Source of the DNA: a virus
DNA: 64,000 nucleotides
Strand: one strand, 5' to 3'
Virus record (IMG/VR): IMGVR_UViG_3300037189_016726
Span: 22,751-86,750 of that record
Shown here: piece by piece, positions 1 to 64,000 of the stretch
Layout: every line of letters begins with the position of its first letter
Position numbering within the stretch: position 1 is the first letter of the stretch
Notes under the pieces: generated by a model
What the model was told of the DNA's origin: nothing
Databases searched by the model: none
Seen by the model: the letters and a program-made list of their open reading frames with translations, nothing else
Position numbers and translations under genes: made by a program

Positions 1-2248
1 AACCGATGCATATAATTTTGAACCGAATACAAAATATTTTATTTCTACAGTATTTGACCAATTAGGTCCACAAATGGGTGGAAATTCTCCAGAAAATTTT
101 ATAGCTAGAACAAATATATCTAATACAACAGCGGTTGTTGATAATAGGAGAAATGCTATTCCTTTCTCATTTTTTTGGGGACCAGTATTTCCAGATGGAT
201 ATAAAAATGAAGATGTTACCAGAGTATCTTTATATAGCGATAGATTGGAAGATGAATTAAGATTTGTTACCAATAATCAATCTTATTTTACAGGTGGAAA
301 TAATGTTAATCCATTTTCTATTAACAGCGCATTCTTAACAAACTATGATTTATATTCTAATGACACAGTAAACGCAAAAGAAATACCAGCAGAAGTTGGC
401 GTATTAAGTTCTGGAAACGGCATAGAAGATATTACCCAAATTATGAAATATAGTTCCAATAAAAATTTTATTGAACATACTAGAGGTATTTTAAATTCTA
501 ATAGATTTGCATATTTATTAGATTCTGAGAATGCAGAAGTATATGATATGCAACCAATATCGCCTAATAAAATTCAATTTACACCCTTACACGCTGAATT
601 CGCAGCACACGCAGATCAATACTCAATATACACAACTACTTATTCAAAATCTTGGGACAGAGATTTTTTTAACAATACTAGAAGCTTACTGAAAACAACG
701 TATGCTAACATACCACATTTTTGGGGAAAAATGTTTAGTAGATTCGTGGGGCCGGTGAGTTACTATAAAAATCCTTCATTTCCACAAACCCAAAAAGATG
801 GATTAGATGATCCTAGTTTTATTTATGACCAAAGTAAAAATGGTATAATTCATGAATTTGATAATGTTCCATATGACTATTATATCAACTCAACTCCAAC
901 AAGCAAACCGAAAGGAATAACGCGATTATTTCATGATAATAATTCTGATTTTCAAGGAGCAAATTTAGTTGGAGTTATTGCTGCTAAAAATAAATTCACA
1001 AAAAATGGTGGAGGTAAAATAAATTATAGTGTTGAACAATTTTTTGGTCTAAGGGGAGACGTTTCCAATGCTACAACTGGATCAGATTCTATACAGTACA
1101 ATAATATCGGTTTAGGTATTCTCGCTGTAGTAAACGCTTTAACTGGACAAACCCCACTTAGTAGAGATAAAGCAGGATTTGCAACTTGGGGTTCGGATAA
1201 TTCTGATAAATATGATAGTTTTGGAACAACAGCATTACACGTTAGAGTTTTTGACGCTTGGCCAAATGAGCAAACAATATATGATGCTAGATATTATGCA
1301 ATATTACATTTTAATCCCGGCACAATATTAAGCATTCCAGAAAGTGAAACAGTTGGAGATAATGTAGATACATTAACAACAAAGTTTGGTAAACAATACT
1401 CTGAATGGGATACTAATGGTAGTTCTAATTATAGAAAAGTGTCACCAGCAACTTTTAATTATTCAAGATCGGTTGATAAAATCAAATACGATGTTGATTT
1501 TAGAATACCAACCTATGCTTGGCCTCTAACTGATGGAGATGATAATAAAGTAATTCCAGTATATACAAATATAGATAAAGATACATTACTCAGACCAAAA
1601 GAAGAATGGAGAGTTAATCCTATACGTAGAGGACAATTATTAACCGGTGGTGGTTTTAGATATTTACAAAATGTTATTGGATTATCATACGAAGATCATA
1701 AAATAGCTAGTGGCGGTAAAGGGTTTGTAAAAGATAAAAAATACACTATATCTAATAGCAATAGTGATATTGTTATTGTGGTTACTGATATTGGAAATGA
1801 TGGCTCAATAAAAGAATTTGAGTTTGTAATAGACGAAGATAATAATGAGCTACGAGGAACAGGATTTCTACCATCGGATTTTGCTTCCGAATCGACTATA
1901 AATGATGTCAAATATACTGGATTTTTATTAACTATTCCAAATAGTAGCGGAGAAGAAGCTGAAATTGTTTTCCCAATGGGTAGAGTATATCAATTACTAT
2001 TGAGAGACGATGGACCAAAAGAAAGAACCGCTAGTAAAGCGCCAATATTATTAACATCACCAAGTGAAGATGGTAGAGCGGTAGTAGAAGGTACTCAAAC
2101 ATCAAGTGTTGATATTGAAGCTAATTCTGATGGACAATATGATGCATTTTATTTCTTTCATAATGATATAACCCACACACCAACCATATATCGTAATGAC
2201 ACATATAGCGTTGGCATTGAGCAATATATCACAGTAACAATTACGTAA
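1..2248 (+). CDS. Large virion-type protein, 5' end outside window
   Basis: The reading frame is open from base 2, so the first ATG in the window (base 74) is internal and the gene starts upstream. The visible part is 748 codons. The protein is rich in Asn, Tyr, Phe and Thr, has no membrane segment or catalytic motif I recognise, and looks like a large beta-rich structural protein. It is followed after 47 bases by another structural-type gene on the same strand, and the pair ends at a strong bidirectional terminator. A tail or virion surface component is the likely role, inferred only from composition and neighbourhood. I recognise no family. Confidence 0.75.
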   Translation, partial: TDAYNFEPNTKYFISTVFDQLGPQMGGNSPENFIARTNISNTTAVVDNRRNAIPFSFFWGPVFPDGYKNEDVTRVSLYSDRLEDELRFVTNNQSYFTGGNNVNPFSINSAFLTNYDLYSNDTVNAKEIPAEVGVLSSGNGIEDITQIMKYSSNKNFIEHTRGILNSNRFAYLLDSENAEVYDMQPISPNKIQFTPLHAEFAAHADQYSIYTTTYSKSWDRDFFNNTRSLLKTTYANIPHFWGKMFSRFVGPVSYYKNPSFPQTQKDGLDDPSFIYDQSKNGIIHEFDNVPYDYYINSTPTSKPKGITRLFHDNNSDFQGANLVGVIAAKNKFTKNGGGKINYSVEQFFGLRGDVSNATTGSDSIQYNNIGLGILAVVNALTGQTPLSRDKAGFATWGSDNSDKYDSFGTTALHVRVFDAWPNEQTIYDARYYAILHFNPGTILSIPESETVGDNVDTLTTKFGKQYSEWDTNGSSNYRKVSPATFNYSRSVDKIKYDVDFRIPTYAWPLTDGDDNKVIPVYTNIDKDTLLRPKEEWRVNPIRRGQLLTGGGFRYLQNVIGLSYEDHKIASGGKGFVKDKKYTISNSNSDIVIVVTDIGNDGSIKEFEFVIDEDNNELRGTGFLPSDFASESTINDVKYTGFLLTIPNSSGEEAEIVFPMGRVYQLLLRDDGPKERTASKAPILLTSPSEDGRAVVEGTQTSSVDIEANSDGQYDAFYFFHNDITHTPTIYRNDTYSVGIEQYITVTIT

Positions 2249-2295
2249 TTTTCGTGTATTACTATATAGATTCCACAATATAGGGAGATTTTAAT

Positions 2296-3018
2296 ATGGC
2301 AGATATTAAATTTTATGGCAATATTTTTGGCGAACAGGGCGACGGCCAATTAATAAATCACGGCGCTGGTTCCGGTATTGGATTTTATGGCAATGATCAT
2401 GGGATTTCAGTTCCGGTAGGTTCTCAGCAAAGTACAACCTTCATAACCGATGCTTTGGGAGCCAATAGAGGTCCAAGATTAAATAATACAGCAATGAATA
2501 CTATTGGCGCTGGAGCAACAAAAGGCAAAGTTAGCGTCAATGGAACAACAGCTATTGATTTAGATAAATTGCCAAACTATTTATGTCCTCTTAATATTAG
2601 ATTTACACATACTGATGCTGTTAAAGTTCAGAATTGTAAATTACGTATATTTGATCGTGATAATATCGAAAAACACGCTAGCGGTGTTACTACCTATGTA
2701 TATGAAGCTCGTCATCCTTCATCAGAAAATGTTACCAGCTTATCTCAAAGGGGTAGAGACTATTATACTTGGATGGAATTTGAATCGGACCCATTAATAG
2801 CAATAGAACAAATGGATCTTACACCATCTCCGGGTATGAGTGGTAAAAATACCACAACGGGAGATTCAGCTAGTCCATCGCTTGGTTGGATTACAACAGA
2901 TGGTCCAGCACACGCATCTGTAAGACACGATTGGTATTTAGCTTTAAGTTCAGAGCCGGTTAGCATTGGAAGTAAAACTCAATACGGTCTATATTTCACC
3001 GCTGAATATGTAAGCTAA
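2296..3018 (+). CDS. Probable virion structural protein (240 aa)
   Basis: The gene starts at ATG 2296 behind a good GGGAG ribosome site. The 240-residue product is Gly/Ser/Thr/Asn-rich with no signal peptide or transmembrane segment. The N-terminal third carries repeated Gly-containing segments and the C-terminal half looks like a beta-sandwich, ending in a hydrophobic strand near YGLYFTAEYVS. It follows the large structural-type gene on the same strand and is the last gene before the terminator at 3086-3107. I infer a tail or head accessory protein. No enzymatic motif is visible and I do not recognise the family. Confidence 0.75.
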   Translation: MADIKFYGNIFGEQGDGQLINHGAGSGIGFYGNDHGISVPVGSQQSTTFITDALGANRGPRLNNTAMNTIGAGATKGKVSVNGTTAIDLDKLPNYLCPLNIRFTHTDAVKVQNCKLRIFDRDNIEKHASGVTTYVYEARHPSSENVTSLSQRGRDYYTWMEFESDPLIAIEQMDLTPSPGMSGKNTTTGDSASPSLGWITTDGPAHASVRHDWYLALSSEPVSIGSKTQYGLYFTAEYVS

Positions 3019-3085
3019 TATGATAATTGAAATTTCGTTGTTTATTAGCCAAAAAAGAGAGCTTGTTTTGATTAAATAAGAGTTA

Positions 3086-3107
3086 GGGGGTGGTTTTAGC
3101 CACCCCC
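3086..3107. terminator. Bidirectional hairpin terminator
   Basis: GGGGGTGG (3086-3093) pairs perfectly with CCACCCCC (3100-3107) around a six-base loop. A T-rich run follows on the plus strand. It lies between the convergent plus-strand structural genes and the end of the very long minus-strand block, so it can end both transcripts. Confidence 0.85.
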
Positions 3108-3141
3108 ATATCTTTTTCATTTACAGGTCAAGCAAGATGCC

Positions 3142-3420
3142 TTAATAGTTGAAATTGAACCATCTGCACCTGTGTCCATAACCATGAACTACTGGTTGAT
3201 AAGGATATCCCCAATATACTGTTGGGTAGACCACTACAGGAGCAACCTGTACTGGCACAGGAACCGTAACAGTAAATGCTGGAGCATAATAAACCATAAT
3301 TTGAACTGGTTGGGGTTGCACAATAACTGGCTGGGTTTGTACCGATACTGGCACAAGAGTTTCATAACCATAGCTAGTTGTTGCATACAATCCAACCAAT
3401 AATGCCAAAATATACTTCAT
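3142..3420 (-). CDS. Small secreted Pro/Val/Gln-rich protein
   Basis: The 92-residue product opens with a typical Sec signal peptide (MKYILALLVGLYATTSYG), with likely cleavage near residue 18. The rest is repeats of VPVQ, QPV and VVV units and an aromatic Tyr/Pro/His-rich end (WGYPYQP, GYGHRC, WFNFNY). The start has an AAGGAG site. It is the last gene of the minus-strand block before the terminator. Short repetitive exported proteins of this kind are common in planctomycete genomes, which is a recollection of pattern and not a search result. An export or cell-surface role is inferred. Confidence 0.7.
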   Translation of the reverse strand: MKYILALLVGLYATTSYGYETLVPVSVQTQPVIVQPQPVQIMVYYAPAFTVTVPVPVQVAPVVVYPTVYWGYPYQPVVHGYGHRCRWFNFNY

Positions 3421-3432
3421 AATATCTCCTTA

Positions 3433-3768
3433 TTATTCTGCCTGTTCAGTCTTAGGATTCCACTTTACCCATCCACCGTCTGGTAGCCACTTGTTATCGT
3501 TATCCTTACGCTTTGGGAATAACCCGCCACCTTTCTTATGAACGCCAAAAGCTAGTCTGGCACTACATTTTGTGCAGCGAAGTTCATAATACTGATTGTC
3601 ATCAACTGTGCGAACCACAAATTTAACATCATCAGAACCACATTTACCACAAACAGTTTCCTCAAATACTTCTTGGAAACGACTTAGTTCAGTAAATAAG
3701 TCCTTCTGTGATTCTCCTTCGATCTCCGCACTAATTCTACCATTCTTTGTTGTATATGTAATTTTCAT
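3433..3768 (-). CDS. Zinc-ribbon protein next to annealing protein
   Basis: The 111-residue protein has two Cys pairs, CGKC (about residues 41-44) and CTKC (about 65-68), spaced like a zinc ribbon. A basic Gly/Lys/Pro segment and a Trp-rich tail follow. Its start overlaps the stop of the upstream Rad52/Erf-like gene by four bases, so the two are translationally coupled. This suggests a DNA-binding partner in recombination. Coupling and the zinc ribbon are visible; the partnership is inference. Confidence 0.7.
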   Translation of the reverse strand: MKITYTTKNGRISAEIEGESQKDLFTELSRFQEVFEETVCGKCGSDDVKFVVRTVDDNQYYELRCTKCSARLAFGVHKKGGGLFPKRKDNDNKWLPDGGWVKWNPKTEQAE

Positions 3769-4529
3769 AGATCACGCCACCCTTCTTGATAACCTGTTAT
3801 AGATGCTGGAATTGAATTTTTGTCCCGCTGGTAATCATTGAGCTTATCAATAATATCACTAGCGACTTTCTTAGAAACCTTTTTGCCACTATCCACGTTA
3901 AATTCTTTGAATAGTTTCTTTCCATCAATATTGAGTTGCTTACACTTTACATCCATAAAGTTGTATTGTGCATCACTCATACGACTTTGTTCATTGTAAT
4001 CACCGTCACTACTAGCCTTAGTGTTAGAGATTTCTCTAACAATCTTAGCAGTATCCTTCTTTGTTAGTTCTTCGGCAGCAACACCCTTAATCTTTAAAGC
4101 CTTTCGCAAAGCTCTAGCTTCTGCTCTTGTGCTAGCGATAGCAACAGCGTATGCACAAAACATATCATCAGTGTTACCCTCCCAAGAGTCAGCAACTTCC
4201 GCATATCTCATACCATTAGCAAATTCTACTGAAAATATAACAGTAGCTCGACCATGATGATCATCACGTTGAACTGGAAAAACTTGTGTTGGCCCACTAA
4301 AAACAATTGGACCTAGCACAAGTTCTGAAACACGCCTTAGACCAGCAACTAGAGGATGACCATCTATCAATTCTGATGGATCAAATAGTTTCATAGCATA
4401 ATCATGCCATTCTGGAGATAGCATGGATGGTATTTCTGATCCTACCAAGTTCTTAACTGACGTATCAGTATTTGATGCTGTTTGTAACTCAACGCCAACG
4501 AACAAATCTTCATCTTGTGTGGTATTCAT
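3765..4529 (-). CDS. Rad52/Erf-like single-strand annealing protein (putative)
   Basis: The 254-residue protein contains a central block with ATRAEARALRKAL-like spacing (here ASTRAEARALRKALKIKGVA), which is typical of phage Rad52/Erf-type annealing proteins. A low-complexity linker follows, then a C-terminal helical module (MSDAQYNFMDVKCKQLNI onward) resembling the DNA-binding tails on phage recombinases. Such proteins coat single-stranded DNA and anneal complementary strands. It is coupled to the downstream zinc-ribbon gene and overlaps the upstream nuclease gene by four bases. The family call rests on motif memory; an unrelated replication protein is possible. Confidence 0.55.
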   Translation of the reverse strand: MNTTQDEDLFVGVELQTASNTDTSVKNLVGSEIPSMLSPEWHDYAMKLFDPSELIDGHPLVAGLRRVSELVLGPIVFSGPTQVFPVQRDDHHGRATVIFSVEFANGMRYAEVADSWEGNTDDMFCAYAVAIASTRAEARALRKALKIKGVAAEELTKKDTAKIVREISNTKASSDGDYNEQSRMSDAQYNFMDVKCKQLNIDGKKLFKEFNVDSGKKVSKKVASDIIDKLNDYQRDKNSIPASITGYQEGWRDL

Positions 4530-5293
4530 ATTTCTATCTCAATGTACCTTTCTGATTTACTTGGAAACGACTTCTCTATTTTACTCAACTGCTTGAGAAT
4601 GTCAAGCTTCAATTTCTCTTTACTTGCTAAACATACAGAATCCGATAAGTTCTTAACCCTAATAATGACCATGCCTTTATTTAAAATTAAGCCTGTCTTA
4701 TGAAAGTCTGCTTTGATTTGTTTTTGCAGTTTCTCTTCTCCCCAGATTGGAAGAAAATGGGATGGTCCGTCTATCTCTATTATAGTCTTGAGGGCTGGCA
4801 AGTACATGTCGATTTCTAGATTTTCATTGACTATCAAGCCCTTTTTATGATATTCTATCCTATAACCAGCATTACCCAATTCTGTTTGTAAAAATTTCTC
4901 TAATTTAGAACCCTCTTTCCCAGCTAATTGAATAGCTTTAATCGCTGCTGATTGCATATTATCTTTTTCAACTTCTGTCATATTTGACCATCTAAATTTT
5001 GCTTGTTTAATGCGTGATTCATAAAGTTCTTCACTCATATTTTTCCAATATTTTTGAAGACCAGAACTGATTTTTAATTTTTCAATATCACTTCTTTTTT
5101 TACCACTAGTTGGATGAATAGCAGTGCCTTGCTCAATAGCATTCTTTTGAGCTTCACTTTTTGTTTTTAAAGCAACACCGTTCTTGATGAGAATACGCCT
5201 TATCTTATTTGGATAAGTCTTGCATTCTTCTGCAATTTCATATGTGCTTTTATGATGATCTACATACATTTTCACGATTTTTAAATCGTCCAT
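4526..5293 (-). CDS. HTH plus Vsr/PD-(D/E)XK-type nuclease, putative homing endonuclease
   Basis: The N-terminus has a helix-turn-helix (KSTYEIAEECKTYPNKIRRIL). A helical middle follows with a NUMOD-like Lys/Arg-rich repeat near residues 60-110. The C-terminus looks like a PD-(D/E)XK or Vsr-fold nuclease, with EIDMYLP then TIIEIDGPSHF as the probable catalytic strand pair. The arrangement resembles free-standing Vsr-like homing endonucleases of phages (EDxHD family). It overlaps the upstream gene by more than 40 bases and lies at the edge of the glycosylation island, as mobile nucleases often do. Homing activity is inferred. Confidence 0.65.
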   Translation of the reverse strand: MDDLKIVKMYVDHHKSTYEIAEECKTYPNKIRRILIKNGVALKTKSEAQKNAIEQGTAIHPTSGKKRSDIEKLKISSGLQKYWKNMSEELYESRIKQAKFRWSNMTEVEKDNMQSAAIKAIQLAGKEGSKLEKFLQTELGNAGYRIEYHKKGLIVNENLEIDMYLPALKTIIEIDGPSHFLPIWGEEKLQKQIKADFHKTGLILNKGMVIIRVKNLSDSVCLASKEKLKLDILKQLSKIEKSFPSKSERYIEIEI

Positions 5294-5735
5294 CGCTATT
5301 CTCCACTATAATATTAACCATGTTGTTGAAATTATCAGAAATTCCTAACGCTTTCTGTCCTGTTATTCTGTATAAATTTTTCTCATCATTTTTATTTCTA
5401 CATATCACTTTAACATTATTTTTAAGTAGCTCTATTAATCTTAGAGTATTTTTGGAGCTTTCCCAGTTGTAATAATAGTATAGGTCTATGTTATTAACAA
5501 TTTTGGTAGCCATAAATGCGTTATCCAAAGTCATTGTTATTAAACACCCATCAAAATTCCATAAATCTGTAGAATTAAAAAGACCACACTTAATATCAAA
5601 AGGAATATGAGATATTCCATCAAAAAATATACTAGCATCATCCACCATTGAGCCAACGGAAGTATTTATAATGTTAGAGACATACTTTAACTGTTCGGTA
5701 TTTCCCAAGCTATCTACATAAATTCCTAAATTCAT
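5250..5735 (-). CDS. Unknown protein of glycosylation island
   Basis: I choose the ATG at 5735 (MNLGIYVDSLG), one base after the upstream glycosyltransferase stop and behind GAGGG, over an in-frame start 30 bases upstream. The product is 161 residues with an alternating alpha/beta pattern, including a hydrophobic strand (GCLITMTL) and a second half like a Rossmann or GT-B subdomain. No nucleotide or sugar-binding motif is clear. The 3' end overlaps the nuclease gene by 44 bases. Position suggests a glycan-related role, but the function is unknown. Confidence 0.6.
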   Translation of the reverse strand: MNLGIYVDSLGNTEQLKYVSNIINTSVGSMVDDASIFFDGISHIPFDIKCGLFNSTDLWNFDGCLITMTLDNAFMATKIVNNIDLYYYYNWESSKNTLRLIELLKNNVKVICRNKNDEKNLYRITGQKALGISDNFNNMVNIIVENSDGRFKNRENVCRSS

Positions 5736-5736
5736 T

Positions 5737-6501
5737 CTATTTACCCTCTTCTGATTCTTCGGCAATTATTTTATAGCCATTATTTCTAATAAAATTCCAA
5801 TACTTATTCATTCCCATATTAGCTTCTCCGCTCCAAGATATAGCATTTTTATCTTCACCATATTGAGATGCTGTGTCTGGCATAGACCCCCACAAGGATT
5901 TATCATCAATAGGATGCTTGGGAATATATGTAAATAAACCAAAATGTTTTTGTGCAACATATGATAGATGCATATCTTCTCCATAATTCATTGGAACATT
6001 TAGTGGCATTTCAGCCCAAAATGCTCTAAGAATAGGTTTGGCGAAAAACCAAGAATGACAACCCATATCTACTCTTGTTGTTTCTTCATTTGGATTACAC
6101 CACCCAACAGCCTTATAACTTTGTGGTGCTGGATACATTCTATCATGTTGCTTGTCAGCTATTACGCCTCTAGTTGAAAGAATCCCATCTTTCTCATTGA
6201 TGGTATTGACACAATTCTCTAGCCACCTATCTCCCGGTATAGTATCATCATCAATTATACAAATATGGTCCGTTCTAGCATTTAAAGCTAGCGAGAATCT
6301 TCCCCATACCCCATAATTACCATTTGAAACAATCGATTCACAGTTATTAACAACTTCTTGTGGAAATTTATTGAGATCCTCCACAATATTTATCCACAAC
6401 ATTATTGATTGAGGTCTAAAAGTTTGTCTTAGAATAGCATCATACTGAGATTGTAAAGTGTATGGTCTTTTATATCCACTTAGTATAACTGTTACTGACA
6501 T
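5737..6501 (-). CDS. GT-A (family 2-like) glycosyltransferase
   Basis: The protein begins with the GT2 strand SVTVILSGYKRP. It has the metal-binding acidic motif IDDDTIPG at residues 83-90 and a downstream GED acidic motif near 174-176 that fits the catalytic base region of GT2 enzymes. At 254 residues it is the size of a single GT-A domain with no membrane anchor, so it should act in the cytoplasm using a nucleotide sugar. It overlaps the upstream gene by ten bases and sits among other sugar-transfer genes. Donor and acceptor cannot be read from the sequence. Confidence 0.85.
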   Translation of the reverse strand: MSVTVILSGYKRPYTLQSQYDAILRQTFRPQSIMLWINIVEDLNKFPQEVVNNCESIVSNGNYGVWGRFSLALNARTDHICIIDDDTIPGDRWLENCVNTINEKDGILSTRGVIADKQHDRMYPAPQSYKAVGWCNPNEETTRVDMGCHSWFFAKPILRAFWAEMPLNVPMNYGEDMHLSYVAQKHFGLFTYIPKHPIDDKSLWGSMPDTASQYGEDKNAISWSGEANMGMNKYWNFIRNNGYKIIAEESEEGK

Positions 6502-7346
6502 TGTAATCTTTCTATTAGTTGACCTAGTTTAACTACAGCCGTATGGCACGGTAATTGTGACAACAATGATTTTGTTCTATTTAAGCAAGTGTGTTTATTT
6601 TTAATGATTTCTTTTAGCGCTTTTGGATTAGTATCTTTAAACATATTTGAAATGATTTCTATCATCGGATCATTCTCATTGTCATTTTCATATGATACCT
6701 CATTTCCATAAAATACCGCATCATAAAAATACTGTGGTATAACTTTTCCAAACGGTTTAAAAATAATAGAATTATAACATGGATAGATATTGGATAAATA
6801 CATGGTTGGCATAACTATATCAACAGCATTTACTAAATCATTATTTGTTGAAACATAGTGATAAGTTCCTTCTCTTTCTGTTATTTGGCTTTTAGACGAT
6901 ATCATGATACACTTATCTATACTATAGGATATCGATTTACTTCTACCCAAATATACGTCAGCGCCATGATGAAGAACAAAAATATTAAACTTGCTTGAGG
7001 TTAAATTATGGTTTGAGTAATTGATAAAGAATAGTACTGAATTTATATCATAGTGCAATAACATTGTTTCTACTTGAGATAGTTTTTCTTGATTAAGTCC
7101 GCTAATATTAACAACAACCTGTATGCTTGTTTTATCTTTTAGATAGCATATTGTATCATGATTTATAAGCAGCGCGTGTGTTATATAGATATCTGGGTTA
7201 ACAGAGTCAAACTTATCATAAACACTCATATTATTGCCTTGATGATAAATAGATGATGAATAACCATCTATCGCATTAATGGTATTACTTAAATATAGAG
7301 GCTCTGTATTATTTATGGTGGAGTAATTATCTATAAGAAATTTCAT
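6492..7346 (-). CDS. Unknown protein of glycosylation island (284 aa)
   Basis: The 284-residue protein has alternating strands and helices over its first 200 residues, in a GT-B-like pattern (FLIDNYSTINN, DIYITHALLI, IQVVVNISGL, SVLFFINYS). It lacks the usual C-terminal nucleotide-sugar motif. The last third is helical and lysine-rich. It lies between a GT-A enzyme (overlap ten bases) and a nucleotidyltransferase-like gene (gap of two bases), so it is almost certainly co-translated with them. A degenerate glycosyltransferase or scaffold is possible, but I do not recognise the family. Confidence 0.6.
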   Translation of the reverse strand: MKFLIDNYSTINNTEPLYLSNTINAIDGYSSSIYHQGNNMSVYDKFDSVNPDIYITHALLINHDTICYLKDKTSIQVVVNISGLNQEKLSQVETMLLHYDINSVLFFINYSNHNLTSSKFNIFVLHHGADVYLGRSKSISYSIDKCIMISSKSQITEREGTYHYVSTNNDLVNAVDIVMPTMYLSNIYPCYNSIIFKPFGKVIPQYFYDAVFYGNEVSYENDNENDPMIEIISNMFKDTNPKALKEIIKNKHTCLNRTKSLLSQLPCHTAVVKLGQLIERLQCQ

Positions 7347-7348
7347 AG

Positions 7349-8086
7349 CTACCTCGTTATTGAATGATAAGTTTTTATATTGTTGATTTTTTTAACGCTA
7401 TTTGTGTTCGTTAAACATTGTAGCTTGTGTTTTGTTTTAATTAATTCGTTGAGAGCTTCAAAGATGAATTTATTTTTATATTCTGACAACGAGATAATCT
7501 TCCTTAGCGTTTCAATTATTTCATAGTTGTCCAGATACAATACCTCAGACCATATTTTATACGCCCCGAATGAAAAATACTGAACTTGATTTTTTTCATC
7601 AATATTTAGACCGATTTCCAAATTTACACACGGTGAAGATTCAACAAAAACACAAGAGTTAGCGTTATGAACCATGGATAGTATATTATTGTTTAACAGT
7701 AGATTTCCATCACAAATCAATACTTTGTTATTATTTGTATTGTTTAATGATAACCTAACTGATTCACAAGAGTTAGAATTTTTGAATAGTTGATTTTCCA
7801 CTATTCTTATGTTTATATTTCCATATTTTGACTTGACATACTTGCAGGTTTTTTCAGCATCAAATCCTATACATAGGACTATTTCAAAATTATTGAATGT
7901 TTGTTTGATTGCTTCTATTTGAATATCGATTAATTTTTTGTTCGAAATGCTTATAAGAGATGTTGGGCCGTATGATTTCATTCTATAGCCGGGAGAATCG
8001 CTAAGTAAAATTACCGTAACAAGATCATCGTTACGAGATATTAATCTTTTAGCTTTTGGTGATGTTATACACTTATTTTTTATCAT
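7349..8086 (-). CDS. Nucleotidyltransferase-like protein with altered active site
   Basis: The fold signature matches sugar-1-phosphate nucleotidyltransferases: VTVILLSD (23-30), YGPTSLISI (39-47), IDIQIEAIK, IVLCIGF, then LICDGNLLL where the family has its metal-binding GD strand. The glycine-rich AAGxGxR loop is replaced by LSDSPGYR. The lysine normally after the proline (PK) is threonine at residue 42. These changes should damage NTP binding, so it may be a pseudoenzyme or use another substrate. It is coupled by four bases to the upstream gene. The fold call is fairly sure; activity is uncertain. Confidence 0.65.
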   Translation of the reverse strand: MIKNKCITSPKAKRLISRNDDLVTVILLSDSPGYRMKSYGPTSLISISNKKLIDIQIEAIKQTFNNFEIVLCIGFDAEKTCKYVKSKYGNINIRIVENQLFKNSNSCESVRLSLNNTNNNKVLICDGNLLLNNNILSMVHNANSCVFVESSPCVNLEIGLNIDEKNQVQYFSFGAYKIWSEVLYLDNYEIIETLRKIISLSEYKNKFIFEALNELIKTKHKLQCLTNTNSVKKINNIKTYHSITR

Positions 8087-8820
8087 AATACATCTATAGA
8101 TAAATTTGATTCCAATGATTTTTTAATAACACCCTGCACATTAATATCATAATTAGTCTGATTGTTTATTGAGCTTTCGATCTTATATACCATATTAGAT
8201 AGCACCTTTGTTGTGTTAAGATTAAACAAGGTGGCTTGTTTTATATCATCATTTATTAGGTTATTTAGTTTGTACAATTGAGAGAGTTCAGATTTATTTG
8301 AAACATCAACTATTGTATGATACGTTGAATTAGATGACCATATGAGATTATGAACATATTCATTTAGATCAATAGTTTCTGTTATTGTGCATCTAATAGA
8401 GCAAAATATTTTAAATACATTCTTCCTAATGTTTTTTGAGCTTAAATTAGAATGAACTAGTGAAATACTAATCTTATCATTATAGTAGTTCAAATTTTTT
8501 AAAGTGTCAATTATATTGTCTGTATCTATATCACTATCTAGATTGTTGCAATCTATAATAACATCGAAGCTTATAGCTGATTCACTCTTTATCTTATCGA
8601 TATCTAGTAAACCGTTATTCCACTTTGGATTTCTATAGTAATTGCAAAAACGCTCTATTACATAAAATTCCTTTTCATCATCATAAGCTTCTAAAACAGA
8701 TCCCTTGAACTTGTCTATTCTATTAAAAGAACAGCCAGTTTGGGTTTTACCCTCATATATCGAACATAAACAATTCTTACAGCTAGTTTTTATTTGGCTG
8801 TCTGGAAGCTTTGATTTCAT
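8083..8820 (-). CDS. Cys-cluster protein of glycosylation island
   Basis: The 245-residue protein starts with a cysteine cluster: CKNCLC at about 14-19, TGC near 30 and RFCNYY near 59. This could bind zinc or an iron-sulfur cluster. The rest is an alpha/beta domain with strands ISFDVIIDC and KISISLVHS, followed by helices, resembling a GT-A-like fold without a clear DXD. It overlaps both neighbours. I recall similar Cys-headed proteins beside glycosyltransferases in other large aquatic phages, but I cannot name a family. The function is unknown. Confidence 0.6.
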   Translation of the reverse strand: MKSKLPDSQIKTSCKNCLCSIYEGKTQTGCSFNRIDKFKGSVLEAYDDEKEFYVIERFCNYYRNPKWNNGLLDIDKIKSESAISFDVIIDCNNLDSDIDTDNIIDTLKNLNYYNDKISISLVHSNLSSKNIRKNVFKIFCSIRCTITETIDLNEYVHNLIWSSNSTYHTIVDVSNKSELSQLYKLNNLINDDIKQATLFNLNTTKVLSNMVYKIESSINNQTNYDINVQGVIKKSLESNLSIDVL

Positions 8821-9214
8821 AAAAATGTCCTCTAATGTTAGCGGTATCTATTGTTAGATTTCCCCTATTTAATAAATCGATGATATCTTTTGAGCTATAT
8901 ATGGCTTTCTTTTTAAAAATAGCTTCGTTGAATGTTTTACTATCTATTTTACCAGCTATAACATCTCTCGCTATTAATTGTAACTCAACGCCACCAAGAG
9001 TAACAATGCATCCCATCCTCATTTTCCTAATTATACTAGTTAAAAATTCTTCTAGCAGATTAATTGGAATAGAATCTAAAGCATCTACAGCAACTATCTC
9101 TACTAAAGAATTATCTGGATATTTATTTATCGTATCTATTTTGCCATAAATAATAGGAACCATGTCATATCCATCTATTATATTTTCAATATTCTCCGTG
9201 ATATGGACTTTCAT
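8783..9214 (-). CDS. Truncated SAM-methyltransferase-like protein
   Basis: The 143-residue product matches the second half of a class I methyltransferase fold: VEIVAVDALDSIP followed by a helix, then the strand GCIVTLGGVELQLIARDV and a final hairpin. The glycine-rich SAM loop (motif I) is absent, so it may be a regulatory or degenerate methyltransferase. It is coupled to the GT-B gene upstream and overlaps the Cys-cluster gene downstream by 38 bases. Its place in the island suggests glycan modification. Family assignment is moderate and activity is doubtful. Confidence 0.5.
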   Translation of the reverse strand: MKVHITENIENIIDGYDMVPIIYGKIDTINKYPDNSLVEIVAVDALDSIPINLLEEFLTSIIRKMRMGCIVTLGGVELQLIARDVIAGKIDSKTFNEAIFKKKAIYSSKDIIDLLNRGNLTIDTANIRGHFYEIKASRQPNKN

Positions 9215-10206
9215 TTTTTCGAAACCTCGTAAATAGTGTTAAATACTTTATTCCATTTATCAATGAATGCTTGCTCTGAAAATTGATTAAGGATAGTATT
9301 CCTAGCTTCTTGACCAATATTCTTCCTAATATTCTCATCATCCATTATAAGTTTTAGATATTGTTTTAGTTCGTTCTCATCATTAGAAATATATCCATTT
9401 TTCCCATTTTGTACAATTTCTGGAATCATACATGTTGAAGTAGAAACTATGGCACACCCACAAGACATTGCCTCTAACAAAGATGTTGGTATGGGGCTTA
9501 ATGTTGAACTATTAAAATAAACACAGCATTTGTTGTATTCTTCTACTAATTCTTCTGTTGATGAAGCTGAAACTGATAATCCGTCAGTTTCGCCAACTAA
9601 TCTTGTTGATAATCCGCTGGTTACTCTTTTCCAGCCGCTATAATTTAAACAGTAGTCACGATTAACAAAATCATTAGCAACTGTTAGTATATCTTTATTT
9701 TTTTCTATTTTAGCTGGTTTAAATAATTCAGTATCAATTCCATGATGTATTACTGTTGATGGGGCATTTATATCCCACTCTTTTTGAGAGTATTCCGATA
9801 TGAATACATTTATATCACCAATCATATTCCTCATTGCTTCGATATCTTTTTCTGATATGGTTTGAGGTGTAGGAAGAGTATGTTCTAATACTATAATTGG
9901 TAACATTAAAGATTGATTAATCTGTTTGGCTATTTGATATTGCCAAAATTTACTTTGTACTAATATAAAATCATACGATATGTATTCACAAACTCGTTCT
10001 TCTGGGAGAATATGATAATTTTGCGGTGTTTGTATTTGATTGGTATTCCACTTTTTCCCATTCTTGATATTGAATGAATAAAAGTTATGTCCAGTTTTTG
10101 CTAACTGAGTCTCATATCTTTCATGAGTTGGAAATGTTAATATATTGTACTTCTTGTCGCTTGAGGTATTACAAACGTCAATTATTCTTTTAACACTATT
10201 TATCAT
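9211..10206 (-). CDS. GT-B glycosyltransferase, family 4-like
   Basis: The C-terminal half has the GT4 nucleotide-sugar signature: FNSSTLSPIPTSLLEAMSCG, then CAIVSTSTCMIPEIV and NGYI. The catalytic glutamate is expected in LLEAMSCG. The N-terminal half is the acceptor domain and carries VLEHTLPTP and FISEYSQKEW. At 331 residues it is a compact GT-B enzyme with no membrane segment. It overlaps both neighbours by four to eleven bases, forming a run of three GT4-type genes. Substrates are unknown. Confidence 0.88.
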   Translation of the reverse strand: MINSVKRIIDVCNTSSDKKYNILTFPTHERYETQLAKTGHNFYSFNIKNGKKWNTNQIQTPQNYHILPEERVCEYISYDFILVQSKFWQYQIAKQINQSLMLPIIVLEHTLPTPQTISEKDIEAMRNMIGDINVFISEYSQKEWDINAPSTVIHHGIDTELFKPAKIEKNKDILTVANDFVNRDYCLNYSGWKRVTSGLSTRLVGETDGLSVSASSTEELVEEYNKCCVYFNSSTLSPIPTSLLEAMSCGCAIVSTSTCMIPEIVQNGKNGYISNDENELKQYLKLIMDDENIRKNIGQEARNTILNQFSEQAFIDKWNKVFNTIYEVSKK

Positions 10207-11311
10207 TGAGTAGTTCCTTTATCATGCTCCCAACATTCTTATATGAAAATTTTTCTGCAATTTTTGCACCGGCTCGTCTATCCAGACTTGATCTATTTTC
10301 ATAATAGAATCTCATAGCTTTTTTAATTTCATGTTCGCTTGGAATAAACCATTCTTCTCTACCGGTAAAAATATCCATAAATGCCGGATCAGAATGACTA
10401 CATATTGAGTATATACCGTTGATAAGAGTTCCAGTATTTTTATCTTCACTATCTATGAATTCTGCTGGGCCACCCTCTTTGCTACATATGGGAGTTTTTC
10501 CATATCTCATAGCGTCAAAAGATGGTATAGACCATCCTTCGCCGTGGGATGGAGCAACAAAGCAATCACAAGAGTTATGCAATACATCGATGAGCTTATC
10601 ATCAATATCATCACCAATAATTAGTTCTTTGTGATAGCTCTCAATGTTTTTATACATCCTAAGTTCTTTTTTGATGTTGGTACATAAACTCTCACAATGT
10701 TTAACAATGTCAACTCCAGATACTCCATGTTTTTTGATTTTTAGTACCAAAGACACTGGCTCAAAGTTAGCAAATTCGCTATGAAAACATCTTATGATTG
10801 ATTCAATATTTTTCCTATCATTGAGTTCACCAATGTAATAGAATTTAAAATTGTTATTCGGAAATTTTAGTTTTGACTCAATTGGGCATTTTTTTGTTAC
10901 ATCAAAAGCGTGTGGAACGATATTTATTTTTTTGCTAAATCCATCATATTTTAGACTTTGCATCAAATTTTTATTTGGAACCCAAACCTCATCCATATTT
11001 TGTAAACAAACAAACCAAGGATTATAAAGCGATGAACTAGATTCTCCAACAAAATAAGCTATGTTTTTCTTAAATTTTTGAGTACCAACCATATGGTGAG
11101 GTAATACGTGCTGTATACAAACATCTATATTGTCAAGCGATTTATTTTCTAGTTCTAGTATGGTATTTGGTATTTTTGGATTATTGTTTGTTAGTTTTAT
11201 ATTCCTACATGTTACATCTATACCAACACTATTCATGGCTAAGATTAGATCTATAGCCGCTTTGGACCACCCGCTTCCTTCTTTATAATGCCCTATATAT
11301 AAAACTCTCAT
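10196..11311 (-). CDS. GT-B glycosyltransferase, family 4-like
   Basis: The 371-residue protein begins MRVLYIGHYKEGSGWSKAA, the glycine loop of a GT-B acceptor domain. Its C-terminal signature is CFVAPSHGEGWSIPSFDAM, with the GEGW motif typical of GT4 mannosyl- or glucosyltransferases, then GGPAEF. It overlaps the next gene by four bases and the preceding one by eleven. It is probably a cytoplasmic retaining transferase working with its neighbours on one glycan. The specific sugar cannot be read from the sequence. Confidence 0.9.
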   Translation of the reverse strand: MRVLYIGHYKEGSGWSKAAIDLILAMNSVGIDVTCRNIKLTNNNPKIPNTILELENKSLDNIDVCIQHVLPHHMVGTQKFKKNIAYFVGESSSSLYNPWFVCLQNMDEVWVPNKNLMQSLKYDGFSKKINIVPHAFDVTKKCPIESKLKFPNNNFKFYYIGELNDRKNIESIIRCFHSEFANFEPVSLVLKIKKHGVSGVDIVKHCESLCTNIKKELRMYKNIESYHKELIIGDDIDDKLIDVLHNSCDCFVAPSHGEGWSIPSFDAMRYGKTPICSKEGGPAEFIDSEDKNTGTLINGIYSICSHSDPAFMDIFTGREEWFIPSEHEIKKAMRFYYENRSSLDRRAGAKIAEKFSYKNVGSMIKELLNDK

Positions 11312-12963
11312 TTGATTAGCTCCAACCTTTTTTGTTCCCAGTGATTTCTTCTGTTACATAGATTAACCATATAATTATATGCTATTTCAAAATTGAAAGG
11401 ATTTCTTGAAAGCTTTCCATCAAAAGCTGCGGCACTTTCGTTGTAATACATACCGCCAGTAGTAGCTGTAGAAGTTTGATACATCAAATCTCTTATTAGT
11501 CTAGCTTCCATAAATGAGTTTAGTTTTTCTGGTTCGCATAAAACTTCTGAAATTAACCAACGGGCTAAACTTTCATGAGTTGTATTTTGTGGTATTTCTT
11601 CTGGTTTTGGTTGTGGTTGTTTTATTCTAGGTTTTGATTTCCAAGTTAATTCTTCTGGTAATATCTCAACGCTATCAAAATAGTCTTCCCAAGCCTTTCC
11701 GCTTTTATCCCACTGATAATGTTTTAAGAACGCTTGTCTAGTTTCAAAACCGTGCTTTCTTCTGATTGAAGATGGCTGGCTAAAGAACTCTATTAATTTC
11801 TGAGCGGCTAGTTCGTTATCTGGAACAGCCCTTAAACATCCCGTTTCTAATTCTTTATATAGAGCTTTTGGTTTTAGTGGTATGCCACCAAGATTCCTCA
11901 CAACACTTTCCATAGCTGAATAGTCTATAGACATTACTGGAACTCCACACGCGGCAGCTTCAACTTGTGGTAATCCAAACCCTTCACAATTTGCATATTG
12001 AACGTATATATCAAATAGATTGATAATCTTAGATAAATCCTCATAGTCAACACCATTCTTAACATTTGATAATGTTGCTCCAAATTTACCAGTAAATGGA
12101 GATTGAGCAATAGCCCCTTTGAATAGTGATGGAAATGGTTTTCCGGTTTGTCCACATATATAGGTGAATAAAACTTTTGAGGATAATTTATACTGTTGTA
12201 GTAATTCTGGAATATCCCATCCTAAATCTGGATAGCTTGTATGACAATACAACATATACTTTGAATTATCTTTGACACTATCTAAAAGTATTCTAAAGGC
12301 TTCAAATAGATCTGGATATAATTTGCGTCTTTGGTTACGCATAACCGTGCCAATTATTTTATACTCTGGATCGATTCCATAGCTTTCTCTTAACAAGTCC
12401 CTATTATCTATTGGTTGATATGCTGGATGAGCAGAGGGTGGAGATATTCCAAGATAATTGATTTTACCACCAGATTGTTCTTTTAATACCTCTCCAGCCC
12501 ATTCTGAGTATGTTAAGCAAGCATCTGCTGATTGATATGTTGCAACCCATTGTCTAGCTTGAGGTCTTGCATCAACTGTTGGCATAATACACCACTTAAA
12601 AAATGGTCTATATGGAGATCGTTCAGCAAAATCAAGCATCCAAAAGTCTCTGATATCACAAACAATATCTGGTTTAAAATCTAAACATGTTGGTTCAAAA
12701 GCATACTCTCCAAATTGAGCTATTGGATTTCCATGATATTGCCTTTTCTCTTCCTCGCTAGCATTTTTATGAGGTATTGTTCCATAAAACTTCCAAGGAA
12801 TTTCTGATGCTCTGGGATCATTTTGTTCGCCATATGCTGCTAATTCTGCTAATTCGTACTTACCAGTACTATGAAGATAATTTAATATCTCCCTAGTATA
12901 TGTAGCATATCCGGTATTTAAAAATGTAGCCTCACTACAAAATAGAATTCTCTTTTTTCTCAT
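11308..12963 (-). CDS. Large GT4-type glycosyltransferase (551 aa)
   Basis: The N-terminal GT-B domain begins KRILFCSEATFLNTGYATY. The nucleotide-sugar domain holds VQYANCEGFGLPQVEAAACG and PVMSIDYSAMESVV near residues 325-360. A C-terminal extension of about 120 residues follows, with a Pro/Lys/Gln-rich linker and a helical tail that is not part of the standard fold. The extension may recruit a partner or acceptor protein. It overlaps both neighbours by four bases. Family level is confident; the substrate is unknown. Confidence 0.9.
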   Translation of the reverse strand: MRKKRILFCSEATFLNTGYATYTREILNYLHSTGKYELAELAAYGEQNDPRASEIPWKFYGTIPHKNASEEEKRQYHGNPIAQFGEYAFEPTCLDFKPDIVCDIRDFWMLDFAERSPYRPFFKWCIMPTVDARPQARQWVATYQSADACLTYSEWAGEVLKEQSGGKINYLGISPPSAHPAYQPIDNRDLLRESYGIDPEYKIIGTVMRNQRRKLYPDLFEAFRILLDSVKDNSKYMLYCHTSYPDLGWDIPELLQQYKLSSKVLFTYICGQTGKPFPSLFKGAIAQSPFTGKFGATLSNVKNGVDYEDLSKIINLFDIYVQYANCEGFGLPQVEAAACGVPVMSIDYSAMESVVRNLGGIPLKPKALYKELETGCLRAVPDNELAAQKLIEFFSQPSSIRRKHGFETRQAFLKHYQWDKSGKAWEDYFDSVEILPEELTWKSKPRIKQPQPKPEEIPQNTTHESLARWLISEVLCEPEKLNSFMEARLIRDLMYQTSTATTGGMYYNESAAAFDGKLSRNPFNFEIAYNYMVNLCNRRNHWEQKRLELIK

Positions 12964-13625
12964 TCTAAAAATCCCGTTTCTCTGTTGTAATTTTCATATC
13001 TTGAATATGCTATTAATTTACGATCATAAGTGCAAACGTATCTATTACTATCTTTATTCAAATACTCTTGACCAAATTGTATTTTTTCGTCACCATTAAT
13101 GAAAATTCCCTCATGAGGTTCCGAACCTAAATAATCTGTTATGTTATCGTACATACATTTTGTTGTATGTCCAATATAAGAAGGGGTTATAACTGGATTT
13201 GGTCCATGATAAAACATATCGTCTATACAACTATGAATGATTTTATTCTGTGGCTCACAAAATAACAGTGCTTGAAAAATATGATTTCTTGGCAACATAG
13301 CTGAGATAATACTAAAAAAAGAAACCCTATCTTCTATAATTTCTGATATTGGAAATTGATGCTCAATATCTATATCGCAATAATATCCACCAAATTTATA
13401 TAGATAACAATATCTGAAAAAATCACCTTTGTTATATCCTAATTTAATCTCATTGAAGAAATCAAGATACTTTTTTTCATAATTATCATTGAGGAATACT
13501 TTTATATCGTCATCATCATAGAATACAATATCCTTATCTGGATTTAACCTTGCTATATTATCTATGATATAGTTGGGTATATCACGATTTTTCCAAGTTA
13601 AAACAATAGTATTCGGTATACTCAT
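12960..13625 (-). CDS. GT32-like (OCH1/capsular type) glycosyltransferase
   Basis: The sequence begins with the GT32 start strand (IPNTIVLTWKNRDIP). It has a FYDDDD segment and the defining DXD motif in KFGGYYCDIDIEHQ at residues 78-90, preceded by DFFRYCYLYKFGG. This matches the Gly_transf_sug (OCH1-like) family, which adds hexoses from a nucleotide sugar. It is 221 residues, overlaps the adjacent large GT4 gene by four bases, and its start touches the SSB stop. It is the first sugar-transfer gene after the replication block. Confidence 0.88.
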   Translation of the reverse strand: MSIPNTIVLTWKNRDIPNYIIDNIARLNPDKDIVFYDDDDIKVFLNDNYEKKYLDFFNEIKLGYNKGDFFRYCYLYKFGGYYCDIDIEHQFPISEIIEDRVSFFSIISAMLPRNHIFQALLFCEPQNKIIHSCIDDMFYHGPNPVITPSYIGHTTKCMYDNITDYLGSEPHEGIFINGDEKIQFGQEYLNKDSNRYVCTYDRKLIAYSRYENYNRETGFLE

Positions 13626-13936
13626 TAGTCTTCAAAGTCTTGATTACAGAAATCAAACTCGTTGATTCTAAATATAACTCGCTGATCTTCTTTCGAAATA
13701 TTTTTTGCGGAAGCGTGAACATTAAGTTTTGTTCCTTTTGTGGCATACTTTTCCAAAGTTTCAGCACCGGTATGCCAAGCTTCACACCAAACATATGTTG
13801 GTATTCTATTTTTCTCTCCGCTTTTGGTTTTTCTATAAGTATAGACAACCAGTTCAAACTCTGCAAGAGTAACCCCATCAACATCTGATATGGTGGGGTT
13901 CTCAGTTAAATATCCGGTAAAGCAACATATATTCAT
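13625..13936 (-). CDS. ssb: Single-stranded DNA-binding protein (OB fold), copy A
   Basis: The 103-residue protein has the SSB core pattern: ICCFTGYLTENP, an AEFELVVYT strand, YVWCEAWHTGAETLEKYATKGTKL and a short acidic end (FDFCNQDFED). The acidic tail is what bacterial SSBs use to recruit partners. It lies directly downstream of the split DNA polymerase gene, fitting a replication role. A second SSB-type gene lies at 49114-49449. The start has a GGAG site. Confidence 0.8.
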   Translation of the reverse strand: MNICCFTGYLTENPTISDVDGVTLAEFELVVYTYRKTKSGEKNRIPTYVWCEAWHTGAETLEKYATKGTKLNVHASAKNISKEDQRVIFRINEFDFCNQDFED

Positions 13937-13987
13937 CTATTTATCTCCTATCTTTGTATATTAGCAGGTACAGCTTAAAAAAACACA

Positions 13988-15547
13988 TCAAATCTCATGA
14001 ATTTGGTTGATTATGAAAGACGAATCATGGTCAGCAACGCTACCGCAAAAGATTAGATTATTCCCCTCGTATAGTACGTATTTGTATTTTTCTTTGACTT
14101 TTGGGAATACTATAACACTATCAAGTATACATGAGTCATCTTCTATTGTTAAAAATGACATCATTTGCCCCTTTGATTCACCCTTAGTTATTTTATAGTC
14201 AGAAACTCTTTGAACATTAGCAACTACGCACAAATCTTTACCCTTCTTACCATTAACAATATCTTTACATGTTGTGTTAGCCGCAGAGGTATCCGATGTT
14301 TCAATCTTTGTCATTGTTACTGGACAACCCAAGAATTTAACTTCTTGATCTATTAACCAACTTGGTTCATCCTCCAAGTCATATGGAGGATTTACCAAAA
14401 GCTGTATCTCATTCTCTATAAATTGTTTTCTATCAGCTTTGCTTGTTCCACCACCCTCTTTTTTAGTTGGAGCTAAGTCTTTCAAGCAATCGATAAATGT
14501 TTTCCATTTTTTAGATGGATACTGATTTAATATCCACGTTTTCTCAGCCTGTGTCAGATTTTTAAATATGTCATAATCATATAGCGCTTTATTCCTGCTA
14601 ATTTTTTCTGAAAAATCACGATAGAATCCTATAGACGCTAACGCTTTAAATGATGTTGAACTAACGTTAGAACTAAAGTATATCAATAGTTCAACCCATG
14701 AGAATTTGGTTATTTTCTTATTAGCAATTTTTTCAGCCTCACTAATAGCTTCTATTAACTTGTCGCCCGTTTTACCAGTTAATGATTTGATATCTTTAAT
14801 TCCAAAGTATATCTTGCCATTCTTAAAATTGAACTTTGTGTCAAAGTTTGCAAGACTTGGAGTTCTTACTTGTATATCAAATAACTTCGCTTCCGAAATA
14901 AGCTCATAAACCTCTTGATGAGGGTCTTGTTTTTCATTAGCGTAATATAGGTATGATAAGAAGAATTCTGGAGTATTGTGAGCTTTATAATACGCACTCC
15001 AGTACGAACATACAGCATAAGATATGCTATGAGACTTATTAAAAGCATATCTAGCGGACTTCTCAATCCATCCGAAAATTTGTTCTGCTTCTTCTTTTGT
15101 TACCATACCAACTCGCTGTGATCCCTCAATGAATGATTTCTTAACTTCGTTCATGAGATCAGCCTTTTTCTTTCCGATGGCCTTACGAAGAACGTCAGCC
15201 TCTTGTAGATTGAAACCGGCGACCTTCTGGGCTATACGCATAGACTGCTCTTGATAAACTAGAACTCCATACGTTGGCTTTAAGATTTCTTCTAGAGATT
15301 CATGTAGGTACGTAACCTCTTCCCTGCCGTGTTTTCTATCCACGTAATGCTGAGTCATAGACTTTCCATCAACGAAAGCTTTTAATGTTCCCGGCCTAAT
15401 AATAGCAATAAGAGCAGACAGTTCTTCAATGTTGGTAGGAGCAACTTTCTTAGCCCAAGCTTTACCAAGATTACTTTCTAGCTGAAAAACACCTTTGGTC
15501 TTGCCTTCTGCAAATAATTGCCAAGTTTTTTTATCATTGTAGTCCAT
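13988..15547 (-). CDS. dnaE: DNA polymerase III alpha subunit, C-terminal half
   Basis: The protein opens with a short lead and then GVFQLES and IIRPGTL, which in full-length DnaE follow the palm domain. The fingers region follows (YGVLVYQEQSMRIAQKVAGF, then ADVLRKAIGKKK). The last 90 residues form an OB-fold-like end. ATG 15547 is preceded directly by an in-frame TAA, so it cannot extend upstream. With the N-terminal product (16568-18196) it adds up to about 1060 residues, close to a whole DnaE. The two halves must assemble, as no splicing signal is visible. It overlaps the upstream endonuclease gene by 14 bases. Confidence 0.92.
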   Translation of the reverse strand: MDYNDKKTWQLFAEGKTKGVFQLESNLGKAWAKKVAPTNIEELSALIAIIRPGTLKAFVDGKSMTQHYVDRKHGREEVTYLHESLEEILKPTYGVLVYQEQSMRIAQKVAGFNLQEADVLRKAIGKKKADLMNEVKKSFIEGSQRVGMVTKEEAEQIFGWIEKSARYAFNKSHSISYAVCSYWSAYYKAHNTPEFFLSYLYYANEKQDPHQEVYELISEAKLFDIQVRTPSLANFDTKFNFKNGKIYFGIKDIKSLTGKTGDKLIEAISEAEKIANKKITKFSWVELLIYFSSNVSSTSFKALASIGFYRDFSEKISRNKALYDYDIFKNLTQAEKTWILNQYPSKKWKTFIDCLKDLAPTKKEGGGTSKADRKQFIENEIQLLVNPPYDLEDEPSWLIDQEVKFLGCPVTMTKIETSDTSAANTTCKDIVNGKKGKDLCVVANVQRVSDYKITKGESKGQMMSFLTIEDDSCILDSVIVFPKVKEKYKYVLYEGNNLIFCGSVADHDSSFIINQIHEI

Positions 15548-15905
15548 TTAAATAATCCAATGCTCTGTGTAATAATATTGTACTATCATTTAGATGACCT
15601 AAAGCTCTATTACATTTATGACATAGCCATCCTCTAAATTTTTTAGTGGTATGGCAATGATCTACTACCCAAGGTCCAGAAGATTTACCACCTTCTCCAT
15701 TACATTCTTGTCCAGATCTTTGACATATTGGGCAATTATATGTTAAGTCTGGTTCTTTGTGTTCTTTTCTTAAGTTTTTACGCAACTTACTCATAGCATT
15801 ATTACAATTTTTACATTCAGATCTTGGATATGGTCTTCCACTATGTCTACTGAATTTATCTAGTGGCAATGATTGTTTGCATTTACTGCATATTTTATTT
15901 AACAT
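15534..15905 (-). CDS. Endonuclease VII-like HNH nuclease inserted between dnaE halves
   Basis: I choose ATG 15905 (MLNKICSKCKQSL). It shares 11 bases with the exonuclease stop and avoids a longer overlap. The protein has zinc-binding CSKC and CKNC pairs, then CPIC and the nuclease core VVDHCHTTKKFRGWLCHKCN, with ALGHLND at the end. This is the recombination endonuclease VII pattern, a family also used by free-standing homing endonucleases. Its place between the polymerase halves suggests it caused or marks the split. Whether it cuts intact dnaE alleles is inference. Confidence 0.85.
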   Translation of the reverse strand: MLNKICSKCKQSLPLDKFSRHSGRPYPRSECKNCNNAMSKLRKNLRKEHKEPDLTYNCPICQRSGQECNGEGGKSSGPWVVDHCHTTKKFRGWLCHKCNRALGHLNDSTILLHRALDYLNGLQ

Positions 15906-16575
15906 ATAGACCACCATTCGCAAATGCTTTATCAAAAGTTATGTTCTGATAGACTGATCGATGTGTTTTCATTAGCTTGATAAAGATGTTGGCCTCGTCC
16001 TTAACGTCTTGTAGAGCGTCGTGAGCATTTTCTTTGCTAAGACCCATTCTTTCTCGTAGAGAATCCATGCTAATTGACTTTACTGATGGATCACTTTCTG
16101 TCCAAACAAAAACATTATCCATAATATCAACCTTGTAAACTTTACTAAATAGTTTCTGCTGCTCTCTTTCCTTATCCCAAGGACCATACTCTTTACAGAG
16201 TCTATTGATAATATGCATATCAAATCCAAGAATATTAAAACCAACAGGAATAGGAGCAAAAAATGGATCGCCCTTCCAATTATATTGATCAACAAACTTG
16301 ACAAATTTTGACCATACAGACTTAATAGACGGTGCTTCTGCTAAAGCTTCTCTAGTTTTACCAGTAATTTTTAAAGCCTCATCTTGAAGAGGATCTAAAC
16401 CAAGAGATAAAGCTTCTTGATCATCAAGTATGGGTTTAATTTCACTATTAAATTGCCCTTTCATTGATAAGTTTCTACCATCAAGAGCTATTGCAGCAAT
16501 CTGTGTTGGTTGGGTTTTGTGTGGATTTCTTGAACCTGTTTCAAAATCAAATATAATATAATCTCTATTAGCCAT
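15895..16575 (-). CDS. DnaQ-type 3'-5' proofreading exonuclease
   Basis: The 226-residue protein has the three DEDDh exonuclease motifs: FDFETG near residues 9-14, NILGFDMHIINR near 115-125, and HDALQDVKDEANI near 182-194 with the catalytic histidine. Such enzymes remove mismatched 3' ends. It overlaps the stop of the polymerase N-terminal gene by eight bases and precedes the polymerase C-terminal gene, so it is made with both halves. The polymerase PHP domain has lost several metal-binding residues, which fits proofreading being supplied by this protein. Confidence 0.9.
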   Translation of the reverse strand: MANRDYIIFDFETGSRNPHKTQPTQIAAIALDGRNLSMKGQFNSEIKPILDDQEALSLGLDPLQDEALKITGKTREALAEAPSIKSVWSKFVKFVDQYNWKGDPFFAPIPVGFNILGFDMHIINRLCKEYGPWDKEREQQKLFSKVYKVDIMDNVFVWTESDPSVKSISMDSLRERMGLSKENAHDALQDVKDEANIFIKLMKTHRSVYQNITFDKAFANGGLYVK

Positions 16576-18196
16576 TTTTTACTCCGGTTAGGTCTTGTAT
16601 CATCATAATTTTGTCTAGTAAATTAATTCCTAGAACGTCAAACTTGACATGACCAAGAGCTTCTAGGTCTGTCATCTCCAACCCTGCAATTTTCTCAGAC
16701 GAATCACGCTGTTTAACCATTGGACAAACAGTATTTAACTTTTTAGCCGATATAACAACACCAGCGGCATGTTTACCTTGTGTTTTAAATGTTCCTTCAA
16801 TTTTGATGGCTTGATCAAAATATTCTGCATAGTTTCCTTCTAATTTACCATCATCATTTATATAGCAAAAATCTCTCAATTCATTAGCATTATTTATCAA
16901 TGCCCAACGTATGATTGATCTATGTTCATCATCCATATCCGCAAGCTGATCTGAAATTTCAGCTTCGTTAGGAATACTCTTTGTTATAGCATTCATTTCA
17001 CCAAAAGAACATGCCTCATTGATACGCAATACTTCTTTAATAGCACTTCTTCCCTGTAGTCTACCAAATGTGATCATTTGACTAACGTGGTCGCTACCAT
17101 ATTTCTTCTTAAGATATGAAATAACTTCATCACGTTTTTTGCCGGGAACGTCCATATCAATATCTGGCAGTGAGATATGGTCTTCACTATTTCGTCCAGC
17201 ATTATAAAATCTAGCAAACAATAGGTCAAATTCTATTGGATCAATCTTTGTTATTCCAATAAGATATGATATTAAACAACCGGCGGCAGAACCTCTACCG
17301 GGACCACAAAGCCAGCCCTGACTTTCACAGTAATGAATAATATCCCGAACTATTAGAAAATAACCGAATAGATTGGCACCCTTAATTACATCAAACTCCT
17401 CTTTAAATCTATCTAGATATTTCTGTTTATCTTCTGGCTTAGAAACCTTATCATTATCTATTAATAGACTTTTCCAACCGATGCGGCATAGTTCTTTTAA
17501 GTAGTCTTCTTCTGTTTGATCATTTGGACATGAGAACTTTGGCAAGTTGGGCTTACTAAGAATATCATAATCTTCGCACTGATTATAAATATCTTCCAGC
17601 TTATCTGTTTCTAATTCTTTTGATTCATCCTTATCAAGAACATAGAATGTGTCAGACATGAAGTAATTTAATTTATCCATATGGCTGTTCATATCTGAAC
17701 CAACATTTACATTCCCGCTCTTATCCTTTCTGATAGCTTTGTTAACTCTTGGTAGAGTTGTTTTCATATCAGAGCATAGCAATATTCTATGCAATTTAGC
17801 ATCTTCCCTATTGGTATAGTAGCTTATGGGAATAGACTTGCTTGGAGAATTAGAAAGTTTTATCAAGTTATTCTTATTGAATATTTTGTTAAATATCGCT
17901 TCTGACAAATCGCCATTTTCGTCAATAGATGATACCAACTCTATTAGGTCGTGCCACCCATCTTTATTCTTAGCAAATACCTTAAACTTATCAAAAGAGC
18001 ATCCTATTATTGGCTTAATGCCATTACTTTTACAAGCCTTATAAAAAGATATTGCGCCAGATATAGTCTTATGGTCGCAAATACCGCAAGCTATATAGCC
18101 ATTAGCTTTACACTTTTCTGCCAATTCTTCTGGCTTTGAAAAGCCTTTAAGTAAACTATAATGGGTATAGTTATTCAATGGAAACCAAGATGACAT
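16568..18196 (-). CDS. dnaE: DNA polymerase III alpha subunit, N-terminal half
   Basis: I choose ATG 18196 (MSSWFPLNNYTHYS) behind AAGGA over a TTG 18 bases upstream. An N-terminal PHP domain (YTHYSLLKGF, ICDHKTISG) is degenerate: the Asp of the usual YSLLDG is Lys, and the Glu after IIGC is Ser. The palm has CGPGRGSAAGCLISYLIG and LPDIDMD with two catalytic Asp. The third catalytic Asp is in HVKFDVLG, only 22 residues before the stop. The gene ends exactly between palm and fingers; the remainder is encoded at 13988-15547. It overlaps the exonuclease gene by eight bases. Confidence 0.93.
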   Translation of the reverse strand: MSSWFPLNNYTHYSLLKGFSKPEELAEKCKANGYIACGICDHKTISGAISFYKACKSNGIKPIIGCSFDKFKVFAKNKDGWHDLIELVSSIDENGDLSEAIFNKIFNKNNLIKLSNSPSKSIPISYYTNREDAKLHRILLCSDMKTTLPRVNKAIRKDKSGNVNVGSDMNSHMDKLNYFMSDTFYVLDKDESKELETDKLEDIYNQCEDYDILSKPNLPKFSCPNDQTEEDYLKELCRIGWKSLLIDNDKVSKPEDKQKYLDRFKEEFDVIKGANLFGYFLIVRDIIHYCESQGWLCGPGRGSAAGCLISYLIGITKIDPIEFDLLFARFYNAGRNSEDHISLPDIDMDVPGKKRDEVISYLKKKYGSDHVSQMITFGRLQGRSAIKEVLRINEACSFGEMNAITKSIPNEAEISDQLADMDDEHRSIIRWALINNANELRDFCYINDDGKLEGNYAEYFDQAIKIEGTFKTQGKHAAGVVISAKKLNTVCPMVKQRDSSEKIAGLEMTDLEALGHVKFDVLGINLLDKIMMIQDLTGVKNG

Positions 18197-18238
18197 ATTA
18201 TTCCTTATCTTCAATGTGTATGCTTACGCTATCAATCT

Positions 18239-18267
18239 ATTATACCGTCAACTCAACAACTTTACTA
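18239..18267 (-). promoter_or_regulatory. Candidate promoter for split-polymerase operon
   Basis: A perfect -10 box (TATAAT on the minus strand, 18239-18244) lies in the 68-base gap before the polymerase gene. The -35 position 17 bases away reads TAGTAA, a poor match (3 of 6). It is plausible because the gap starts a new functional block, but unproven. Confidence 0.4.
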
Positions 18268-18786
18268 TACCTGTAGGGTCAAGAAGTTGTCGATACCCAT
18301 CTGTGAAATTAGCTTTAGAAAACCTTCGTAAAGCTCAATACCATCCTCACTCCCTTGTAAAAGTTCTATCATCATATTAGCTGTAATCTCATCTCCAACA
18401 GCCCTAGCTGCAAATATTGTAGCTCTTTCTGTTGCAGATGCTTCTCTAACCGAATTAAGATTATATTCGATCATTGCTACCATGTCATGACGCTTCCAAG
18501 TTGGAGGATTAACCATTAATGGTTGATAGTCAACATCAAAAAACTCTAGTCTTTTAATATTGATAGCAGCATGTGTTTGCTCTTGAATAGCATCCTCTTT
18601 AATAATTGCTGCTAATTTCTTATATCCCCATCTTTCTAAGTGTTCAGCTTGTGCTGTTAATGATGTTGTTTGTTGCCAATGTATATTAAGCGACTTTTTA
18701 AGCAATTCCATTACGGTTTGATTAGAGTATCCCTCAACATTTTGAGCTTCTGCTTGTAGTAATTCTTCCATAGATTTTGCTGACAT
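18265..18786 (-). CDS. Bacterioferritin-like protein with altered diiron site
   Basis: The 173-residue helical protein aligns without gaps to the first two bacterioferritin helices (HLERWGYKKL corresponds to the MFKNWGLKRL region of E. coli Bfr). Its C-terminus LISQMGIDNFLTLQV matches the family end LIQKMGLQNYLQAQI. The central ligands E69 and H72 (ExxH) are kept. The first ligand Glu corresponds to His36, the EEGH region near the last ligands reads SEDG, and the haem-ligand Met is Gln70. Iron oxidation is therefore probably altered or lost. A role in iron sequestration or DNA protection is possible. It is a single gene between the polymerase and structural-type genes. Confidence 0.8.
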   Translation of the reverse strand: MSAKSMEELLQAEAQNVEGYSNQTVMELLKKSLNIHWQQTTSLTAQAEHLERWGYKKLAAIIKEDAIQEQTHAAINIKRLEFFDVDYQPLMVNPPTWKRHDMVAMIEYNLNSVREASATERATIFAARAVGDEITANMMIELLQGSEDGIELYEGFLKLISQMGIDNFLTLQV

Positions 18787-18796
18787 AATGTTCTCC

Positions 18797-19675
18797 TTAA
18801 GTTAAATCTGATACGTTAGTTTTTGACCACATTTTACAAGACCAATAATTTGCTTTCCACTTAGGGCCGGGAGTTTCACAATTATGCCTTGCTCTATAAC
18901 TCTTTCTTCTGTTTGGATCATCTCGCTTAATTTCCATATTGGGATCACCAAAGTTTACCTTGACAACATTACCCTTATCGTTCTTAACATATACTGAAAA
19001 TTTCTTTGGACCGCTTGGTGTTCGAAATGGTTTATTAAGTTTTACTTTTGGATTTTCAGCAGCGTCTGCATTTTCTGTTTCATTATTATAAAGCATATAA
19101 TCATATGCTGTTTCCATATGAGTTTCAGCTTTTGAAACACTATCTTGTACCCAAGGTGGAATTTCTGCAACACCCATAGTATTTAATAAATCAAGTATTT
19201 GTCCACACTGATTCATAATTTTAGTAACTTGCGATTTAAGCATATTAACTTCTTCTTCTGGACTATCTCCAGATTGAGCTTTCTTAAAAGCATCCTTTGA
19301 TGGTCGATCTGGATCTCCCGGCTTTGCTGGTCTATACTTTTTACCTTCGCGTTCCTTTTTCTTGCGAATGTTATCCCATAAACCCGGTTTTTCTCCAGCG
19401 ATATTCCATTCCTCAACTTCCTCATCAAAATCTTCATATTCTGCTTCCGATGGGATATATAGATTTTCTTCATTAATTTCTTCTTCGTACCCAATAGCAA
19501 AACTCATTCTAAAATCAGCACCTTCAACGCAGTCGCAGTCTGCTGTTGCTTGGTCTAAACAAATAGCAACTCTCTGGTTGTTATCTGGATAATCTTTTTT
19601 CATAACTTTGTCGCCCATACATCTAGCAACAAATTTTGTTTTATCTTCATCTTTTCTCTTATGTGGAATGGGCAT
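18797..19675 (-). CDS. Phage virion- or prohead-associated protein (putative)
   Basis: The first 40 residues (MPIPHKRKDEDKTKFVARCM, then PDNNQRVAICLDQA) match a module found at the start of many phage head-associated proteins. The C-terminal 65 residues (FSVYVKNDKGN, RRKSYRARHNCE, KANYWSCKMW) form a second module common in phage structural operons. Between them is an acidic, Lys/Asp/Pro-rich disordered stretch and a helical segment. The modules are recognised by memory only and their exact function is unknown. It lies 10 bases from the ferritin-like gene. Confidence 0.6.
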   Translation of the reverse strand: MPIPHKRKDEDKTKFVARCMGDKVMKKDYPDNNQRVAICLDQATADCDCVEGADFRMSFAIGYEEEINEENLYIPSEAEYEDFDEEVEEWNIAGEKPGLWDNIRKKKEREGKKYRPAKPGDPDRPSKDAFKKAQSGDSPEEEVNMLKSQVTKIMNQCGQILDLLNTMGVAEIPPWVQDSVSKAETHMETAYDYMLYNNETENADAAENPKVKLNKPFRTPSGPKKFSVYVKNDKGNVVKVNFGDPNMEIKRDDPNRRKSYRARHNCETPGPKWKANYWSCKMWSKTNVSDLT

Positions 19676-19677
19676 AA

Positions 19678-20541
19678 TTAAGTCTCCAGAATTAAATTCT
19701 TAGCTTGATCTAAAATGTAATCTATACTTCCCGGCGGGATTTTATTTTTGAAATGTTCATATGCTGATGTTATCATTTCATGATTTGGGTCTTTGGTTAT
19801 TTCTAACCATCCAACAAAATAGTTCCATATTCTATCTTCTAATATTAATGGATATTTAACACCGTTTGGGCGATTAAATCTATGTAACCATTTTAATTGT
19901 GGTATACAGATTGCTTTACCGCCATTACGTCTAAATTTCTCATGTATATATCCTTCTTCTCCACCAAATCCTTTGAAATGGGGATTAAATCCCTGCCAAT
20001 TTTTTGTTTCGCATGAAAATAATCCTAATCCCATCATTGGTATTTCAAATGGTAGTCCAGCTTCATAAGCTTCTTTATTTGAATTCCATATCCCATACAT
20101 ATCTCCTCGCCATTCTGGAGAAAATTCTGTAGAGTAATTCAATAAATCATCATAAATAAGCGGACCTTGAACAATGTCTTTACAATCTTCATTATTCTCG
20201 TAGTATTCTAGTAATTTTTCTAAACCACCATTTTCTATGAATACGTGGCAGTCCATTGAAATAGTATATTTACCAGAAGAGTTTGTAAAAATCTCATTTC
20301 TTACAGCAGTACTAGTTCTATTTTTAAATGGAATATATTTTCCTTTTCCAGAAGTCCATCCTTGAATTAGACTTCTAACCGATTCTCCGTGTGGACCATC
20401 TGGATTATTGTCTATCACCAATAGTTCATAATCAATATTCTTCAACACTGGTTGATACATTCTCAAAGCTTGTATGCTAAAATAGACTCCATCAAAGTCA
20501 TCATACGTTGCCATGCCAATTGTCAATAATTTATCCATCAT
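19678..20541 (-). CDS. GT2-family glycosyltransferase
   Basis: The N-terminal strand LLTIGMATYDDFDGVYFSI and the segment LLVIDNNPDG are the GT-A donor-binding start. The metal motif reads SMDCHVFIE, a DXD variant, near residues 95-104. The acceptor region has FKGFGGEEGYIHEKFRRNGG, where the acidic pair is the likely catalytic site. It is 287 residues and soluble. It stands outside the large sugar island, between a structural-type gene and the Cas4-like nuclease, so glycan functions are scattered along the genome. Confidence 0.85.
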   Translation of the reverse strand: MMDKLLTIGMATYDDFDGVYFSIQALRMYQPVLKNIDYELLVIDNNPDGPHGESVRSLIQGWTSGKGKYIPFKNRTSTAVRNEIFTNSSGKYTISMDCHVFIENGGLEKLLEYYENNEDCKDIVQGPLIYDDLLNYSTEFSPEWRGDMYGIWNSNKEAYEAGLPFEIPMMGLGLFSCETKNWQGFNPHFKGFGGEEGYIHEKFRRNGGKAICIPQLKWLHRFNRPNGVKYPLILEDRIWNYFVGWLEITKDPNHEMITSAYEHFKNKIPPGSIDYILDQAKNLILET

Positions 20542-20549
20542 GTTTCCTT

Positions 20550-21572
20550 TTAACCGGGAGCGGAATAAAAACCAATATCAAAGCCTTGTTTAGTACATTT
20601 TTTAAGGGTGTTGTCCATACCCTCGTTCTTTAGGTGATTCTCTATGTATATACACATGTTCTGGTCGGTTCCCGGCCAGTTATTCTTGTAATAGTGGCAT
20701 AATCTTGTGCATTTCCAACTATCTCTACTTTGTGAGAGTGGTTTTGGGGTATTATTAGCTTTTATATCTTCAAATTTACTCTTAAGCATTTTTAAGAATC
20801 TACCATGATCAGCTTTATCAAAACACATAGAGAATGGCCCACCATCCTTAACAAAAAAGATGGACATTATAGTATGATCATACTGTGGGAATAGCTTGGA
20901 AATAGCGTAATTGTATAGAAGTAACTGTGGATCTGAGCATAGTTTTTCATATGTTTTTTCTTCACCAGTAGCCCAATCTAAACGTCTTCCGGTTTTCCAA
21001 TCTACTACTTCTATAGTATCTTTTGCTGTTTCGGTAACTAAATCTATAGTACCCTTAATAGCCAATTGTCCCTTAATCTTTCTACCGTCTGGAAAATCAT
21101 ACTCATAATGCGCCCAATCTTCATCAATTGGTATATCAAAATGTGGTTCTGGAGCAACAACGTTTCTATATCGTGGATCAAACTGTCCATTATTATATCT
21201 TAATGTGTCCCAAACCAATCCCATACAAGTTTCTTTGTCGCCCTTCGTGAAACCGTGAGAAGAATTTGATGTATAAAAGTCATAGCTTTTTCCTAAAAGA
21301 TCTACTATAGTATGATCTTTTAATAAGTCAATTTTCTTAACTTCTACTTCTCCAAGAGCATCATCTTTTATGTATAGAGTTTGTTTGCGAGGATTATCTT
21401 GGTTATATTTTTTTAATCCGGCAAGACTTTCCATTACCTTGTGTACAATAGTACCAAGTTCTGCCTTTTTACCGCTTGATGGTTGATGCCCCAAAACATA
21501 TGTAATAAAATACTGCATTTGGCAGTATGAGTAGTTGTTATAGCTTGATGATCGTATGTATGTTATTAGCAT
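20550..21572 (-). CDS. Cas4/RecB-like PD-(D/E)XK nuclease with Fe-S cysteines
   Basis: The motifs of a PD-(D/E)XK exonuclease are visible: LGTIVHKVM with H44, GTIDLV with D177, VVDWKTGR with D191 and K193, and QLLLYNYAISKLF. Cys17 plus C288, C292 and C307 fit the four-cysteine Fe-S cluster of Cas4/AddB-type nucleases. Such enzymes resect DNA ends to make single strands for recombination. It lies between replication genes and dNMP kinase, fitting a role with RecA and the annealing protein. It is not part of a CRISPR system, since no array or other cas gene is present. Confidence 0.88.
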   Translation of the reverse strand: MLITYIRSSSYNNYSYCQMQYFITYVLGHQPSSGKKAELGTIVHKVMESLAGLKKYNQDNPRKQTLYIKDDALGEVEVKKIDLLKDHTIVDLLGKSYDFYTSNSSHGFTKGDKETCMGLVWDTLRYNNGQFDPRYRNVVAPEPHFDIPIDEDWAHYEYDFPDGRKIKGQLAIKGTIDLVTETAKDTIEVVDWKTGRRLDWATGEEKTYEKLCSDPQLLLYNYAISKLFPQYDHTIMSIFFVKDGGPFSMCFDKADHGRFLKMLKSKFEDIKANNTPKPLSQSRDSWKCTRLCHYYKNNWPGTDQNMCIYIENHLKNEGMDNTLKKCTKQGFDIGFYSAPG

Positions 21573-21573
21573 A

Positions 21574-22314
21574 TTAGTTCCAATACTGTTTGAGATTTTC
21601 TACACTGCTACACAAATCCTCAATAGAAGCATTGGAATTATCAATAACACTGTCGAATAAAGACCAATCAAAGTTGTTTTCGTCTAGAGCGGTTTCACAG
21701 TCAATCTTACTATCATGAACGTTCCTAGTCAACCTAATAACTTTACCGCCAGCTTCTTTTATTGCGTTAACTTCATTTGGAAATCTAACGTCTGGAATAA
21801 CGGCTATTTCAGAATTCTCTCTGACTATATTGTTCATGGTAGCTTCGACCCAAGCATTTGGTTTTATTTTTCGCACTATTTTTGTGCCGAAGTATTCCAA
21901 AAACTCTCTATTGGTAATAGTACCAGTTTTCTTTTCTTTTGTTGGAACATTTTCCCAAAGAAGTTCGGTTTCCTTGTTTTTGTCATCATCTGTTCCATAA
22001 ACATTTTGAGGATTTAATCCAAATAGATGAATGGAAATATTTTTTAGTAGATCAGCAAAATGATACGTTTTGATATAGGGCCATAGTTCTCTATTAGCAT
22101 ACTCAACAAATTTATCATCTTTTCTGGTTATATCAAATATACCAAATCCCTCAGTTCCGTTCTCGTCAGTGGTCTTAATAGCCAATTGTCCATCTTCATT
22201 GATAAAGAAATCTTGTATCATCTGCTTATTTAACAATATAGAGCCATTTATGTAATTAGCAACAGTATTTTTACCAGATTGCTTTTTACCAGATATTCCA
22301 ATAATTTTAACCAT
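21574..22314 (-). CDS. Deoxynucleoside monophosphate kinase
   Basis: The N-terminal P-loop GISGKKQSGKNT (residues 6-17) and the downstream LID-like residues and IPDVRFPNEVNAIKEAGG match T4 gp1-type dNMP kinases. These phosphorylate dTMP, dGMP and modified dCMP in phage nucleotide synthesis. The 246-residue length fits. It shares one base with the primase gene upstream and complements ThyX, dUTPase and ribonucleotide reductase elsewhere in the window. Confidence 0.88.
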   Translation of the reverse strand: MVKIIGISGKKQSGKNTVANYINGSILLNKQMIQDFFINEDGQLAIKTTDENGTEGFGIFDITRKDDKFVEYANRELWPYIKTYHFADLLKNISIHLFGLNPQNVYGTDDDKNKETELLWENVPTKEKKTGTITNREFLEYFGTKIVRKIKPNAWVEATMNNIVRENSEIAVIPDVRFPNEVNAIKEAGGKVIRLTRNVHDSKIDCETALDENNFDWSLFDSVIDNSNASIEDLCSSVENLKQYWN

Positions 22315-23333
22315 TAATACGTTCCTTTAACTTGTGGTAGTATCTTCTTTTCAATTTGATCGATAGACATTTCGCCAATATCTTTAGATGGTAATTTGGG
22401 AAATGTTAACTTGAAAGACCTTCCAAGCTGTCTTTGTATTTGTGTTTTTGATTCTCTTCCAGCTTGATCATTATCAGTCAATATTATAAGATGTGTTATT
22501 GGCATCTTTAATAATTTGTCTTCCTGTTCTTTTGTGATTGTTTTTCCCAATATCCCAACAACGTTTTCTATTCCAGCTTCATATAATCTCCAGACATCGC
22601 CCTGTCCTTCTACTAAAAATAAGCAACCGATTGATGATGCTTTTTTAATAGCTCTATGGTGATTGTAAAAAAAATATCTTTTGTCAAAACCTTTTGGATT
22701 GAATAGAAATTTTGGTAATTTATAGTCTTTTATTGATCTTCCTATTAGGGAAACTAGTTTGCTTCCATCGTCGTTGTGTATCGGTATGATTGCTCTATCA
22801 TAGAGCTTTGATTTGGGATTAACACAGTCTCCAACTCCAAAATATTCCAAAGTTTCTTTTTTGAAACCCCTTGATATAAAATATGGTGATGGAATTTTGA
22901 TATCACATTCTGCATTTATTTCATTATGTTCTTTTTGCTGTATAGATGAGTTTAGTAGTGACACAAGCTCTACGAATTCATTTGGTTCTTCTATAGCCTG
23001 TTTATGCTGCACCTTGCCGCGTTTTAAATCTAATAGGTCGCAGGACCACTTTAAAGCCTCTTTAAAACCAACATCAACCCCTTCGCTACTTGATAAAGCT
23101 CCTCGTATTATACCGAAAATATCATTATTGTACTGATGCTGACAATCCCTAGTCCAACATTTCCATATTCCCTTATCTATAGAATATGAGAATGCTCTTG
23201 GATTATCACTTCCTTCATGTACTGGACATTTTGAGTAGATATTGTCTCCTAGTATCTCGTACTCCATATCCAATTTTTTAAAGACTATCTCAGCTTTACT
23301 GTTCAAGAGAATCTTGAGTTTGTGTAAGTCCAT
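22314..23333 (-). CDS. DnaG-type primase
   Basis: An N-terminal zinc finger of the CHC2 type is visible (C36, H39, C59, C64), followed by a TOPRIM domain with FLVEGQGDVWRL (E242) and LIILTDNDQAGR (D287, D289). These are the metal-binding residues for RNA primer synthesis. At 339 residues it is shorter than bacterial DnaG and lacks the C-terminal helicase-binding domain. Its start overlaps the helicase gene by 38 bases, so the two are expressed together and probably act together at the fork. Confidence 0.9.
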   Translation of the reverse strand: MDLHKLKILLNSKAEIVFKKLDMEYEILGDNIYSKCPVHEGSDNPRAFSYSIDKGIWKCWTRDCQHQYNNDIFGIIRGALSSSEGVDVGFKEALKWSCDLLDLKRGKVQHKQAIEEPNEFVELVSLLNSSIQQKEHNEINAECDIKIPSPYFISRGFKKETLEYFGVGDCVNPKSKLYDRAIIPIHNDDGSKLVSLIGRSIKDYKLPKFLFNPKGFDKRYFFYNHHRAIKKASSIGCLFLVEGQGDVWRLYEAGIENVVGILGKTITKEQEDKLLKMPITHLIILTDNDQAGRESKTQIQRQLGRSFKLTFPKLPSKDIGEMSIDQIEKKILPQVKGTY

Positions 23334-24777
23334 CTTGTATTCTTATCTTTATAAGTGATTCGTTGTCAGCCAAGCCCGTATCGCCAGTTGGTTGATTCTT
23401 AAATTCGTTACGTGTTTTTAATTCTCTCAGTTTAGCATGTGACCCATTCATTACCATGTTGATATAATCTCCATCATCTAAACCGGCACCATGTCTTGAA
23501 ACAATTGGTACAAGTTTTCTATTACCAGCATTTGGACCATCTTCTGCCAATTCTTCTGGAGATTTGATTTTAAATATAGAGAATGATGTACATAGCCAGA
23601 TCAATCTATCTGAACCAGAAACAGCGTCCGTACTTTCTTTAGTTATACCGTCGCGGTTCAACTGTACAAATGATAAACATGGAATATCAAGTTTGACACA
23701 TAGATTATGCAGCGAAGTAATTTGAAAACCAAGAGCTTGATATTCTTGTATATTATTAGTGATAGAATTGGATGACATTAGTTTTAAATAGTCATATATA
23801 ATCAGACAATCATTAGTTTTATTGTATTCGTCAGTCTTAACCTCTTGAATCACCCATCTCTTAATTAGATTTAGTATTTGTTCAAACGGTTTTCCAGCAA
23901 CGCTAATGTAAGAGTATGGAATAGATTCTAGAACCTTCATGGCATCTATTACTTTTTCATTCTTTTCATCATCATCTATAAACCTTCCAGTAGCAATATC
24001 ATTAATAGGAACACCGCTGATATTAGCTAACAATCTATTTAAATGATCCTCTTTGCTCATTTCTGTATCAAGCATTAGTACTGGAGTTCCCGCTTTTGCT
24101 ACATTAAGGGCGACATTATCAGCAAATACCGACTTTCCAACTTTTGGTCTTGCAGAAACAAGATCCACGCACTTACGTCGCAAACCACCACCAATGGCTT
24201 CATCGTACTTGCTGAATCCAGTGGGAATACCGATAATATCACATTTGTTTTCTTGTAAGAATTGGATGTATTCATTGATATCTTTACCTATTTTTTGCGG
24301 AACATCTCCACCATCATCTTCTCTTAAAAATTCTGTTACGGGATTCTCTAATATTTGTATAATATCGTTGATAGACTCAGACCCCGTTACATTATCCATA
24401 TCTTTATGGACTTTTGCTGTTAATAGTTTAATCTTACGAGCAAATTCAAACTTCTTGATTTGTAATGCGAAGTTTACAATATTATCTTTATTTACTGGGA
24501 AATCGAATAAAGATTTGATATACTTTAACTCTTGAGTTGTATTTATACTCTCAGACAAATCCAACTGAGATGCTGCTGATAGAATTGAGGGAATATCAAC
24601 TTTTTGATCACTAACAATAATACGTTCTATGCACTTATATAGTATTTGATTATTAGTATGACCAAATGTTTCATGGTTAATCAAATGAGATATAGCAACA
24701 TATGAATCAACCCCATACTGTAGCAGCGAAGCTAAAACAGCACGTTCTGAACCAATATCTGTAAGTTTAACATCCAT
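23296..24777 (-). CDS. Replicative DnaB-type DNA helicase
   Basis: I choose ATG 24777 (MDVKLTDIGSERA), two bases after the upstream stop, over one 18 bases earlier. The N-terminal DnaB domain (SERAVLASLLQYG) is followed by the RecA-like ATPase: GIPTGFSKYDEAIGGGL, Walker A (RPKVGKS) near residues 210-216, then VLMLDTEMSKED. A switch region LCVKLDIPCLSFVQLNRD follows. It unwinds the lagging-strand template. It overlaps the primase gene and follows a small zinc-finger protein that might be a loader. Confidence 0.93.
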   Translation of the reverse strand: MDVKLTDIGSERAVLASLLQYGVDSYVAISHLINHETFGHTNNQILYKCIERIIVSDQKVDIPSILSAASQLDLSESINTTQELKYIKSLFDFPVNKDNIVNFALQIKKFEFARKIKLLTAKVHKDMDNVTGSESINDIIQILENPVTEFLREDDGGDVPQKIGKDINEYIQFLQENKCDIIGIPTGFSKYDEAIGGGLRRKCVDLVSARPKVGKSVFADNVALNVAKAGTPVLMLDTEMSKEDHLNRLLANISGVPINDIATGRFIDDDEKNEKVIDAMKVLESIPYSYISVAGKPFEQILNLIKRWVIQEVKTDEYNKTNDCLIIYDYLKLMSSNSITNNIQEYQALGFQITSLHNLCVKLDIPCLSFVQLNRDGITKESTDAVSGSDRLIWLCTSFSIFKIKSPEELAEDGPNAGNRKLVPIVSRHGAGLDDGDYINMVMNGSHAKLRELKTRNEFKNQPTGDTGLADNESLIKIRIQDGLTQTQDSLEQ

Positions 24778-24779
24778 AT

Positions 24780-25226
24780 TTATTTTCCAACACATCTATT
24801 ACAACGATGGTACTCTCCAAATACAAACCTTTGATCAGCCTTAAATGATCGTCCACACACATGACATTCTACATCAATTTTCTTTGGTGCTTCACGCTTT
24901 CTTGGGCTGGGTGTTAGATCATAATCTGGAGAATTTACATCTCTAAATTCACCCGTATCTTTCCACTCATTCTTTCTAGCTCTCACTGGTTCTTTTCTCC
25001 TATTTTGAGAATCTTTTGATTCTGCTCTTGTTACTGTAAAATCATGATCCACAACAATTTGTGGAGGCTCCTTTGGCAAGTCTTTTTTAATATTCTTAGT
25101 TTTTGACTTGATTATTTTCTTGTCTTTATCTGGAGGGCTTTGTGACTCTACAGAACTCAATAAAGCCCCAGCTAATTGTTTCTTTTGCTCATCAGTTAGT
25201 GAGTTAAAAAAATTATTTAGGTCCAT
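24780..25226 (-). CDS. Zinc-finger protein upstream of helicase
   Basis: The 148-residue protein has a short helical head (NNFFNSLTDEQKKQLAGALL), a long basic, Pro/Lys-rich disordered middle and a C-terminal zinc finger with CHVC (about residues 121-124) and CNRC (about 142-145). It lies two bases before the helicase gene and shares one base with the gene upstream, so it is co-translated with replication genes. A helicase-loader or scaffold role is a reasonable guess. No family is recognised. Confidence 0.65.
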   Translation of the reverse strand: MDLNNFFNSLTDEQKKQLAGALLSSVESQSPPDKDKKIIKSKTKNIKKDLPKEPPQIVVDHDFTVTRAESKDSQNRRKEPVRARKNEWKDTGEFRDVNSPDYDLTPSPRKREAPKKIDVECHVCGRSFKADQRFVFGEYHRCNRCVGK

Positions 25227-25702
25227 TATAACCTCTTAGCCTTTTCTAGTAGTATGTCTGCTTTACGTTTTAGTTCATATACTTTTCCATCCAAAGCTTG
25301 TAGTCTAGCTTCTGCAACTTCACGCATTTTATCTACTGACGCTGCATAGTTATTATCTTTAATAATGATCTGTCTTTTAACTTCATGCTTAGTATATTGA
25401 CCAAACTCATCATTATGTGCAACAACTAGTTTTTCTAATTGATCATTACACCAATTGAAAGCTATTTTGTTTTTATTGATTTCATCTTGGATATATGTTG
25501 AATAAGCATATAGTGTATAAGCTGCATCAAAAGCTTCCTGCTGTGTTAGCTTCTTTAAATCATCCAAGGATAAATTAGCAGTTAATAGGTATTCCTCTCT
25601 AAATGAAGAAAACTTTGTATTACTAAGATCAATGTAAGATGCAATTTGACTTATATGTTCTGATAACTTGTCAGATGCCTTTAATGCGTTCTCTCCACTC
25701 AT
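25226..25702 (-). CDS. Helical coiled-coil protein in replication/recombination operon
   Basis: I use ATG 25702 (MSGENALKASDKLSEH). A TTG 36 bases upstream would overlap the neighbour more. The 158 residues are almost all helical, with heptad-like segments near both ends (KVYELKRKADILLEKAKRL). There are no cysteines beyond one and no nucleotide motif. It lies between RecA/nuclease genes and the helicase block. A small mediator or loader protein, analogous in place to T4 UvsY, is possible but not shown by the sequence. Confidence 0.6.
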   Translation of the reverse strand: MSGENALKASDKLSEHISQIASYIDLSNTKFSSFREEYLLTANLSLDDLKKLTQQEAFDAAYTLYAYSTYIQDEINKNKIAFNWCNDQLEKLVVAHNDEFGQYTKHEVKRQIIIKDNNYAASVDKMREVAEARLQALDGKVYELKRKADILLEKAKRL

Positions 25703-26093
25703 GGTCACTTTCTGAAAATTTGAGGATAACAATGTCAATATCGTTCAACTGGCACCACTCTATTTTATCTTCATCGCGGGCTTTTGCCTTTAAAAAATCG
25801 GCTTTGCTTTTATGAAAAAATGGAAAGTATTCATAATGCTGTTCACCGTGAACTTCAAAAGCTCTTTTAATTGATGGAATATAAAAGTCAAGATAAAGAA
25901 CCGATTTTCTATTTAAAGCTGTACTTCCCGGTAATTTAACTTCTTCAAGAATTCTATAGCTATGATAGATTTCTTTTAATAAGTTCCTAGCACGAATATG
26001 ATATCTTGATCGTTTGCGTGAGTCATCGTAAAAAATATCATACTTCGTAAGATTCCAAACGTATTCCTTACCATTAATACCTTTTACTTTCAA
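25671..26093 (-). CDS. Vsr-like PD-(D/E)XK nuclease domain protein
   Basis: Translation starts at TTG 26093, supported by AAGGAG five to six bases upstream and by the stop of recA just before it. The 140 residues carry a nuclease-like core: YLDFYIPSIKRAFEVHGEQHYEYFPF, where Asp and the EVHG acidic position fit a Vsr/DUF559-type active site, then DIVILKF. It may resolve or nick recombination intermediates beside RecA, or be a mobile nuclease. It overlaps the downstream gene by 32 bases. Confidence 0.65.
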   Translation of the reverse strand: MKVKGINGKEYVWNLTKYDIFYDDSRKRSRYHIRARNLLKEIYHSYRILEEVKLPGSTALNRKSVLYLDFYIPSIKRAFEVHGEQHYEYFPFFHKSKADFLKAKARDEDKIEWCQLNDIDIVILKFSESDHEWRERIKGI

Positions 26094-27193
26094 TGTAGCT
26101 CCTTGATCTTTTCATAGATGAATGATGCTATTTTGGGATTGTTATTTAGGAAATCGGCAACAGCATTTACACCTTGGAATTTAAAAAACCTTTCAATGTC
26201 CTCATTAGTTTTACCAATCTTATTATCCTCAAGAATTTGCACAATGGTTGGATGATTTGGTTCGTCAACAGCGGATTGAATTGTATACCAAGCTCCAGCG
26301 GCCTTAATTAACCTAAATTCACAAGCAATGTGAATAATTTCTTGAACCTCATCAATACCAATTCCATATTTAATCCAACTTTCTGCTGTGCTATTTGGTC
26401 TACCGCCAGCACAAGAAGTTTTAATAGCCCAGTTTGCAATCTGACCAACGTGCGGTCCAGTATCTTTAGGAACTTGCCACTTACCTCTATGGGTAATAAC
26501 CATATTGGTTCCAGCTTGATATTGCAACATATTACCACAGTCTGCCATTTTCTGCGGAGCATATGGAGAACCGCCAGTATTAGCAATATTATGAGTAATA
26601 CAAACGAGAATAGTCTTATTCTTCATAAGAGTGCCGCTGATTCTCTTAAAAAACATAGATAGAAGTCGTGGTAGAGCATTTCTAACACCAGTTCTAACTT
26701 CGCCTTCAAGTTCAACTGCTGGCACCATGTTGGACAAAGAATCTGCTATAATAAGACAACCGGGATCGTTGTTAATATAACTCTCAATGATGTTTAAAAA
26801 ATCTTCTGCTGATAGAACTCTTTCATCTGTTGATTCAATAATCAAAATATTGTCAGCATTAAGATTTTTAATACCAATGAAGTTTTGCTTTGATAATCTT
26901 CCCTCTGTATTTACGTAGATCACTCTTTTATTTTTCTGTTGACATTTAGCTGCAAAATGTAGTGCCGTAGTTGTCTTTCCGCTCTTTGGGTCGCCGGTCA
27001 TAACAACAACGGAACCTTCTCGTAGACCGCCACCTAGAGCAATATCCAATGCTGGAGACACGCCAATAACATTGAGATTATTGATATTCTCTAAAACCTC
27101 TGTTCCACTTCTAACAACATCTCCATATTTATTAACAATATTGTTGCTCACCAAATCTTCTGTAAACTTACTCGACTTTTTTACTTTGCTCAT
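26090..27193 (-). CDS. RecA/UvsX-type recombinase
   Basis: The RecA core is clear: GVSPALDIALGGGLREGSVV, Walker A GDPKSGKT (residues 67-74), strand RVIYVNTEG, Walker B with CLIIADSLSNM near 145-155, and ILVCITHNI. At 367 residues it is the size of RecA/UvsX. It forms ATP-dependent filaments on single-stranded DNA for strand exchange and repair. It shares four bases with both neighbours and works with SSB, the Cas4-like nuclease and the annealing protein. Confidence 0.92.
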   Translation of the reverse strand: MSKVKKSSKFTEDLVSNNIVNKYGDVVRSGTEVLENINNLNVIGVSPALDIALGGGLREGSVVVMTGDPKSGKTTTALHFAAKCQQKNKRVIYVNTEGRLSKQNFIGIKNLNADNILIIESTDERVLSAEDFLNIIESYINNDPGCLIIADSLSNMVPAVELEGEVRTGVRNALPRLLSMFFKRISGTLMKNKTILVCITHNIANTGGSPYAPQKMADCGNMLQYQAGTNMVITHRGKWQVPKDTGPHVGQIANWAIKTSCAGGRPNSTAESWIKYGIGIDEVQEIIHIACEFRLIKAAGAWYTIQSAVDEPNHPTIVQILEDNKIGKTNEDIERFFKFQGVNAVADFLNNNPKIASFIYEKIKELH

Positions 27194-27714
27194 AGATTCC
27201 TCAATTGACTAATGGTTGGTTTCTTACCTGTATTATAGCTCTGAGTCGCTCTGGTTTCAAGTTTTTTTTCTTCAACTCGTTGCTCAAGATCAACTATTAC
27301 TTTATTTTTCTTATCGTCTATTATCTTTTGATGTTTGGCTATTACTTTTTCAGCTTCTGGATTTATTTTATACCCTCTTCCATTTTGGATTCCGATAACT
27401 AATAGTCTATCAAAATCCTTTGATTTGATAGCTGATAATATAGCTTCTTCGCTATATTTCTTTTTAAGCTGAACTGCTGCGCCGTGTTGCTTTTTCCAAA
27501 GCCAATGCAAAGGATCACCCTTTGTCCAAAATTTGTAAGATGGCTTACCTTCGTTTAACTTTTCGGATCTTCTCAATACTATAAATTCAGCAACGTAAGC
27601 TTCAAAAGTACAATGTTCACCAGTATGTATATGTTTGTATTTATGTGTTTCTGACCATTCTTTTTGGTAATCTTTATTGAATAGCTCTGGTTTGTTTGGT
27701 TTCTTCTTTGTCAT
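27190..27714 (-). CDS. Unknown basic protein upstream of recA
   Basis: The 174-residue protein is very lysine-rich. It contains an aromatic segment KPSYKFWTKGDPLHWLWKK, suggestive of nucleic-acid binding, and a long C-terminal charged helix with coiled-coil character (VIVDLEQRVEEKKLET). It overlaps recA by four bases. No catalytic motif or known family is recognised. A DNA-binding role is a guess from charge and context. Confidence 0.6.
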   Translation of the reverse strand: MTKKKPNKPELFNKDYQKEWSETHKYKHIHTGEHCTFEAYVAEFIVLRRSEKLNEGKPSYKFWTKGDPLHWLWKKQHGAAVQLKKKYSEEAILSAIKSKDFDRLLVIGIQNGRGYKINPEAEKVIAKHQKIIDDKKNKVIVDLEQRVEEKKLETRATQSYNTGKKPTISQLRNL

Positions 27715-28120
27715 ATAATATCAATGCTTCCATAAAACATTTGTCAATCGGATCTTCATCTTTTAAATCTTCAATTAGTTCTGGAGTAATCCACATTGTT
27801 TTTTTTACAATGTCTCCATATACTTTACCTATAGTTATAGCTTGTTTAGTACTCTCCCCAAAGGTGCCTTTTAGTGACCTAACCAAGTATACACCATCAA
27901 CATTACTGGTGTCAACTTCAACATAGTGTGATTTATACTGTAATCCCAGCTTATTGACTTTTAATTTTTTTGAGTCACAAATTTTTTTTAATTCCATCCA
28001 ACTATTATGATTTGGTAGATAATATTCTATATCATTAGATAATGACACTCTTATCCATATATTGTATTTATTTTTACGATATTCTTCAAGCCATTGATCA
28101 TGAGATGTTATAAAATTCAT
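27674..28120 (-). CDS. Unknown protein (148 aa)
   Basis: The protein has an aromatic N-terminus (HDQWLEEYRKNKYNIW), a central beta-rich stretch (HYVEVDTSNVDGVYLVRS) and an acidic C-terminus. It overlaps the downstream gene by 41 bases and is separated from the upstream glycosyltransferase by one base. No motif is recognised. The overlap and conserved operon direction support it being a real gene. Confidence 0.6.
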   Translation of the reverse strand: MNFITSHDQWLEEYRKNKYNIWIRVSLSNDIEYYLPNHNSWMELKKICDSKKLKVNKLGLQYKSHYVEVDTSNVDGVYLVRSLKGTFGESTKQAITIGKVYGDIVKKTMWITPELIEDLKDEDPIDKCFMEALILYDKEETKQTRAIQ

Positions 28121-28121
28121 A

Positions 28122-28757
28122 TTATCTAATCACTTTATTTTGTAGGGCATCTTTCAAATATTTTATTCGTTCTTCTCTTGGATAAATACTACATGGGTGA
28201 TAAACTAAATGGCCACTTTTCCAATTATTTCCCGGTGGCCCCCATATTTCTGAACTTGCTGGTAAATTCCACTCCACAGAATTAAATGATCCTACAGGAG
28301 CGATAGTTAACATATTGTCGAGCGCATTGGAATTAATACCAAGCCAACTCTGCCATTGTGCTGGCAAATCTTTCCACTGTTCTTTATAAATAGATATCAA
28401 TTGTAATAAAGTTTTAGTTTGAAGTGTATTTTTCATTACTATTGATCCACAATTTATTTTATTCCAATATACCATTCCTTCTTCACAAACTGTAACATGG
28501 TCGCCAAGACATGGTAAAGTATGAATTGATATATTCATATTTGTTATAATAGCATCGGCATCCAAAGCCCAAACAATATCATATTCATCAAATAAATGAA
28601 TCAAAGCATGTGGACGATTAACAGCGTCCTCATATTTTTGGTTTTTTATTATTAAAGAATAATCATGTTTTAAACAATACTCTAGTTTATTTTGAGTTGT
28701 TAGTTCCGCTATTTCTGATATATTTGAAGAAATACTAGTAAATAATGCTAATTTCAT
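28122..28757 (-). CDS. GT34-like glycosyltransferase
   Basis: The 211-residue protein starts with a GT-A strand (KLALFTSISSN). It has the metal-binding motif DIVWALDADAIITN near residues 60-73, preceded by NRPHALIHLFDEYD, as in the galactosyl/mannosyltransferase GMA12/MNN10 family (GT34). Downstream NCGSIVMKN and the conserved WQSWLG and NALDNM segments fit acceptor binding. It is soluble and isolated from the other sugar genes, lying beside recombination genes. Confidence 0.75.
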   Translation of the reverse strand: MKLALFTSISSNISEIAELTTQNKLEYCLKHDYSLIIKNQKYEDAVNRPHALIHLFDEYDIVWALDADAIITNMNISIHTLPCLGDHVTVCEEGMVYWNKINCGSIVMKNTLQTKTLLQLISIYKEQWKDLPAQWQSWLGINSNALDNMLTIAPVGSFNSVEWNLPASSEIWGPPGNNWKSGHLVYHPCSIYPREERIKYLKDALQNKVIR

Positions 28758-28758
28758 G

Positions 28759-29055
28759 CTATTGTTTTATTTTGGTTACACAAGACATAGTTTTTGTTGG
28801 TAATGGAGATCTCTTTCTTTTTTCATCAATCATTGAAGAAGCATTTTCTGTCATAACCGTTGTTCCATGCTGTCTAGCAAATTGCTCACTAGTTAAGGTT
28901 TTCTTGTTTTTTAAAGCTTTTGCTATGTAGCTTTCTACTGAGGATTGAGGTCTATTCAAATCTACAGCAATAGATTCTACACTTGTGCCAAGTTTAACTT
29001 GAGCATCGACATAAAAAGTTTCAACTTTGCTTAGTGGTCCTTTTTTATTAGCCAT
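28759..29055 (-). CDS. Small HTH-type DNA-binding protein
   Basis: The 98-residue protein has a predicted helix-turn-helix (KLGTSVESIAVDLNRPQSSVESYIAKAL, residues 20-47) and a basic C-terminus ending TKIKQ. Small HTH proteins of this kind occur in many large phages. It overlaps the gene upstream by eight bases. A transcription regulator or chromatin-like role is inferred; the target is unknown. Confidence 0.65.
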   Translation of the reverse strand: MANKKGPLSKVETFYVDAQVKLGTSVESIAVDLNRPQSSVESYIAKALKNKKTLTSEQFARQHGTTVMTENASSMIDEKRKRSPLPTKTMSCVTKIKQ

Positions 29056-29383
29056 TGATAAAACTCCTTTGAGCCTTTGTCATATATAATTTATTACGTG
29101 TTTTTAAATAAGTAACATAGCTTTCAAATGTTTCTTTAGATACATTTTTAAGTTCTGTTCTTAAATATGTTTCCCTGTGTGAATATGGCCCATTAGGATC
29201 ATATGGAACATTATTATGTGTTCGTACAAAATATTTGATCTGGTTTGTGTCTCCTAGATCAATAACGACAGATTTTGCGAAAGCTTTCTTTTCATCTTGA
29301 ATGTCTTGTCCGGTTCTATCAACCATAGAAGTTTCAGATGGTTTTACAAAATCTTCTTTTTTAAATTGTTCAACAAATTTCAT
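29048..29383 (-). CDS. Unknown protein (111 aa)
   Basis: The protein is charged, with a mixed N-terminus and a C-terminal half holding RETYLRTELKN and a helix ending in KAQRSFING. The strand KSVVIDLGDTNQIKYFVRTHNN may be a beta hairpin. No family is recognised. It overlaps both neighbours by four to eight bases in a tight operon with the HTH protein and a zinc-ribbon protein. Confidence 0.6.
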   Translation of the reverse strand: MKFVEQFKKEDFVKPSETSMVDRTGQDIQDEKKAFAKSVVIDLGDTNQIKYFVRTHNNVPYDPNGPYSHRETYLRTELKNVSKETFESYVTYLKTRNKLYMTKAQRSFING

Positions 29384-29742
29384 TTCTTGCCTTCCATAAT
29401 ATATTTCTTTTTCTGAGCGGGAGTCATCTTATTAATTTCTTTGCTCGTTGCTGGCGTGTCAGAACCGAAGGAAGAAAAGTAAGGAGTTTCCTTCTCACTC
29501 TTCTCCTTCGCTTCTGTTTCGATTTCCGACCTTTTATAATGGCCCATATTGGACCAATTTCTATCACCTAACTGTCCTAACGTTTTAACGTCTTTTACTA
29601 AGGTCGCTATCCCACCATATATTACCCGCTGTAGACCATCTTTTCCACATCTTGGACATGTAATTAGAGCATCGTCTTTAATGGATTGTTGAACATCACG
29701 TAGTTCACCTCCACATTTCTCGCAAATATAATCGTACAACAT
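29380..29742 (-). CDS. FmdB-type zinc-ribbon protein
   Basis: The N-terminus (MLYDYICEKCGGEL, then ITCPRCGKDGLQRVIYGG) is the CxxC...CxxC zinc ribbon of the FmdB/regulatory-protein family. A lysine/glutamate-rich tail follows and ends with KMTPAQKKKYIMEGKK. Proteins with this ribbon often regulate or accompany nucleic-acid enzymes. The gene ends by overlapping the next one by four bases and lies ten bases after PhoH. Function beyond metal binding is unknown. Confidence 0.75.
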   Translation of the reverse strand: MLYDYICEKCGGELRDVQQSIKDDALITCPRCGKDGLQRVIYGGIATLVKDVKTLGQLGDRNWSNMGHYKRSEIETEAKEKSEKETPYFSSFGSDTPATSKEINKMTPAQKKKYIMEGKK

Positions 29743-29751
29743 GTATTTTCC

Positions 29752-30450
29752 TTATGATTCTAAAGCCATTAAGACCCTTCCTATTATACCATTTCTCTGG
29801 ATATCTTGGTAATCTAAAGTACAAATTCCTATACCTTGCAATCCGGCAAGTCTTTCGAGACAGTAATATAATCCACTATCTCTATATAGGTCAGTTTGTT
29901 TAGTATCACCATTAATAATTACCTTTGAATTCTCGCCCATTCTTGTAATAAACATCTTGATTTGGTCAAGAGTACAATTCTGAGCTTCGTCAAGAATCAT
30001 ATAGGCATTATGGAAGGTTGCCCCTCTCATGGTTTCTAATGGTTCAAAACGAATTCTTCTAGTATTATAATATAATCCAAATTTATCTCTTCCTAAGAAA
30101 TATTTGAGATTTTCCTCCATTGGAGCTAGATAAGGTTTAATTTTATCATTTAATTCTCCCGGTAATGATCCAATATCTTTACCAGTACATACTAAAGGTC
30201 TAGTAACAATGATAGAGTCAATCTTATCTTTCTGAATATGATCAGAAGCTATACCAGCAGCTATAAAAGACTTGCCAGTACCAGACGGTCCAGTGCAGAA
30301 CGTAACATCGTTTTCTATAATAGATCTGATGTAATCTTTTTGATTCTCCGTTTTGGCGACAAGAACATTGGTTTGAGAAGTTTTTTGCTTCTTACGATTT
30401 TCTTTGTTGGTATTCTTCGATTTGTCGAATTTATTTGCCGCTGCTGCCAA
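29752..30450 (-). CDS. phoH: PhoH-like ATPase
   Basis: The start is TTG 30450, supported by GAGGAG nine bases upstream and the lack of any close ATG. The 232-residue product has Walker A GPSGTGKS (residues 54-61), the family strand SIIVTRPLV, Walker B MILDEAQNCT and IINGDTKQTDL. PhoH proteins are RNA/ATP-binding P-loop proteins common in phages. The start overlaps dut by about 20 bases, so it is translationally linked to nucleotide genes. The exact role in infection is unsettled in the literature. Confidence 0.92.
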   Translation of the reverse strand: MAAAANKFDKSKNTNKENRKKQKTSQTNVLVAKTENQKDYIRSIIENDVTFCTGPSGTGKSFIAAGIASDHIQKDKIDSIIVTRPLVCTGKDIGSLPGELNDKIKPYLAPMEENLKYFLGRDKFGLYYNTRRIRFEPLETMRGATFHNAYMILDEAQNCTLDQIKMFITRMGENSKVIINGDTKQTDLYRDSGLYYCLERLAGLQGIGICTLDYQDIQRNGIIGRVLMALES

Positions 30451-30850
30451 AGCCGTTGTCTCCTCGTTGCGAGGAACCTAGCCCTTCTTGATTAATCATC
30501 ATGACGCGAGGAACCTCTTGGAATATAATCTGCGCGATTCTATCCCCATGATTTATTGATACATTTTCATCTGATGTATTGTATAAACAAACCATGATTT
30601 CTCCTCTATAACCAGAGTCTATAACTCCAGCTAACACATCTATCCCTTGTTTAACAGATAATCCAGATCGTGGCCAGATTAAACCGACCATATTTTCTGG
30701 AATCTCAAGTGCTATCCCCGTTTTGACAGTTTTTCGTTGTTTAGATGGAATTACAGTATCTACAGTTGAGTATAAATCCCATCCAGCATCATTTTCATTT
30801 GCTTTAGTTGGTACTGTGGCACCTACATCTAACAATTTAACATTAATCAT
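30431..30850 (-). CDS. dut: dUTPase
   Basis: All five trimeric dUTPase motifs are visible: NENDAGWDLYS, PRSGLSVKQGIDVLAGVIDSGYRGEI, GDRIAQIIF and the C-terminal RGDNGFGSSG that closes over the substrate. At 139 residues it is the standard length. It converts dUTP to dUMP, the ThyX substrate, and keeps uracil out of DNA. It shares four bases with nrdB and overlaps the phoH start. Confidence 0.95.
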   Translation of the reverse strand: MINVKLLDVGATVPTKANENDAGWDLYSTVDTVIPSKQRKTVKTGIALEIPENMVGLIWPRSGLSVKQGIDVLAGVIDSGYRGEIMVCLYNTSDENVSINHGDRIAQIIFQEVPRVMMINQEGLGSSQRGDNGFGSSGK

Positions 30851-31926
30851 ATGTCTAATCCTCCCAAATCTGTATCCTCAAGATCATTAGTGCTGGCACC
30901 AATTTTATAAGATGTTATTTCATGCTCCTGTGGAGCAACTTGTACAGCTTCACTATTCATCCACGGGTCTGTCCATCCCGCTATTGGATTTTTACAACCT
31001 TTATCGTATGGTAAACCTATATTTTTTCTTCTGGTCATGCAAAGCCAATCTACATATTCAGCCATTACTTTTTCATTTAAACCAATAATAGATCCATCTT
31101 TGAATAAATATTCTGACCAAGCTTTTTCTTCATTTGCTGCTGATTCAAACATCTTTATAGCGTCCTCTTGACATTCTTCTGCTATTTTAACGAATCCTTC
31201 TTCTGGAACAGTATGTAAAATCTTTAGAATTTCTTGAGTATTATACAAATGTAATGCCTCATCTCGTTTAATGAGTTTAATTATATCTGCATTACCAATC
31301 ATTTTCTTATTTTCTGCAAAAGCAAATGCACATATAAATGATACATAAAATCTTACAGCCTCAAGTATATTTACACTAACTAATGTCAAGTATATTTGTT
31401 TCTTGATATCTTTTGTGCTTCCAGATTTTTTTAATTCTCGCAAAGTATTGTATTCTTTTATGGCAACATTAGCTCTTTTTAGAATTTCTTTATCTGTTAA
31501 ACAACTATCTAAAATATCGCTTGGGTTACTATACACATTTTTAATTATGTATGTGTAACTATAGCTATGAATTTGTTCAAAAAACTGCCACACATTCATA
31601 CATGCTTCTAATTCTGGATTAGAAACATATTCTTGCAGCGTTGGAACTCCTCGACAGATAACACTATCCATCATTGTTTGATATTTAAGGTTGGATGTAA
31701 AGATAAATCTCTCGTTGTCTGACATTATATTGTCATTCTTGAAATCATTTCTATCTTTTTTCAATTCGATTTCTTCTGGCCTCCAAAAAAATTCCATCTG
31801 CTTCTTGAATAAATCAAAAAATACTGGATATTTGAATTTGTCATATCTCTGCAAAGATAAATCTTCGCCAAGAAATAAAGGTTGAGATAGATAATCGATA
31901 TTGTTTTTATTCAAAATTGTTTTCAT
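30847..31926 (-). CDS. nrdB: Ribonucleotide reductase class Ia beta subunit
   Basis: The 359-residue protein has the diiron and radical residues of NrdB: NLKYQTMMDSVICRG (metal Asp), ELEACMNVWQFFEQIHSYSYTYI with Glu, His and the radical tyrosine, and KRDEALHLYNTQE with the last ligands. The C-terminus ends acidic for docking to the alpha subunit. It gives the tyrosyl radical for ribonucleotide reduction. An FkbM methyltransferase and a Cys-rich gene separate it from nrdA. It is coupled to dut by four bases. Confidence 0.95.
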   Translation of the reverse strand: MKTILNKNNIDYLSQPLFLGEDLSLQRYDKFKYPVFFDLFKKQMEFFWRPEEIELKKDRNDFKNDNIMSDNERFIFTSNLKYQTMMDSVICRGVPTLQEYVSNPELEACMNVWQFFEQIHSYSYTYIIKNVYSNPSDILDSCLTDKEILKRANVAIKEYNTLRELKKSGSTKDIKKQIYLTLVSVNILEAVRFYVSFICAFAFAENKKMIGNADIIKLIKRDEALHLYNTQEILKILHTVPEEGFVKIAEECQEDAIKMFESAANEEKAWSEYLFKDGSIIGLNEKVMAEYVDWLCMTRRKNIGLPYDKGCKNPIAGWTDPWMNSEAVQVAPQEHEITSYKIGASTNDLEDTDLGGLDI

Positions 31927-32531
31927 GTTGGTGCCCTGCGCATTACTGTGTCTGCCGCGTATTCACTAATTGAGTATCCTAATTTTGTTGCGGTATTTTT
32001 TACTTTAACATATCCTTCTTCTGGATATAGTCCATTATGTTCGAATTGAATTATCTTTGGCAGTGGATATTTATTTAATTCACATTCATTCAAGTAATCT
32101 TCTAATATGACAATATCATGACCCTCTGTGTCTATTTTAAGCATATCCAAAGACTTAACTCTATATTCGTCAATTACGGTAGATAGTCTTACTGTTTTTA
32201 CAGTGTCTTTTTTAACTATATCAGATATTGGTAGATTTCTTTCGTTAAGAACTTTAATAACAAATTCGTGAGGTTTACCAACTGAACTTGATCCAATAAA
32301 CCACCAAGGAAGATCATATTGATCAATAGTTTCTTGAGCAACATAATAAATATCTATTGATCCCTGCTTATTAGATATTGCTACATTTAGTTTTTCAACG
32401 TTTAATCTATTTGGTAGTTGATCTAATAGATGCTTCAAAGGCTCAATTGATATTCCATTAATTGTATCTGATGATTTCTCTATTAAGCTATCAAAATTTG
32501 CTGTTCCGATTTCAATAAAATTATAGTGCAT
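31923..32531 (-). CDS. FkbM-family methyltransferase
   Basis: The 202-residue protein has the FkbM family pattern: NFIEIGTANFDSLIE at the SAM-binding start, NRLNVEKLNVAISNKQGSID and the diagnostic LKIDTEGHDIVIL near residues 128-140. Such enzymes O-methylate sugars or other small molecules. It is inserted between the two ribonucleotide reductase genes and overlaps nrdB by four bases. With many glycosyltransferases in this genome, glycan methylation is a reasonable inference. Confidence 0.85.
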   Translation of the reverse strand: MHYNFIEIGTANFDSLIEKSSDTINGISIEPLKHLLDQLPNRLNVEKLNVAISNKQGSIDIYYVAQETIDQYDLPWWFIGSSSVGKPHEFVIKVLNERNLPISDIVKKDTVKTVRLSTVIDEYRVKSLDMLKIDTEGHDIVILEDYLNECELNKYPLPKIIQFEHNGLYPEEGYVKVKNTATKLGYSISEYAADTVMRRAPT

Positions 32532-32537
32532 ATTTTC

Positions 32538-32945
32538 TTATTTATCCTTAAGTGGACCATTTACAACCCATGCGTCACACGTTCTGGTGCCAGCGCATTT
32601 AAAATCAAATAATTCGCAATAACCCAAATCTGCCAAATCGATAATTTCTTTAGCATCCTCCATCTCTGACGCTAACCCTTTTTGGATACAATTTATCATC
32701 TTTTCTTTAACTATGAATGCCGCACAATTGGAACACCTCATAGTTTTAACTTGATCGATTGACGTTTTAAATTGATCCGCTTTCTTTTTCCAGTATTTTT
32801 TATCATCATTATTTGGATTAGCTGGACCATAGTTTGCAATATCAATAGCGCTTTGTCTATTTTTAAGATTAACTGTAATGTCCTGAGTTGCTGGTGGGCA
32901 TTCTATTTTAGCATCAACTTTATAGATCAGATCAGATTTTTTCAT
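32538..32945 (-). CDS. Cys-rich metal-binding protein
   Basis: I choose ATG 32945 (MKKSDLIYKVDAK), with GAGGA upstream and just after the nrdA stop, over a start that would overlap nrdA. In the resulting 135 residues, cysteines occur at RCSNCAAF, MINCIQ, GYCELFDFKCAG and TRTCDAW. The layout resembles small high-potential iron-sulfur-type proteins, but I cannot prove the cluster. Similar proteins occur beside structural or nucleotide genes of aquatic phages. Its place between nrdA and nrdB might suggest redox support. Confidence 0.6.
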   Translation of the reverse strand: MKKSDLIYKVDAKIECPPATQDITVNLKNRQSAIDIANYGPANPNNDDKKYWKKKADQFKTSIDQVKTMRCSNCAAFIVKEKMINCIQKGLASEMEDAKEIIDLADLGYCELFDFKCAGTRTCDAWVVNGPLKDK

Positions 32946-32955
32946 ATTACGTTCC

Positions 32956-35184
32956 TCATATTGAACAAGATCCAGATTCGCAACCGGAAGATTTTTCTGT
33001 CTGACCGTCGCCATCTGGGGTGTTACAGTAATAAAAATTCTTTACACCATATTTATACCCATAAATTTGATCTTTGATTAAAACGCTCAATGGTATATTA
33101 CCCTCTGGAAAATGAGCATAATTATAGTACAAATTAACACTAATACTCATATCCACAAATTTTTGTAGAATAGCACAAATATTTAGTATTGCCTTGTTAT
33201 TTTCCATTTCCCAAGCTAGTGTATAGTAATTTTTGCGAGATGAATAATTGGGCACCAACTGCTTTAAAACTCCATTCTTAGCCTTTTTGTAAGAAAGTAG
33301 GCTTCTGACAGGTTCAATGCCGTTTGTGCTGTTCTGGATGACGCTAGAGGACTCACAGGGCATTATAGCGGTCAGTGTTGAGTGTCTTAGTCCATGCTGC
33401 TTGATTCTGCTCCTAAGACCCTCCCAATCCATAGTATACTCTGGCTTAACCAGTTCGTCAACTGTTTTTTTGTACCAATCTAAAGGAAGTAATCCTCTAG
33501 AATATTTAGTTTCATTGAATTTATTGCAAGAACCAAGTTCCGCTGCCAAGCGGCATGATTCATTAAGTAAATTCCACTGAATCTTTTCCATTGTTGAGTG
33601 AATTAACGGCAGAGTATCTGGATCATCATACTTTAGCTTGTGCTTGGCTAAGAATCCAGCAAGATTGGTTATTCCTATACCTAGTGATCTACGATTTTTA
33701 GTAAAATTTTCTCCAGCAGCTACCGGATAATCTTGATAATCTATAACTGACTCTAAGGTTCTCACGGCTATCCTGCAAGCACTAGCAATATCATTATCAT
33801 TGTCCAATTCTGTCAGGTTTAACGCCGATAGAATACAAATACCTATTTCACCCTCTTTATCGTCAATAGATTTAATTGGTTTGGTTGGATGAATAATTTC
33901 TTGACATAGATTACTCATATAAACTGGAATATCCCATGATCCATGCTCATTAGCATTGTCTATGTTCATAACATAAATACGTCCAGTTTCAAGTCTTTCT
34001 TTTGTAAAGATTTCCGCTAACTTTCTAGCATTAATCTTTTTCTTCATCTTGATATGTCTAGAGTTCTCATATTTCTCATATAATTTCTTGAAATCTTCAT
34101 TGTTATTCATAGAACTATAAAGACCACAGGTTTCTTCTGGACTAAATAGTGTGATATCCTCATTCTTAATTAGTCGTTCATAGAATAACTTATTGAACTG
34201 AACAGAATAATCTAACTTGCGTACTCTATTATCGTCGGTTCCAGCATTATTCTTGAGGCATACAATATCTTCTATTTCATAGTGCCAAAAAGGAATATGA
34301 ACCGTCGCTGAACCGCCCCTAATGCCATTTTGACTTGTGGCTTTTACAGTAGATTCGAAAATCTTAAGGTAGGGAATTAGTCCAGTATGTATAACTTCTC
34401 CACCGCGAATACTAGCATTTATTGGACGAATGCGACCGATATTTAAACCAATACCAGCACGGCGGGCAGTATATTTGCCAACAGCATGAATGCTAGAAAA
34501 AATAGAATCTAAATCGTCTTCAACGTCAACTAGTACACAGCTAGCGAACTGTTTGATTTTAGTTCTAACGCCAGCCATAATTGGTGTGGGAAGATTGATT
34601 TTAAATGTTGAGAAGCATTCATAAGCATCCTTGACTTCATCAACAACATTGAATAGAGCCATTGCTATTGTGATGTATGCAAACTGTGGAGTTTCATACA
34701 TCTCGCCAGTAGCTCTATTTTTGACGAGATACTTATCTATCATTTGCTGTAGACCAGCGTATGTGTAAAGATAATCTCTATCGTGATCAATGCAGGATTC
34801 TATTTCTTTAATATCTTCCTTTGACCACTTTTCAAATAATGCGGGATCATAAATACCCTTCTCAATATTTGACTTTATATGTTTAGATAGCGATGGAGGA
34901 CTATCATGCTTCTCCCACAAATCTTTCCGTAAAGACATATTCAATAGTCTAGAAGCGACATATTGATAATTGGGTTTTGATGGGGAAGTCAGGTCATTTG
35001 CTGACTTAACAAGAATTTGGTGGATTTCTTTGGTGGTAATGCCATCTCTTAATGAGAGCTTGGCATTCATCTCTATGTCTGACCAAGAAACATTATTGAT
35101 ATCCTTAATCGCCCACTCTACAACCTTATGAATCTTTTCTACTGTATACTTTTCAAAACTTCCATTTCTTTTCTGTACTTGCAT
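32956..35184 (-). CDS. nrdA: Ribonucleotide reductase class Ia alpha subunit
   Basis: The 742-residue protein has an N-terminal ATP-cone (VQKRNGSFEKYTVEKIHKVV). The catalytic SCVLVDVED (C216) and the SNLCQEI motif with the Asn/Cys/Glu active-site set follow. The YY radical-transfer pair is in KNFYYCNT. The C-terminal redox pair reads GCESGSCSI, like E. coli NrdA. It reduces NDPs to dNDPs with NrdB. The ATP-cone implies dATP feedback. No thioredoxin or glutaredoxin gene is visible in the window. Confidence 0.95.
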   Translation of the reverse strand: MQVQKRNGSFEKYTVEKIHKVVEWAIKDINNVSWSDIEMNAKLSLRDGITTKEIHQILVKSANDLTSPSKPNYQYVASRLLNMSLRKDLWEKHDSPPSLSKHIKSNIEKGIYDPALFEKWSKEDIKEIESCIDHDRDYLYTYAGLQQMIDKYLVKNRATGEMYETPQFAYITIAMALFNVVDEVKDAYECFSTFKINLPTPIMAGVRTKIKQFASCVLVDVEDDLDSIFSSIHAVGKYTARRAGIGLNIGRIRPINASIRGGEVIHTGLIPYLKIFESTVKATSQNGIRGGSATVHIPFWHYEIEDIVCLKNNAGTDDNRVRKLDYSVQFNKLFYERLIKNEDITLFSPEETCGLYSSMNNNEDFKKLYEKYENSRHIKMKKKINARKLAEIFTKERLETGRIYVMNIDNANEHGSWDIPVYMSNLCQEIIHPTKPIKSIDDKEGEIGICILSALNLTELDNDNDIASACRIAVRTLESVIDYQDYPVAAGENFTKNRRSLGIGITNLAGFLAKHKLKYDDPDTLPLIHSTMEKIQWNLLNESCRLAAELGSCNKFNETKYSRGLLPLDWYKKTVDELVKPEYTMDWEGLRSRIKQHGLRHSTLTAIMPCESSSVIQNSTNGIEPVRSLLSYKKAKNGVLKQLVPNYSSRKNYYTLAWEMENNKAILNICAILQKFVDMSISVNLYYNYAHFPEGNIPLSVLIKDQIYGYKYGVKNFYYCNTPDGDGQTEKSSGCESGSCSI

Positions 35185-35211
35185 GTTATTCCTGTTTTAA
35201 ATTAAGTCAAT

Positions 35212-35841
35212 CTAGCTGTTCCACCAATGATTCAAAATTTTTGTAACTATCCAATTAATAATGATGGGTAAAAGAACATTTATTATCAGAATAGTTAGTA
35301 TAACTGATCCACAAACAATTTCTTTGTCATTTTTTGCGTTTTCTAAGATAAAATCATAGCATTGTTTTCTAAGTTTTTTCTTTTCGCTTCGTGTTGCATT
35401 TTTAATGTCTCGTTCTGAACTGACTATTGTAGCCCATTCGCCACCATATTGCAAGCATCGTTTAGCGATTTTTCTTCTACTGTCATCTTGATATTCCAAG
35501 TTGATATCATTAGCAATACCGATTAAATATGAATCATCGTTTGATCCAAATTTTAATGTTCCAGTATAGTCAAACTTTATATCTGGAAAATGTTTGATTT
35601 TTATTACGCCACCATCTTTTCCAAGCGTCATTCCTATAATATTTAGATTGAACTTGATAAATTTTTCAATAGTAGCTATTGGTAGATTATTGTTAAAGTT
35701 GATATCAACAGAGTCATTTTTATTGATTACCGAAACATCTATTGGAGATGGACATTGAACAGACATTGTTCCCATCTTATAGCCGGATGAAGAAAAAATG
35801 CTAATCAGAATATCTTTTATTTTACTTATATCGTAATTCAT
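35212..35841 (-). CDS. Unknown protein with C-terminal membrane anchor
   Basis: The 209-residue protein has a beta-rich domain in the first 120 residues, a charged helical region (RSEKKKLRKQCYDF) and one strong hydrophobic helix (GSVILTILIINVLLPIIINWIV, about residues 177-198). It is probably a tail-anchored inner-membrane protein. It is the last of four small membrane or exported genes before nrdA. No family is recognised. Confidence 0.6.
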   Translation of the reverse strand: MNYDISKIKDILISIFSSSGYKMGTMSVQCPSPIDVSVINKNDSVDINFNNNLPIATIEKFIKFNLNIIGMTLGKDGGVIKIKHFPDIKFDYTGTLKFGSNDDSYLIGIANDINLEYQDDSRRKIAKRCLQYGGEWATIVSSERDIKNATRSEKKKLRKQCYDFILENAKNDKEIVCGSVILTILIINVLLPIIINWIVTKILNHWWNS

Positions 35842-35847
35842 ATTCTA

Positions 35848-36297
35848 TCATTTCTGTATTAAAGACCAACATAGACCCATAAAGTAATCGCTTATTTTAT
35901 TTTTTTCTTCTTGAGAAAGATCATGGTTATCATCAGATACCAAATCTGATATTAGTTTTGTTAAACCGTCGCCAAATCCATTGTATTTTCCAACTAATTC
36001 CTCTTTAAAAAATGTTTTTCCAGCTAAAGTATAAACGTCATTTACTTGTTGTAAATTTGTATTATAGTCCTTAACTCTTGTTGCGAATTCATAATTGAAA
36101 ATTGCTATTTTTGTTCTGTCTTTTGGGTCGGTGACTAAAGATGCTAATCCTTTTACAGCTTGCATTACTTCTTCGCTTGGTTTTTCAACGTCCAATATTG
36201 CTACTGGTTCTGGAATTATTGGTATGTGAATATTTTTTAGATTTGGTTCAAACAAGCTGTAAGTTATTAAAAGTAAACCGATTAACATGCGTATCAT
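35848..36297 (-). CDS. Small protein with N-terminal signal/anchor
   Basis: The first 16 residues (MIRMLIGLLLITYSLF) are a signal peptide or anchor. The remaining 130 residues are helical and acidic, with the Pro-rich stretch IPIIPEPVAI and a helical end. The product is probably periplasmic. It is spaced six bases from the tail-anchored gene and one base from the next membrane gene. No family is recognised. Confidence 0.6.
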   Translation of the reverse strand: MIRMLIGLLLITYSLFEPNLKNIHIPIIPEPVAILDVEKPSEEVMQAVKGLASLVTDPKDRTKIAIFNYEFATRVKDYNTNLQQVNDVYTLAGKTFFKEELVGKYNGFGDGLTKLISDLVSDDNHDLSQEEKNKISDYFMGLCWSLIQK

Positions 36298-36298
36298 T

Positions 36299-36604
36299 TT
36301 ATACCTCTACTTTAACTGTTGTGTCTACTACAGTTGATTGAGATTTATCATTTAATAGTGGGAAAACTTCATCTAATTTGTCTTTTGCTGATCCTAGCTT
36401 GCTATTAACACATTCATTTCTTAATTTATACCATAGATCTATAATTTGTATGAATTTATCATTTCCTATTGGTTGTAATGATTTATTCTTTTTCATATTT
36501 AGTAATTTGCTAATAATATAGCTTGGATTAACATAGTATGATGCTACTAAAGCTACTCCAACTAATAATGCTAATACTCTAAGTGTTGTTTCAAGGTTGA
36601 ACAT
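36299..36604 (-). CDS. Small membrane protein
   Basis: The 101-residue protein has an N-terminal hydrophobic segment (LRVLALLVGVALVASYYV, about residues 8-25) and a soluble Lys/Asp-rich helical region. It looks like a bitopic membrane protein. It forms a compact run with the flanking exported proteins and lipoprotein, which may act in envelope functions at lysis or superinfection exclusion. The function is unknown. Confidence 0.6.
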   Translation of the reverse strand: MFNLETTLRVLALLVGVALVASYYVNPSYIISKLLNMKKNKSLQPIGNDKFIQIIDLWYKLRNECVNSKLGSAKDKLDEVFPLLNDKSQSTVVDTTVKVEV

Positions 36605-36612
36605 ATAAACTC

Positions 36613-36918
36613 CTATTTCGATGATTTACTGTGATATGGGCATGATGTTTTGTGTCCATCTCCTTGGACAATAATTCCTGTGCCTTTGCAGATACATTTT
36701 GCTGGATCTGGATTTGTGCCATCGTTAATATCCGGTTGAGGATTTGGATCAACAACATAAACTTTGGACTCTGCATCTTTGAATGAAAGTTCAGCCTGTT
36801 GTTTCCAATCATCTATATAGGATGAATACATATCTGTAATCTCTGTTTTTGGTAGAGATTGAGCTATGTTAGATGAACATCCTAATAAGACTAAAATTAA
36901 TAATAAGGTATACCTCAT
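36613..36918 (-). CDS. Lipoprotein with zinc-finger-like motif
   Basis: The N-terminus has a lipobox (LLILVLLGCSS, Cys14), so the product should be lipidated and anchored in a membrane facing the periplasm. Near the C-terminus are CICKGTG and TSCPYH, a Cys-rich motif like a small zinc finger (DnaJ-like CxCxGxG). The total length is 101 residues. It overlaps the gene upstream by four bases. Phage lipoproteins can act in superinfection exclusion or spanin-like lysis; both are only possibilities here. Confidence 0.7.
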   Translation of the reverse strand: MRYTLLLILVLLGCSSNIAQSLPKTEITDMYSSYIDDWKQQAELSFKDAESKVYVVDPNPQPDINDGTNPDPAKCICKGTGIIVQGDGHKTSCPYHSKSSK

Positions 36919-37133
36919 GGTGTACCTCCATCGATTCCATTGTAATAATTAATATTGTCAAATCTATCTGTATATTTAGTTTCTAGCTGATTATAAGTTG
37001 CTGAACCTTGAAAATCGCTTGGTAGCGATTCATATTCTCCGGTTCTATAACAATAAACTACGCAAGAAGCGTTTTTGATAGTTTCATTACCAGAAACCAC
37101 ATTTGTTACTACGTCTGTTGTTGTAATTGCCAC
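36915..37133 (-). CDS. Small protein, GTG start
   Basis: The start is GTG 37133, supported by AAAGGAG seven bases upstream. The 72-residue product begins MAITTTDVVTNVVSGNET, then a Tyr-rich region (VVYCYRTGEYES) and a Gly-ending tail. It resembles short virion or tail-fibre accessory proteins. It is coupled by four bases to the lipoprotein gene and follows the Thr-rich surface protein by 17 bases. No family is recognised. Confidence 0.6.
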   Translation of the reverse strand: MAITTTDVVTNVVSGNETIKNASCVVYCYRTGEYESLPSDFQGSATYNQLETKYTDRFDNINYYNGIDGGTP

Positions 37134-37149
37134 TGTTAGCTCCTTTGTA

Positions 37150-38043
37150 TTATGGTGTTGCTGACCACCAGATTTTTAGATTGACGAATGCTGTTGAAGA
37201 GTCTGGATTAAAATATAATGTTTGACCCGCTGTTATAGCTTTGCTTCCAGATGTAGAACCTACACATTGATATGTTGTACTTCCACCTGCGGCTGTGAGA
37301 ATTTCAAAATAATCATTTCCACAATCTGATAGTGTTAAACTATTCCAACTCCATTTAATATATCCTGTTGTATTTACTACTCTTCCAGTGTTATATGTTG
37401 CAATAGTAGATGCTACGAATGGGCTGGCTAGCGTTCCGCTTCCAGTAAATCCAACAGCATTCCATGCGGCATTAGCTGTTCCCCAAGGATTTGGAGCGGC
37501 TGTTGTGGTCGTGGTTGACGTTGTAGTTGGTGCTGATGTGGTAGTGGTGCTTGTTGTTGTGCTGGTCGTAGTTGTACTTGTAGTAGTAGTTGTGCTAGTC
37601 GTGGTAGTCGTGGTAGTAGTTGTGGTAGTTGTACTGGTGGTGGTAGTTGTGCTGGTAGTTGTGCTGGTAGTGGTAGTTGGCGCTAGCGTGGTTGATGTTG
37701 TAGTTGTGGTGGTGGTACTAGTTGTGCTAGTTGTGGTGCTAGTTGTGGTTGTGGTTGTGGTGCTGGTTGTGGTCGGCGTTGGCGTGGTTGTTGTGCTTGT
37801 GGTGGTTGTTGTGCTTGTGGTGGTTGTAGTGCTGGTGGTAGTTGTAGTACTAGTTGTGGTTGTGCTGCTGGTTGTGCTAGTTGTAGTGCTAGTCGTACTT
37901 GTGGTACTAGTTGTAGCTGGGCCAGAAGTGGTTGTAACACCATTGGCTGTATACGCTACAGAATTACCAATGTATATAGATGATACTTCAGTACCACCTA
38001 CATACACTTTATTTATAGAGCTAGTGCCAACTTTTAAAGTCAT
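37150..38043 (-). CDS. Thr/Ser-repeat surface protein with C-terminal beta domain
   Basis: The 297-residue protein has an N-terminal domain of about 40 residues, a low-complexity Thr/Ser linker of roughly 140 residues (repeated TTST, TTTT and APTT units) and a C-terminal beta domain (ANAAWNAVGFTGSG, YIKWSWNSLTLSDCG, ending WWSATP). The linker is a rod- or mucin-like spacer, possibly glycosylated by the phage transferases. The layout fits a receptor-binding or virion-surface adhesin. The domain family is not recognised. Confidence 0.75.
   Translation of the reverse strand: MTLKVGTSSINKVYVGGTEVSSIYIGNSVAYTANGVTTTSGPATTSTTSTTSTTTSTTSSTTTTSTTTTTSTTTTTSTTTTTSTTTTPTPTTTSTTTTTTTSTTTSTTSTTTTTTTSTTLAPTTTTSTTTSTTTTTSTTTTTTTTTTTTSTTTTTSTTTTSTTTSTTTTSAPTTTSTTTTTAAPNPWGTANAAWNAVGFTGSGTLASPFVASTIATYNTGRVVNTTGYIKWSWNSLTLSDCGNDYFEILTAAGGSTTYQCVGSTSGSKAITAGQTLYFNPDSSTAFVNLKIWWSATP
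37501..37920 (-). repeat. Low-complexity Thr-codon repeat (ACN)
   Basis: A run of ACA/ACT/ACC-type codons, interrupted by TCA/AGC, encodes the Thr/Ser linker of the surface protein. Imperfect units of 9 to 30 bases are repeated many times. Such tracts can expand or contract by slippage or recombination, changing spacer length. No spacers or leader suggest CRISPR. Confidence 0.8.
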
Positions 38044-38048
38044 CTATA

Positions 38049-38330
38049 TTACTTTATTAGGTAAACTGTTTTGGGATCTTTGGTGGATAAATTATTGTAG
38101 TCAGTTTGACTCATAGTTACAATGTTATACACCCCAGAAGCATTAGTAATCCCAACAGTATTACTTACCACAGTATTAGGTAAATTGGCCCAGCTTGTAT
38201 ATTCATCTCCAATTTTAATTACTTTTGTATCAGTAGCGAAAGATGGTTCACCAGATGCTAAGATTGTATTCTTAGATATAAACTCTGATTCTGGACCCCT
38301 TCTTAGCTGTATATCGGTTTTCTTAGACAT
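38049..38330 (-). CDS. Short tail-fibre-type protein with RRGP/GEP motif
   Basis: The 93-residue protein begins KKTDIQLRRGPESEFISKN, then ILASGEPSFATDT and IKIGDEYTSWANLP. This recurring phage module (RRGxxxEF, LAxGExxFxxDT, KxGDG/E, WxxLP) is found at the N-terminus of tail fibres and major tropism determinant proteins. The same module starts the 614-residue protein at 39804-41648, so they are paralogous at the N-terminus. It is probably a virion-attached adaptor. The C-terminal part here is short and unrecognised. Confidence 0.8.
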   Translation of the reverse strand: MSKKTDIQLRRGPESEFISKNTILASGEPSFATDTKVIKIGDEYTSWANLPNTVVSNTVGITNASGVYNIVTMSQTDYNNLSTKDPKTVYLIK

Positions 38331-38343
38331 ATTTCACCTTATT

Positions 38344-39789
38344 TTATGGGATACTTGTGTTAGTAGTTCCTATTCTCCAATATGTTTTATTATTCACTGT
38401 TATTTTATTTTGTAATTCTGCTGATGGATTTTCTGGATCTGAAATTTCTATAGGTCTAGTTAAATATTGCCAATTATTTGGATTAGAATAGTTTATAATA
38501 CCATTCCATTCTGATATGTTCAATTTTTCCATAATTCTATCTATTCTACAAGCATAAGCTATTGGAATACCGTCAAGTGTCGGATCTGTTGCTAGAAATA
38601 TTATTCCTATTATTTTTTCTATATCATCTATAACTGCTGTTAAAACAGATCCAGAATCGCCAGCAACGGCTGGATGGGAATATTCTTGCGTAGTACCGAT
38701 ATTAAGATTACCCTCAAGAAGAATAAGATCTGAATAATATACAGTTCTTGTTAAATTAATAGTTGTGGATGGAACAAGTTTTGATCCATATGGAATTTCT
38801 TGAGTTATACCAAGACTGGCCGTTACGCCTAGCTGTTTAATAACATAACAATCTATTTGCGCTCCGCTAGTTCTTCCGCTCATACTTGTTGAAGAATAAG
38901 CATTGAAAGACTGTAGAAGCCTATCTAATTCGTATGTTGTTGCAAATGGTAAAAAATTATCCGTTAATAATCCTAAAACTCCACTAGAAACACTACTAAT
39001 TGTGTTTCCTCCGCTATTTATGTGAACTAATGCAGCATCAACATAATTTTTTGGAATTTCTGAAACAACGAATTTATATCCATCTAATTGAAAATTATTT
39101 ATGAAGTTAGTTTCTGAATATCTTTTTATTTTACCAATATTGTTTTGTTCACGGTTGTTGTATAAATCAGTTATTGATTGAGATGTTCCATCAAAAGATT
39201 CTAATAAAGATGGTTGTATTACTATATCATCTGATGTATTGAAATTATACAATTTTAATCTATTTTCCACAGATAAATAAGTTTCACAAACAACGTGGGC
39301 TGATGTTAATCCAACTATTGAGCCATCTTCATTGTCTACAACTAAACATCCTAAAGTTCCAACACTACTATATAGATTATTTGGCGTATTTGTTTGATTA
39401 TTATTAACAGCACTTATTGATATTCCTCCAATTAGAGGTCTTTTTCTAGCTCTATGAGCTAGTTGATCTTCCGTAAGACCGGTAGAGCCATAACCAGGTT
39501 GACTTGCATTCCAATCAAAACAGGCTATTTTTTTTGCTTTATTTGGAGTTTCAATAACGTCAGAAGGAAAATTTTGATCATTTATCGTTATATTTAATGG
39601 AATAATTTCTTCTGGTAACAATTCTGATAATTGTTTTTTTTCTTTGACTCCAAAAATAACACTGATTTCATCTGTAACTTGTCCATTTTTAGTCTTATTG
39701 CCAATACCAATAGAGTATACTTCTGGATGACTTTCCATATAAAGTATAGAAAAATTTTCAAAATCTTCTTTATTTTCTGGTTGAATCAT
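38344..39789 (-). CDS. Trypsin-like serine protease-domain protein
   Basis: The 481-residue protein has a chymotrypsin-type triad visible as H165 in LTSAHVV, D251 in VDAALVHI and S379 in AGDSGSVL. The N-terminal portion (about 1-90) is a beta domain with VGIGNK-like strands, recalling bacterial trypsin-like peptidases that carry a similar head. No signal peptide is evident, so it may be virion-associated or act at release. It lies between two tail-fibre-like genes. Self-cleavage of adhesins or host-surface degradation is a possible role. Confidence 0.85.
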   Translation of the reverse strand: MIQPENKEDFENFSILYMESHPEVYSIGIGNKTKNGQVTDEISVIFGVKEKKQLSELLPEEIIPLNITINDQNFPSDVIETPNKAKKIACFDWNASQPGYGSTGLTEDQLAHRARKRPLIGGISISAVNNNQTNTPNNLYSSVGTLGCLVVDNEDGSIVGLTSAHVVCETYLSVENRLKLYNFNTSDDIVIQPSLLESFDGTSQSITDLYNNREQNNIGKIKRYSETNFINNFQLDGYKFVVSEIPKNYVDAALVHINSGGNTISSVSSGVLGLLTDNFLPFATTYELDRLLQSFNAYSSTSMSGRTSGAQIDCYVIKQLGVTASLGITQEIPYGSKLVPSTTINLTRTVYYSDLILLEGNLNIGTTQEYSHPAVAGDSGSVLTAVIDDIEKIIGIIFLATDPTLDGIPIAYACRIDRIMEKLNISEWNGIINYSNPNNWQYLTRPIEISDPENPSAELQNKITVNNKTYWRIGTTNTSIP

Positions 39790-39803
39790 ATATTACCTAT
39801 TTA

Positions 39804-41648
39804 TTACTGTGGAAAATGTACATATAATGAATATCTATTTTGGGTGGTTACAACATTTCCGTTAGTTATATCAACACTACAAGGTTGTGGTAGTCTGTCG
39901 CTTTGAGTAGCAAATTTATAGTATTTTTGATATCTAGGATCATAATAAGCAGCTTTATACCATTCATGTAAACTTGGAATTACTGCTTTTTCCGATAGCG
40001 CTCTTTGATAATAGCCGCTATAATCTTCATTATTAGATAAATCATATGCGCCAGTTTCTGTGCTATCGGACGTTCCTCCAAAAGATGGTTTGTTATTGTG
40101 TAACCAATTACAATATCTAGCAGCATGAATCCAATTTAAGCCAACCGCTGGTCTGCTTAAATTGTAAGAATAAACAAAGTATCTATTTCCAACCGGCCGA
40201 GTGGAGTCAAATAGTAATTGGTTTCCATAACTAGATTCTAGAGCTACTAATGAACCAGATACTAATTTCATGCCAATCGTACAGTATTTTAGATTAAGGT
40301 GTTGAGCGCCGGTTGGATCAACAGTATTTAAATATGTAACGAATTCAGAAAATGTTAGTGGGTTTTTTTTAATCCAATATGGATAATTAACTGTTCCAAT
40401 ATTTTGTAAACCTAGTTCTAGTGTGGATGGTATGTCATACCTATATCTACTTTCTCCTTGTGTTATTGTGTCGCTAGGATTTGAAATATTTCCAACCTCT
40501 GCCCATAAACTACTTTCATTTTGTGGAGGTGGTGAACACCTTACAATTCTAAGTCCAGTAGGATTATTGTCACTTTTTTGTAGAGTACTATTATAATAAG
40601 TTGATAGATTTGGAGCATTTTTTGCTGGAAATGTATAGTGTATCGCAACTCTTTGATTAAAGTAGGTGATTTGATCATTCGTTAATATGAAAGCGTTGTC
40701 GTATACTGATCCACCAAGAGCTACTCTAGTACTTCCAGCGTAATAAGACCCAGCACCGGCGAAATCATCTATATATTCATAAATATTTCCATCTTGACCA
40801 TATGTTCCGTAATAACTTGGGTTAGTTGATGTGCTAACATTTACTGGAAGAATCTCTAGTTTTGATGTATTATTATAAGTTGGTCCTGTTCCGGCATCAT
40901 TATAATACGTATAGCCAAGAGTTTGATTTCCATAGGCCGCGTATGTTATTGCTATTCCGGGAACTGCCGTTGTGGTAGTTGTTGTTGAAGTTGTTGGGCC
41001 AGATGTTGTAGTTGTTGTTGGGCCAGATGTGGTGGTGGTGGTGGTGGTTGTTGGACCAGATGTTGTGGTGGTGGTTGTTGGACCAGATGTTGTGGTCGTT
41101 GTTGGACCAGATGTAGTAGTTGGTCCAGATGTTGTTGTGGTCGTTGGACCAAGCGTGGTAGTGATAATACTACAGTCTAATGTTCCACACTCAACAGCAT
41201 AAATACTTAAAGTTAATGGATTACTCCAATATCCAATTGCTGGAATTTTAGTTGAAGAAGCGTTAACAATTTTAATTGATATTTCGTCATTATTACTAAC
41301 ATATGAGTAAGCTATTACTGTTCCAGATAAAAGTTCTCTTGATGGAGAAACCGATATAGAATATGCTTTTGATGTTAAAACGCCGGGAACATTTACTGTT
41401 AGAGTGTGACTTGAATTTACTAATATTTCTGGGAGAGTATAAACGCAAGATCTACGTGTAAAAATATTATTGTTGTTATCTCCACCAATTGATGGTAGTT
41501 GACTCCAAGTTTTTACACCGTCACCAACTTTTAATAAATTTGCATCGATAGCAAAAGCTGGTTCTCCAGAAGCTAAAACTGGATTTGCATCATTAAACTC
41601 AGAAAGAGGTCCGCGACGAATTTTAATAGTATCATAAAAAGTAGTCAC
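39804..41648 (-). CDS. Tail-fibre/adhesin with Mtd-like N-terminus, Thr linker and FGE-like C-terminus
   Basis: Translation starts at GTG 41648. The N-terminus (KIRRGPLSEFNDANPVLASG) matches the short tail-fibre protein at 38049-38330. Residues about 170-230 are a Thr/Ser/Gly/Pro linker (SGPTTTT units). The C-terminal 370 residues resemble a formylglycine-generating-enzyme/C-type-lectin fold with NWIHAARYCNWLH, then ETGAYDLSNNE and PSLHEWYKAAYYDP. In phages such folds bind receptors. I see no diversity-generating retroelement beside it. Receptor binding is inferred. Confidence 0.8.
   Translation of the reverse strand: MTTFYDTIKIRRGPLSEFNDANPVLASGEPAFAIDANLLKVGDGVKTWSQLPSIGGDNNNNIFTRRSCVYTLPEILVNSSHTLTVNVPGVLTSKAYSISVSPSRELLSGTVIAYSYVSNNDEISIKIVNASSTKIPAIGYWSNPLTLSIYAVECGTLDCSIITTTLGPTTTTTSGPTTTSGPTTTTTSGPTTTTTTSGPTTTTTTTTSGPTTTTTSGPTTSTTTTTTAVPGIAITYAAYGNQTLGYTYYNDAGTGPTYNNTSKLEILPVNVSTSTNPSYYGTYGQDGNIYEYIDDFAGAGSYYAGSTRVALGGSVYDNAFILTNDQITYFNQRVAIHYTFPAKNAPNLSTYYNSTLQKSDNNPTGLRIVRCSPPPQNESSLWAEVGNISNPSDTITQGESRYRYDIPSTLELGLQNIGTVNYPYWIKKNPLTFSEFVTYLNTVDPTGAQHLNLKYCTIGMKLVSGSLVALESSYGNQLLFDSTRPVGNRYFVYSYNLSRPAVGLNWIHAARYCNWLHNNKPSFGGTSDSTETGAYDLSNNEDYSGYYQRALSEKAVIPSLHEWYKAAYYDPRYQKYYKFATQSDRLPQPCSVDITNGNVVTTQNRYSLYVHFPQ
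40969..41160 (-). repeat. Low-complexity SGPTTTT-coding repeat
   Basis: Repeats of a unit coding for SGPTTTT, in seven to eight near copies, encode the linker between the N-terminal module and the C-terminal lectin-like domain of the adhesin. Unit lengths vary by whole codons. Confidence 0.8.
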
Positions 41649-41660
41649 AGGCTATCCCTA

Positions 41661-41864
41661 TTAATGTGTTAAGGATTGTATGAATTGATCTATCAACTCT
41701 GGAGTCCACAGTAATTGAGCAATAGCTAGTGCTTGTGGATGTTCTTCTGGTGGCAAGTCTCCATTTGGAAGATAAGTTGCTCTACCTAGTGGCGCTAATG
41801 GATCATCTAATTTAATCCTCACAACTATAACACCATTTGGGAATATATCTGTTCTTATTATCAT
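41661..41864 (-). CDS. Small protein in protease/adhesin operon
   Basis: The 67-residue product has a beta N-terminus (VIVVRIKLDDPLAP) and a helical C-terminus (PEEHPQALAIAQLL, LIDQFIQSL). It is separated from its neighbours by about 10 to 12 bases. No family is recognised. It may be a chaperone or accessory to the papain-like protein or to the adhesin. Confidence 0.6.
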   Translation of the reverse strand: MIIRTDIFPNGVIVVRIKLDDPLAPLGRATYLPNGDLPPEEHPQALAIAQLLWTPELIDQFIQSLTH

Positions 41865-41874
41865 TAGTTGTTCC

Positions 41875-42792
41875 TTAAAATACTTCGTTAATAGTCCAAG
41901 TTATTTTTCTTGCTGGGAATCCGTCAACGTCACTAAATACCCATGAACCATTAGCTGCTAGCATTTCTTCTGCATCATCTTGTCTAATCCAAAAACTTCC
42001 ATCTGGTTGATCGTGACGCTTATCGCCACCATTCCAAATTCCCCAACTATTTTGAACTAAAAATAATGTTTCGTTGTATATCTCGCGTGTATCATCCATT
42101 CCTACCCAAGCCATCGCGTGACCCCAATTTCCACTTCTTTTTGCTATACCATTTTTATCTCTGCGAGAAGAAAATCCAGAATTACTACATACAGAAATTG
42201 AATAACCGTTGGCTAAAGCATCTCTAGCTTGAGCAACAGTATTAACTAAACTAATAGTTTTAACTTGGTGTTTTTTAGCTTCGTTAACTAAATCGTCTGG
42301 TATTCCGCGACTACCCCATTTTCCACCAATAGCGCTATATTCTGATAGATCTATATCGCCATATTGTTGACGTAGCAATATTCCACCAGTTTGATGAACA
42401 AACCTTGCGGCAGCGGAACAACTCATACCTTCGCCAGCATAACCTCTTGATCCATAAATAGCTTCTGTTGCACCTTTGGCAACAAATTCTTCGCGTTCGC
42501 CACCTATTATTTCGCAGCAGCGTGTAACGTCAACGCTGTTTCGCGTAGCATGGCTGACACAATCACCTTGGACCTGTCTTTCTGACCGGCCAAAATCTGG
42601 ATCGTATTTCATGATACTTTTAAAAAGTAAAGCTAACTTACCTTCGCCAGTACCAGATAAATTATATGCTGATGCGCCGAATAGAGGGTGTGGCAATTCT
42701 CCTAAGAGTTTCGCCACATCCTCTGGGTCGCACCAAGAGCCATTAAATCCATCTTTATAAGCTTTTAATAGCTCACTTGGAGTTTTAAACAT
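41875..42792 (-). CDS. Papain-like (C1-type) cysteine peptidase
   Basis: The 305-residue protein has the papain catalytic set: QVQGDCVSHA with Q75 and C78, WGHAMAWVG with H225 and QNSWGIW with N248. There is no signal peptide or propeptide of normal length. It lies immediately downstream of the holin-like gene. C1-like peptidases are rare in phages, so a role in lysis or virion entry against a protein-rich cell surface is an attractive inference. No muralytic domain is present. Confidence 0.85.
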   Translation of the reverse strand: MFKTPSELLKAYKDGFNGSWCDPEDVAKLLGELPHPLFGASAYNLSGTGEGKLALLFKSIMKYDPDFGRSERQVQGDCVSHATRNSVDVTRCCEIIGGEREEFVAKGATEAIYGSRGYAGEGMSCSAAARFVHQTGGILLRQQYGDIDLSEYSAIGGKWGSRGIPDDLVNEAKKHQVKTISLVNTVAQARDALANGYSISVCSNSGFSSRRDKNGIAKRSGNWGHAMAWVGMDDTREIYNETLFLVQNSWGIWNGGDKRHDQPDGSFWIRQDDAEEMLAANGSWVFSDVDGFPARKITWTINEVF

Positions 42793-42802
42793 TATATGTT
42801 CC

Positions 42803-43012
42803 TTACTTTGTGTTATCTTTAACCCATTTTACTGCTGAGTCGATTAGAATTGTTACTACTGGAACAACTAATGCGGTGCCAGCACCAAGATCGATGTTGG
42901 ATAAATTCTGACCGACATAAGTTAAAACAGCAGCTAAACCTACTAATACAGCATTTTTGGCTAACGATAAAGCATCGTTCTTGTTAAATTCGAAAGCTTT
43001 TGAGTCTAACAT
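42803..43012 (-). CDS. Holin-like small membrane protein
   Basis: The 69-residue protein has two hydrophobic helices (about 16-35 and 43-62: LAKNAVLVGLAAVLTYVG and GTALVVPVVTILIDSAVKW), with charged termini. This is the layout of a class II-like holin. It lies between the PAS-domain membrane protein (gap of two bases) and the papain-like peptidase (gap of ten bases). Holin function is inferred from size, topology and position. Confidence 0.65.
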   Translation of the reverse strand: MLDSKAFEFNKNDALSLAKNAVLVGLAAVLTYVGQNLSNIDLGAGTALVVPVVTILIDSAVKWVKDNTK

Positions 43013-43014
43013 TA

Positions 43015-43608
43015 TTATACCTCTTTGAGTTCTGAGACACTGACTAAAAAACCACCATGTTCATGATCGTTTATTTTATATGGATATCCGGTCATCTGAA
43101 CAAGTTTTCCATCACAGTTTTTGCTAACCCTCATGAATTTTCTATTCATTTCTAAACAAGATTTGAATTCTGCTAAAAATTCTTCTCTTTCATCTTCGTC
43201 TATATATGAAACCCAATCAAAACCTTCTGCGTGTTGTAGCTTATTAGCTGTTAACCTACAAAAGTTTTCATTGGACCAAGTTATTCTTCCTTTACTATCG
43301 GTTTCAAACAAAGAAACTAAACTATAATGTAAAGCTGCTTTTGTTCGTTGTTCGATAATTTTTTGACGCATCTCCATCCTGTGACAAGTAGTTCTTAAAT
43401 CAACCACAGCATCTTTTAAACTATTTCCACCATTTGTGGTTAGTTCCTTCTTAATATCATTTATAGCTTTACTTACTAACTCTTGACCATTCATTAATTT
43501 GATAACTGGAACAACAACCTTAACCCAAATTAAGCTAAAGAAAGTTCCAACACCACCAAGTAAACTTAAGATAAGAGTTACATACTCTGGATTTTTAAAA
43601 TCTATCAT
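43015..43608 (-). CDS. Membrane-anchored PAS-domain protein
   Basis: The N-terminus has one hydrophobic segment (EYVTLILSLLGGVGTFFSLIWV, about 8-29). A coiled-coil-like linker (residues 40-90) leads to a PAS domain (LVSLFETDSKGRITWSNENFCRLT, then GFDWVSYIDEDER). PAS domains sense ligands, redox or small molecules. No kinase or effector domain follows. It is coupled to the holin-like gene with a two-base gap, so sensing the cell state to set lysis timing is a hypothesis. Confidence 0.75.
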   Translation of the reverse strand: MIDFKNPEYVTLILSLLGGVGTFFSLIWVKVVVPVIKLMNGQELVSKAINDIKKELTTNGGNSLKDAVVDLRTTCHRMEMRQKIIEQRTKAALHYSLVSLFETDSKGRITWSNENFCRLTANKLQHAEGFDWVSYIDEDEREEFLAEFKSCLEMNRKFMRVSKNCDGKLVQMTGYPYKINDHEHGGFLVSVSELKEV

Positions 43609-43634
43609 GATTTCCCCAAAGTGATGCGATTAAT

Positions 43635-43664
43635 GGTGCCCTATAACATGAGCTATAAGGCACC
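43635..43664 (-). terminator. Hairpin between virion and lysis-type genes
   Basis: GGTGCC (43635-43640) pairs with GGCACC (43659-43664), with further A/T pairs inside and a loop near CATGAG. On the minus strand it follows the virion-protein gene at 43681-44307 and precedes the PAS gene. The tail is only weakly U-rich, so it may attenuate or process the transcript. Confidence 0.55.
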
Positions 43665-43680
43665 TTTAATCTATATTAAA

Positions 43681-44307
43681 TCAAGATTCACGTACATTCT
43701 TAGCCTTATAGGAAACTGTGGTGGGACCAGCTAAGTAACCAAAGAAGTAGGTTAGATTGCCGGGAACCGAACGGCTAACAGTAGCAGCAGCGTCCGTTGC
43801 CGATGATGATCCATCGTCAGCTTGAACGTAGTTAACAACTGTTCCAGCACCAGTACCCTTTGTGCGACCGGGAACAATCTTCCCGCCATTTGGTACTGCT
43901 AGAATATTAAATGAAGTGTCAGAGTATGAACCTAATTGGCGAGTTGTAACAAGCTTATTAATAGTCTTGTTTGTGGCACCGCCGGGGATAGTTAGTACTG
44001 TTGATGAATCATTGTTAACCTTAGAAGCATTATCACCAGCATATCTCATGATATAGTTGGTGCCTTTTGCTGGATTATAAGCGATACCGCCAGTACCAGC
44101 AGATTTTGCCAAGGCAATGCCCCAAGGGTCACTTGTGCCATTACCAGTAGCTGTATTTACATAAACTTTTGAGCCATAGCCATTATTGACTGAGGCATTG
44201 ATAGTATTTAGTTCTAGATTTTTGGTTGTGTCACTGACATTACCAGCGTGAACAATTGTACCGCCATTATTATTTTTGACACCAGCCTTGGCTGTTGTAT
44301 ATGACAT
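43681..44307 (-). CDS. Probable abundant virion protein
   Basis: The 208-residue protein is Gly/Thr/Ala/Asn-rich with short beta strands and ends in an alternating pattern (FFGYLAGPTTVSYKAKNV). It has a strong ribosome site (AGGAGAAATATCT before ATG 44307). Its codons are richer in C and G endings than its neighbours, as in highly expressed genes. These features fit a major capsid decoration or tail-tube-like protein. I do not recognise the family. Confidence 0.65.
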   Translation of the reverse strand: MSYTTAKAGVKNNNGGTIVHAGNVSDTTKNLELNTINASVNNGYGSKVYVNTATGNGTSDPWGIALAKSAGTGGIAYNPAKGTNYIMRYAGDNASKVNNDSSTVLTIPGGATNKTINKLVTTRQLGSYSDTSFNILAVPNGGKIVPGRTKGTGAGTVVNYVQADDGSSSATDAAATVSRSVPGNLTYFFGYLAGPTTVSYKAKNVRES

Positions 44308-44391
44308 AGATATTTCTCCTAGTAAAATAATTTAGTAAATTTGTGATATCCATGTCCTTACAAAGTCCTAGTCCTAACTGTTAATACACGA

Positions 44392-44862
44392 TTATGCGAA
44401 TTTTTTACGAATATTCTGTATCATTTTATGTACTTTGCGTCTGGTACTTTCTCTATTTGTTCCATACTTTTGTGCCATTTCAGCGATTGTCATATTACTA
44501 GCTTTATCAATAAATATTTGCTTTTCTTCCTCGTTTAACTCGTCAAATATGTCTATAATTAGAAATGGATCTTTATTATTAGATATATTGTCGTGTAATT
44601 TACCGCCGAAACGTTGAGATTTATTCTTAAATTTTATTTCCTTCATACATTCGATAAAAACCCCGTTATAAAGATACGTTGTGAATTTGGCTGCTTTATT
44701 TGGATCATGATTCAAAAAAGCTTTCCAAAGAGCGTTGATTTGGCATGTGTAGATAGTATCTTTATCTAACTGTCCTTTAAATCTTTTTGAAGCCCTATTC
44801 ATTATTTTAACTATATTACTATCATTTAATGCTGTTTCAATTTTATCATCAATACAATCCAT
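44392..44862 (-). CDS. Phage RNA polymerase sigma-like factor
   Basis: The 156-residue protein has a region-2-like helical segment (INALWKAFLNHDPNKAAKFTTYLYN) and a region-4 helix-turn-helix (LNEEEKQIFIDKASNMTIAEMAQKYG, then RESTRRKVHKMI). The size and layout resemble T4 gp55-type late sigma factors. It should direct host polymerase to phage promoters. It is followed on the operon by the virion-protein gene, fitting late expression. It is coupled by a two-base gap to the gene upstream. Confidence 0.8.
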   Translation of the reverse strand: MDCIDDKIETALNDSNIVKIMNRASKRFKGQLDKDTIYTCQINALWKAFLNHDPNKAAKFTTYLYNGVFIECMKEIKFKNKSQRFGGKLHDNISNNKDPFLIIDIFDELNEEEKQIFIDKASNMTIAEMAQKYGTNRESTRRKVHKMIQNIRKKFA

Positions 44863-44863
44863 A

Positions 44864-45286
44864 TCAATCTCCTTTAATTAGATTTTGCTCAATTGTCTTT
44901 CTTACTTCTTTAAAATCAAACATCTGTCCTATTCCAACAAAAAATCTATACCTACTACAAATTTTTAGTAATTCTATGCCGGGAATTTGATTTAGTTTAT
45001 CTTTTATTTTTGGCGTTATATCAAAGTTGGTATGGCCTATCCAGCAGTCAAAATTAGAGAGCATTGTCACATCCTCTATCAACTGATTAGTGATAGGCAT
45101 CATTGTATTTAATTCACCTAAATCCTCTAAATCTTCTTCATCATCGTCATCATCAATATTCTTATTTGCTTGTATGTTTTGTATAGCTATATTTTGAATA
45201 ATAGTATTTAATAGTGGTGAAGATAGTTGTTTTTCAATAAAATCTTCATACTTTTGCCATCCTATTTTTTTGATAAATTTTTGCAT
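44864..45286 (-). CDS. Unknown protein paired with sigma-like factor
   Basis: The 140-residue protein has a helical N-terminus, an acidic run (DDDDDEEDLEDLGEL) and a C-terminal segment (CWIGHTNFDITPKIK, then RYRFFVGIGQMFDF) that I recall in other large-phage proteins beside sigma-like factors. A promoter is visible just upstream. It could be a sigma partner or anti-sigma, but nothing in the sequence proves it. Confidence 0.6.
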   Translation of the reverse strand: MQKFIKKIGWQKYEDFIEKQLSSPLLNTIIQNIAIQNIQANKNIDDDDDEEDLEDLGELNTMMPITNQLIEDVTMLSNFDCWIGHTNFDITPKIKDKLNQIPGIELLKICSRYRFFVGIGQMFDFKEVRKTIEQNLIKGD

Positions 45287-45303
45287 ACTCGGACTCCTTT
45301 GCC

Positions 45304-45332
45304 ATTATAGCATGTCGGAAGGTTTGATGCAA
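45304..45332 (-). promoter_or_regulatory. Sigma70-type promoter for sigma-factor operon
   Basis: On the minus strand TTGCAT (45327-45332) is followed after 17 bases by TATAAT (45304-45309). The start of transcription would fall near 45297, a few bases before the AAAGGAGT ribosome site and ATG 45286. The leader is very short. The boxes are good, but a short leader makes this a candidate. Confidence 0.6.
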
Positions 45333-45685
45333 GGCTCATCCTTTGTGCTATCCTTAGTAGACTGTAGTATTTTGTATCTTGCTTGCTGACCAACATGTGT
45401 TAATATAGTTAGCAAAACTTCTGGTTGATCATCATTTATAAGACCCTGTTTTAACATATTGATCGTTTCCATATAGAAACCATCGTTAGAAAGGGTGTCT
45501 AACAATTTACACATAGCATTTATTGATTCAACTTTATAATCATCCATTAGTATATCGATACTTGCCTCAAGGTTAGAATCAATATTGTACGCTATAGTTA
45601 CTAATGGTAATTTATCTGGTTTTTGATCAATATTTTCCTGTTCAATTATTTTGGACTCTTTGTTTTTCTTGAAGAAATTAAACAT
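45305..45685 (-). CDS. Unknown soluble protein (126 aa)
   Basis: I choose ATG 45685 (MFNFFKKNKES), overlapping the glycosyltransferase stop by eight bases, over a start further upstream. The product is helical, with LEASIDILMDDYKVESINAMCKLL and a second similar segment (EVLLTILTHVGQQARYKIL). The gene ends at the promoter region for the sigma-factor operon. No family is recognised. Confidence 0.6.
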   Translation of the reverse strand: MFNFFKKNKESKIIEQENIDQKPDKLPLVTIAYNIDSNLEASIDILMDDYKVESINAMCKLLDTLSNDGFYMETINMLKQGLINDDQPEVLLTILTHVGQQARYKILQSTKDSTKDEPCIKPSDML

Positions 45686-46748
45686 TTTGTAACACCAAAT
45701 TAGCTGAATTATCCCAGTTATAATTCTCAATACTCTTTAGTGCTAAATTATTTATAGTCAACGAACTTGATTGTTTTAAGGAGTGGATATCTCTTAAATG
45801 GCTAATAAATTGATCTATTTCGTAATCATCTATTTTAGCCCAATTTCCACACTTGCCATGAAACCACTTTCCATCATAAGCTAGTTCAGTATTTTTTATA
45901 TCGACTAGTCTGGAGTTCAAACTTGTGCAAAACTCTGTGTGTGCTGAGAAATTTGTTGTAATCACACTCTTTCCACAAGCCATCATTTCTAATAACTCTA
46001 AATTCCAACCCTCTGCTCTTGATGGAAATACTCCACAATCTACTTGTGCCATTATATTATACACTTCTTGCTGTGTTTGCTGGCGTGGAAATATCTTAAT
46101 TTTATCTCCTAATTTTGAGTTTAAATATAGATCTTTCCATTCTTTAGATTCATTTGATGATAAAAATGGGTTATCACAAAGCATCCATAATTCAACATTG
46201 TCAGATTTTTCAAATGCCATATTAAATATTTTATATAGCACATCATGGCCTTTTCTAACTTCCCATTTGCCACAATTCAAGAATATGGTTTTGTCGCTGA
46301 CGGTAGAAGCGTTAGAAACTTTGAAAATATTTTTATCAAAACCGAGTGGTATAACATGAATATTATTTTTTCCAACGATAGTATTATTAATAACCACACC
46401 TTTCGCCCATTGTGAGCATACGAATATGCTATCTAAAGAATTGAGATGATGCTTCTCTAAATCATTAAATTCATCTAATTCAAATATCGGAAAACCGATT
46501 CTTTTACCCCTTCCAGCAAATTGCGTCATATCATTTTGATGCCATATTTTAATACATGGAGCATCAAAGTCTAGAAAATTTTTATTACGTATACATACTG
46601 ATATTAAATCAGCATCGGGTTGATTTGTTACCTGCGGTTGCCCTATTACGCATAAACTTACTGGAGTTTTTTTTGCTAGGAATTTTACTAGATTTAATCC
46701 TGTAATTCCATAGCCTAATTGATTAATTGGACTAACTATGTTAAGCAT
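45678..46748 (-). CDS. GT-B glycosyltransferase, family 4-like
   Basis: The 356-residue protein has a GT-B N-terminus (VSPINQLGYGITG) and the GT4 signature VFPSRAEGWNLELLEMMACG with catalytic glutamate, then KSVITTNFSAHTEF. It also has a lead motif IPLGFDKNIFKVS. The enzyme is soluble. It overlaps the flanking genes by eight and 13 bases. It works near another sugar-transfer gene at 46736-47680, forming a second small glycan operon. Confidence 0.88.
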   Translation of the reverse strand: MLNIVSPINQLGYGITGLNLVKFLAKKTPVSLCVIGQPQVTNQPDADLISVCIRNKNFLDFDAPCIKIWHQNDMTQFAGRGKRIGFPIFELDEFNDLEKHHLNSLDSIFVCSQWAKGVVINNTIVGKNNIHVIPLGFDKNIFKVSNASTVSDKTIFLNCGKWEVRKGHDVLYKIFNMAFEKSDNVELWMLCDNPFLSSNESKEWKDLYLNSKLGDKIKIFPRQQTQQEVYNIMAQVDCGVFPSRAEGWNLELLEMMACGKSVITTNFSAHTEFCTSLNSRLVDIKNTELAYDGKWFHGKCGNWAKIDDYEIDQFISHLRDIHSLKQSSSLTINNLALKSIENYNWDNSANLVLQNV

Positions 46749-47680
46749 TTTTCACCTATAATTTGTATTTTAGAATCATGGAACATAGAATTTGTATGAT
46801 GAGAATAAGATACTATCATACTTGGATCTAATAGTATTTTGTATCCGCTATCTATTATTTCTTTATTTAACATAACGTGGTCTGGATCTGTAAATCCTTC
46901 TTGCCATTGTTTTGCTTTGTATTGTTTATTTAATAAGTGGTTTTTTTTGTATATTGCCATTCCACCAAAATTAGATTGTACTTCAAATGGGTGTTGCCCT
47001 CTACTAAGATGAATATTGTTAAACACATATAATGAATTCATATGTATTCCAGATTTCCAATTTTTTGGTCTAAATGCTAAAGTATCATACATTAAATAAT
47101 TTTTATTTGGAATACTTTCTAAGTTAATCTTGCCAGAATGTTCGGCTAGTACACCGTAAGAAGTTACTGCTGCGTATAAATCATTTGATTCTAATGTAAA
47201 AATCCCATGAGCTATTCCAATATATGACCATCCTCCACAGACATCAAGATCAACAACGCATATATAGTCAAATTTTTTTTCCAAATTATTTATATACGTT
47301 AGATATTTATTTCTACATTCTGCTAAAATATTACATCTATTGAAGTGCCACCTATCTTCTCCAGAAATAATCTTTGCTACATAATCTTTATCCTGTCTTT
47401 TTTCACTTATGTAGTTTAGTTTATTTGATTTATTTTGTCTTAATATTTCCACCGTATTATCTATAGAATCATTTTCATATATAAAGATCTCGTAGTCTTT
47501 AAATAGAGATCCAGTTCGATGTAAACATTGTATGTTTCTATTAAGAACAGATTCTGCGTCTCTTACAATACTACAAAAAATAATAGATTTATTTTTACAA
47601 ATATTTTCGCCCTGCTCTACTTTATATTTATACAAAGTATTATCGCATGGAAATAAATATTCTGGAAAGTCTGTATTCAT
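46736..47680 (-). CDS. GT-A glycosyltransferase, CAP59/GT69-like
   Basis: The 314-residue protein has the GT-A donor strand IIFCSIVRDAESVL, then FIYENDSIDNTVEIL. The metal motif YICVVDLDVCGGW lies near residues 139-151. This resembles the CAP59/GT69 family of mannosyltransferases. A late segment (FTDPDHVMLNKEII, then HHTNSMFHD) may form the acceptor site. It overlaps the GT4 gene by 13 bases. Donor and acceptor are unknown. Confidence 0.78.
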   Translation of the reverse strand: MNTDFPEYLFPCDNTLYKYKVEQGENICKNKSIIFCSIVRDAESVLNRNIQCLHRTGSLFKDYEIFIYENDSIDNTVEILRQNKSNKLNYISEKRQDKDYVAKIISGEDRWHFNRCNILAECRNKYLTYINNLEKKFDYICVVDLDVCGGWSYIGIAHGIFTLESNDLYAAVTSYGVLAEHSGKINLESIPNKNYLMYDTLAFRPKNWKSGIHMNSLYVFNNIHLSRGQHPFEVQSNFGGMAIYKKNHLLNKQYKAKQWQEGFTDPDHVMLNKEIIDSGYKILLDPSMIVSYSHHTNSMFHDSKIQIIGEKCLT

Positions 47681-47683
47681 ATT

Positions 47684-48226
47684 TTAGTCTTGATTAAAAA
47701 ATATCCATCTACCAAAATCATTTAGGCTAGAAGTAGAATTTATATGATCTAAATAAGAGATTAATGATTCGGAATCACCAAATATATGTTGATGAGGTAG
47801 CATGAAGAATAGCCAATTTGGGGCTTTTTGTTTTCCTTGTTCGCACCATATTAATACTGGTTTTTTTTGTCTATTAGCTGTTACGATTTCTTCATATGTT
47901 CCACATGCGTGGGTATTTAAATCAATATGAGCTATAATAAAATCAGAAACATCTACACATCTTAAATCAGCACATCTAATTATAGCATAATGTTTTCTTA
48001 TTTTTTCATACTGCTGAGTTTCTTTATAGTATTCTATCCACTGTCTTGAGAAATCATCTTCTAATGAATTTTGAACTGGTTTTGTGCATGGATTTAGAAT
48101 TTTTATATCTAGTTTTTTAAGTGTTGGTGTTATTTTATTTCTCCATGAAACACCACCGTCTGGAACTCTATCCATAGCTCCGACCAAATATGTTTTAGTA
48201 TCTTTAAGTCTATTTATTGAATCCAT
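47684..48226 (-). CDS. Nucleoside 2-deoxyribosyltransferase-like protein
   Basis: The 180-residue protein has the NDT-family pattern: KTYLVGAMDR at the start, SDFIIAHIDLNTHACGTYEEIV with the catalytic glutamate near 112-113, and a hydrophobic strand KPVLIWCEQ. NDT enzymes move deoxyribose between bases and occur in phages that salvage or modify nucleotides. It overlaps the deaminase-like gene upstream by 17 bases. Activity on an unusual base is possible; the family call is from memory. Confidence 0.7.
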   Translation of the reverse strand: MDSINRLKDTKTYLVGAMDRVPDGGVSWRNKITPTLKKLDIKILNPCTKPVQNSLEDDFSRQWIEYYKETQQYEKIRKHYAIIRCADLRCVDVSDFIIAHIDLNTHACGTYEEIVTANRQKKPVLIWCEQGKQKAPNWLFFMLPHQHIFGDSESLISYLDHINSTSSLNDFGRWIFFNQD

Positions 48227-48617
48227 TATCTATACTCCACCATACTCTTTTTATATCTAAAGCATTAATTATTTGTTCACATTTTTCACAAGGTTTACTA
48301 CATCTTAATTGACCATGTTTATTCAGTCTAACGATAACCATGCGTAGGCTACTATCTATATAGTGTTTGCCCCAAAGTCTAGAAATTAAATCTGTTTCAG
48401 CATGTAAATATGGATAATCATTGTCTATATTAAATCTCTGAGATAAGATTAACGCTTGAGTATGGGTTTTTTCTGGATTATTTTGTCCTATAGCAAGTAG
48501 TTTATTCTTTTTATATCCAAATGCGAAATGGAAGAACTTATTTTTTGTATTCCTATTTAGTTTTGCTTTTGGTAAAAGTGTCAAAGCTATATCAAATGAT
48601 TGGTCTATTATATTCAT
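48210..48617 (-). CDS. Cytidine/dCMP deaminase-superfamily protein
   Basis: The zinc-binding motifs of the deaminase fold are present: HAETDLI (H72, E74) and KPCEKC (C110, C113). The rest is shorter and more basic than the standard dCMP deaminase at 50229-50660, so this is a divergent paralogue. It overlaps the NDT-like gene, and the two may act in one nucleotide pathway. The substrate may be a nucleotide or a nucleic-acid base; both remain open. Confidence 0.75.
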   Translation of the reverse strand: MNIIDQSFDIALTLLPKAKLNRNTKNKFFHFAFGYKKNKLLAIGQNNPEKTHTQALILSQRFNIDNDYPYLHAETDLISRLWGKHYIDSSLRMVIVRLNKHGQLRCSKPCEKCEQIINALDIKRVWWSIDNGFNK

Positions 48618-48967
48618 TTTTTCATTACTATGTTGAGGAATTCTTGCACACTGGCCGGTTGAGGATTATGTTTGCTAAAAATTGCTTTAGCTCTTTTCTT
48701 AGCTTCACTCTTTTTGTATCCAACTGCAATAAGGGTATCAATACAATCTAAATAAAGTTGCTGCGACTCAAAAGAATTTGATTTATCTTGCATTACAACT
48801 ACTTGAGTATTTTCTTCAATAGTGCCTAACTGGAATAAATCATAATTAGGTGGCTGTATTATTCCAGACATAATATCACCATATGCTACATAAGCATAAA
48901 ATGCCCCCAAAATAATTGCTACTGTTGCAAAAATATTTACAATATCTTGAGATGGTTGAGGATTCAT
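48614..48967 (-). CDS. Small membrane protein with helical C-terminus
   Basis: I choose ATG 48967 (MNPQPSQDIVN), behind AGGAA, with a sigma70-type promoter upstream, over an upstream ATG that would extend into that promoter. Residues about 8-30 form one membrane helix (VNIFATVAIILGAFYAYVAYG). The C-terminal 50 residues look like a helical domain (YLDCIDTLIAVGYKKSEAKK), recalling RuvA-type C-terminal domains. The function is unknown. Confidence 0.6.
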   Translation of the reverse strand: MNPQPSQDIVNIFATVAIILGAFYAYVAYGDIMSGIIQPPNYDLFQLGTIEENTQVVVMQDKSNSFESQQLYLDCIDTLIAVGYKKSEAKKRAKAIFSKHNPQPASVQEFLNIVMKK

Positions 48968-49004
48968 ACCTATGTTCCTGTAAAGTTCTGCTGTTATAAA
49001 GATC

Positions 49005-49032
49005 ATCATACCACATCTTTCGTCAAAGTCAA
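49005..49032 (-). promoter_or_regulatory. Sigma70-type promoter
   Basis: On the minus strand TTGACT (49027-49032) is followed after 16 bases by TATGAT (49005-49010). It lies between the SSB terminator and the small membrane-protein gene, where a promoter is needed. Confidence 0.7.
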
Positions 49033-49044
49033 TGCGTAAACTTG

Positions 49045-49083
49045 AAAAAAAATGACCCGACAGCATTCCTGCATATCGGGTCA
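49045..49083 (-). terminator. Rho-independent terminator after SSB gene
   Basis: TGACCCGA (49053-49060) pairs perfectly with TCGGGTCA (49076-49083). On the minus strand eight T residues follow directly (49045-49052). This is the clearest intrinsic terminator in the window and ends the SSB operon. Confidence 0.9.
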
Positions 49084-49113
49084 CTTTTCCACAAACCTAT
49101 TTAGTTAGTGAGT

Positions 49114-49449
49114 TCACTCTTTAATTGTTTCTTGAAGTACAGGATTGGACGGTCCAAGAGAAATTTCATCAGCCATTACGCAAACAGAATTTCTAGTATT
49201 ACCTTCCTTATCCTGATAATCATCAATCTTTATCTTTCCTTGAACCCCAACCAAACGACCCTTTGTGAGATGGTCTTTAAGAGCTTCTGCCATCTTACCA
49301 AAGCATAGAACGTTAAGGAATAATGTATCATCATTCCTACGATCATTAACCGCCATTCTAAACTTTGCCATTGAAGTACCCTTCTGAGTGGTACTATGCT
49401 CCGCATCCTTTGTTAAACGACCACAACCTAGCCATGTGTTAATATTCAT
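49114..49449 (-). CDS. ssb: Single-stranded DNA-binding protein, copy B
   Basis: I choose ATG 49449 (MNINTWLGCGRLTKDAE) behind GGAGG. The 111-residue protein matches the SSB OB-fold: GRLTKDAEHSTTQKGTSMAKFRMAV, then FLNVLCFGKMAEALKDHLTKG and LVGVQGKIKI. It ends with a short acidic-polar tail. It differs from the copy at 13625-13936, so both may serve different stages or partners. It is followed by a strong terminator. Confidence 0.9.
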   Translation of the reverse strand: MNINTWLGCGRLTKDAEHSTTQKGTSMAKFRMAVNDRRNDDTLFLNVLCFGKMAEALKDHLTKGRLVGVQGKIKIDDYQDKEGNTRNSVCVMADEISLGPSNPVLQETIKE

Positions 49450-49453
49450 ACTT

Positions 49454-49771
49454 TCATACCTCCAATGCTGAACGAATTCTTCCACGAACCACTTGAGTAT
49501 TACCATGATTATAAGTACCTAGAGTGGCACTATAAACATGTCTCGCAAAATTTCTTGAAAGACCCAAAAGCCTTGCGGCAAACTCTGTGCTTTCTCTTGT
49601 GTTATTAAAAAAACCATAACCAGACTTATGGGCTAATGCTGTAATTGGATTTAAAGTAAAGCCCTTGAAGGTGCCACTTTGAATAGTAGCAAGAACCTTA
49701 TTATTATTAATATCCCAATGGTAAGCATCGGCCACATTTTCTAATCTCTCAAAAAACTGAGTATAATTCAT
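49454..49771 (-). CDS. Unknown small protein upstream of SSB
   Basis: The 105-residue protein has a helical N-terminus (YTQFFERLENVADAYHWD) and a C-terminus with SRNFARHVYSATLGTYN and RGRIRSALEV. It lies four bases before the SSB start and is likely part of that operon. It may bind DNA or partner SSB, but no family is recognised. Confidence 0.6.
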   Translation of the reverse strand: MNYTQFFERLENVADAYHWDINNNKVLATIQSGTFKGFTLNPITALAHKSGYGFFNNTRESTEFAARLLGLSRNFARHVYSATLGTYNHGNTQVVRGRIRSALEV

Positions 49772-49795
49772 ATCTTTCTCCTTATAATTACTAGA

Positions 49796-49972
49796 TCATT
49801 CTACAGGAACTTTAAAACTATCTTCCAATACTTTACTATGAACTTCATAGTATTGAATCAACTTATTAATTTCTTCTTCAACCACCTGTTGCTGACCCCT
49901 AAGTTCATTAATTTTTCTTTTAACGTTTTCTAAATGGGCAGCGGACATTTCTTGTAAAACTTGTAATGACAT
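49796..49972 (-). CDS. Small coiled-coil protein (58 aa)
   Basis: ATG 49972 has an AAAGGAG site. The product is a helix-rich 58 residues (MSLQVLQEMSAAHLEN start, then VVEEEINKLIQYYEV) with coiled-coil character and a Glu-ending tail. It fills the gap before the SSB operon and has a TATAAT box upstream. Size, strong ribosome site and placement support a real gene. The function is unknown. Confidence 0.65.
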   Translation of the reverse strand: MSLQVLQEMSAAHLENVKRKINELRGQQQVVEEEINKLIQYYEVHSKVLEDSFKVPVE

Positions 49973-49990
49973 TTTATTCTCCTTTGTTCT

Positions 49991-50019
49991 ATTATAGCGG
50001 TTACTTGCTTGGTAGACAG
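49991..50019 (-). promoter_or_regulatory. Candidate promoter for SSB operon
   Basis: A perfect TATAAT (49991-49996, minus strand) lies 15 bases before the ribosome site region of the 58-residue gene. The -35 position at 50014-50019 reads CTGTCT, only a partial match. The box and its place at the head of an operon make it plausible. Confidence 0.45.
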
Positions 50020-50235
50020 TTAAAATTTTTGTTCGTAAGTTAGGTAGTCTAGAACATGTTTATGTGTCCAAGACGGTCTATAATTTCCATCTGTGCTTAA
50101 TCTTGCTAAATCTTCATAATCTTTCTGTAATTTACAAAACAATTTAGAAAGAAATACTAGATTATTATTTTTAATACATTCTTGTATTAATTGTAGCATT
50201 TCATCTACATCTTTTTGGTTTTCTTCCATTACCAT
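50020..50235 (-). CDS. Small acidic/helical protein (71 aa)
   Basis: The product is helical and charged (DVDEMLQLIQECIKNN, then KLFCKLQKDYEDLA), ending in TYEQKF. Its start overlaps the stop of the dCMP deaminase gene. No motif is recognised. It may start at the second Met, two residues in. Confidence 0.55.
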   Translation of the reverse strand: MVMEENQKDVDEMLQLIQECIKNNNLVFLSKLFCKLQKDYEDLARLSTDGNYRPSWTHKHVLDYLTYEQKF

Positions 50236-50660
50236 TCCTCTAATTTTATTCCAGCTTCTTTAAATAATTCTCTTGATACTCTAAAGTCTAATTCCCAATG
50301 GTGCCTTGATGCTGTGTTCTGATAAGATACCACTCTTTTTATACCAGACTGTATTATCATGCCAGCACATTTTGTGCATGGCATAAATGGATAAGTGTAT
50401 ATTGTACAACCGTCTAATGGACGTTTAGCAAACATTAAAGCATTATTTTCAGCATGTATTATAATTGGATACTTTGTGTCTTTATGATTAAGTCTATCAT
50501 CATCATTTATTCCTTTTGGGAATCCATTAAATCCAAGAGAAACAATAATATTATTTTGATCAACTATAACTGCACCAACTTTTGTAGATGGATCTTTTGA
50601 CCAAGATGATACAAACTTAGCTAACTCTAAAAATCTATTATCCCAACTTGTTGAATTCAT
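50229..50660 (-). CDS. dcd: dCMP deaminase
   Basis: The 143-residue protein has the deoxycytidylate deaminase motifs: TKVGAVIVD, HAENNALM (H69, E71) and PFMPCTKCAGMII (C95, C98), with GINDDDRLNH for substrate binding. It converts dCMP to dUMP for ThyX. The symbol is by function, as the phage gene is often named after T4 cd. It overlaps the small membrane-protein gene upstream by 23 bases. Confidence 0.92.
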   Translation of the reverse strand: MNSTSWDNRFLELAKFVSSWSKDPSTKVGAVIVDQNNIIVSLGFNGFPKGINDDDRLNHKDTKYPIIIHAENNALMFAKRPLDGCTIYTYPFMPCTKCAGMIIQSGIKRVVSYQNTASRHHWELDFRVSRELFKEAGIKLEEW

Positions 50661-50796
50661 ACCACAATAATCCTAAATTTGCAAATGAATATCCGGCCCA
50701 CATTAACGAATGAGAGTAATCTTTTTGTATAAAACATGATATTGAGTTTATCATATACAATACTGTTGAAATTATGATACTAACTATAGCTGCCAT
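50638..50796 (-). CDS. Small membrane protein (52 aa)
   Basis: ATG 50796 opens 52 codons ending at TAA 50638. The product has a hydrophobic N-terminal helix (AAIVSIIISTVLYMINS) and a second hydrophobic stretch (MWAGYSFANLGLLWY). It fills the gap between the CmoB-like methyltransferase and dCMP deaminase, overlapping the latter by 23 bases. Reading frame and placement support it; the function is unknown. Confidence 0.6.
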   Translation of the reverse strand: MAAIVSIIISTVLYMINSISCFIQKDYSHSLMWAGYSFANLGLLWYEFNKLG

Positions 50797-50801
50797 ATTT
50801 A

Positions 50802-51497
50802 TTAATTTTTACGAACAACCATTGTTCCTCTACCACCTTCTATTAAACTTTCAATAGTATAATTTCCAATTTCTTCAAATATTGCTTTTAAACATGCTCC
50901 ATTTGGTGACCAATAATTACAAGAATCATTATTCAAAGAAGCTTTTGGATGAAATTGCATTAGTGGAATAGGATTGTTAATATTACACATATGACTTTCT
51001 ATCATTATTCTACCATTAGTGTTTAACAATGAATCTAGTATTTCTATTGATTTATATGGATTTTTAAGATGATAAAACACTCCAGCATATATTATAGAGT
51101 CGAACATTCCAAGCATATCTGGTTTCATATCATCAATATCAATATCATATTCTTTAACATTGGAATTTAATAATTTCTTAGCTATGTCGAATCCTCTTTT
51201 AGATTCTCTATTCCCACTGGTATCATCTTTATGAACATTCCACATAAAATGATCTACTGCAACTACCTCTTTGGCTCCCATTTTTTCTGCGTGAAAAGCA
51301 TAGTAACCATCCCAAGTTCCGACATCAAGAACTCTTTTGTCTGTAAAAAAATCTGATGGAAACCAATTTTTTATTTCTTGATAATGACAGAATTGGCTTT
51401 TTCTACCATTTGATATAACATCATCTCCAAAATCTATGGAGTGCCACCAAGGTTTGTATGAATTAACTAAGTCTAGTTTTTCTTGTTTTGAGAACAT
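50802..51497 (-). CDS. CmoB-like SAM-dependent methyltransferase
   Basis: The 231-residue protein starts with a WWHSIDFGD segment typical of CmoB/DUF1698-like enzymes. The SAM loop VLDVGTWDGYYAFHA and the acidic strand VVAVDHF follow. IIYAGVFYHLKNPYKSIE fits the post-II motif. CmoB-like proteins modify tRNA wobble uridines; others methylate small molecules. The fold is sure; substrate and reaction are open. It shares one base with the GMP reductase gene. Confidence 0.82.
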   Translation of the reverse strand: MFSKQEKLDLVNSYKPWWHSIDFGDDVISNGRKSQFCHYQEIKNWFPSDFFTDKRVLDVGTWDGYYAFHAEKMGAKEVVAVDHFMWNVHKDDTSGNRESKRGFDIAKKLLNSNVKEYDIDIDDMKPDMLGMFDSIIYAGVFYHLKNPYKSIEILDSLLNTNGRIMIESHMCNINNPIPLMQFHPKASLNNDSCNYWSPNGACLKAIFEEIGNYTIESLIEGGRGTMVVRKN

Positions 51498-52633
51498 TAA
51501 ATACTCCTATCGAAATGAGTTCTGTTTACACGAATAAATTCAGCACATTTAGGTAAATCTTTAAGAGAGTCTGCACCAACATAAGCACAAGCACTTCGTA
51601 TACCGCCTAATATATCTAGCATTATATCAGACACATACCCCTTATATGGAACGGATAATGTTCTTCCCTCGCTTGATCTATAATTCTTAATTCCACCATA
51701 CTTCTCTTGAGCTTTGTGTGAACTCATTCCATAAAACGTTAATGATTTTTTCCTTCGCTCTGTATTATAGCCGGGATCAAATGGTTGCCACCATTCTGAT
51801 TTTGTTGATCCATCATTATTAATGATCGCACTACGATACTCATACTCCCATTCGCCTTCGCACTCGTCTGAACCGGCAAGCATTCCACCAAGCATCACAA
51901 AGTCCGCATTGGCCGCAAAAGCCTTTACAACGTCTGCTGGAGTCCTACAGCCACCATCTGCACAAATCAATCCCATACGCTTGTCTTCGCTCTTTAAACC
52001 GTGGGCCGCATGTCCACACTCTATTATAGCTGAAAGTTGTGGATATCCAACACCAGTTTTTAATCTTGTTGTACAAGCTGAACCGGGACCAATTCCTATC
52101 TTAACAATATCAACTCCACCATGAAGAATTAGTTCTTGTACCATTTCTGGAGTACATACATTGCCAGCCATTATAATTGGATGAGTACCAAAAGTATCTC
52201 TAACTTTTCTACAAAAATCTACAAAATTATCTGTATAGCCATTAGCTACATCAATACAAATATTTGGAATAACTCCTGTTTTATACCATACTTGATTTAA
52301 TTTATCAATCTCGCTATTGTTAATTCCCATACTATGCCAACAATGATTAGTATCTAATGGCATTGGTTCTGGACGATCAAAATAGTCACTAGCCTTATAA
52401 TGTTTATGTAAACATGTTATAGCTTTAAACTTTTGTAGAGCTTGAGCCATAGAGAATGTGCCAATAGAATCCATATTAGCAGCAATTATTGGTATTCCAC
52501 TCCAATGTTGATCTGAATGATAAAAAGAATATCGTTTATCAAGCAACACACTGACCCTTGATGCCGCTTGCGATCTCTGTGGAACGAGTAAGACATCATC
52601 AAAATCTAATTTGGTTTCAGTACTAATTTTCAT
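51497..52633 (-). CDS. guaC: GMP reductase (GuaC-type)
   Basis: The 378-residue TIM-barrel enzyme has the IMPDH/GMPR catalytic loop GIGPGSACTTR (Cys187) and the flap-proximal CADGGCRTPADVVKAF. FVMLGGMLAGSDE and the TGVGYPQLSAI segment match GMP reductase rather than IMPDH, and no CBS domain is inserted. It converts GMP to IMP with NADPH. A phage copy may rebalance purines or feed adenine or modified-base synthesis. It lies beside tRNA-Tyr and the CmoB-like gene. Confidence 0.88.
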   Translation of the reverse strand: MKISTETKLDFDDVLLVPQRSQAASRVSVLLDKRYSFYHSDQHWSGIPIIAANMDSIGTFSMAQALQKFKAITCLHKHYKASDYFDRPEPMPLDTNHCWHSMGINNSEIDKLNQVWYKTGVIPNICIDVANGYTDNFVDFCRKVRDTFGTHPIIMAGNVCTPEMVQELILHGGVDIVKIGIGPGSACTTRLKTGVGYPQLSAIIECGHAAHGLKSEDKRMGLICADGGCRTPADVVKAFAANADFVMLGGMLAGSDECEGEWEYEYRSAIINNDGSTKSEWWQPFDPGYNTERRKKSLTFYGMSSHKAQEKYGGIKNYRSSEGRTLSVPYKGYVSDIMLDILGGIRSACAYVGADSLKDLPKCAEFIRVNRTHFDRSI

Positions 52634-52660
52634 TTACATAATCCTTTGATTTTAAAATAG

Positions 52661-52742
52661 TCGTGGATGTAGGATTCGAACCTACGAAGCTAATAGCATT
52701 TGATTTACAGTCAAACTCCTTTGACCGCTCGGAAAATCCACG
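52661..52742 (-). tRNA. tRNA-Tyr (anticodon GTA)
   Basis: On the minus strand an 82-base class II tRNA folds: acceptor CGTGGAT/ATCCACG, D-stem TCC/GGA, anticodon stem TTTGA/TCAAA with loop CTGTAAA (anticodon GTA), a long variable arm and T-stem GTAGG/CCTAC around TTCGAAT. The discriminator is A. CCA is not encoded. It sits between GMP reductase and the rIIB hairpin. Confidence 0.93.
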
Positions 52743-52747
52743 ATTAA

Positions 52748-52785
52748 GAGTAAACGGGGTGAGTTTCCCCATCCCCGTTATACTC
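52748..52785 (-). terminator. Hairpin after rIIB-like gene
   Basis: GAGTA/TACTC and AACGGGG/CCCCGTT pairs form a 12-bp stem with one bulge, just after the rIIB-like stop and ahead of tRNA-Tyr. The minus-strand tail is only weakly U-rich, so it could be a terminator or a processing site between mRNA and tRNA. Confidence 0.65.
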
Positions 52786-52797
52786 TCAAACATTCAA

Positions 52798-53664
52798 TCA
52801 AACACTCATCAACTTCTTACTAAGAACAGAATTGATCTTGTCAAGCTTCGCGGTAACTTCAACGATCCATTCGCGGTTACGCTTCTTAGTTGCCATATAA
52901 GCCTTGTCCTGCTCTGTCATATGAATGATCTTATCGAAAACGCTATCAAACTTAGATACAACTTCGTAGCGACAAGTACGGAGCTTTTGAAACTTATGAT
53001 CGGTAGGAACGCTAACAACGTCGCGGGGATTAACCTTGCAAATCATAAGCTGATTTCCACCATCGTTATCGCCATCTTCATCAAGATTAATACCACCATA
53101 AGATTTAGCATAGTCGATAGCCCCAACATGCAATCCCTTACCACAACCATTATCACGATTACCATCAACCTGACTACGAGGCACAGAGCATACGCTACCT
53201 ACTGAATTATCAAACTTACCAGAGTAAATATCTTTGTAATCTGGGCGAACAGCTTTATATGCTAAGAAATGTCCATCCATAGTGATAGGCATATGCTTAT
53301 TCTCCATGAAGTCGAACAATTCAACGATAGCATGATCAGAAGGATTCTGGCTCATATTATCAAGGAAGTTAAGCATCGGCTCAAAGGGAAAACCCTGCTT
53401 GACCATATCCAGAATTGTACTGGTGAACATGTTGGGCATCTTAATACCGTCCCAATTCAGAACACCATCCGCACAATTCACATAGCCTTCGCAATAAGAA
53501 TTCAGATGAGACACGATATCGTAGCAAGCTTCGAAATGCTCAACATTATTATTCTTAAGATGATTGACTAGTTTATTATAATTTGGGTGAGCCTTACCAA
53601 AGTTATAGGTTTCACCGCTGACCACCGCTGTTACGTTACCGTCATTTGCAATAATATATTTCAT
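52798..53664 (-). CDS. rIIB-like protein
   Basis: The 288-residue protein matches the T4 rIIB family pattern: FLDNMSQNPSDHAIVELFDF, MPITMDGHFLAYKAV, DIYSGKFDNSVGS, VPRSQVD and CGKGLHVGAIDYAKSYGG. With rIIA upstream it should form the known membrane-associated pair affecting lysis and exclusion. Codons are noticeably richer in C/G third positions than in neighbours. It is 24 bases downstream of rIIA and ends at a hairpin. Confidence 0.88.
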   Translation of the reverse strand: MKYIIANDGNVTAVVSGETYNFGKAHPNYNKLVNHLKNNNVEHFEACYDIVSHLNSYCEGYVNCADGVLNWDGIKMPNMFTSTILDMVKQGFPFEPMLNFLDNMSQNPSDHAIVELFDFMENKHMPITMDGHFLAYKAVRPDYKDIYSGKFDNSVGSVCSVPRSQVDGNRDNGCGKGLHVGAIDYAKSYGGINLDEDGDNDGGNQLMICKVNPRDVVSVPTDHKFQKLRTCRYEVVSKFDSVFDKIIHMTEQDKAYMATKKRNREWIVEVTAKLDKINSVLSKKLMSV

Positions 53665-53688
53665 AGTTCTACTCCTAGTTTAGACCTT

Positions 53689-55791
53689 TCACAGTGTGTT
53701 ATTGATCCCGTCGATATAATCGGCCACAAGTTGCTTATCACTCTTATCCCATACATTACCAGCAAACTTGAGCATGGGATACTTCTTCATTTCATTATCA
53801 AAATCTTTAGAGAACTTTTCAGTGTTGATTTTCACGTTGCTAAAATTAATGCTTTGAACATTGGGAAGTCTCTGTGCCATATACTCAATAGTATACATGT
53901 CGCCTGAGATGTTGTCAACCCTCTGCTTATACTCATTATACTCAGCCATGATCTGCTTTGCTTTAGAATCGGTTTTGGTCATTTCAAGAATTTCAAACCA
54001 TCGATAGTTCCTAGAAATAGAAAGTGCATTACGATGATTAACCTCAATAATATCGTCGTGGTGCTTTTCAACAGCATCTGAGAAAATATTTTCAAGCAAT
54101 CTGCAACCATTAGTCCAATTATCACGCTGTTCAAGCTTTCGATTCTTAACTACCGATGGCTTAACAACATAAAAAGTTGCGTCACCAATAGTTTCACGAT
54201 AATGCTGATGAATAAAGTTTAGAGCATTTGTAACATAGCTGATATCAATATGTGAATGTCCAATCTGCACAGAATCCTTCGACTCAATAAAATAGTGGGC
54301 ATTTTCAAACTTAACACTCATGTTGCACACTTCAAACTTCCCAGTTTCTTCATTGTAAACTTGAACATGAACCGCTGGACCGCCATCTGAGCTACCAGAA
54401 CTTTGACGATTATATTCAACCTTGGGAAGAGTTGATGTAAGAATAACATCGTCCTTGGTTGCTCCACCCATGATTTCATAGAGTTTGCAACTGTCAACAG
54501 TTTCCTTGTCGGTAATTTTATAGTAGTAGCAAGACTGACCATCATGAGCATCACGAATCATTTGACGAACTCGACTAACGCCACCCCTAGCCAAATCATC
54601 AATGATAAACTTTGTTTTGGTAGAGAAGAACATATTCTCAACACTCTTCTTAACATCAATCTTTTTACGCCACTGTGATCGTTCAAAAATATCGACGCTA
54701 CAATCTTTGATGCTAACGCTTTCAGCAGCATTACTATCAAAAAGCTTGGTATCATTCCAAGTAAGGGATTTGTGCAGCGATTCAACAGCGCTCTTGATAG
54801 AGTGGCACTGGTCGCTAACCTGTACATATTTCTTACGTGCTTTGAACAAAGACGGTTGACTCTTAATTTCTTCTTGAATCTTAATCGCAATTTCTTCAGC
54901 AATAGTTTTTGCCATATTGATGATATTAGCTTTAGTTTCCTTGCTATAAGACAAAGATTCACGGCTGGGAGTAATGTCAACATCACCTATCTTCACGAAA
55001 AGACGCAGACCACTAGAATATTGAATAAAATTTACAGTCTTATCATCAAGACCAGTATTCATCAATTGATAATGGTCGAGAGGATACGCAATCTGACCCA
55101 TAATGATCAGATTATCAGACTCGTTATCATCGAAATACCAATTATTTCCCTCAAGAACCTTTTCGGGACTTTCATAGCTAATAGATTCACCAATGAATTT
55201 GGGGCGAACCTTAAAAAACTCATAGACTTTATGAGCCTCACGAACAAATCGGCTAACGTCGCTATCTTGAACGCTAATAGAAACCTTGATACCATTAGGC
55301 TCAGATGTTTCAAAAGTATCCATCAGAGAGAATACGGGACTACCATCCTCATTCTTATAGGCAGTATAAAGTCTACGCTGACCATCAAGAAAAGCCTCAA
55401 CGGTAAAGCTATCAGAATAAGCAAAGGGAGCCTTGCTACCAAGACCAAGGCAACCAACAGCATCATTGCTATTGTTTCGCGTACTGCGGAAATATGTTGT
55501 ATAAAGTTGCATACAGCTATCGTGATCCATACTGGTGCCATAGTCACGAATAAAGAATGTAGGTTCAAGCTGCGTGGGCAGATGAACATCGAACGGAACG
55601 CTAACCTTGCCAGCCTCAACGTGCGAATCGTATGCGTTGGTAGAAAGCTCACGAACAACGGCGAGAATCTTGTTAGAATAAAGACCGTCAGATAGAATGA
55701 AAAATGCCTTGGATGAAGCTTCGATACTGAACTTCGACTCTTCAAAATTACCAGACTTTTCAATTGTGTGTGTGCCAGCGTGAAGTTTCAT
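53689..55791 (-). CDS. rIIA-like GHKL ATPase
   Basis: The 700-residue protein has a GHKL ATP-binding domain: VRELSTNAYDSH (E48, N52, D55), RDYGTSMDH and CLGLGSKAPFAY near 114-124. The remaining 500 residues match rIIA proteins in size and helical content. It is the upstream partner of the rIIB-like gene. A TTGACA/TACAAT promoter precedes it. Codon use is GC-richer than in surrounding genes, suggesting high early expression or foreign origin. Confidence 0.88.
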   Translation of the reverse strand: MKLHAGTHTIEKSGNFEESKFSIEASSKAFFILSDGLYSNKILAVVRELSTNAYDSHVEAGKVSVPFDVHLPTQLEPTFFIRDYGTSMDHDSCMQLYTTYFRSTRNNSNDAVGCLGLGSKAPFAYSDSFTVEAFLDGQRRLYTAYKNEDGSPVFSLMDTFETSEPNGIKVSISVQDSDVSRFVREAHKVYEFFKVRPKFIGESISYESPEKVLEGNNWYFDDNESDNLIIMGQIAYPLDHYQLMNTGLDDKTVNFIQYSSGLRLFVKIGDVDITPSRESLSYSKETKANIINMAKTIAEEIAIKIQEEIKSQPSLFKARKKYVQVSDQCHSIKSAVESLHKSLTWNDTKLFDSNAAESVSIKDCSVDIFERSQWRKKIDVKKSVENMFFSTKTKFIIDDLARGGVSRVRQMIRDAHDGQSCYYYKITDKETVDSCKLYEIMGGATKDDVILTSTLPKVEYNRQSSGSSDGGPAVHVQVYNEETGKFEVCNMSVKFENAHYFIESKDSVQIGHSHIDISYVTNALNFIHQHYRETIGDATFYVVKPSVVKNRKLEQRDNWTNGCRLLENIFSDAVEKHHDDIIEVNHRNALSISRNYRWFEILEMTKTDSKAKQIMAEYNEYKQRVDNISGDMYTIEYMAQRLPNVQSINFSNVKINTEKFSKDFDNEMKKYPMLKFAGNVWDKSDKQLVADYIDGINNTL

Positions 55792-55836
55792 AATTGGTTA
55801 TCTCCTTAAAAGTGCTAATTGACTGAATGTGCTTTG

Positions 55837-55864
55837 ATTGTACACTATGTATCGGCGTTGTCAA
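55837..55864 (-). promoter_or_regulatory. Strong sigma70-type promoter for rIIA-rIIB
   Basis: TTGACA (55859-55864, minus strand) and TACAAT (55837-55842) with a 16-base spacer lie about 45 bases before the rIIA start. An AAGGAG ribosome site follows. It is the best consensus promoter in the window and probably an early one. Confidence 0.85.
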
Positions 55865-55884
55865 TGGGTGGGCTTGAAAAAATT

Positions 55885-56184
55885 TTATCCGTTCTGGTAT
55901 ACGCAAAAAGATATGGGTTCTAAGTCAAAATCACTTATTTCCCCATCAACAAACTCTTCCCATTCAGAAAGGAATTGATCTAAAAGTTGAATATCCTCTT
56001 CACAATATCTATAAGATAGATAGTCATCTATATCATCTTCCCAGATTATAATCCCATCTCTTCCAACATCAATATCTCGTACATCTCTCTTAAAGAATCT
56101 TGCACTCAAATATTGAAGTGGGGATGTAGCTGGATTTTTAACTGCCCTAATAATATCACTCTCAGACATATCAAGCTTGATCAT
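55885..56184 (-). CDS. Unknown acidic protein (99 aa)
   Basis: The product is acidic with a helical N-terminus (MSESDIIRAVKNPA) and Asp/Glu-rich strands (IIIWEDDIDDYLSY, then EEFVDGEISDFDLEP). No motif is recognised. It lies between the HNH nuclease gene and the rIIA promoter region. The direction and spacing fit the thyX operon end. Confidence 0.6.
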   Translation of the reverse strand: MIKLDMSESDIIRAVKNPATSPLQYLSARFFKRDVRDIDVGRDGIIIWEDDIDDYLSYRYCEEDIQLLDQFLSEWEEFVDGEISDFDLEPISFCVYQNG

Positions 56185-56205
56185 TTTTCACCTAAATAAA
56201 TTTTG

Positions 56206-56808
56206 TTACATTTTTTCATGATGTAAATCATAGATTCGTTTTACATGTGCAAAAAAATCTTTTTGCGAAAACGTTCTCTTGCTAGAATTACAATCAAAAC
56301 AACAACTAACAATATTATCTAAATTGTACCCATCGTTATTATCGATTCTGTCTAAACCGTTATATACATAATCTCCACTAGTTTTACCTTGACCTTTTAT
56401 TATTCTATGAGGCTCTCTCCCGCAATAATAACATGGATTTTTTGTAAATTGTTTAAACTCTATTTTTGATAATGCAAAAGATAAATTTCTTTTTTCTGCA
56501 CTTTTAAGATACTGATAATATAAATTATTGAATGCTGATTCTCCTTGATCTAACTGCCAAGTCATATTCCTATCTTTTTTTATTTTCCATGTTTTAGAAT
56601 CTCTAGAAACACATCCGCAACTTGCGGTTCTTTCTCTTTTTAAGATGTTGTTTCTCATCCATTTCTTTTTTCCGCACAGTCTACAATAAACTTCAGACCA
56701 TCCACGTTTTGTTTGAGTTTTACCTTCTATTATAGTTTTTGTATTTATTACTTCTAAATTATCATAACCTATAATATCACCTATTTTTAGACTTTTATTC
56801 CTTGGCAT
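56206..56808 (-). CDS. HNH homing-type endonuclease
   Basis: I choose ATG 56808 (MPRNKSLKIGDIIGY) behind AGGAGAC over an upstream start inside the palindrome. An N-terminal zinc-binding part (CRLCGKKKW, then TASCGC) precedes an HNH domain: CYYCGRE, NGLDRIDNNDGYNLDNIVSCC and CNSSKRTFSQKDFF. It is 200 residues. It follows thyX directly with a palindrome at the junction, consistent with a mobile insertion. Homing is inferred. Confidence 0.88.
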   Translation of the reverse strand: MPRNKSLKIGDIIGYDNLEVINTKTIIEGKTQTKRGWSEVYCRLCGKKKWMRNNILKRERTASCGCVSRDSKTWKIKKDRNMTWQLDQGESAFNNLYYQYLKSAEKRNLSFALSKIEFKQFTKNPCYYCGREPHRIIKGQGKTSGDYVYNGLDRIDNNDGYNLDNIVSCCFDCNSSKRTFSQKDFFAHVKRIYDLHHEKM

Positions 56809-56821
56809 AATAGTGTCTCCT

Positions 56822-56850
56822 AGAATGTATATATGTATAGTATACATTCT
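56822..56850. repeat. Inverted repeat between thyX and HNH gene
   Basis: AGAATGTATA (56822-56831) and TATACATTCT (56841-56850) are perfect inverted copies around a nine-base centre. They cover the last bases of thyX and the space before the HNH ribosome site. It may be a terminator, operator or insertion scar. Confidence 0.75.
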
Positions 56851-57506
56851 TATATACACCATTCTTTTTCAAACTCTCCCAAAGCTTCAGAAGTTAATGG
56901 TAATTGCTGGCAAAATATATTTTTGCAGCCTTTAGCAATATCAATGTGTTCTTTTTGAGTACCGTGCTTTTCTCTTAATGCTATATATGTAATCCATGAT
57001 CTTATTGAACCGCTAACGTATAATCTTGTTGGAGTTGCTAATGGCAATACAAACCTTGCACATTCTTTAGCTATTCCATCAGATATCATACCATCATAAA
57101 TAGCCTTGGCTTTAGAAAAATGTTCACGAATTTTGGTGTTCCATTTTACTTTAGTCTCATCGGATATGTCATCAATGCTATTCTGGCGATTCTTATTGTC
57201 TTGTCGCCTTAATTCAAATAGTGGAATATCTTCTGACAAGAGTGTAGCATCTGCATATCGTTGGCTGAACTCTTGAAATGTAAAACTACGATGACGAAGA
57301 ATCTGTGCCGCAATACCTCTTGTAGTATTAATCTCTACTGTCATAAAAGCTTGCTCAAATATACTCCAATGCTCATGCATAATACAATATTTTAATAGTT
57401 TTGCTATATTATCATTATTTTGTCCACTCGGGTTTGATACTCTAGCACAATATGCCATAAGTTTTTCTGCGTCAGAAGTGATACTAATTAGTTTTACATA
57501 GCTCAT
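56850..57506 (-). CDS. thyX: Flavin-dependent thymidylate synthase ThyX
   Basis: The ThyX motif RHRxxxxxxxSxR is present as LRHRSFTFQEFSQRYAD (R71, H72, R73; S81, R83). The 218-residue length is normal. It makes dTMP from dUMP with folate and NADPH, using dUMP from dCMP deaminase and dUTPase. It overlaps the gene upstream by four bases. A TTGACA/TATCAT promoter heads this small operon. Confidence 0.93.
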   Translation of the reverse strand: MSYVKLISITSDAEKLMAYCARVSNPSGQNNDNIAKLLKYCIMHEHWSIFEQAFMTVEINTTRGIAAQILRHRSFTFQEFSQRYADATLLSEDIPLFELRRQDNKNRQNSIDDISDETKVKWNTKIREHFSKAKAIYDGMISDGIAKECARFVLPLATPTRLYVSGSIRSWITYIALREKHGTQKEHIDIAKGCKNIFCQQLPLTSEALGEFEKEWCI

Positions 57507-57859
57507 TTCTGCATTAACTCCTGATGTGACATTATTTTCTTATATGAAAATCCCATTCCAAACCCCTGCATATAAGACCGTTTTATTAAATCTAGATTTT
57601 CTAACTGTTCTTCTATGCTTTCTCTATTTTCTCTAGCCCAATTTATAAAACTAGATTCTTCATCAGAAATATCATTTGGGCCGATATCTGATGGATATAC
57701 ATACTCATATGAGTAAGCTACTTGCCTTAGCCTAGTATCGATTGTACCAAATACAATAACCCCACCTTCTTTATAGATACTTGTTACAACAACATCGTCT
57801 ATAAATGTATTAACTAGATGATCTCCAACCTTAACATTTAGTGCTTGATCAATTCTCAT
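57503..57859 (-). CDS. Unknown protein upstream of thyX
   Basis: The 118-residue protein starts with a beta domain (LNVKVGDHLVNTFIDDVVVTSIY) and ends helical (YMQGFGMGFSYKKIMSHQELMQ). It is coupled to thyX by four bases and overlaps the gene upstream by 11. No family is recognised. Confidence 0.6.
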   Translation of the reverse strand: MRIDQALNVKVGDHLVNTFIDDVVVTSIYKEGGVIVFGTIDTRLRQVAYSYEYVYPSDIGPNDISDEESSFINWARENRESIEEQLENLDLIKRSYMQGFGMGFSYKKIMSHQELMQK

Positions 57860-58103
57860 TTGGTGTTATCCTGCTATCTATGTTATCTTTGTATTTAGAT
57901 GTATACGCATTGTAAGCATCTTCTAAGCTTTCTGCCATTCTCAATATCCACAAATCTTCGTTGTTAACGATTTCGTGTGAATCTAAATCTTCAATAAGAT
58001 ATTCAAGAAGATGTAAATATCCAACATCTTGAATCAAGTTTTTAATTTTTTGCTTATTTTCTAAATAAGCTGATTTTTTAGTATAATTTTTTGTATTTAA
58101 CAT
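57849..58103 (-). CDS. Small helical protein, first gene of thyX operon
   Basis: The 84-residue protein is helical and charged (KKSAYLENKQKIKNLIQDVG, LLEYLIEDLDSHEIV, RMAESLEDAYNAYTSKY). It is the first gene after the promoter at 58142-58170. It overlaps the next gene by 11 bases. No family is recognised. Confidence 0.6.
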   Translation of the reverse strand: MLNTKNYTKKSAYLENKQKIKNLIQDVGYLHLLEYLIEDLDSHEIVNNEDLWILRMAESLEDAYNAYTSKYKDNIDSRITPNEN

Positions 58104-58141
58104 TTTAATTCAATTGTTTGCGGTTCTCAATGCCTACCAAT

Positions 58142-58170
58142 ATGATAGCCAACAAAAGCAACTTTGTCAA
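58142..58170 (-). promoter_or_regulatory. Sigma70-type promoter for thyX operon
   Basis: TTGACA (58165-58170, minus strand) and TATCAT (58142-58147) with a 17-base spacer lie 38 bases before the first gene of the operon, in the 152-base gap left by the HNH gene. The boxes are consensus or near it. Confidence 0.8.
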
Positions 58171-58255
58171 CAGGAATTAAAAAATTTTGAAATATGTGGA
58201 TAAAAATCCTAATATATACCCTAAACAAAAATAATCAATTACAACAATAAAAATG

Positions 58256-58579
58256 CTAGGGTCTATTTTTAATTTTTTCATAGTAAATCTTGCAATCCTT
58301 TACAACGTTTTCATTCCAACTTTGATAGTTCATTAAATGACCAAACACAAGATGGCAAGGGTAATCACATAAAGATATCAAATTTTCTGGGGCTAATTCT
58401 AATTCTGGATTTGAGTGAAATGGTTTTATGTGATGAACTTGTATATTTTTATTTTTGCCGCAAGCAGCACAGTTAGGATTATTTTCCAAATGTTCTTTTC
58501 TTACTCTTGACCACGATCCAGACCTAGTTAAGTAATCGTCTATTTTGAACAAGGACTTGAATAATTTTTCGAAGATCAT
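58256..58579 (-). CDS. HNH endonuclease, small type
   Basis: I choose ATG 58579, whose ATGA overlaps the protease stop. The 107-residue protein has an HNH core: CAACGKNKNIQVHHIKPFHSN, then ENLISLCDYPCHLVFG. HNH proteins of this size are found in phages as homing or packaging-linked nucleases. No terminase lies beside it, so a free-standing role is more likely. Confidence 0.85.
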   Translation of the reverse strand: MIFEKLFKSLFKIDDYLTRSGSWSRVRKEHLENNPNCAACGKNKNIQVHHIKPFHSNPELELAPENLISLCDYPCHLVFGHLMNYQSWNENVVKDCKIYYEKIKNRP

Positions 58580-59343
58580 TTGTCTTGTTCTGCTTTTTCT
58601 ATAGCTTGCATTGCTTCTTTTATCCACTCAATAAATAAACTTACTCTTGTATGTCCTGACCAATCATCAATATTAGAATCTAGTTTCTTATCTTCTGTAA
58701 AAACGCAAGAGTGAATTCCTGCTAATTTATTATCTATAAATAGCCCACCACCGCTATCGCCATGACATATCAAAAATTCTAAACTGGTTCTTTTACCGTT
58801 TTTTAAGGAGCATATTAGCAAATCGCGGTCAATTGTGTCTATTATATTTGAACCGCCCCTTTTTATATCATCGATTTTTCTTTCTAAATTTTGAAAAGCT
58901 CCAGTGACTCCAAATCCAGCCATGCTGCAAATTTTACCAACTTCATCGCTTTTTGTATATAATTCTGGATAAAATCCTATATTAGCATCTTGTTCTAAAT
59001 GACCTATACCAATATCGTATTTTCCAAAATTATTTTCTTCGTATGATCCGTGATGAGCTATAAAATCTATAGGTATTGTTTTTTCACCAATAATAATTCG
59101 ACATTTTTTACTGCCCTTTAATACGTGTGCGGCTGTCAAAATCCATCTTGGTTTAATAACTACTGCTGATGCATAAAAATAGGTGCTTTTTTCATTATCA
59201 TAATTACCCTCTATTTTTACTACAGATTCATGTTTATTTCCATATTCTATATATTTAGAATCTGGTATATTTTGATCTATTGTACCACCTAAAAGATTAA
59301 GCGGGAAAAGCCCTAGAATTAAGGCTATTAATATTTTGTACAC
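58576..59343 (-). CDS. Secreted trypsin-like serine protease
   Basis: The start is GTG 59343 with AAAGGAG seven bases upstream. A signal peptide (MYKILIALILGLFPLNLLGG) leads to a trypsin domain with H73 (TAAHVL), D110 (YDIGIGHL) and S197 (CHGDSGGGL). At 255 residues it is a complete S1 protease. It should act outside the cytoplasmic membrane, on host-surface proteins or during release. Exported proteases are unusual in phages. Confidence 0.88.
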   Translation of the reverse strand: MYKILIALILGLFPLNLLGGTIDQNIPDSKYIEYGNKHESVVKIEGNYDNEKSTYFYASAVVIKPRWILTAAHVLKGSKKCRIIIGEKTIPIDFIAHHGSYEENNFGKYDIGIGHLEQDANIGFYPELYTKSDEVGKICSMAGFGVTGAFQNLERKIDDIKRGGSNIIDTIDRDLLICSLKNGKRTSLEFLICHGDSGGGLFIDNKLAGIHSCVFTEDKKLDSNIDDWSGHTRVSLFIEWIKEAMQAIEKAEQDK

Positions 59344-59369
59344 AACGTGTCTCCTTTGAATAAAGGGCC

Positions 59370-59398
59370 ATTATATGTATACACTATATTAAACATAA
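59370..59398 (-). promoter_or_regulatory. Candidate promoter for secreted protease
   Basis: A perfect TATAAT (59370-59375, minus strand) lies just before the protease ribosome site and directly after the upstream terminator hairpin. The -35 region (TTATGT, 59393-59398) is a poor match. The leader would be short. Confidence 0.4.
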
Positions 59399-59399
59399 A

Positions 59400-59422
59400 G
59401 GGGTAGCCACCAAGGCCACCCC
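59400..59422 (-). terminator. Hairpin terminator after Ig-like protein gene
   Basis: GGGGTAGCC (59400-59408) pairs with GGCCACCCC (59414-59422) with one mismatch around a five-base loop. On the minus strand TTTA and an A/T-rich stretch follow. It lies between the Ig-like gene and the secreted protease gene. Confidence 0.75.
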
Positions 59423-59450
59423 AGTACGTTTTACATACTTAAAGCTATAT

Positions 59451-59867
59451 TCACTCTTCTCTTACTAAAGTTACACCAAATTCTCCCGGCTTTGCTGGGG
59501 GAATGGTATCCATAGCAACAAACTCAACAACGGCTGGGGAACTAACATTACCAGCATCATCAACATCTACTAGCGTGAGAACCACATTAGCATTGTCTGG
59601 AAATGAAAATTCACCAAAAGATGTTACTTCACTTGTAAATGTTGAAATTGTTGTCTCACCATTTACTGTAACATTAAGTCTACGCTCTGAAACATCCTTG
59701 TCAACAACTGGACCAGCAGTAACATTATAAACTAGTGCCATATTAGTACCCTCTTCTTTACGAACAAGTGTGGATTTAAATGCTATTGGATGGATTGTTC
59801 GCATATCCATCTTTTGCAATTGTTTAATTAACTTATATATTGGCCTATCACTACCCCAATAAAACAT
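59451..59867 (-). CDS. Ig-like/beta-sandwich surface protein
   Basis: The long start (ATG 59867) and an internal ATG 59741 (MALVYNVTAGPVVDKDVSERR) both have ribosome sites; the second gives a compact 96-residue beta domain. It ends with VVLTLVDVDDAGNVSSPAVVEF and DTIPPAKPGEFG, resembling bacterial Ig-like or fibronectin-type modules of virion and surface proteins. A decoration protein or adhesin is likely. The start choice is uncertain. Confidence 0.65.
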   Translation of the reverse strand: MFYWGSDRPIYKLIKQLQKMDMRTIHPIAFKSTLVRKEEGTNMALVYNVTAGPVVDKDVSERRLNVTVNGETTISTFTSEVTSFGEFSFPDNANVVLTLVDVDDAGNVSSPAVVEFVAMDTIPPAKPGEFGVTLVREE

Positions 59868-59915
59868 ATAAACTCCTATTTGAATTAGTATTGTGATATA
59901 AGAGATATCTGTATA

Positions 59916-61235
59916 TTATAGTTTAATTTCGTAACGTCTATCATACCTAAATTCATCTTTAATTTTTCTCAATAAATTAAGGTCTGTTGTGGGCGGTAAA
60001 GCATACGGGTGTTCATTTACAAAAAATTCAATTTGTAATGATCTTTCTGTTAAATAAGTAGATATGTTCTCACCATCTGATGCTCTTTTACAATACTCTT
60101 TAAATATTTTTCCATCTATATTTAGATTTCCTTCAATAATTTGTTTATTTTTGATTATTTTAATTGCTTGATTGATTAATTCTACTAAAGGATTAACTTC
60201 TAAGTTATTATATTTGTATCTATCGTAATAAAGTGAAGTTACATAATATGTTCCAGCACAAATAGGCTGTTCCATATATGCTGGAATTAAATGATCGGCT
60301 TGTTTAGATTCTAATATTTTAAGATTACCTCTTACGCCATTTGTTTGAGTGTGTTCTATGTAACCAATATTGATATTGACTGCTCCCCTTTTTAAGAAAG
60401 GTGCATACAGCATTGCCGTACCGGGAGCAGTAATTTGAATATCTACATTTTGAAAATCTTCCATTTGTTTTTTAAAAGTTTCATTGCCAAAATGTTTATA
60501 ATCATGATACCAGTCTACAAATTTTATATCGCATATATTATACAATTTACTAATTACAATATCAATAATTTCTTTATCTTTACTATCGAATCTTTTATTG
60601 TTTATTATGATAACTTTTGGGCGATCTATGTTTAAAGGTTTATCTAATTCAATATTGTTTACTTCAAAAATTCTTTTCTTAAACTGATGTAAGCCATCCC
60701 ATTTTTTGCCATAAATAAACATTTCTTTATTAACTACTCTATTGCCTGCTAAATCTGTTCCTGCAACTAATGTTTTAAAGTGATATATTTTATTTTTGTC
60801 TAGATTAGGATATTCTAAAAGATCTTGTTTTGTAAAATTTTTAAGAACATAGTACATCATATTTTCTCTCCATGACCAATCTAGAGACAGAAAAGTAAAT
60901 GGTTCATTAACATAGCCAAATTTTAGTAATGATAGATATATAGGATAAAGAACATCAAATAAACCATGCCCAACATTTCCATACCATGAATTATCGGATA
61001 ATACAGAAAGAGTTATTTCTTCAATATTATTTAAAGATTGTACATAATCTTCTAGTTTTTTTTCAGAATCAAACTTTAATATTTCTGGTTTCCAATCATA
61101 TGATATTGTAAATTTTTTAACAGATGGTAGAGTAATATCTTCTGTTGTTAGAAAATAAATTATACCATTTATAGAGTATAGATTTTTATATTCTATACTT
61201 GTATCGTTATCTGTTAATTTATAGCTAGAAATCAT
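59916..61235 (-). CDS. GT61-like glycosyltransferase
   Basis: The 439-residue protein has the GT61 (DUF563) pattern: NSWYGNVGHGLFDVLYPIYL near residues 82-101 and the late DIQITAPGTAMLYAPFLKRG, then AVNINIGY. Family members add xylose or GlcNAc from nucleotide sugars. It overlaps the GT6 gene by four bases, so they probably act on one glycan. No transmembrane segment is clear. Family assignment is moderate. Confidence 0.7.
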   Translation of the reverse strand: MISSYKLTDNDTSIEYKNLYSINGIIYFLTTEDITLPSVKKFTISYDWKPEILKFDSEKKLEDYVQSLNNIEEITLSVLSDNSWYGNVGHGLFDVLYPIYLSLLKFGYVNEPFTFLSLDWSWRENMMYYVLKNFTKQDLLEYPNLDKNKIYHFKTLVAGTDLAGNRVVNKEMFIYGKKWDGLHQFKKRIFEVNNIELDKPLNIDRPKVIIINNKRFDSKDKEIIDIVISKLYNICDIKFVDWYHDYKHFGNETFKKQMEDFQNVDIQITAPGTAMLYAPFLKRGAVNINIGYIEHTQTNGVRGNLKILESKQADHLIPAYMEQPICAGTYYVTSLYYDRYKYNNLEVNPLVELINQAIKIIKNKQIIEGNLNIDGKIFKEYCKRASDGENISTYLTERSLQIEFFVNEHPYALPPTTDLNLLRKIKDEFRYDRRYEIKL

Positions 61236-61996
61236 ATTAAAATTAATTTACCATCTTGGAAATTGTATAAGTTGTTTTTATTGATTAACATTTCTTGTTT
61301 TAAAGAAGAAATATCTAATTCAACATCCCTTGTTTCACCTATCGCTCCTTTATCACTTACGTTAAACAGATATTCATCAAGAAGAACCGTTCGTGTGGGA
61401 GGGTTATAATGATAATACTGATTGATATAGCTTTCGTCATTAACCCCAGGTTCATAAGGAATTTTTTGATCTTCTAATTGATTTTCTCTAAGAACTTTAC
61501 AAACTTCAATTATTTTATTTTTAGTTCCACCAAATAAACAACCATGATAGTACATTTGAAATAAAGTTGTATCAAGAGGAACATAAGCTTTTGATTGAGG
61601 ATTTCTATCATATCCTTTTAAATCTTTCATCCAGCCATTGTTTCCAAAATGTTCTAATCCAACTGTGTCACCAATAAACCAATCAGTATCAAAATCTTTA
61701 GATACGCTGGTATCAGCATCAAAGTAAATCAAATAATCACTATCAGAATTTTCTAAAGAAAGTATATTGGTGAATTTTGAATTAGTCCCGTCTAGCCAAC
61801 TTGTATGTTTATTGTAATGATATTCCACATTTATATTATCTGGTAGGTAGGGGTGGGGATCTTCATCAGAAAAAAAGTAGAATTTGATTTCTGATTCACC
61901 CTTATAGTGGTGCATAAATTGTTTTATAAATCTTATACCTAACACAAAATAAGCATTGGTTGCTAGTATCACTATTCCTATTTTAGTTTTATTCAT
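61232..61996 (-). CDS. GT6-family glycosyltransferase (ABO-type fold)
   Basis: The 254-residue protein matches the GT6 family of alpha-1,3-galactosyl/GalNAc transferases: YLIYFDADTSVSKDF with the DXD at 93-95, YYHGCLFGGTKNKII near 149-163 and VNDESYINQYYHYNPPTR near 185-202, ending VLLDEYLF. Bacterial and cyanophage members are known. The enzyme should use UDP-Gal or UDP-GalNAc. It is coupled to the GT61-like gene. Confidence 0.83.
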   Translation of the reverse strand: MNKTKIGIVILATNAYFVLGIRFIKQFMHHYKGESEIKFYFFSDEDPHPYLPDNINVEYHYNKHTSWLDGTNSKFTNILSLENSDSDYLIYFDADTSVSKDFDTDWFIGDTVGLEHFGNNGWMKDLKGYDRNPQSKAYVPLDTTLFQMYYHGCLFGGTKNKIIEVCKVLRENQLEDQKIPYEPGVNDESYINQYYHYNPPTRTVLLDEYLFNVSDKGAIGETRDVELDISSLKQEMLINKNNLYNFQDGKLILI

Positions 61997-62029
61997 TTTG
62001 TTTCCTTTGAGTATTTTGATTATTATATT

Positions 62030-62557
62030 TTACTCATTTTTATTCCTAAAAACAATAGAATATCTAGTATCCTCAACTGGTTCTATTGAATGATGCCAGT
62101 ACCATCTTATAGCATCTTTCATTTGAATCAACATTTTTGGTAATAAAATTATATCAAAAGTTTTTTTACCGCTTGTAAAAATCATTTTACATGGGGATTT
62201 TAAACTTAAAATTGTAACTATTGGACCGCTTGCAACTCTATCTATATGCGGACCTATAAAATCACCTTTGAGATATTCATTGATATTGATTGTATCTGGT
62301 TTATATTTCAATACATTACTATCCACTAGCTTATTAGATATTTGGTCTATATATGGTGGAAAATCTAATTTTATGTAATTATTTTCACACATTTTATCAT
62401 CACCATATCTCTTAACTTTATTTCTATTCATATATCCAGTAGAAGTAAAGTCTTCTAATTCATTCTCTATCTCTTTTAGTAACGAGTTATGTTCGTTTTC
62501 GGAGATAAAATTATCGTATATTTTCAGTCCAAGTTGCGTATAATCGATATTTGTCAT
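62030..62557 (-). CDS. AlkB-like 2-oxoglutarate/Fe(II) oxygenase
   Basis: The 175-residue protein has the AlkB fold markers: GPHIDRVASGPIVTILSL with H104 and D106, the last metal His in WYWHHSIEP (155/156) and the 2-oxoglutarate-binding RYSIVFR (R165, R171). AlkB-like proteins repair alkylated nucleic acids, and other family members hydroxylate proteins or nucleotides. It is followed by the GT6 gene after 33 bases. Substrate is unknown. Confidence 0.85.
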   Translation of the reverse strand: MTNIDYTQLGLKIYDNFISENEHNSLLKEIENELEDFTSTGYMNRNKVKRYGDDKMCENNYIKLDFPPYIDQISNKLVDSNVLKYKPDTININEYLKGDFIGPHIDRVASGPIVTILSLKSPCKMIFTSGKKTFDIILLPKMLIQMKDAIRWYWHHSIEPVEDTRYSIVFRNKNE

Positions 62558-62580
62558 AATTATCCTATTTTAGTGTATAC

Positions 62581-62609
62581 TTGTGTGACGATATATATAT
62601 ATTTACAAT
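62581..62609 (+). promoter_or_regulatory. Candidate plus-strand promoter
   Basis: TACAAT (62604-62609) matches the -10 box of the rIIA promoter, with TTGTGT (62581-62586) 17 bases upstream as a weak -35. It precedes the only plus-strand gene in this part of the window and the run of TA repeats in the spacer could aid opening. Confidence 0.5.
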
Positions 62610-62628
62610 ACAATGATGGAGATAAACT

Positions 62629-62976
62629 ATGGCTTATTATTCTGACCCAACATATCTTTTCCCCGGTTATACGTCGGATGAAGGCAATTATGCTGTATTT
62701 CCAAGAGATTTACTTCCAACTTGCTCTGGTAATTCCGCTAATTTAAATGATATTAAAGAAATTCTTTTTTCTCTATTAACCGTTGTGGACAATGACTATG
62801 TAACATTACCAGCTTATTCTAGCGGCGTATATGTTCAAACAAAAGCTAAAAATTTTAATATTTCTTCAACAACCACTACTGGTGAAAACACAGCAAGAAA
62901 AGTATTTACTGTCTCATTTACTGCAAATGCTCAGATTTTGGATGTTGCTGATGAAAATGAATATAATCCTGACTGA
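62629..62976 (+). CDS. Lone plus-strand structural-type protein
   Basis: The 115-residue product (start ATG 62629 behind GGAGATAAACT) is Tyr/Asn/Thr-rich with beta-like strands (YVTLPAYSSGVYVQT, then ARKVFTVSFTANAQIL) and an acidic end. It resembles short virion proteins. It has its own candidate promoter and a bidirectional terminator, so it forms an island inside minus-strand genes. The family is not recognised. Confidence 0.65.
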   Translation: MAYYSDPTYLFPGYTSDEGNYAVFPRDLLPTCSGNSANLNDIKEILFSLLTVVDNDYVTLPAYSSGVYVQTKAKNFNISSTTTTGENTARKVFTVSFTANAQILDVADENEYNPD

Positions 62977-63006
62977 TAAATTTTGTTATTCCATATAAAA
63001 GTATAT

Positions 63007-63036
63007 ATAAAACCCCCAAGAAATTGGGGGTTTTAT
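63007..63036. terminator. Bidirectional terminator with GAAA loop
   Basis: ATAAAACCCCCAA (63007-63019) pairs perfectly with TTGGGGGTTTTAT (63024-63036) around a GAAA tetraloop. T runs lie on both strands, so it ends the plus-strand gene and the minus-strand secreted-protein gene. Confidence 0.92.
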
Positions 63037-63044
63037 CGTTTATA

Positions 63045-63377
63045 TTACTTATATCTCACACAAGCGTACCAACCATTTCGACCACGGGCAACTCCAATTT
63101 CGATTGGTGTTCTTTGTCCCCAATAACAGCAATTTTTCACTGCTGAGTCGGCACTGCTACTACTAAATCCTACCCCTTCATATCCGCTATTACCACCGCA
63201 ATGGCCCATGCTGCATCGATTAGCCTGTATTTCAGCAACACCCTGTGCTGATGAATTACTATTACTAGTGTAGCTATATGTTTTAGGCTTGCTAGAGTAA
63301 TATCTAACATTGCCTTCACCATAAGCTGTAACTGCTGACATGATCATTAATGATGTGAATACCATAAACTTTTTCAT
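63045..63377 (-). CDS. Secreted planctomycete-type protein
   Basis: I choose ATG 63377 (MKKFMVFTSLMIMSAVTAYG, a signal peptide) behind a perfect AAGGAGG site. The 110-residue product contains SAQGVAEIQANRCSMGHCGG, then GYEGVGFSSSS and NCCYWGQRTP and IGVARGRNGWYACV. This ordered motif set is one I recall from many planctomycete secreted proteins, with several cysteines that may form disulfides. It is exported and unusual for a phage. It may have been captured from the host. Confidence 0.78.
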   Translation of the reverse strand: MKKFMVFTSLMIMSAVTAYGEGNVRYYSSKPKTYSYTSNSNSSAQGVAEIQANRCSMGHCGGNSGYEGVGFSSSSADSAVKNCCYWGQRTPIEIGVARGRNGWYACVRYK

Positions 63378-63417
63378 CTTATCCTCCTTGATATTAATCT
63401 TGATAGTTAAGAAAAGA

Positions 63418-63453
63418 CCCCCGAAAGTGTGCATTGTTAAGAGGCATCGGGGG
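63418..63453 (-). terminator. Rho-independent terminator after small secreted-protein gene
   Basis: CCCCCGA (63418-63424) and TCGGGGG (63447-63453) form a seven-bp stem with a 22-base loop, followed on the minus strand by TCTTTTC. It separates the genes at 63475-63690 and 63045-63377. Confidence 0.7.
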
Positions 63454-63474
63454 ATTTATCTTTTCCTTTAAATA

Positions 63475-63690
63475 TTAACGAACAACGCTGCGAACCCGTG
63501 CTACCGTGCGACGGCCCACATTACGTGTTGCTTCAACAGTTCGCCTTGTGACCTCTACTGGAACAGCAATAACCTCGCGGGCAACGGTTACTGTGCGATT
63601 ACGTAGATTACACTTACCACTAACGCATTCGCCAGCAGAAGCAAAGCCACTAGACATAATTACTAGAACACATGCAATTAGAATCTTCAT
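63475..63690 (-). CDS. Small secreted Arg/Val-rich protein
   Basis: The 71-residue product has a signal peptide (MKILIACVLVIMSSGFASAG) and a mature part with ECVSGKCNLRNRTVTVA and repeated VTRRTVEATRN, VGRRTVARVR units. Ribosome site AGGAGAAT precedes ATG 63690. Similar short basic exported proteins are common in Planctomycetes by memory. It lies directly after the tmRNA terminator. A role in host-surface or periplasmic interaction is a guess. Confidence 0.7.
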   Translation of the reverse strand: MKILIACVLVIMSSGFASAGECVSGKCNLRNRTVTVAREVIAVPVEVTRRTVEATRNVGRRTVARVRSVVR

Positions 63691-63714
63691 AATATTCTCC
63701 TAAGTTAAAACTAT

Positions 63715-63730
63715 GCCACATCCATGTGGC
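63715..63730 (-). terminator. Hairpin terminator after tmRNA
   Basis: GCCACAT (63715-63721) pairs with ATGTGGC (63724-63730) around a two-base gap. On the minus strand A/T-rich TAGTTTTAAC follows. It lies 18 bases beyond the tmRNA 3' end. Confidence 0.65.
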
Positions 63731-63747
63731 TCAAAACATAATACCAG

Positions 63748-64000
63748 TGGACTAGAGGGGAGTCGAACCCCTGTCCAGAATAAATATCAATATAAACTTC
63801 TACATTATTATTCAGTTGTTATCACACTACTGACAAAGCTATCAGAATTATCTGAATCAGATTGAGTACAATCATTATTCCTATTTATGTCTGGTAGGAC
63901 TACCATATCCGATTATCGGAGTCAGCATGATTTGGTAATAAGGCTCATGCCGCCCCACTCATTACCTAATTAATTAGGCAGCGAGAGCGAGAGTTACTTC
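63748..64000 (-). ncRNA. ssrA: tmRNA (3' part; 5' end outside window)
   Basis: Read on the minus strand, the tag codons at 64000-63977 give Glu-Val-Thr-Leu-Ala-Leu-Ala-Ala followed by TAA at 63976-63974, the standard degradation-tag ending. About 200 bases follow, with pseudoknot-like pairing potential. The 3' end has a T-arm AGGGG/CCCCT around TTCGACT and an acceptor strand CTAGTCC with discriminator A at 63748. CCA is not encoded (CTGG follows). The 5' half and the full tag lie beyond base 64000. tmRNA rescues stalled ribosomes and tags the nascent protein for proteolysis. A phage copy is rare. Confidence 0.9.

Follow-up and report, generated by a model that had tools for sequence, protein, structure and literature searches.

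Introduction

tmRNA genes of phages are already known, and the gene described here is a well-supported new example. Among 18,146 phage genomes, 402 were found to have one (PMC9004378); a list of ten tmRNA phages is available (PMC4131195), and huge phages can carry both tmRNA and SmpB (PMC7162821). The known one-piece forms, from Bacillus phage G, mycobacteriophages Bxz1 and Wildcat, Streptomyces phages and the fecal phages cr7_1 and cr124_1, are likewise encoded by large tailed phages (PMC4131195). The tmRNA of the marine methylophage Melnitz resembles the present one in belonging to aquatic phages but is permuted, in two pieces, and placed under a glutamine riboswitch (PMC9004378), whereas the gene described here is in one piece; a default Rfam scan of the window gave no riboswitch match.

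The window is a stretch of 64,000 nucleotides of a viral contig (IMG/VR record IMGVR_UViG_3300037189_016726, positions 22,751 to 86,750). Its tmRNA shares with the bacterial one-piece tmRNA (ssrA, RF00023) the acceptor with G3-U70, the T-arm, H2, an H5 with the stop codon, four pseudoknots, and a GE...ALAA tag following TTAAnTGGC, in a context most like that of Bacteroidota. It differs from bacterial ssrA in being phage-borne, in leaving CCA unencoded, in having its tag frame within a covarying hairpin, and in a sequence only distantly similar to those of the cellular tmRNAs examined (34.6 bits at best with nhmmer). Annotated phage tmRNAs match only at the T-arm/acceptor end, over 8-10% of the query. 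Full-length matches to the family were absent from 50,697 phage records, and 72,556 plasmid records gave no match; a DNA search with the last 4 kb of the window found nothing among annotated phages.

Results

A tmRNA gene cut by the contig end

The final 256 bases of the window belong to a tailed-phage tmRNA gene of the one-piece type and comprise its 3´ two-thirds. On the minus strand, 63745-64000 matches RF00023 with 44.0 bits (E 5.2e-16) and is flagged as 5´-truncated. This is 3 bits below the gathering score of 47 because the 5´ end is cut off, and the tmRNA is for that reason unlisted in a default Rfam scan of the window; ARAGORN did not report it in the window either, where the gene is truncated. 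Base 64000 of the window is base 86750 of the 86,750-base record, i.e. the contig end, which accounts for the absence of the 5´ third. The 5´ strand of the acceptor, the D-loop, PK1 and the resume codon were consequently read in homologues. The opposite end of the contig was considered as the location of the missing part and rejected, as it holds a repetitive reading frame and not tmRNA. The near-identical stretch CTCTCGCTCTCG, common to many strains, may account for the contig break. The stored stretch of another record (L041, 131 kb) likewise ends within the tmRNA tag region. The permuted two-piece model RF04321 scored 21.4 bits on the window against a cut-off of 47, and the homologues are colinear one-piece genes in which permuted gene order was not found.

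The covariance matches, the homologues and the phage context support the original prediction, namely that the phage encodes a tmRNA whose tag ends in ALAA, and the two landmarks of the prediction were recovered as described. The tag and its stop codon read GAA GTA ACT CTC GCT CTC GCT GCC TAA on the minus strand of 63974-64000. The T-arm and acceptor strand without CCA, placed at 63748-63775, lie within 63776-63745, which reads GGAC-AGGGG-TTCGACT-CCCCT-CTAGTCC-A-CTG. The features in window coordinates are:

63745-64000, minus strand: 3´ two-thirds of the one-piece tmRNA (RF00023 match, contig end, full-length homologues)
63974-64000, minus strand: tag frame EVTLALAA and TAA (window sequence)
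63958-63985, minus strand: H5 region, a helix enclosing the stop codon of the tag, CTC/GAG and CCTAA/TTAGG (structure model helices 7 and 8)
63925-63954, minus strand: PK2, GGC/GCC crossed with GCATGA/TCATGC (both-side changes, helices 9 and 10)
63879-63920, minus strand: PK3 region, hairpin TCCGA/TCGGA, and TGG/CCA crossed with TCCTA/TAGGA (helices 11-13)
63813-63836, minus strand: PK4, with TTGT/ACAA crossing another helix of 3 bp, at which the window has the compensated variant CAG/CTG (helices 16 and 17)
63776-63797, minus strand: 3´ strand of the long helix H2 (helices 2 and 3)
63756-63772, minus strand: T-arm AGGGG-TTCGACT-CCCCT (helix 18)
63748-63755, minus strand: acceptor 3´ strand CTAGTCC and discriminator A (63748), with CCA not encoded at the 3´ end (sequence and homologues)
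63715-63730, minus strand: terminator-like hairpin GCCACATGGATGTGGC with a T-rich stretch behind it, a short way 3´ of the tmRNA (consensus scan, weak on its own)

Full-length relatives

Pattern searches with the T-arm/acceptor and the 5´ part located the gene in more than 35 viral contigs; in this set, the closest copies reach 92-94% identity to the window over approximately 250 nt. Full-length copies of the main family measure 349-359 nt and score 80-98 bits with Rfam. Two siblings, L182 and L190, were found via the proteins encoded beside the tmRNA of the window. They are colinear with its last 10 kb (83-96% and 78-86% identity, respectively) and have a complete tmRNA gene, 93-94% identical over the shared part and scoring 97.5 and 93.8 bits with RF00023. 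More diverged copies are present in L191 and L195 (88.5 and 106.5 bits), and still more distant ones, with the tag GETQLALAA, in L192 and L193. The covariance search by which the prediction was to be checked thus gives clear matches, with complete siblings and homologues at 80-106 bits and the cut piece of the window at 44.0 against 47.

In the siblings, the tmRNA starts approximately 5 nt past the stop codon of the upstream gene and is therefore probably co-transcribed with it and then processed. ARAGORN, as run here, recovered 10 of 30 full-length members and misplaced the tag start in two of these. Since this program was used in published phage surveys and missed the other 20, the published figures for phage tmRNAs may be underestimates.

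Other elements lie in the neighbourhood of the gene in its relatives. A group I intron (L190:3264-3452, 67.9 bits) is found approximately 5 kb upstream of the sibling's tmRNA, endonuclease VII-like genes are located 3´ of the tmRNA in many other relatives, and a DUF1501 gene is at or near its downstream side in several (L031:7815-9059, L006, L046). The DUF1501 genes presumably hint at other hosts, e.g. Planctomycetota; none was found in the contig of the window.

Conserved structure and the alanine identity element

A structure of 93 pairs and four pseudoknots was drawn up manually after the standard tmRNA layout (H1, T-arm, H2, PK1, H5 and PK2-PK4), and pairing was counted on 24 distinct sequences in 2,188 cells. 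Standard pairs occupy 98.9% of these cells, a percentage biased upward because the model was derived partly from L004, one of the 24 sequences. Changes on both sides of a pair are the stronger evidence. They were seen in 22 of the 93 pairs and in 90 cells, compared to 12.3 pairs and 23.7 cells in shuffles, none of 500 of which matched the observed values; when partners were slid, both-side changes fell to at most 3 pairs and 8 cells. Pseudoknots PK2-PK4, present in the window itself, and PK1, read in the homologues, are paired with both-side changes. The T-stem is a perfect 5 bp in the window and shows such changes at 4 of its 5 pairs in the family.

The tRNA-like domain consists of a 7-bp acceptor with G3-U70 and a T-arm and has no anticodon arm, its 3´ half being read in the window and its 5´ half in homologues. 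G3-U70 is the alanine identity element. It is kept across three different acceptor stems, GGGCTAG/CTAGTCC, GGGCCAG/CTGGTCC and GGGGGCG/CGCCTCC. The 5´ strand had been expected to be of the type GGACTAG; the homologues have GGGCTAG with the alanyl G3-U70 pair, and from the acceptor 3´ strand CTAGTCC the missing 5´ end of the window is predicted to be the same. An upstream SmpB-binding D-loop had been expected as well, and the homologues have the D-loop-type segment GGTATCGACAGG.

The tag peptide

With the preceding GGC (Gly) resume codon, taken from the siblings, the full tag is GEVTLALAA. This tag, also that of the siblings, was read alongside GEVSTLALAA, GEVTLTLALAA, GEVNLALAA, GERTFALAA, GKTTLALAA, GKTSLALAA, GETRFALAA and GETQLALAA. 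Every tag read starts with G-E or G-K and ends in ALAA; the internal frame carries this small hydrophobic degradation-signal ending and a stop in H5, and ALAA was found in all full-length homologues read. The tag frame can be folded as a hairpin, GGCGA/TCGCT (structure model helix 6), and copies with GGCAA...TTGC, two distinct sequences, have G-C replaced by A-U on both sides. The context, GE...ALAA after TTAAnTGGC, is Bacteroidota-like, a resemblance that is suggestive only, as judged with a pattern built from the phage tag. The commonest Bacteroidota tag in the same frame context is GENNYALAA (70 counted).

Phage context and possible movement between lineages

The contig of the window encodes RIIA, RIIB, ribonucleotide reductase, primase, a DnaB-type helicase, a UvsX-like recombinase and DNA polymerase, and on the basis of RIIA/RIIB and the replication genes it is a phage. 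Other copies of the tmRNA are located inside phage contigs of 114-238 kb. The syntenic siblings, these contigs of up to 238 kb and the phage genes of the window place the gene within phage genomes, not host DNA. No SmpB was detected in 27 records with the gene or its neighbours, many of them fragments, nor in the contig of the window, and function would therefore depend on host SmpB.

In a tree of the shared tmRNA part, the window forms a group with L182 and L190 (84/85) among tmRNAs of 200-238 kb phages, and L191 and L195 are split off (100/100). The genes around the tmRNA of the window match those of L182, L190, L191, L192 and L195, and its ribonucleotide reductase is 95% identical in L182 and 85% in L192, with no close copy in most of the 200-238 kb records. 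The tree is thus at odds with the neighbouring genes and the reductase, and this discordance of one short gene suggests that the tmRNA has moved between phage lineages.

Other genes were noted on the minus strand of the window. DNA polymerase III alpha is split into two genes (13988-18214), one with the PHP and polymerase domains and the other with the finger domain and the C-terminal part. The halves are separated by genes for an endonuclease VII-type protein (15534-15935) and an RNase_T exonuclease (15895-16575). A tail-type protein (39804-41648) combines an N-terminal Mtd domain with an FGE-sulfatase-like domain at the C-terminus; diversity-generating retroelements mutate targets of this kind. 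A trypsin-like protease gene (58576-59343) and a glycosyltransferase family 6 gene (61232-61996) are also carried by this phage.

An abiF-RNA-like hairpin

A standalone hairpin with a conserved loop, at 63417-63453 on the minus strand and 300 bases from the tmRNA, matches the abiF RNA model RF03085 with 38.3 bits, above the cut-off of 37. It was found in 8 of 15 related phage records at E < 0.001, two of which exceed the cut-off, and base changes leave its pairing intact; its homologues are in L198, L199 and L200-L204, and its exact 22-base core is present in 27 viral contigs. In C. difficile the abiF motif is part of an AbiF RNA antitoxin (PMC12373285), and by analogy the hairpin is possibly a phage-borne mimic of that RNA; no Abi_2/AbiF protein was found in the 25 records checked. 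It could instead be a conserved terminator. This hairpin may be a more interesting lead than the tmRNA.

Discussion

We consider it very probable that the locus encodes a functional tmRNA of the one-piece type, that it belongs to a large tailed phage and is cut by the contig end, and that its trans-translation depends on the host. Its identity, conserved structure, tag, alanine identity element and phage context are shown by the sequences; its expression, charging, tagging, degradation of tagged products and benefit to the phage would, we infer, most likely be those of ordinary trans-translation with host AlaRS, CCA enzyme, EF-Tu, SmpB and ClpXP. Maturation of the tmRNA from a phage transcript would fall to host RNase P and 3´ processing, whereupon the host CCA-adding enzyme would finish the 3´ end and host AlaRS would charge the RNA via G3-U70. 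Host SmpB and EF-Tu would then deliver it to ribosomes that have stalled on mRNA that is broken or lacks a stop codon, and translation would restart at the GGC codon, adding GEVTLALAA with a ClpXP-type degradation signal at the end. The phage may benefit from additional ribosome rescue during the breakdown of mRNA in infection. Sustained translation late in infection, breakdown of host proteins and a tag matched to one protease had been put forward at first as possible roles.

A contig that stops inside the gene could also arise if a phage had integrated at ssrA, a known integration site (PMC11915505), so that the fragment would be host ssrA or an attachment-site remnant. However, the siblings colinear with the window have the whole gene and other copies lie deep within the phage contigs, and on these grounds we reject this explanation as almost certainly wrong. 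No integrase was found in nine records searched or in the contig of the window, and a scan of cellular genomes with the 5´ pattern of the family gave no match. The 256 nt retained is, moreover, long for an att duplication.

Two further explanations accept the gene as that of a phage. It might be transcribed without rescuing ribosomes, as a decaying copy or as a decoy occupying host SmpB or AlaRS. A decoy role has been proposed for an RNA of mycobacteriophage DS6A that has the tRNA-like domain only, a form that can inhibit host tmRNA, as cited in PMC4131195 and PMC11915505, and the failure to detect phage SmpB in the 27 records would suit such a role. The tag frame, its stop, the ALAA end and all pseudoknots are, however, kept with compensatory changes and are not needed by a decoy made of the tRNA-like part, and we regard this as improbable. 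Slightly less credible still is a working tmRNA with the main purpose of adding a phage-specific tag that alters protein fate, by avoiding an adaptor such as SspB or by use of another protease. The phage tags do lack N-Y, residues that Bacteroidota tags of the same frame context commonly have, but the middle of the tag also varies among cellular tags, and the unaltered, ordinary ALAA ending would argue against an exotic protease. Ordinary, host-dependent trans-translation thus remains our preferred explanation. A more far-reaching proposal, a large-phage tmRNA lineage passing between differing phage lineages, with the tag-frame hairpin controlling use of the resume codon and the rescue RNA tuned for infection, appears doubtful.

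The new points are modest: the share of members overlooked by ARAGORN, the location of the tag frame within a hairpin that covaries, and the apparent movement between phage lineages. The tmRNA family is now documented in more than 35 environmental phage contigs. Judged from their sequences, the conserved ALAA tag and structure would argue that large phages keep a real trans-translation capacity, relying on SmpB of the host.
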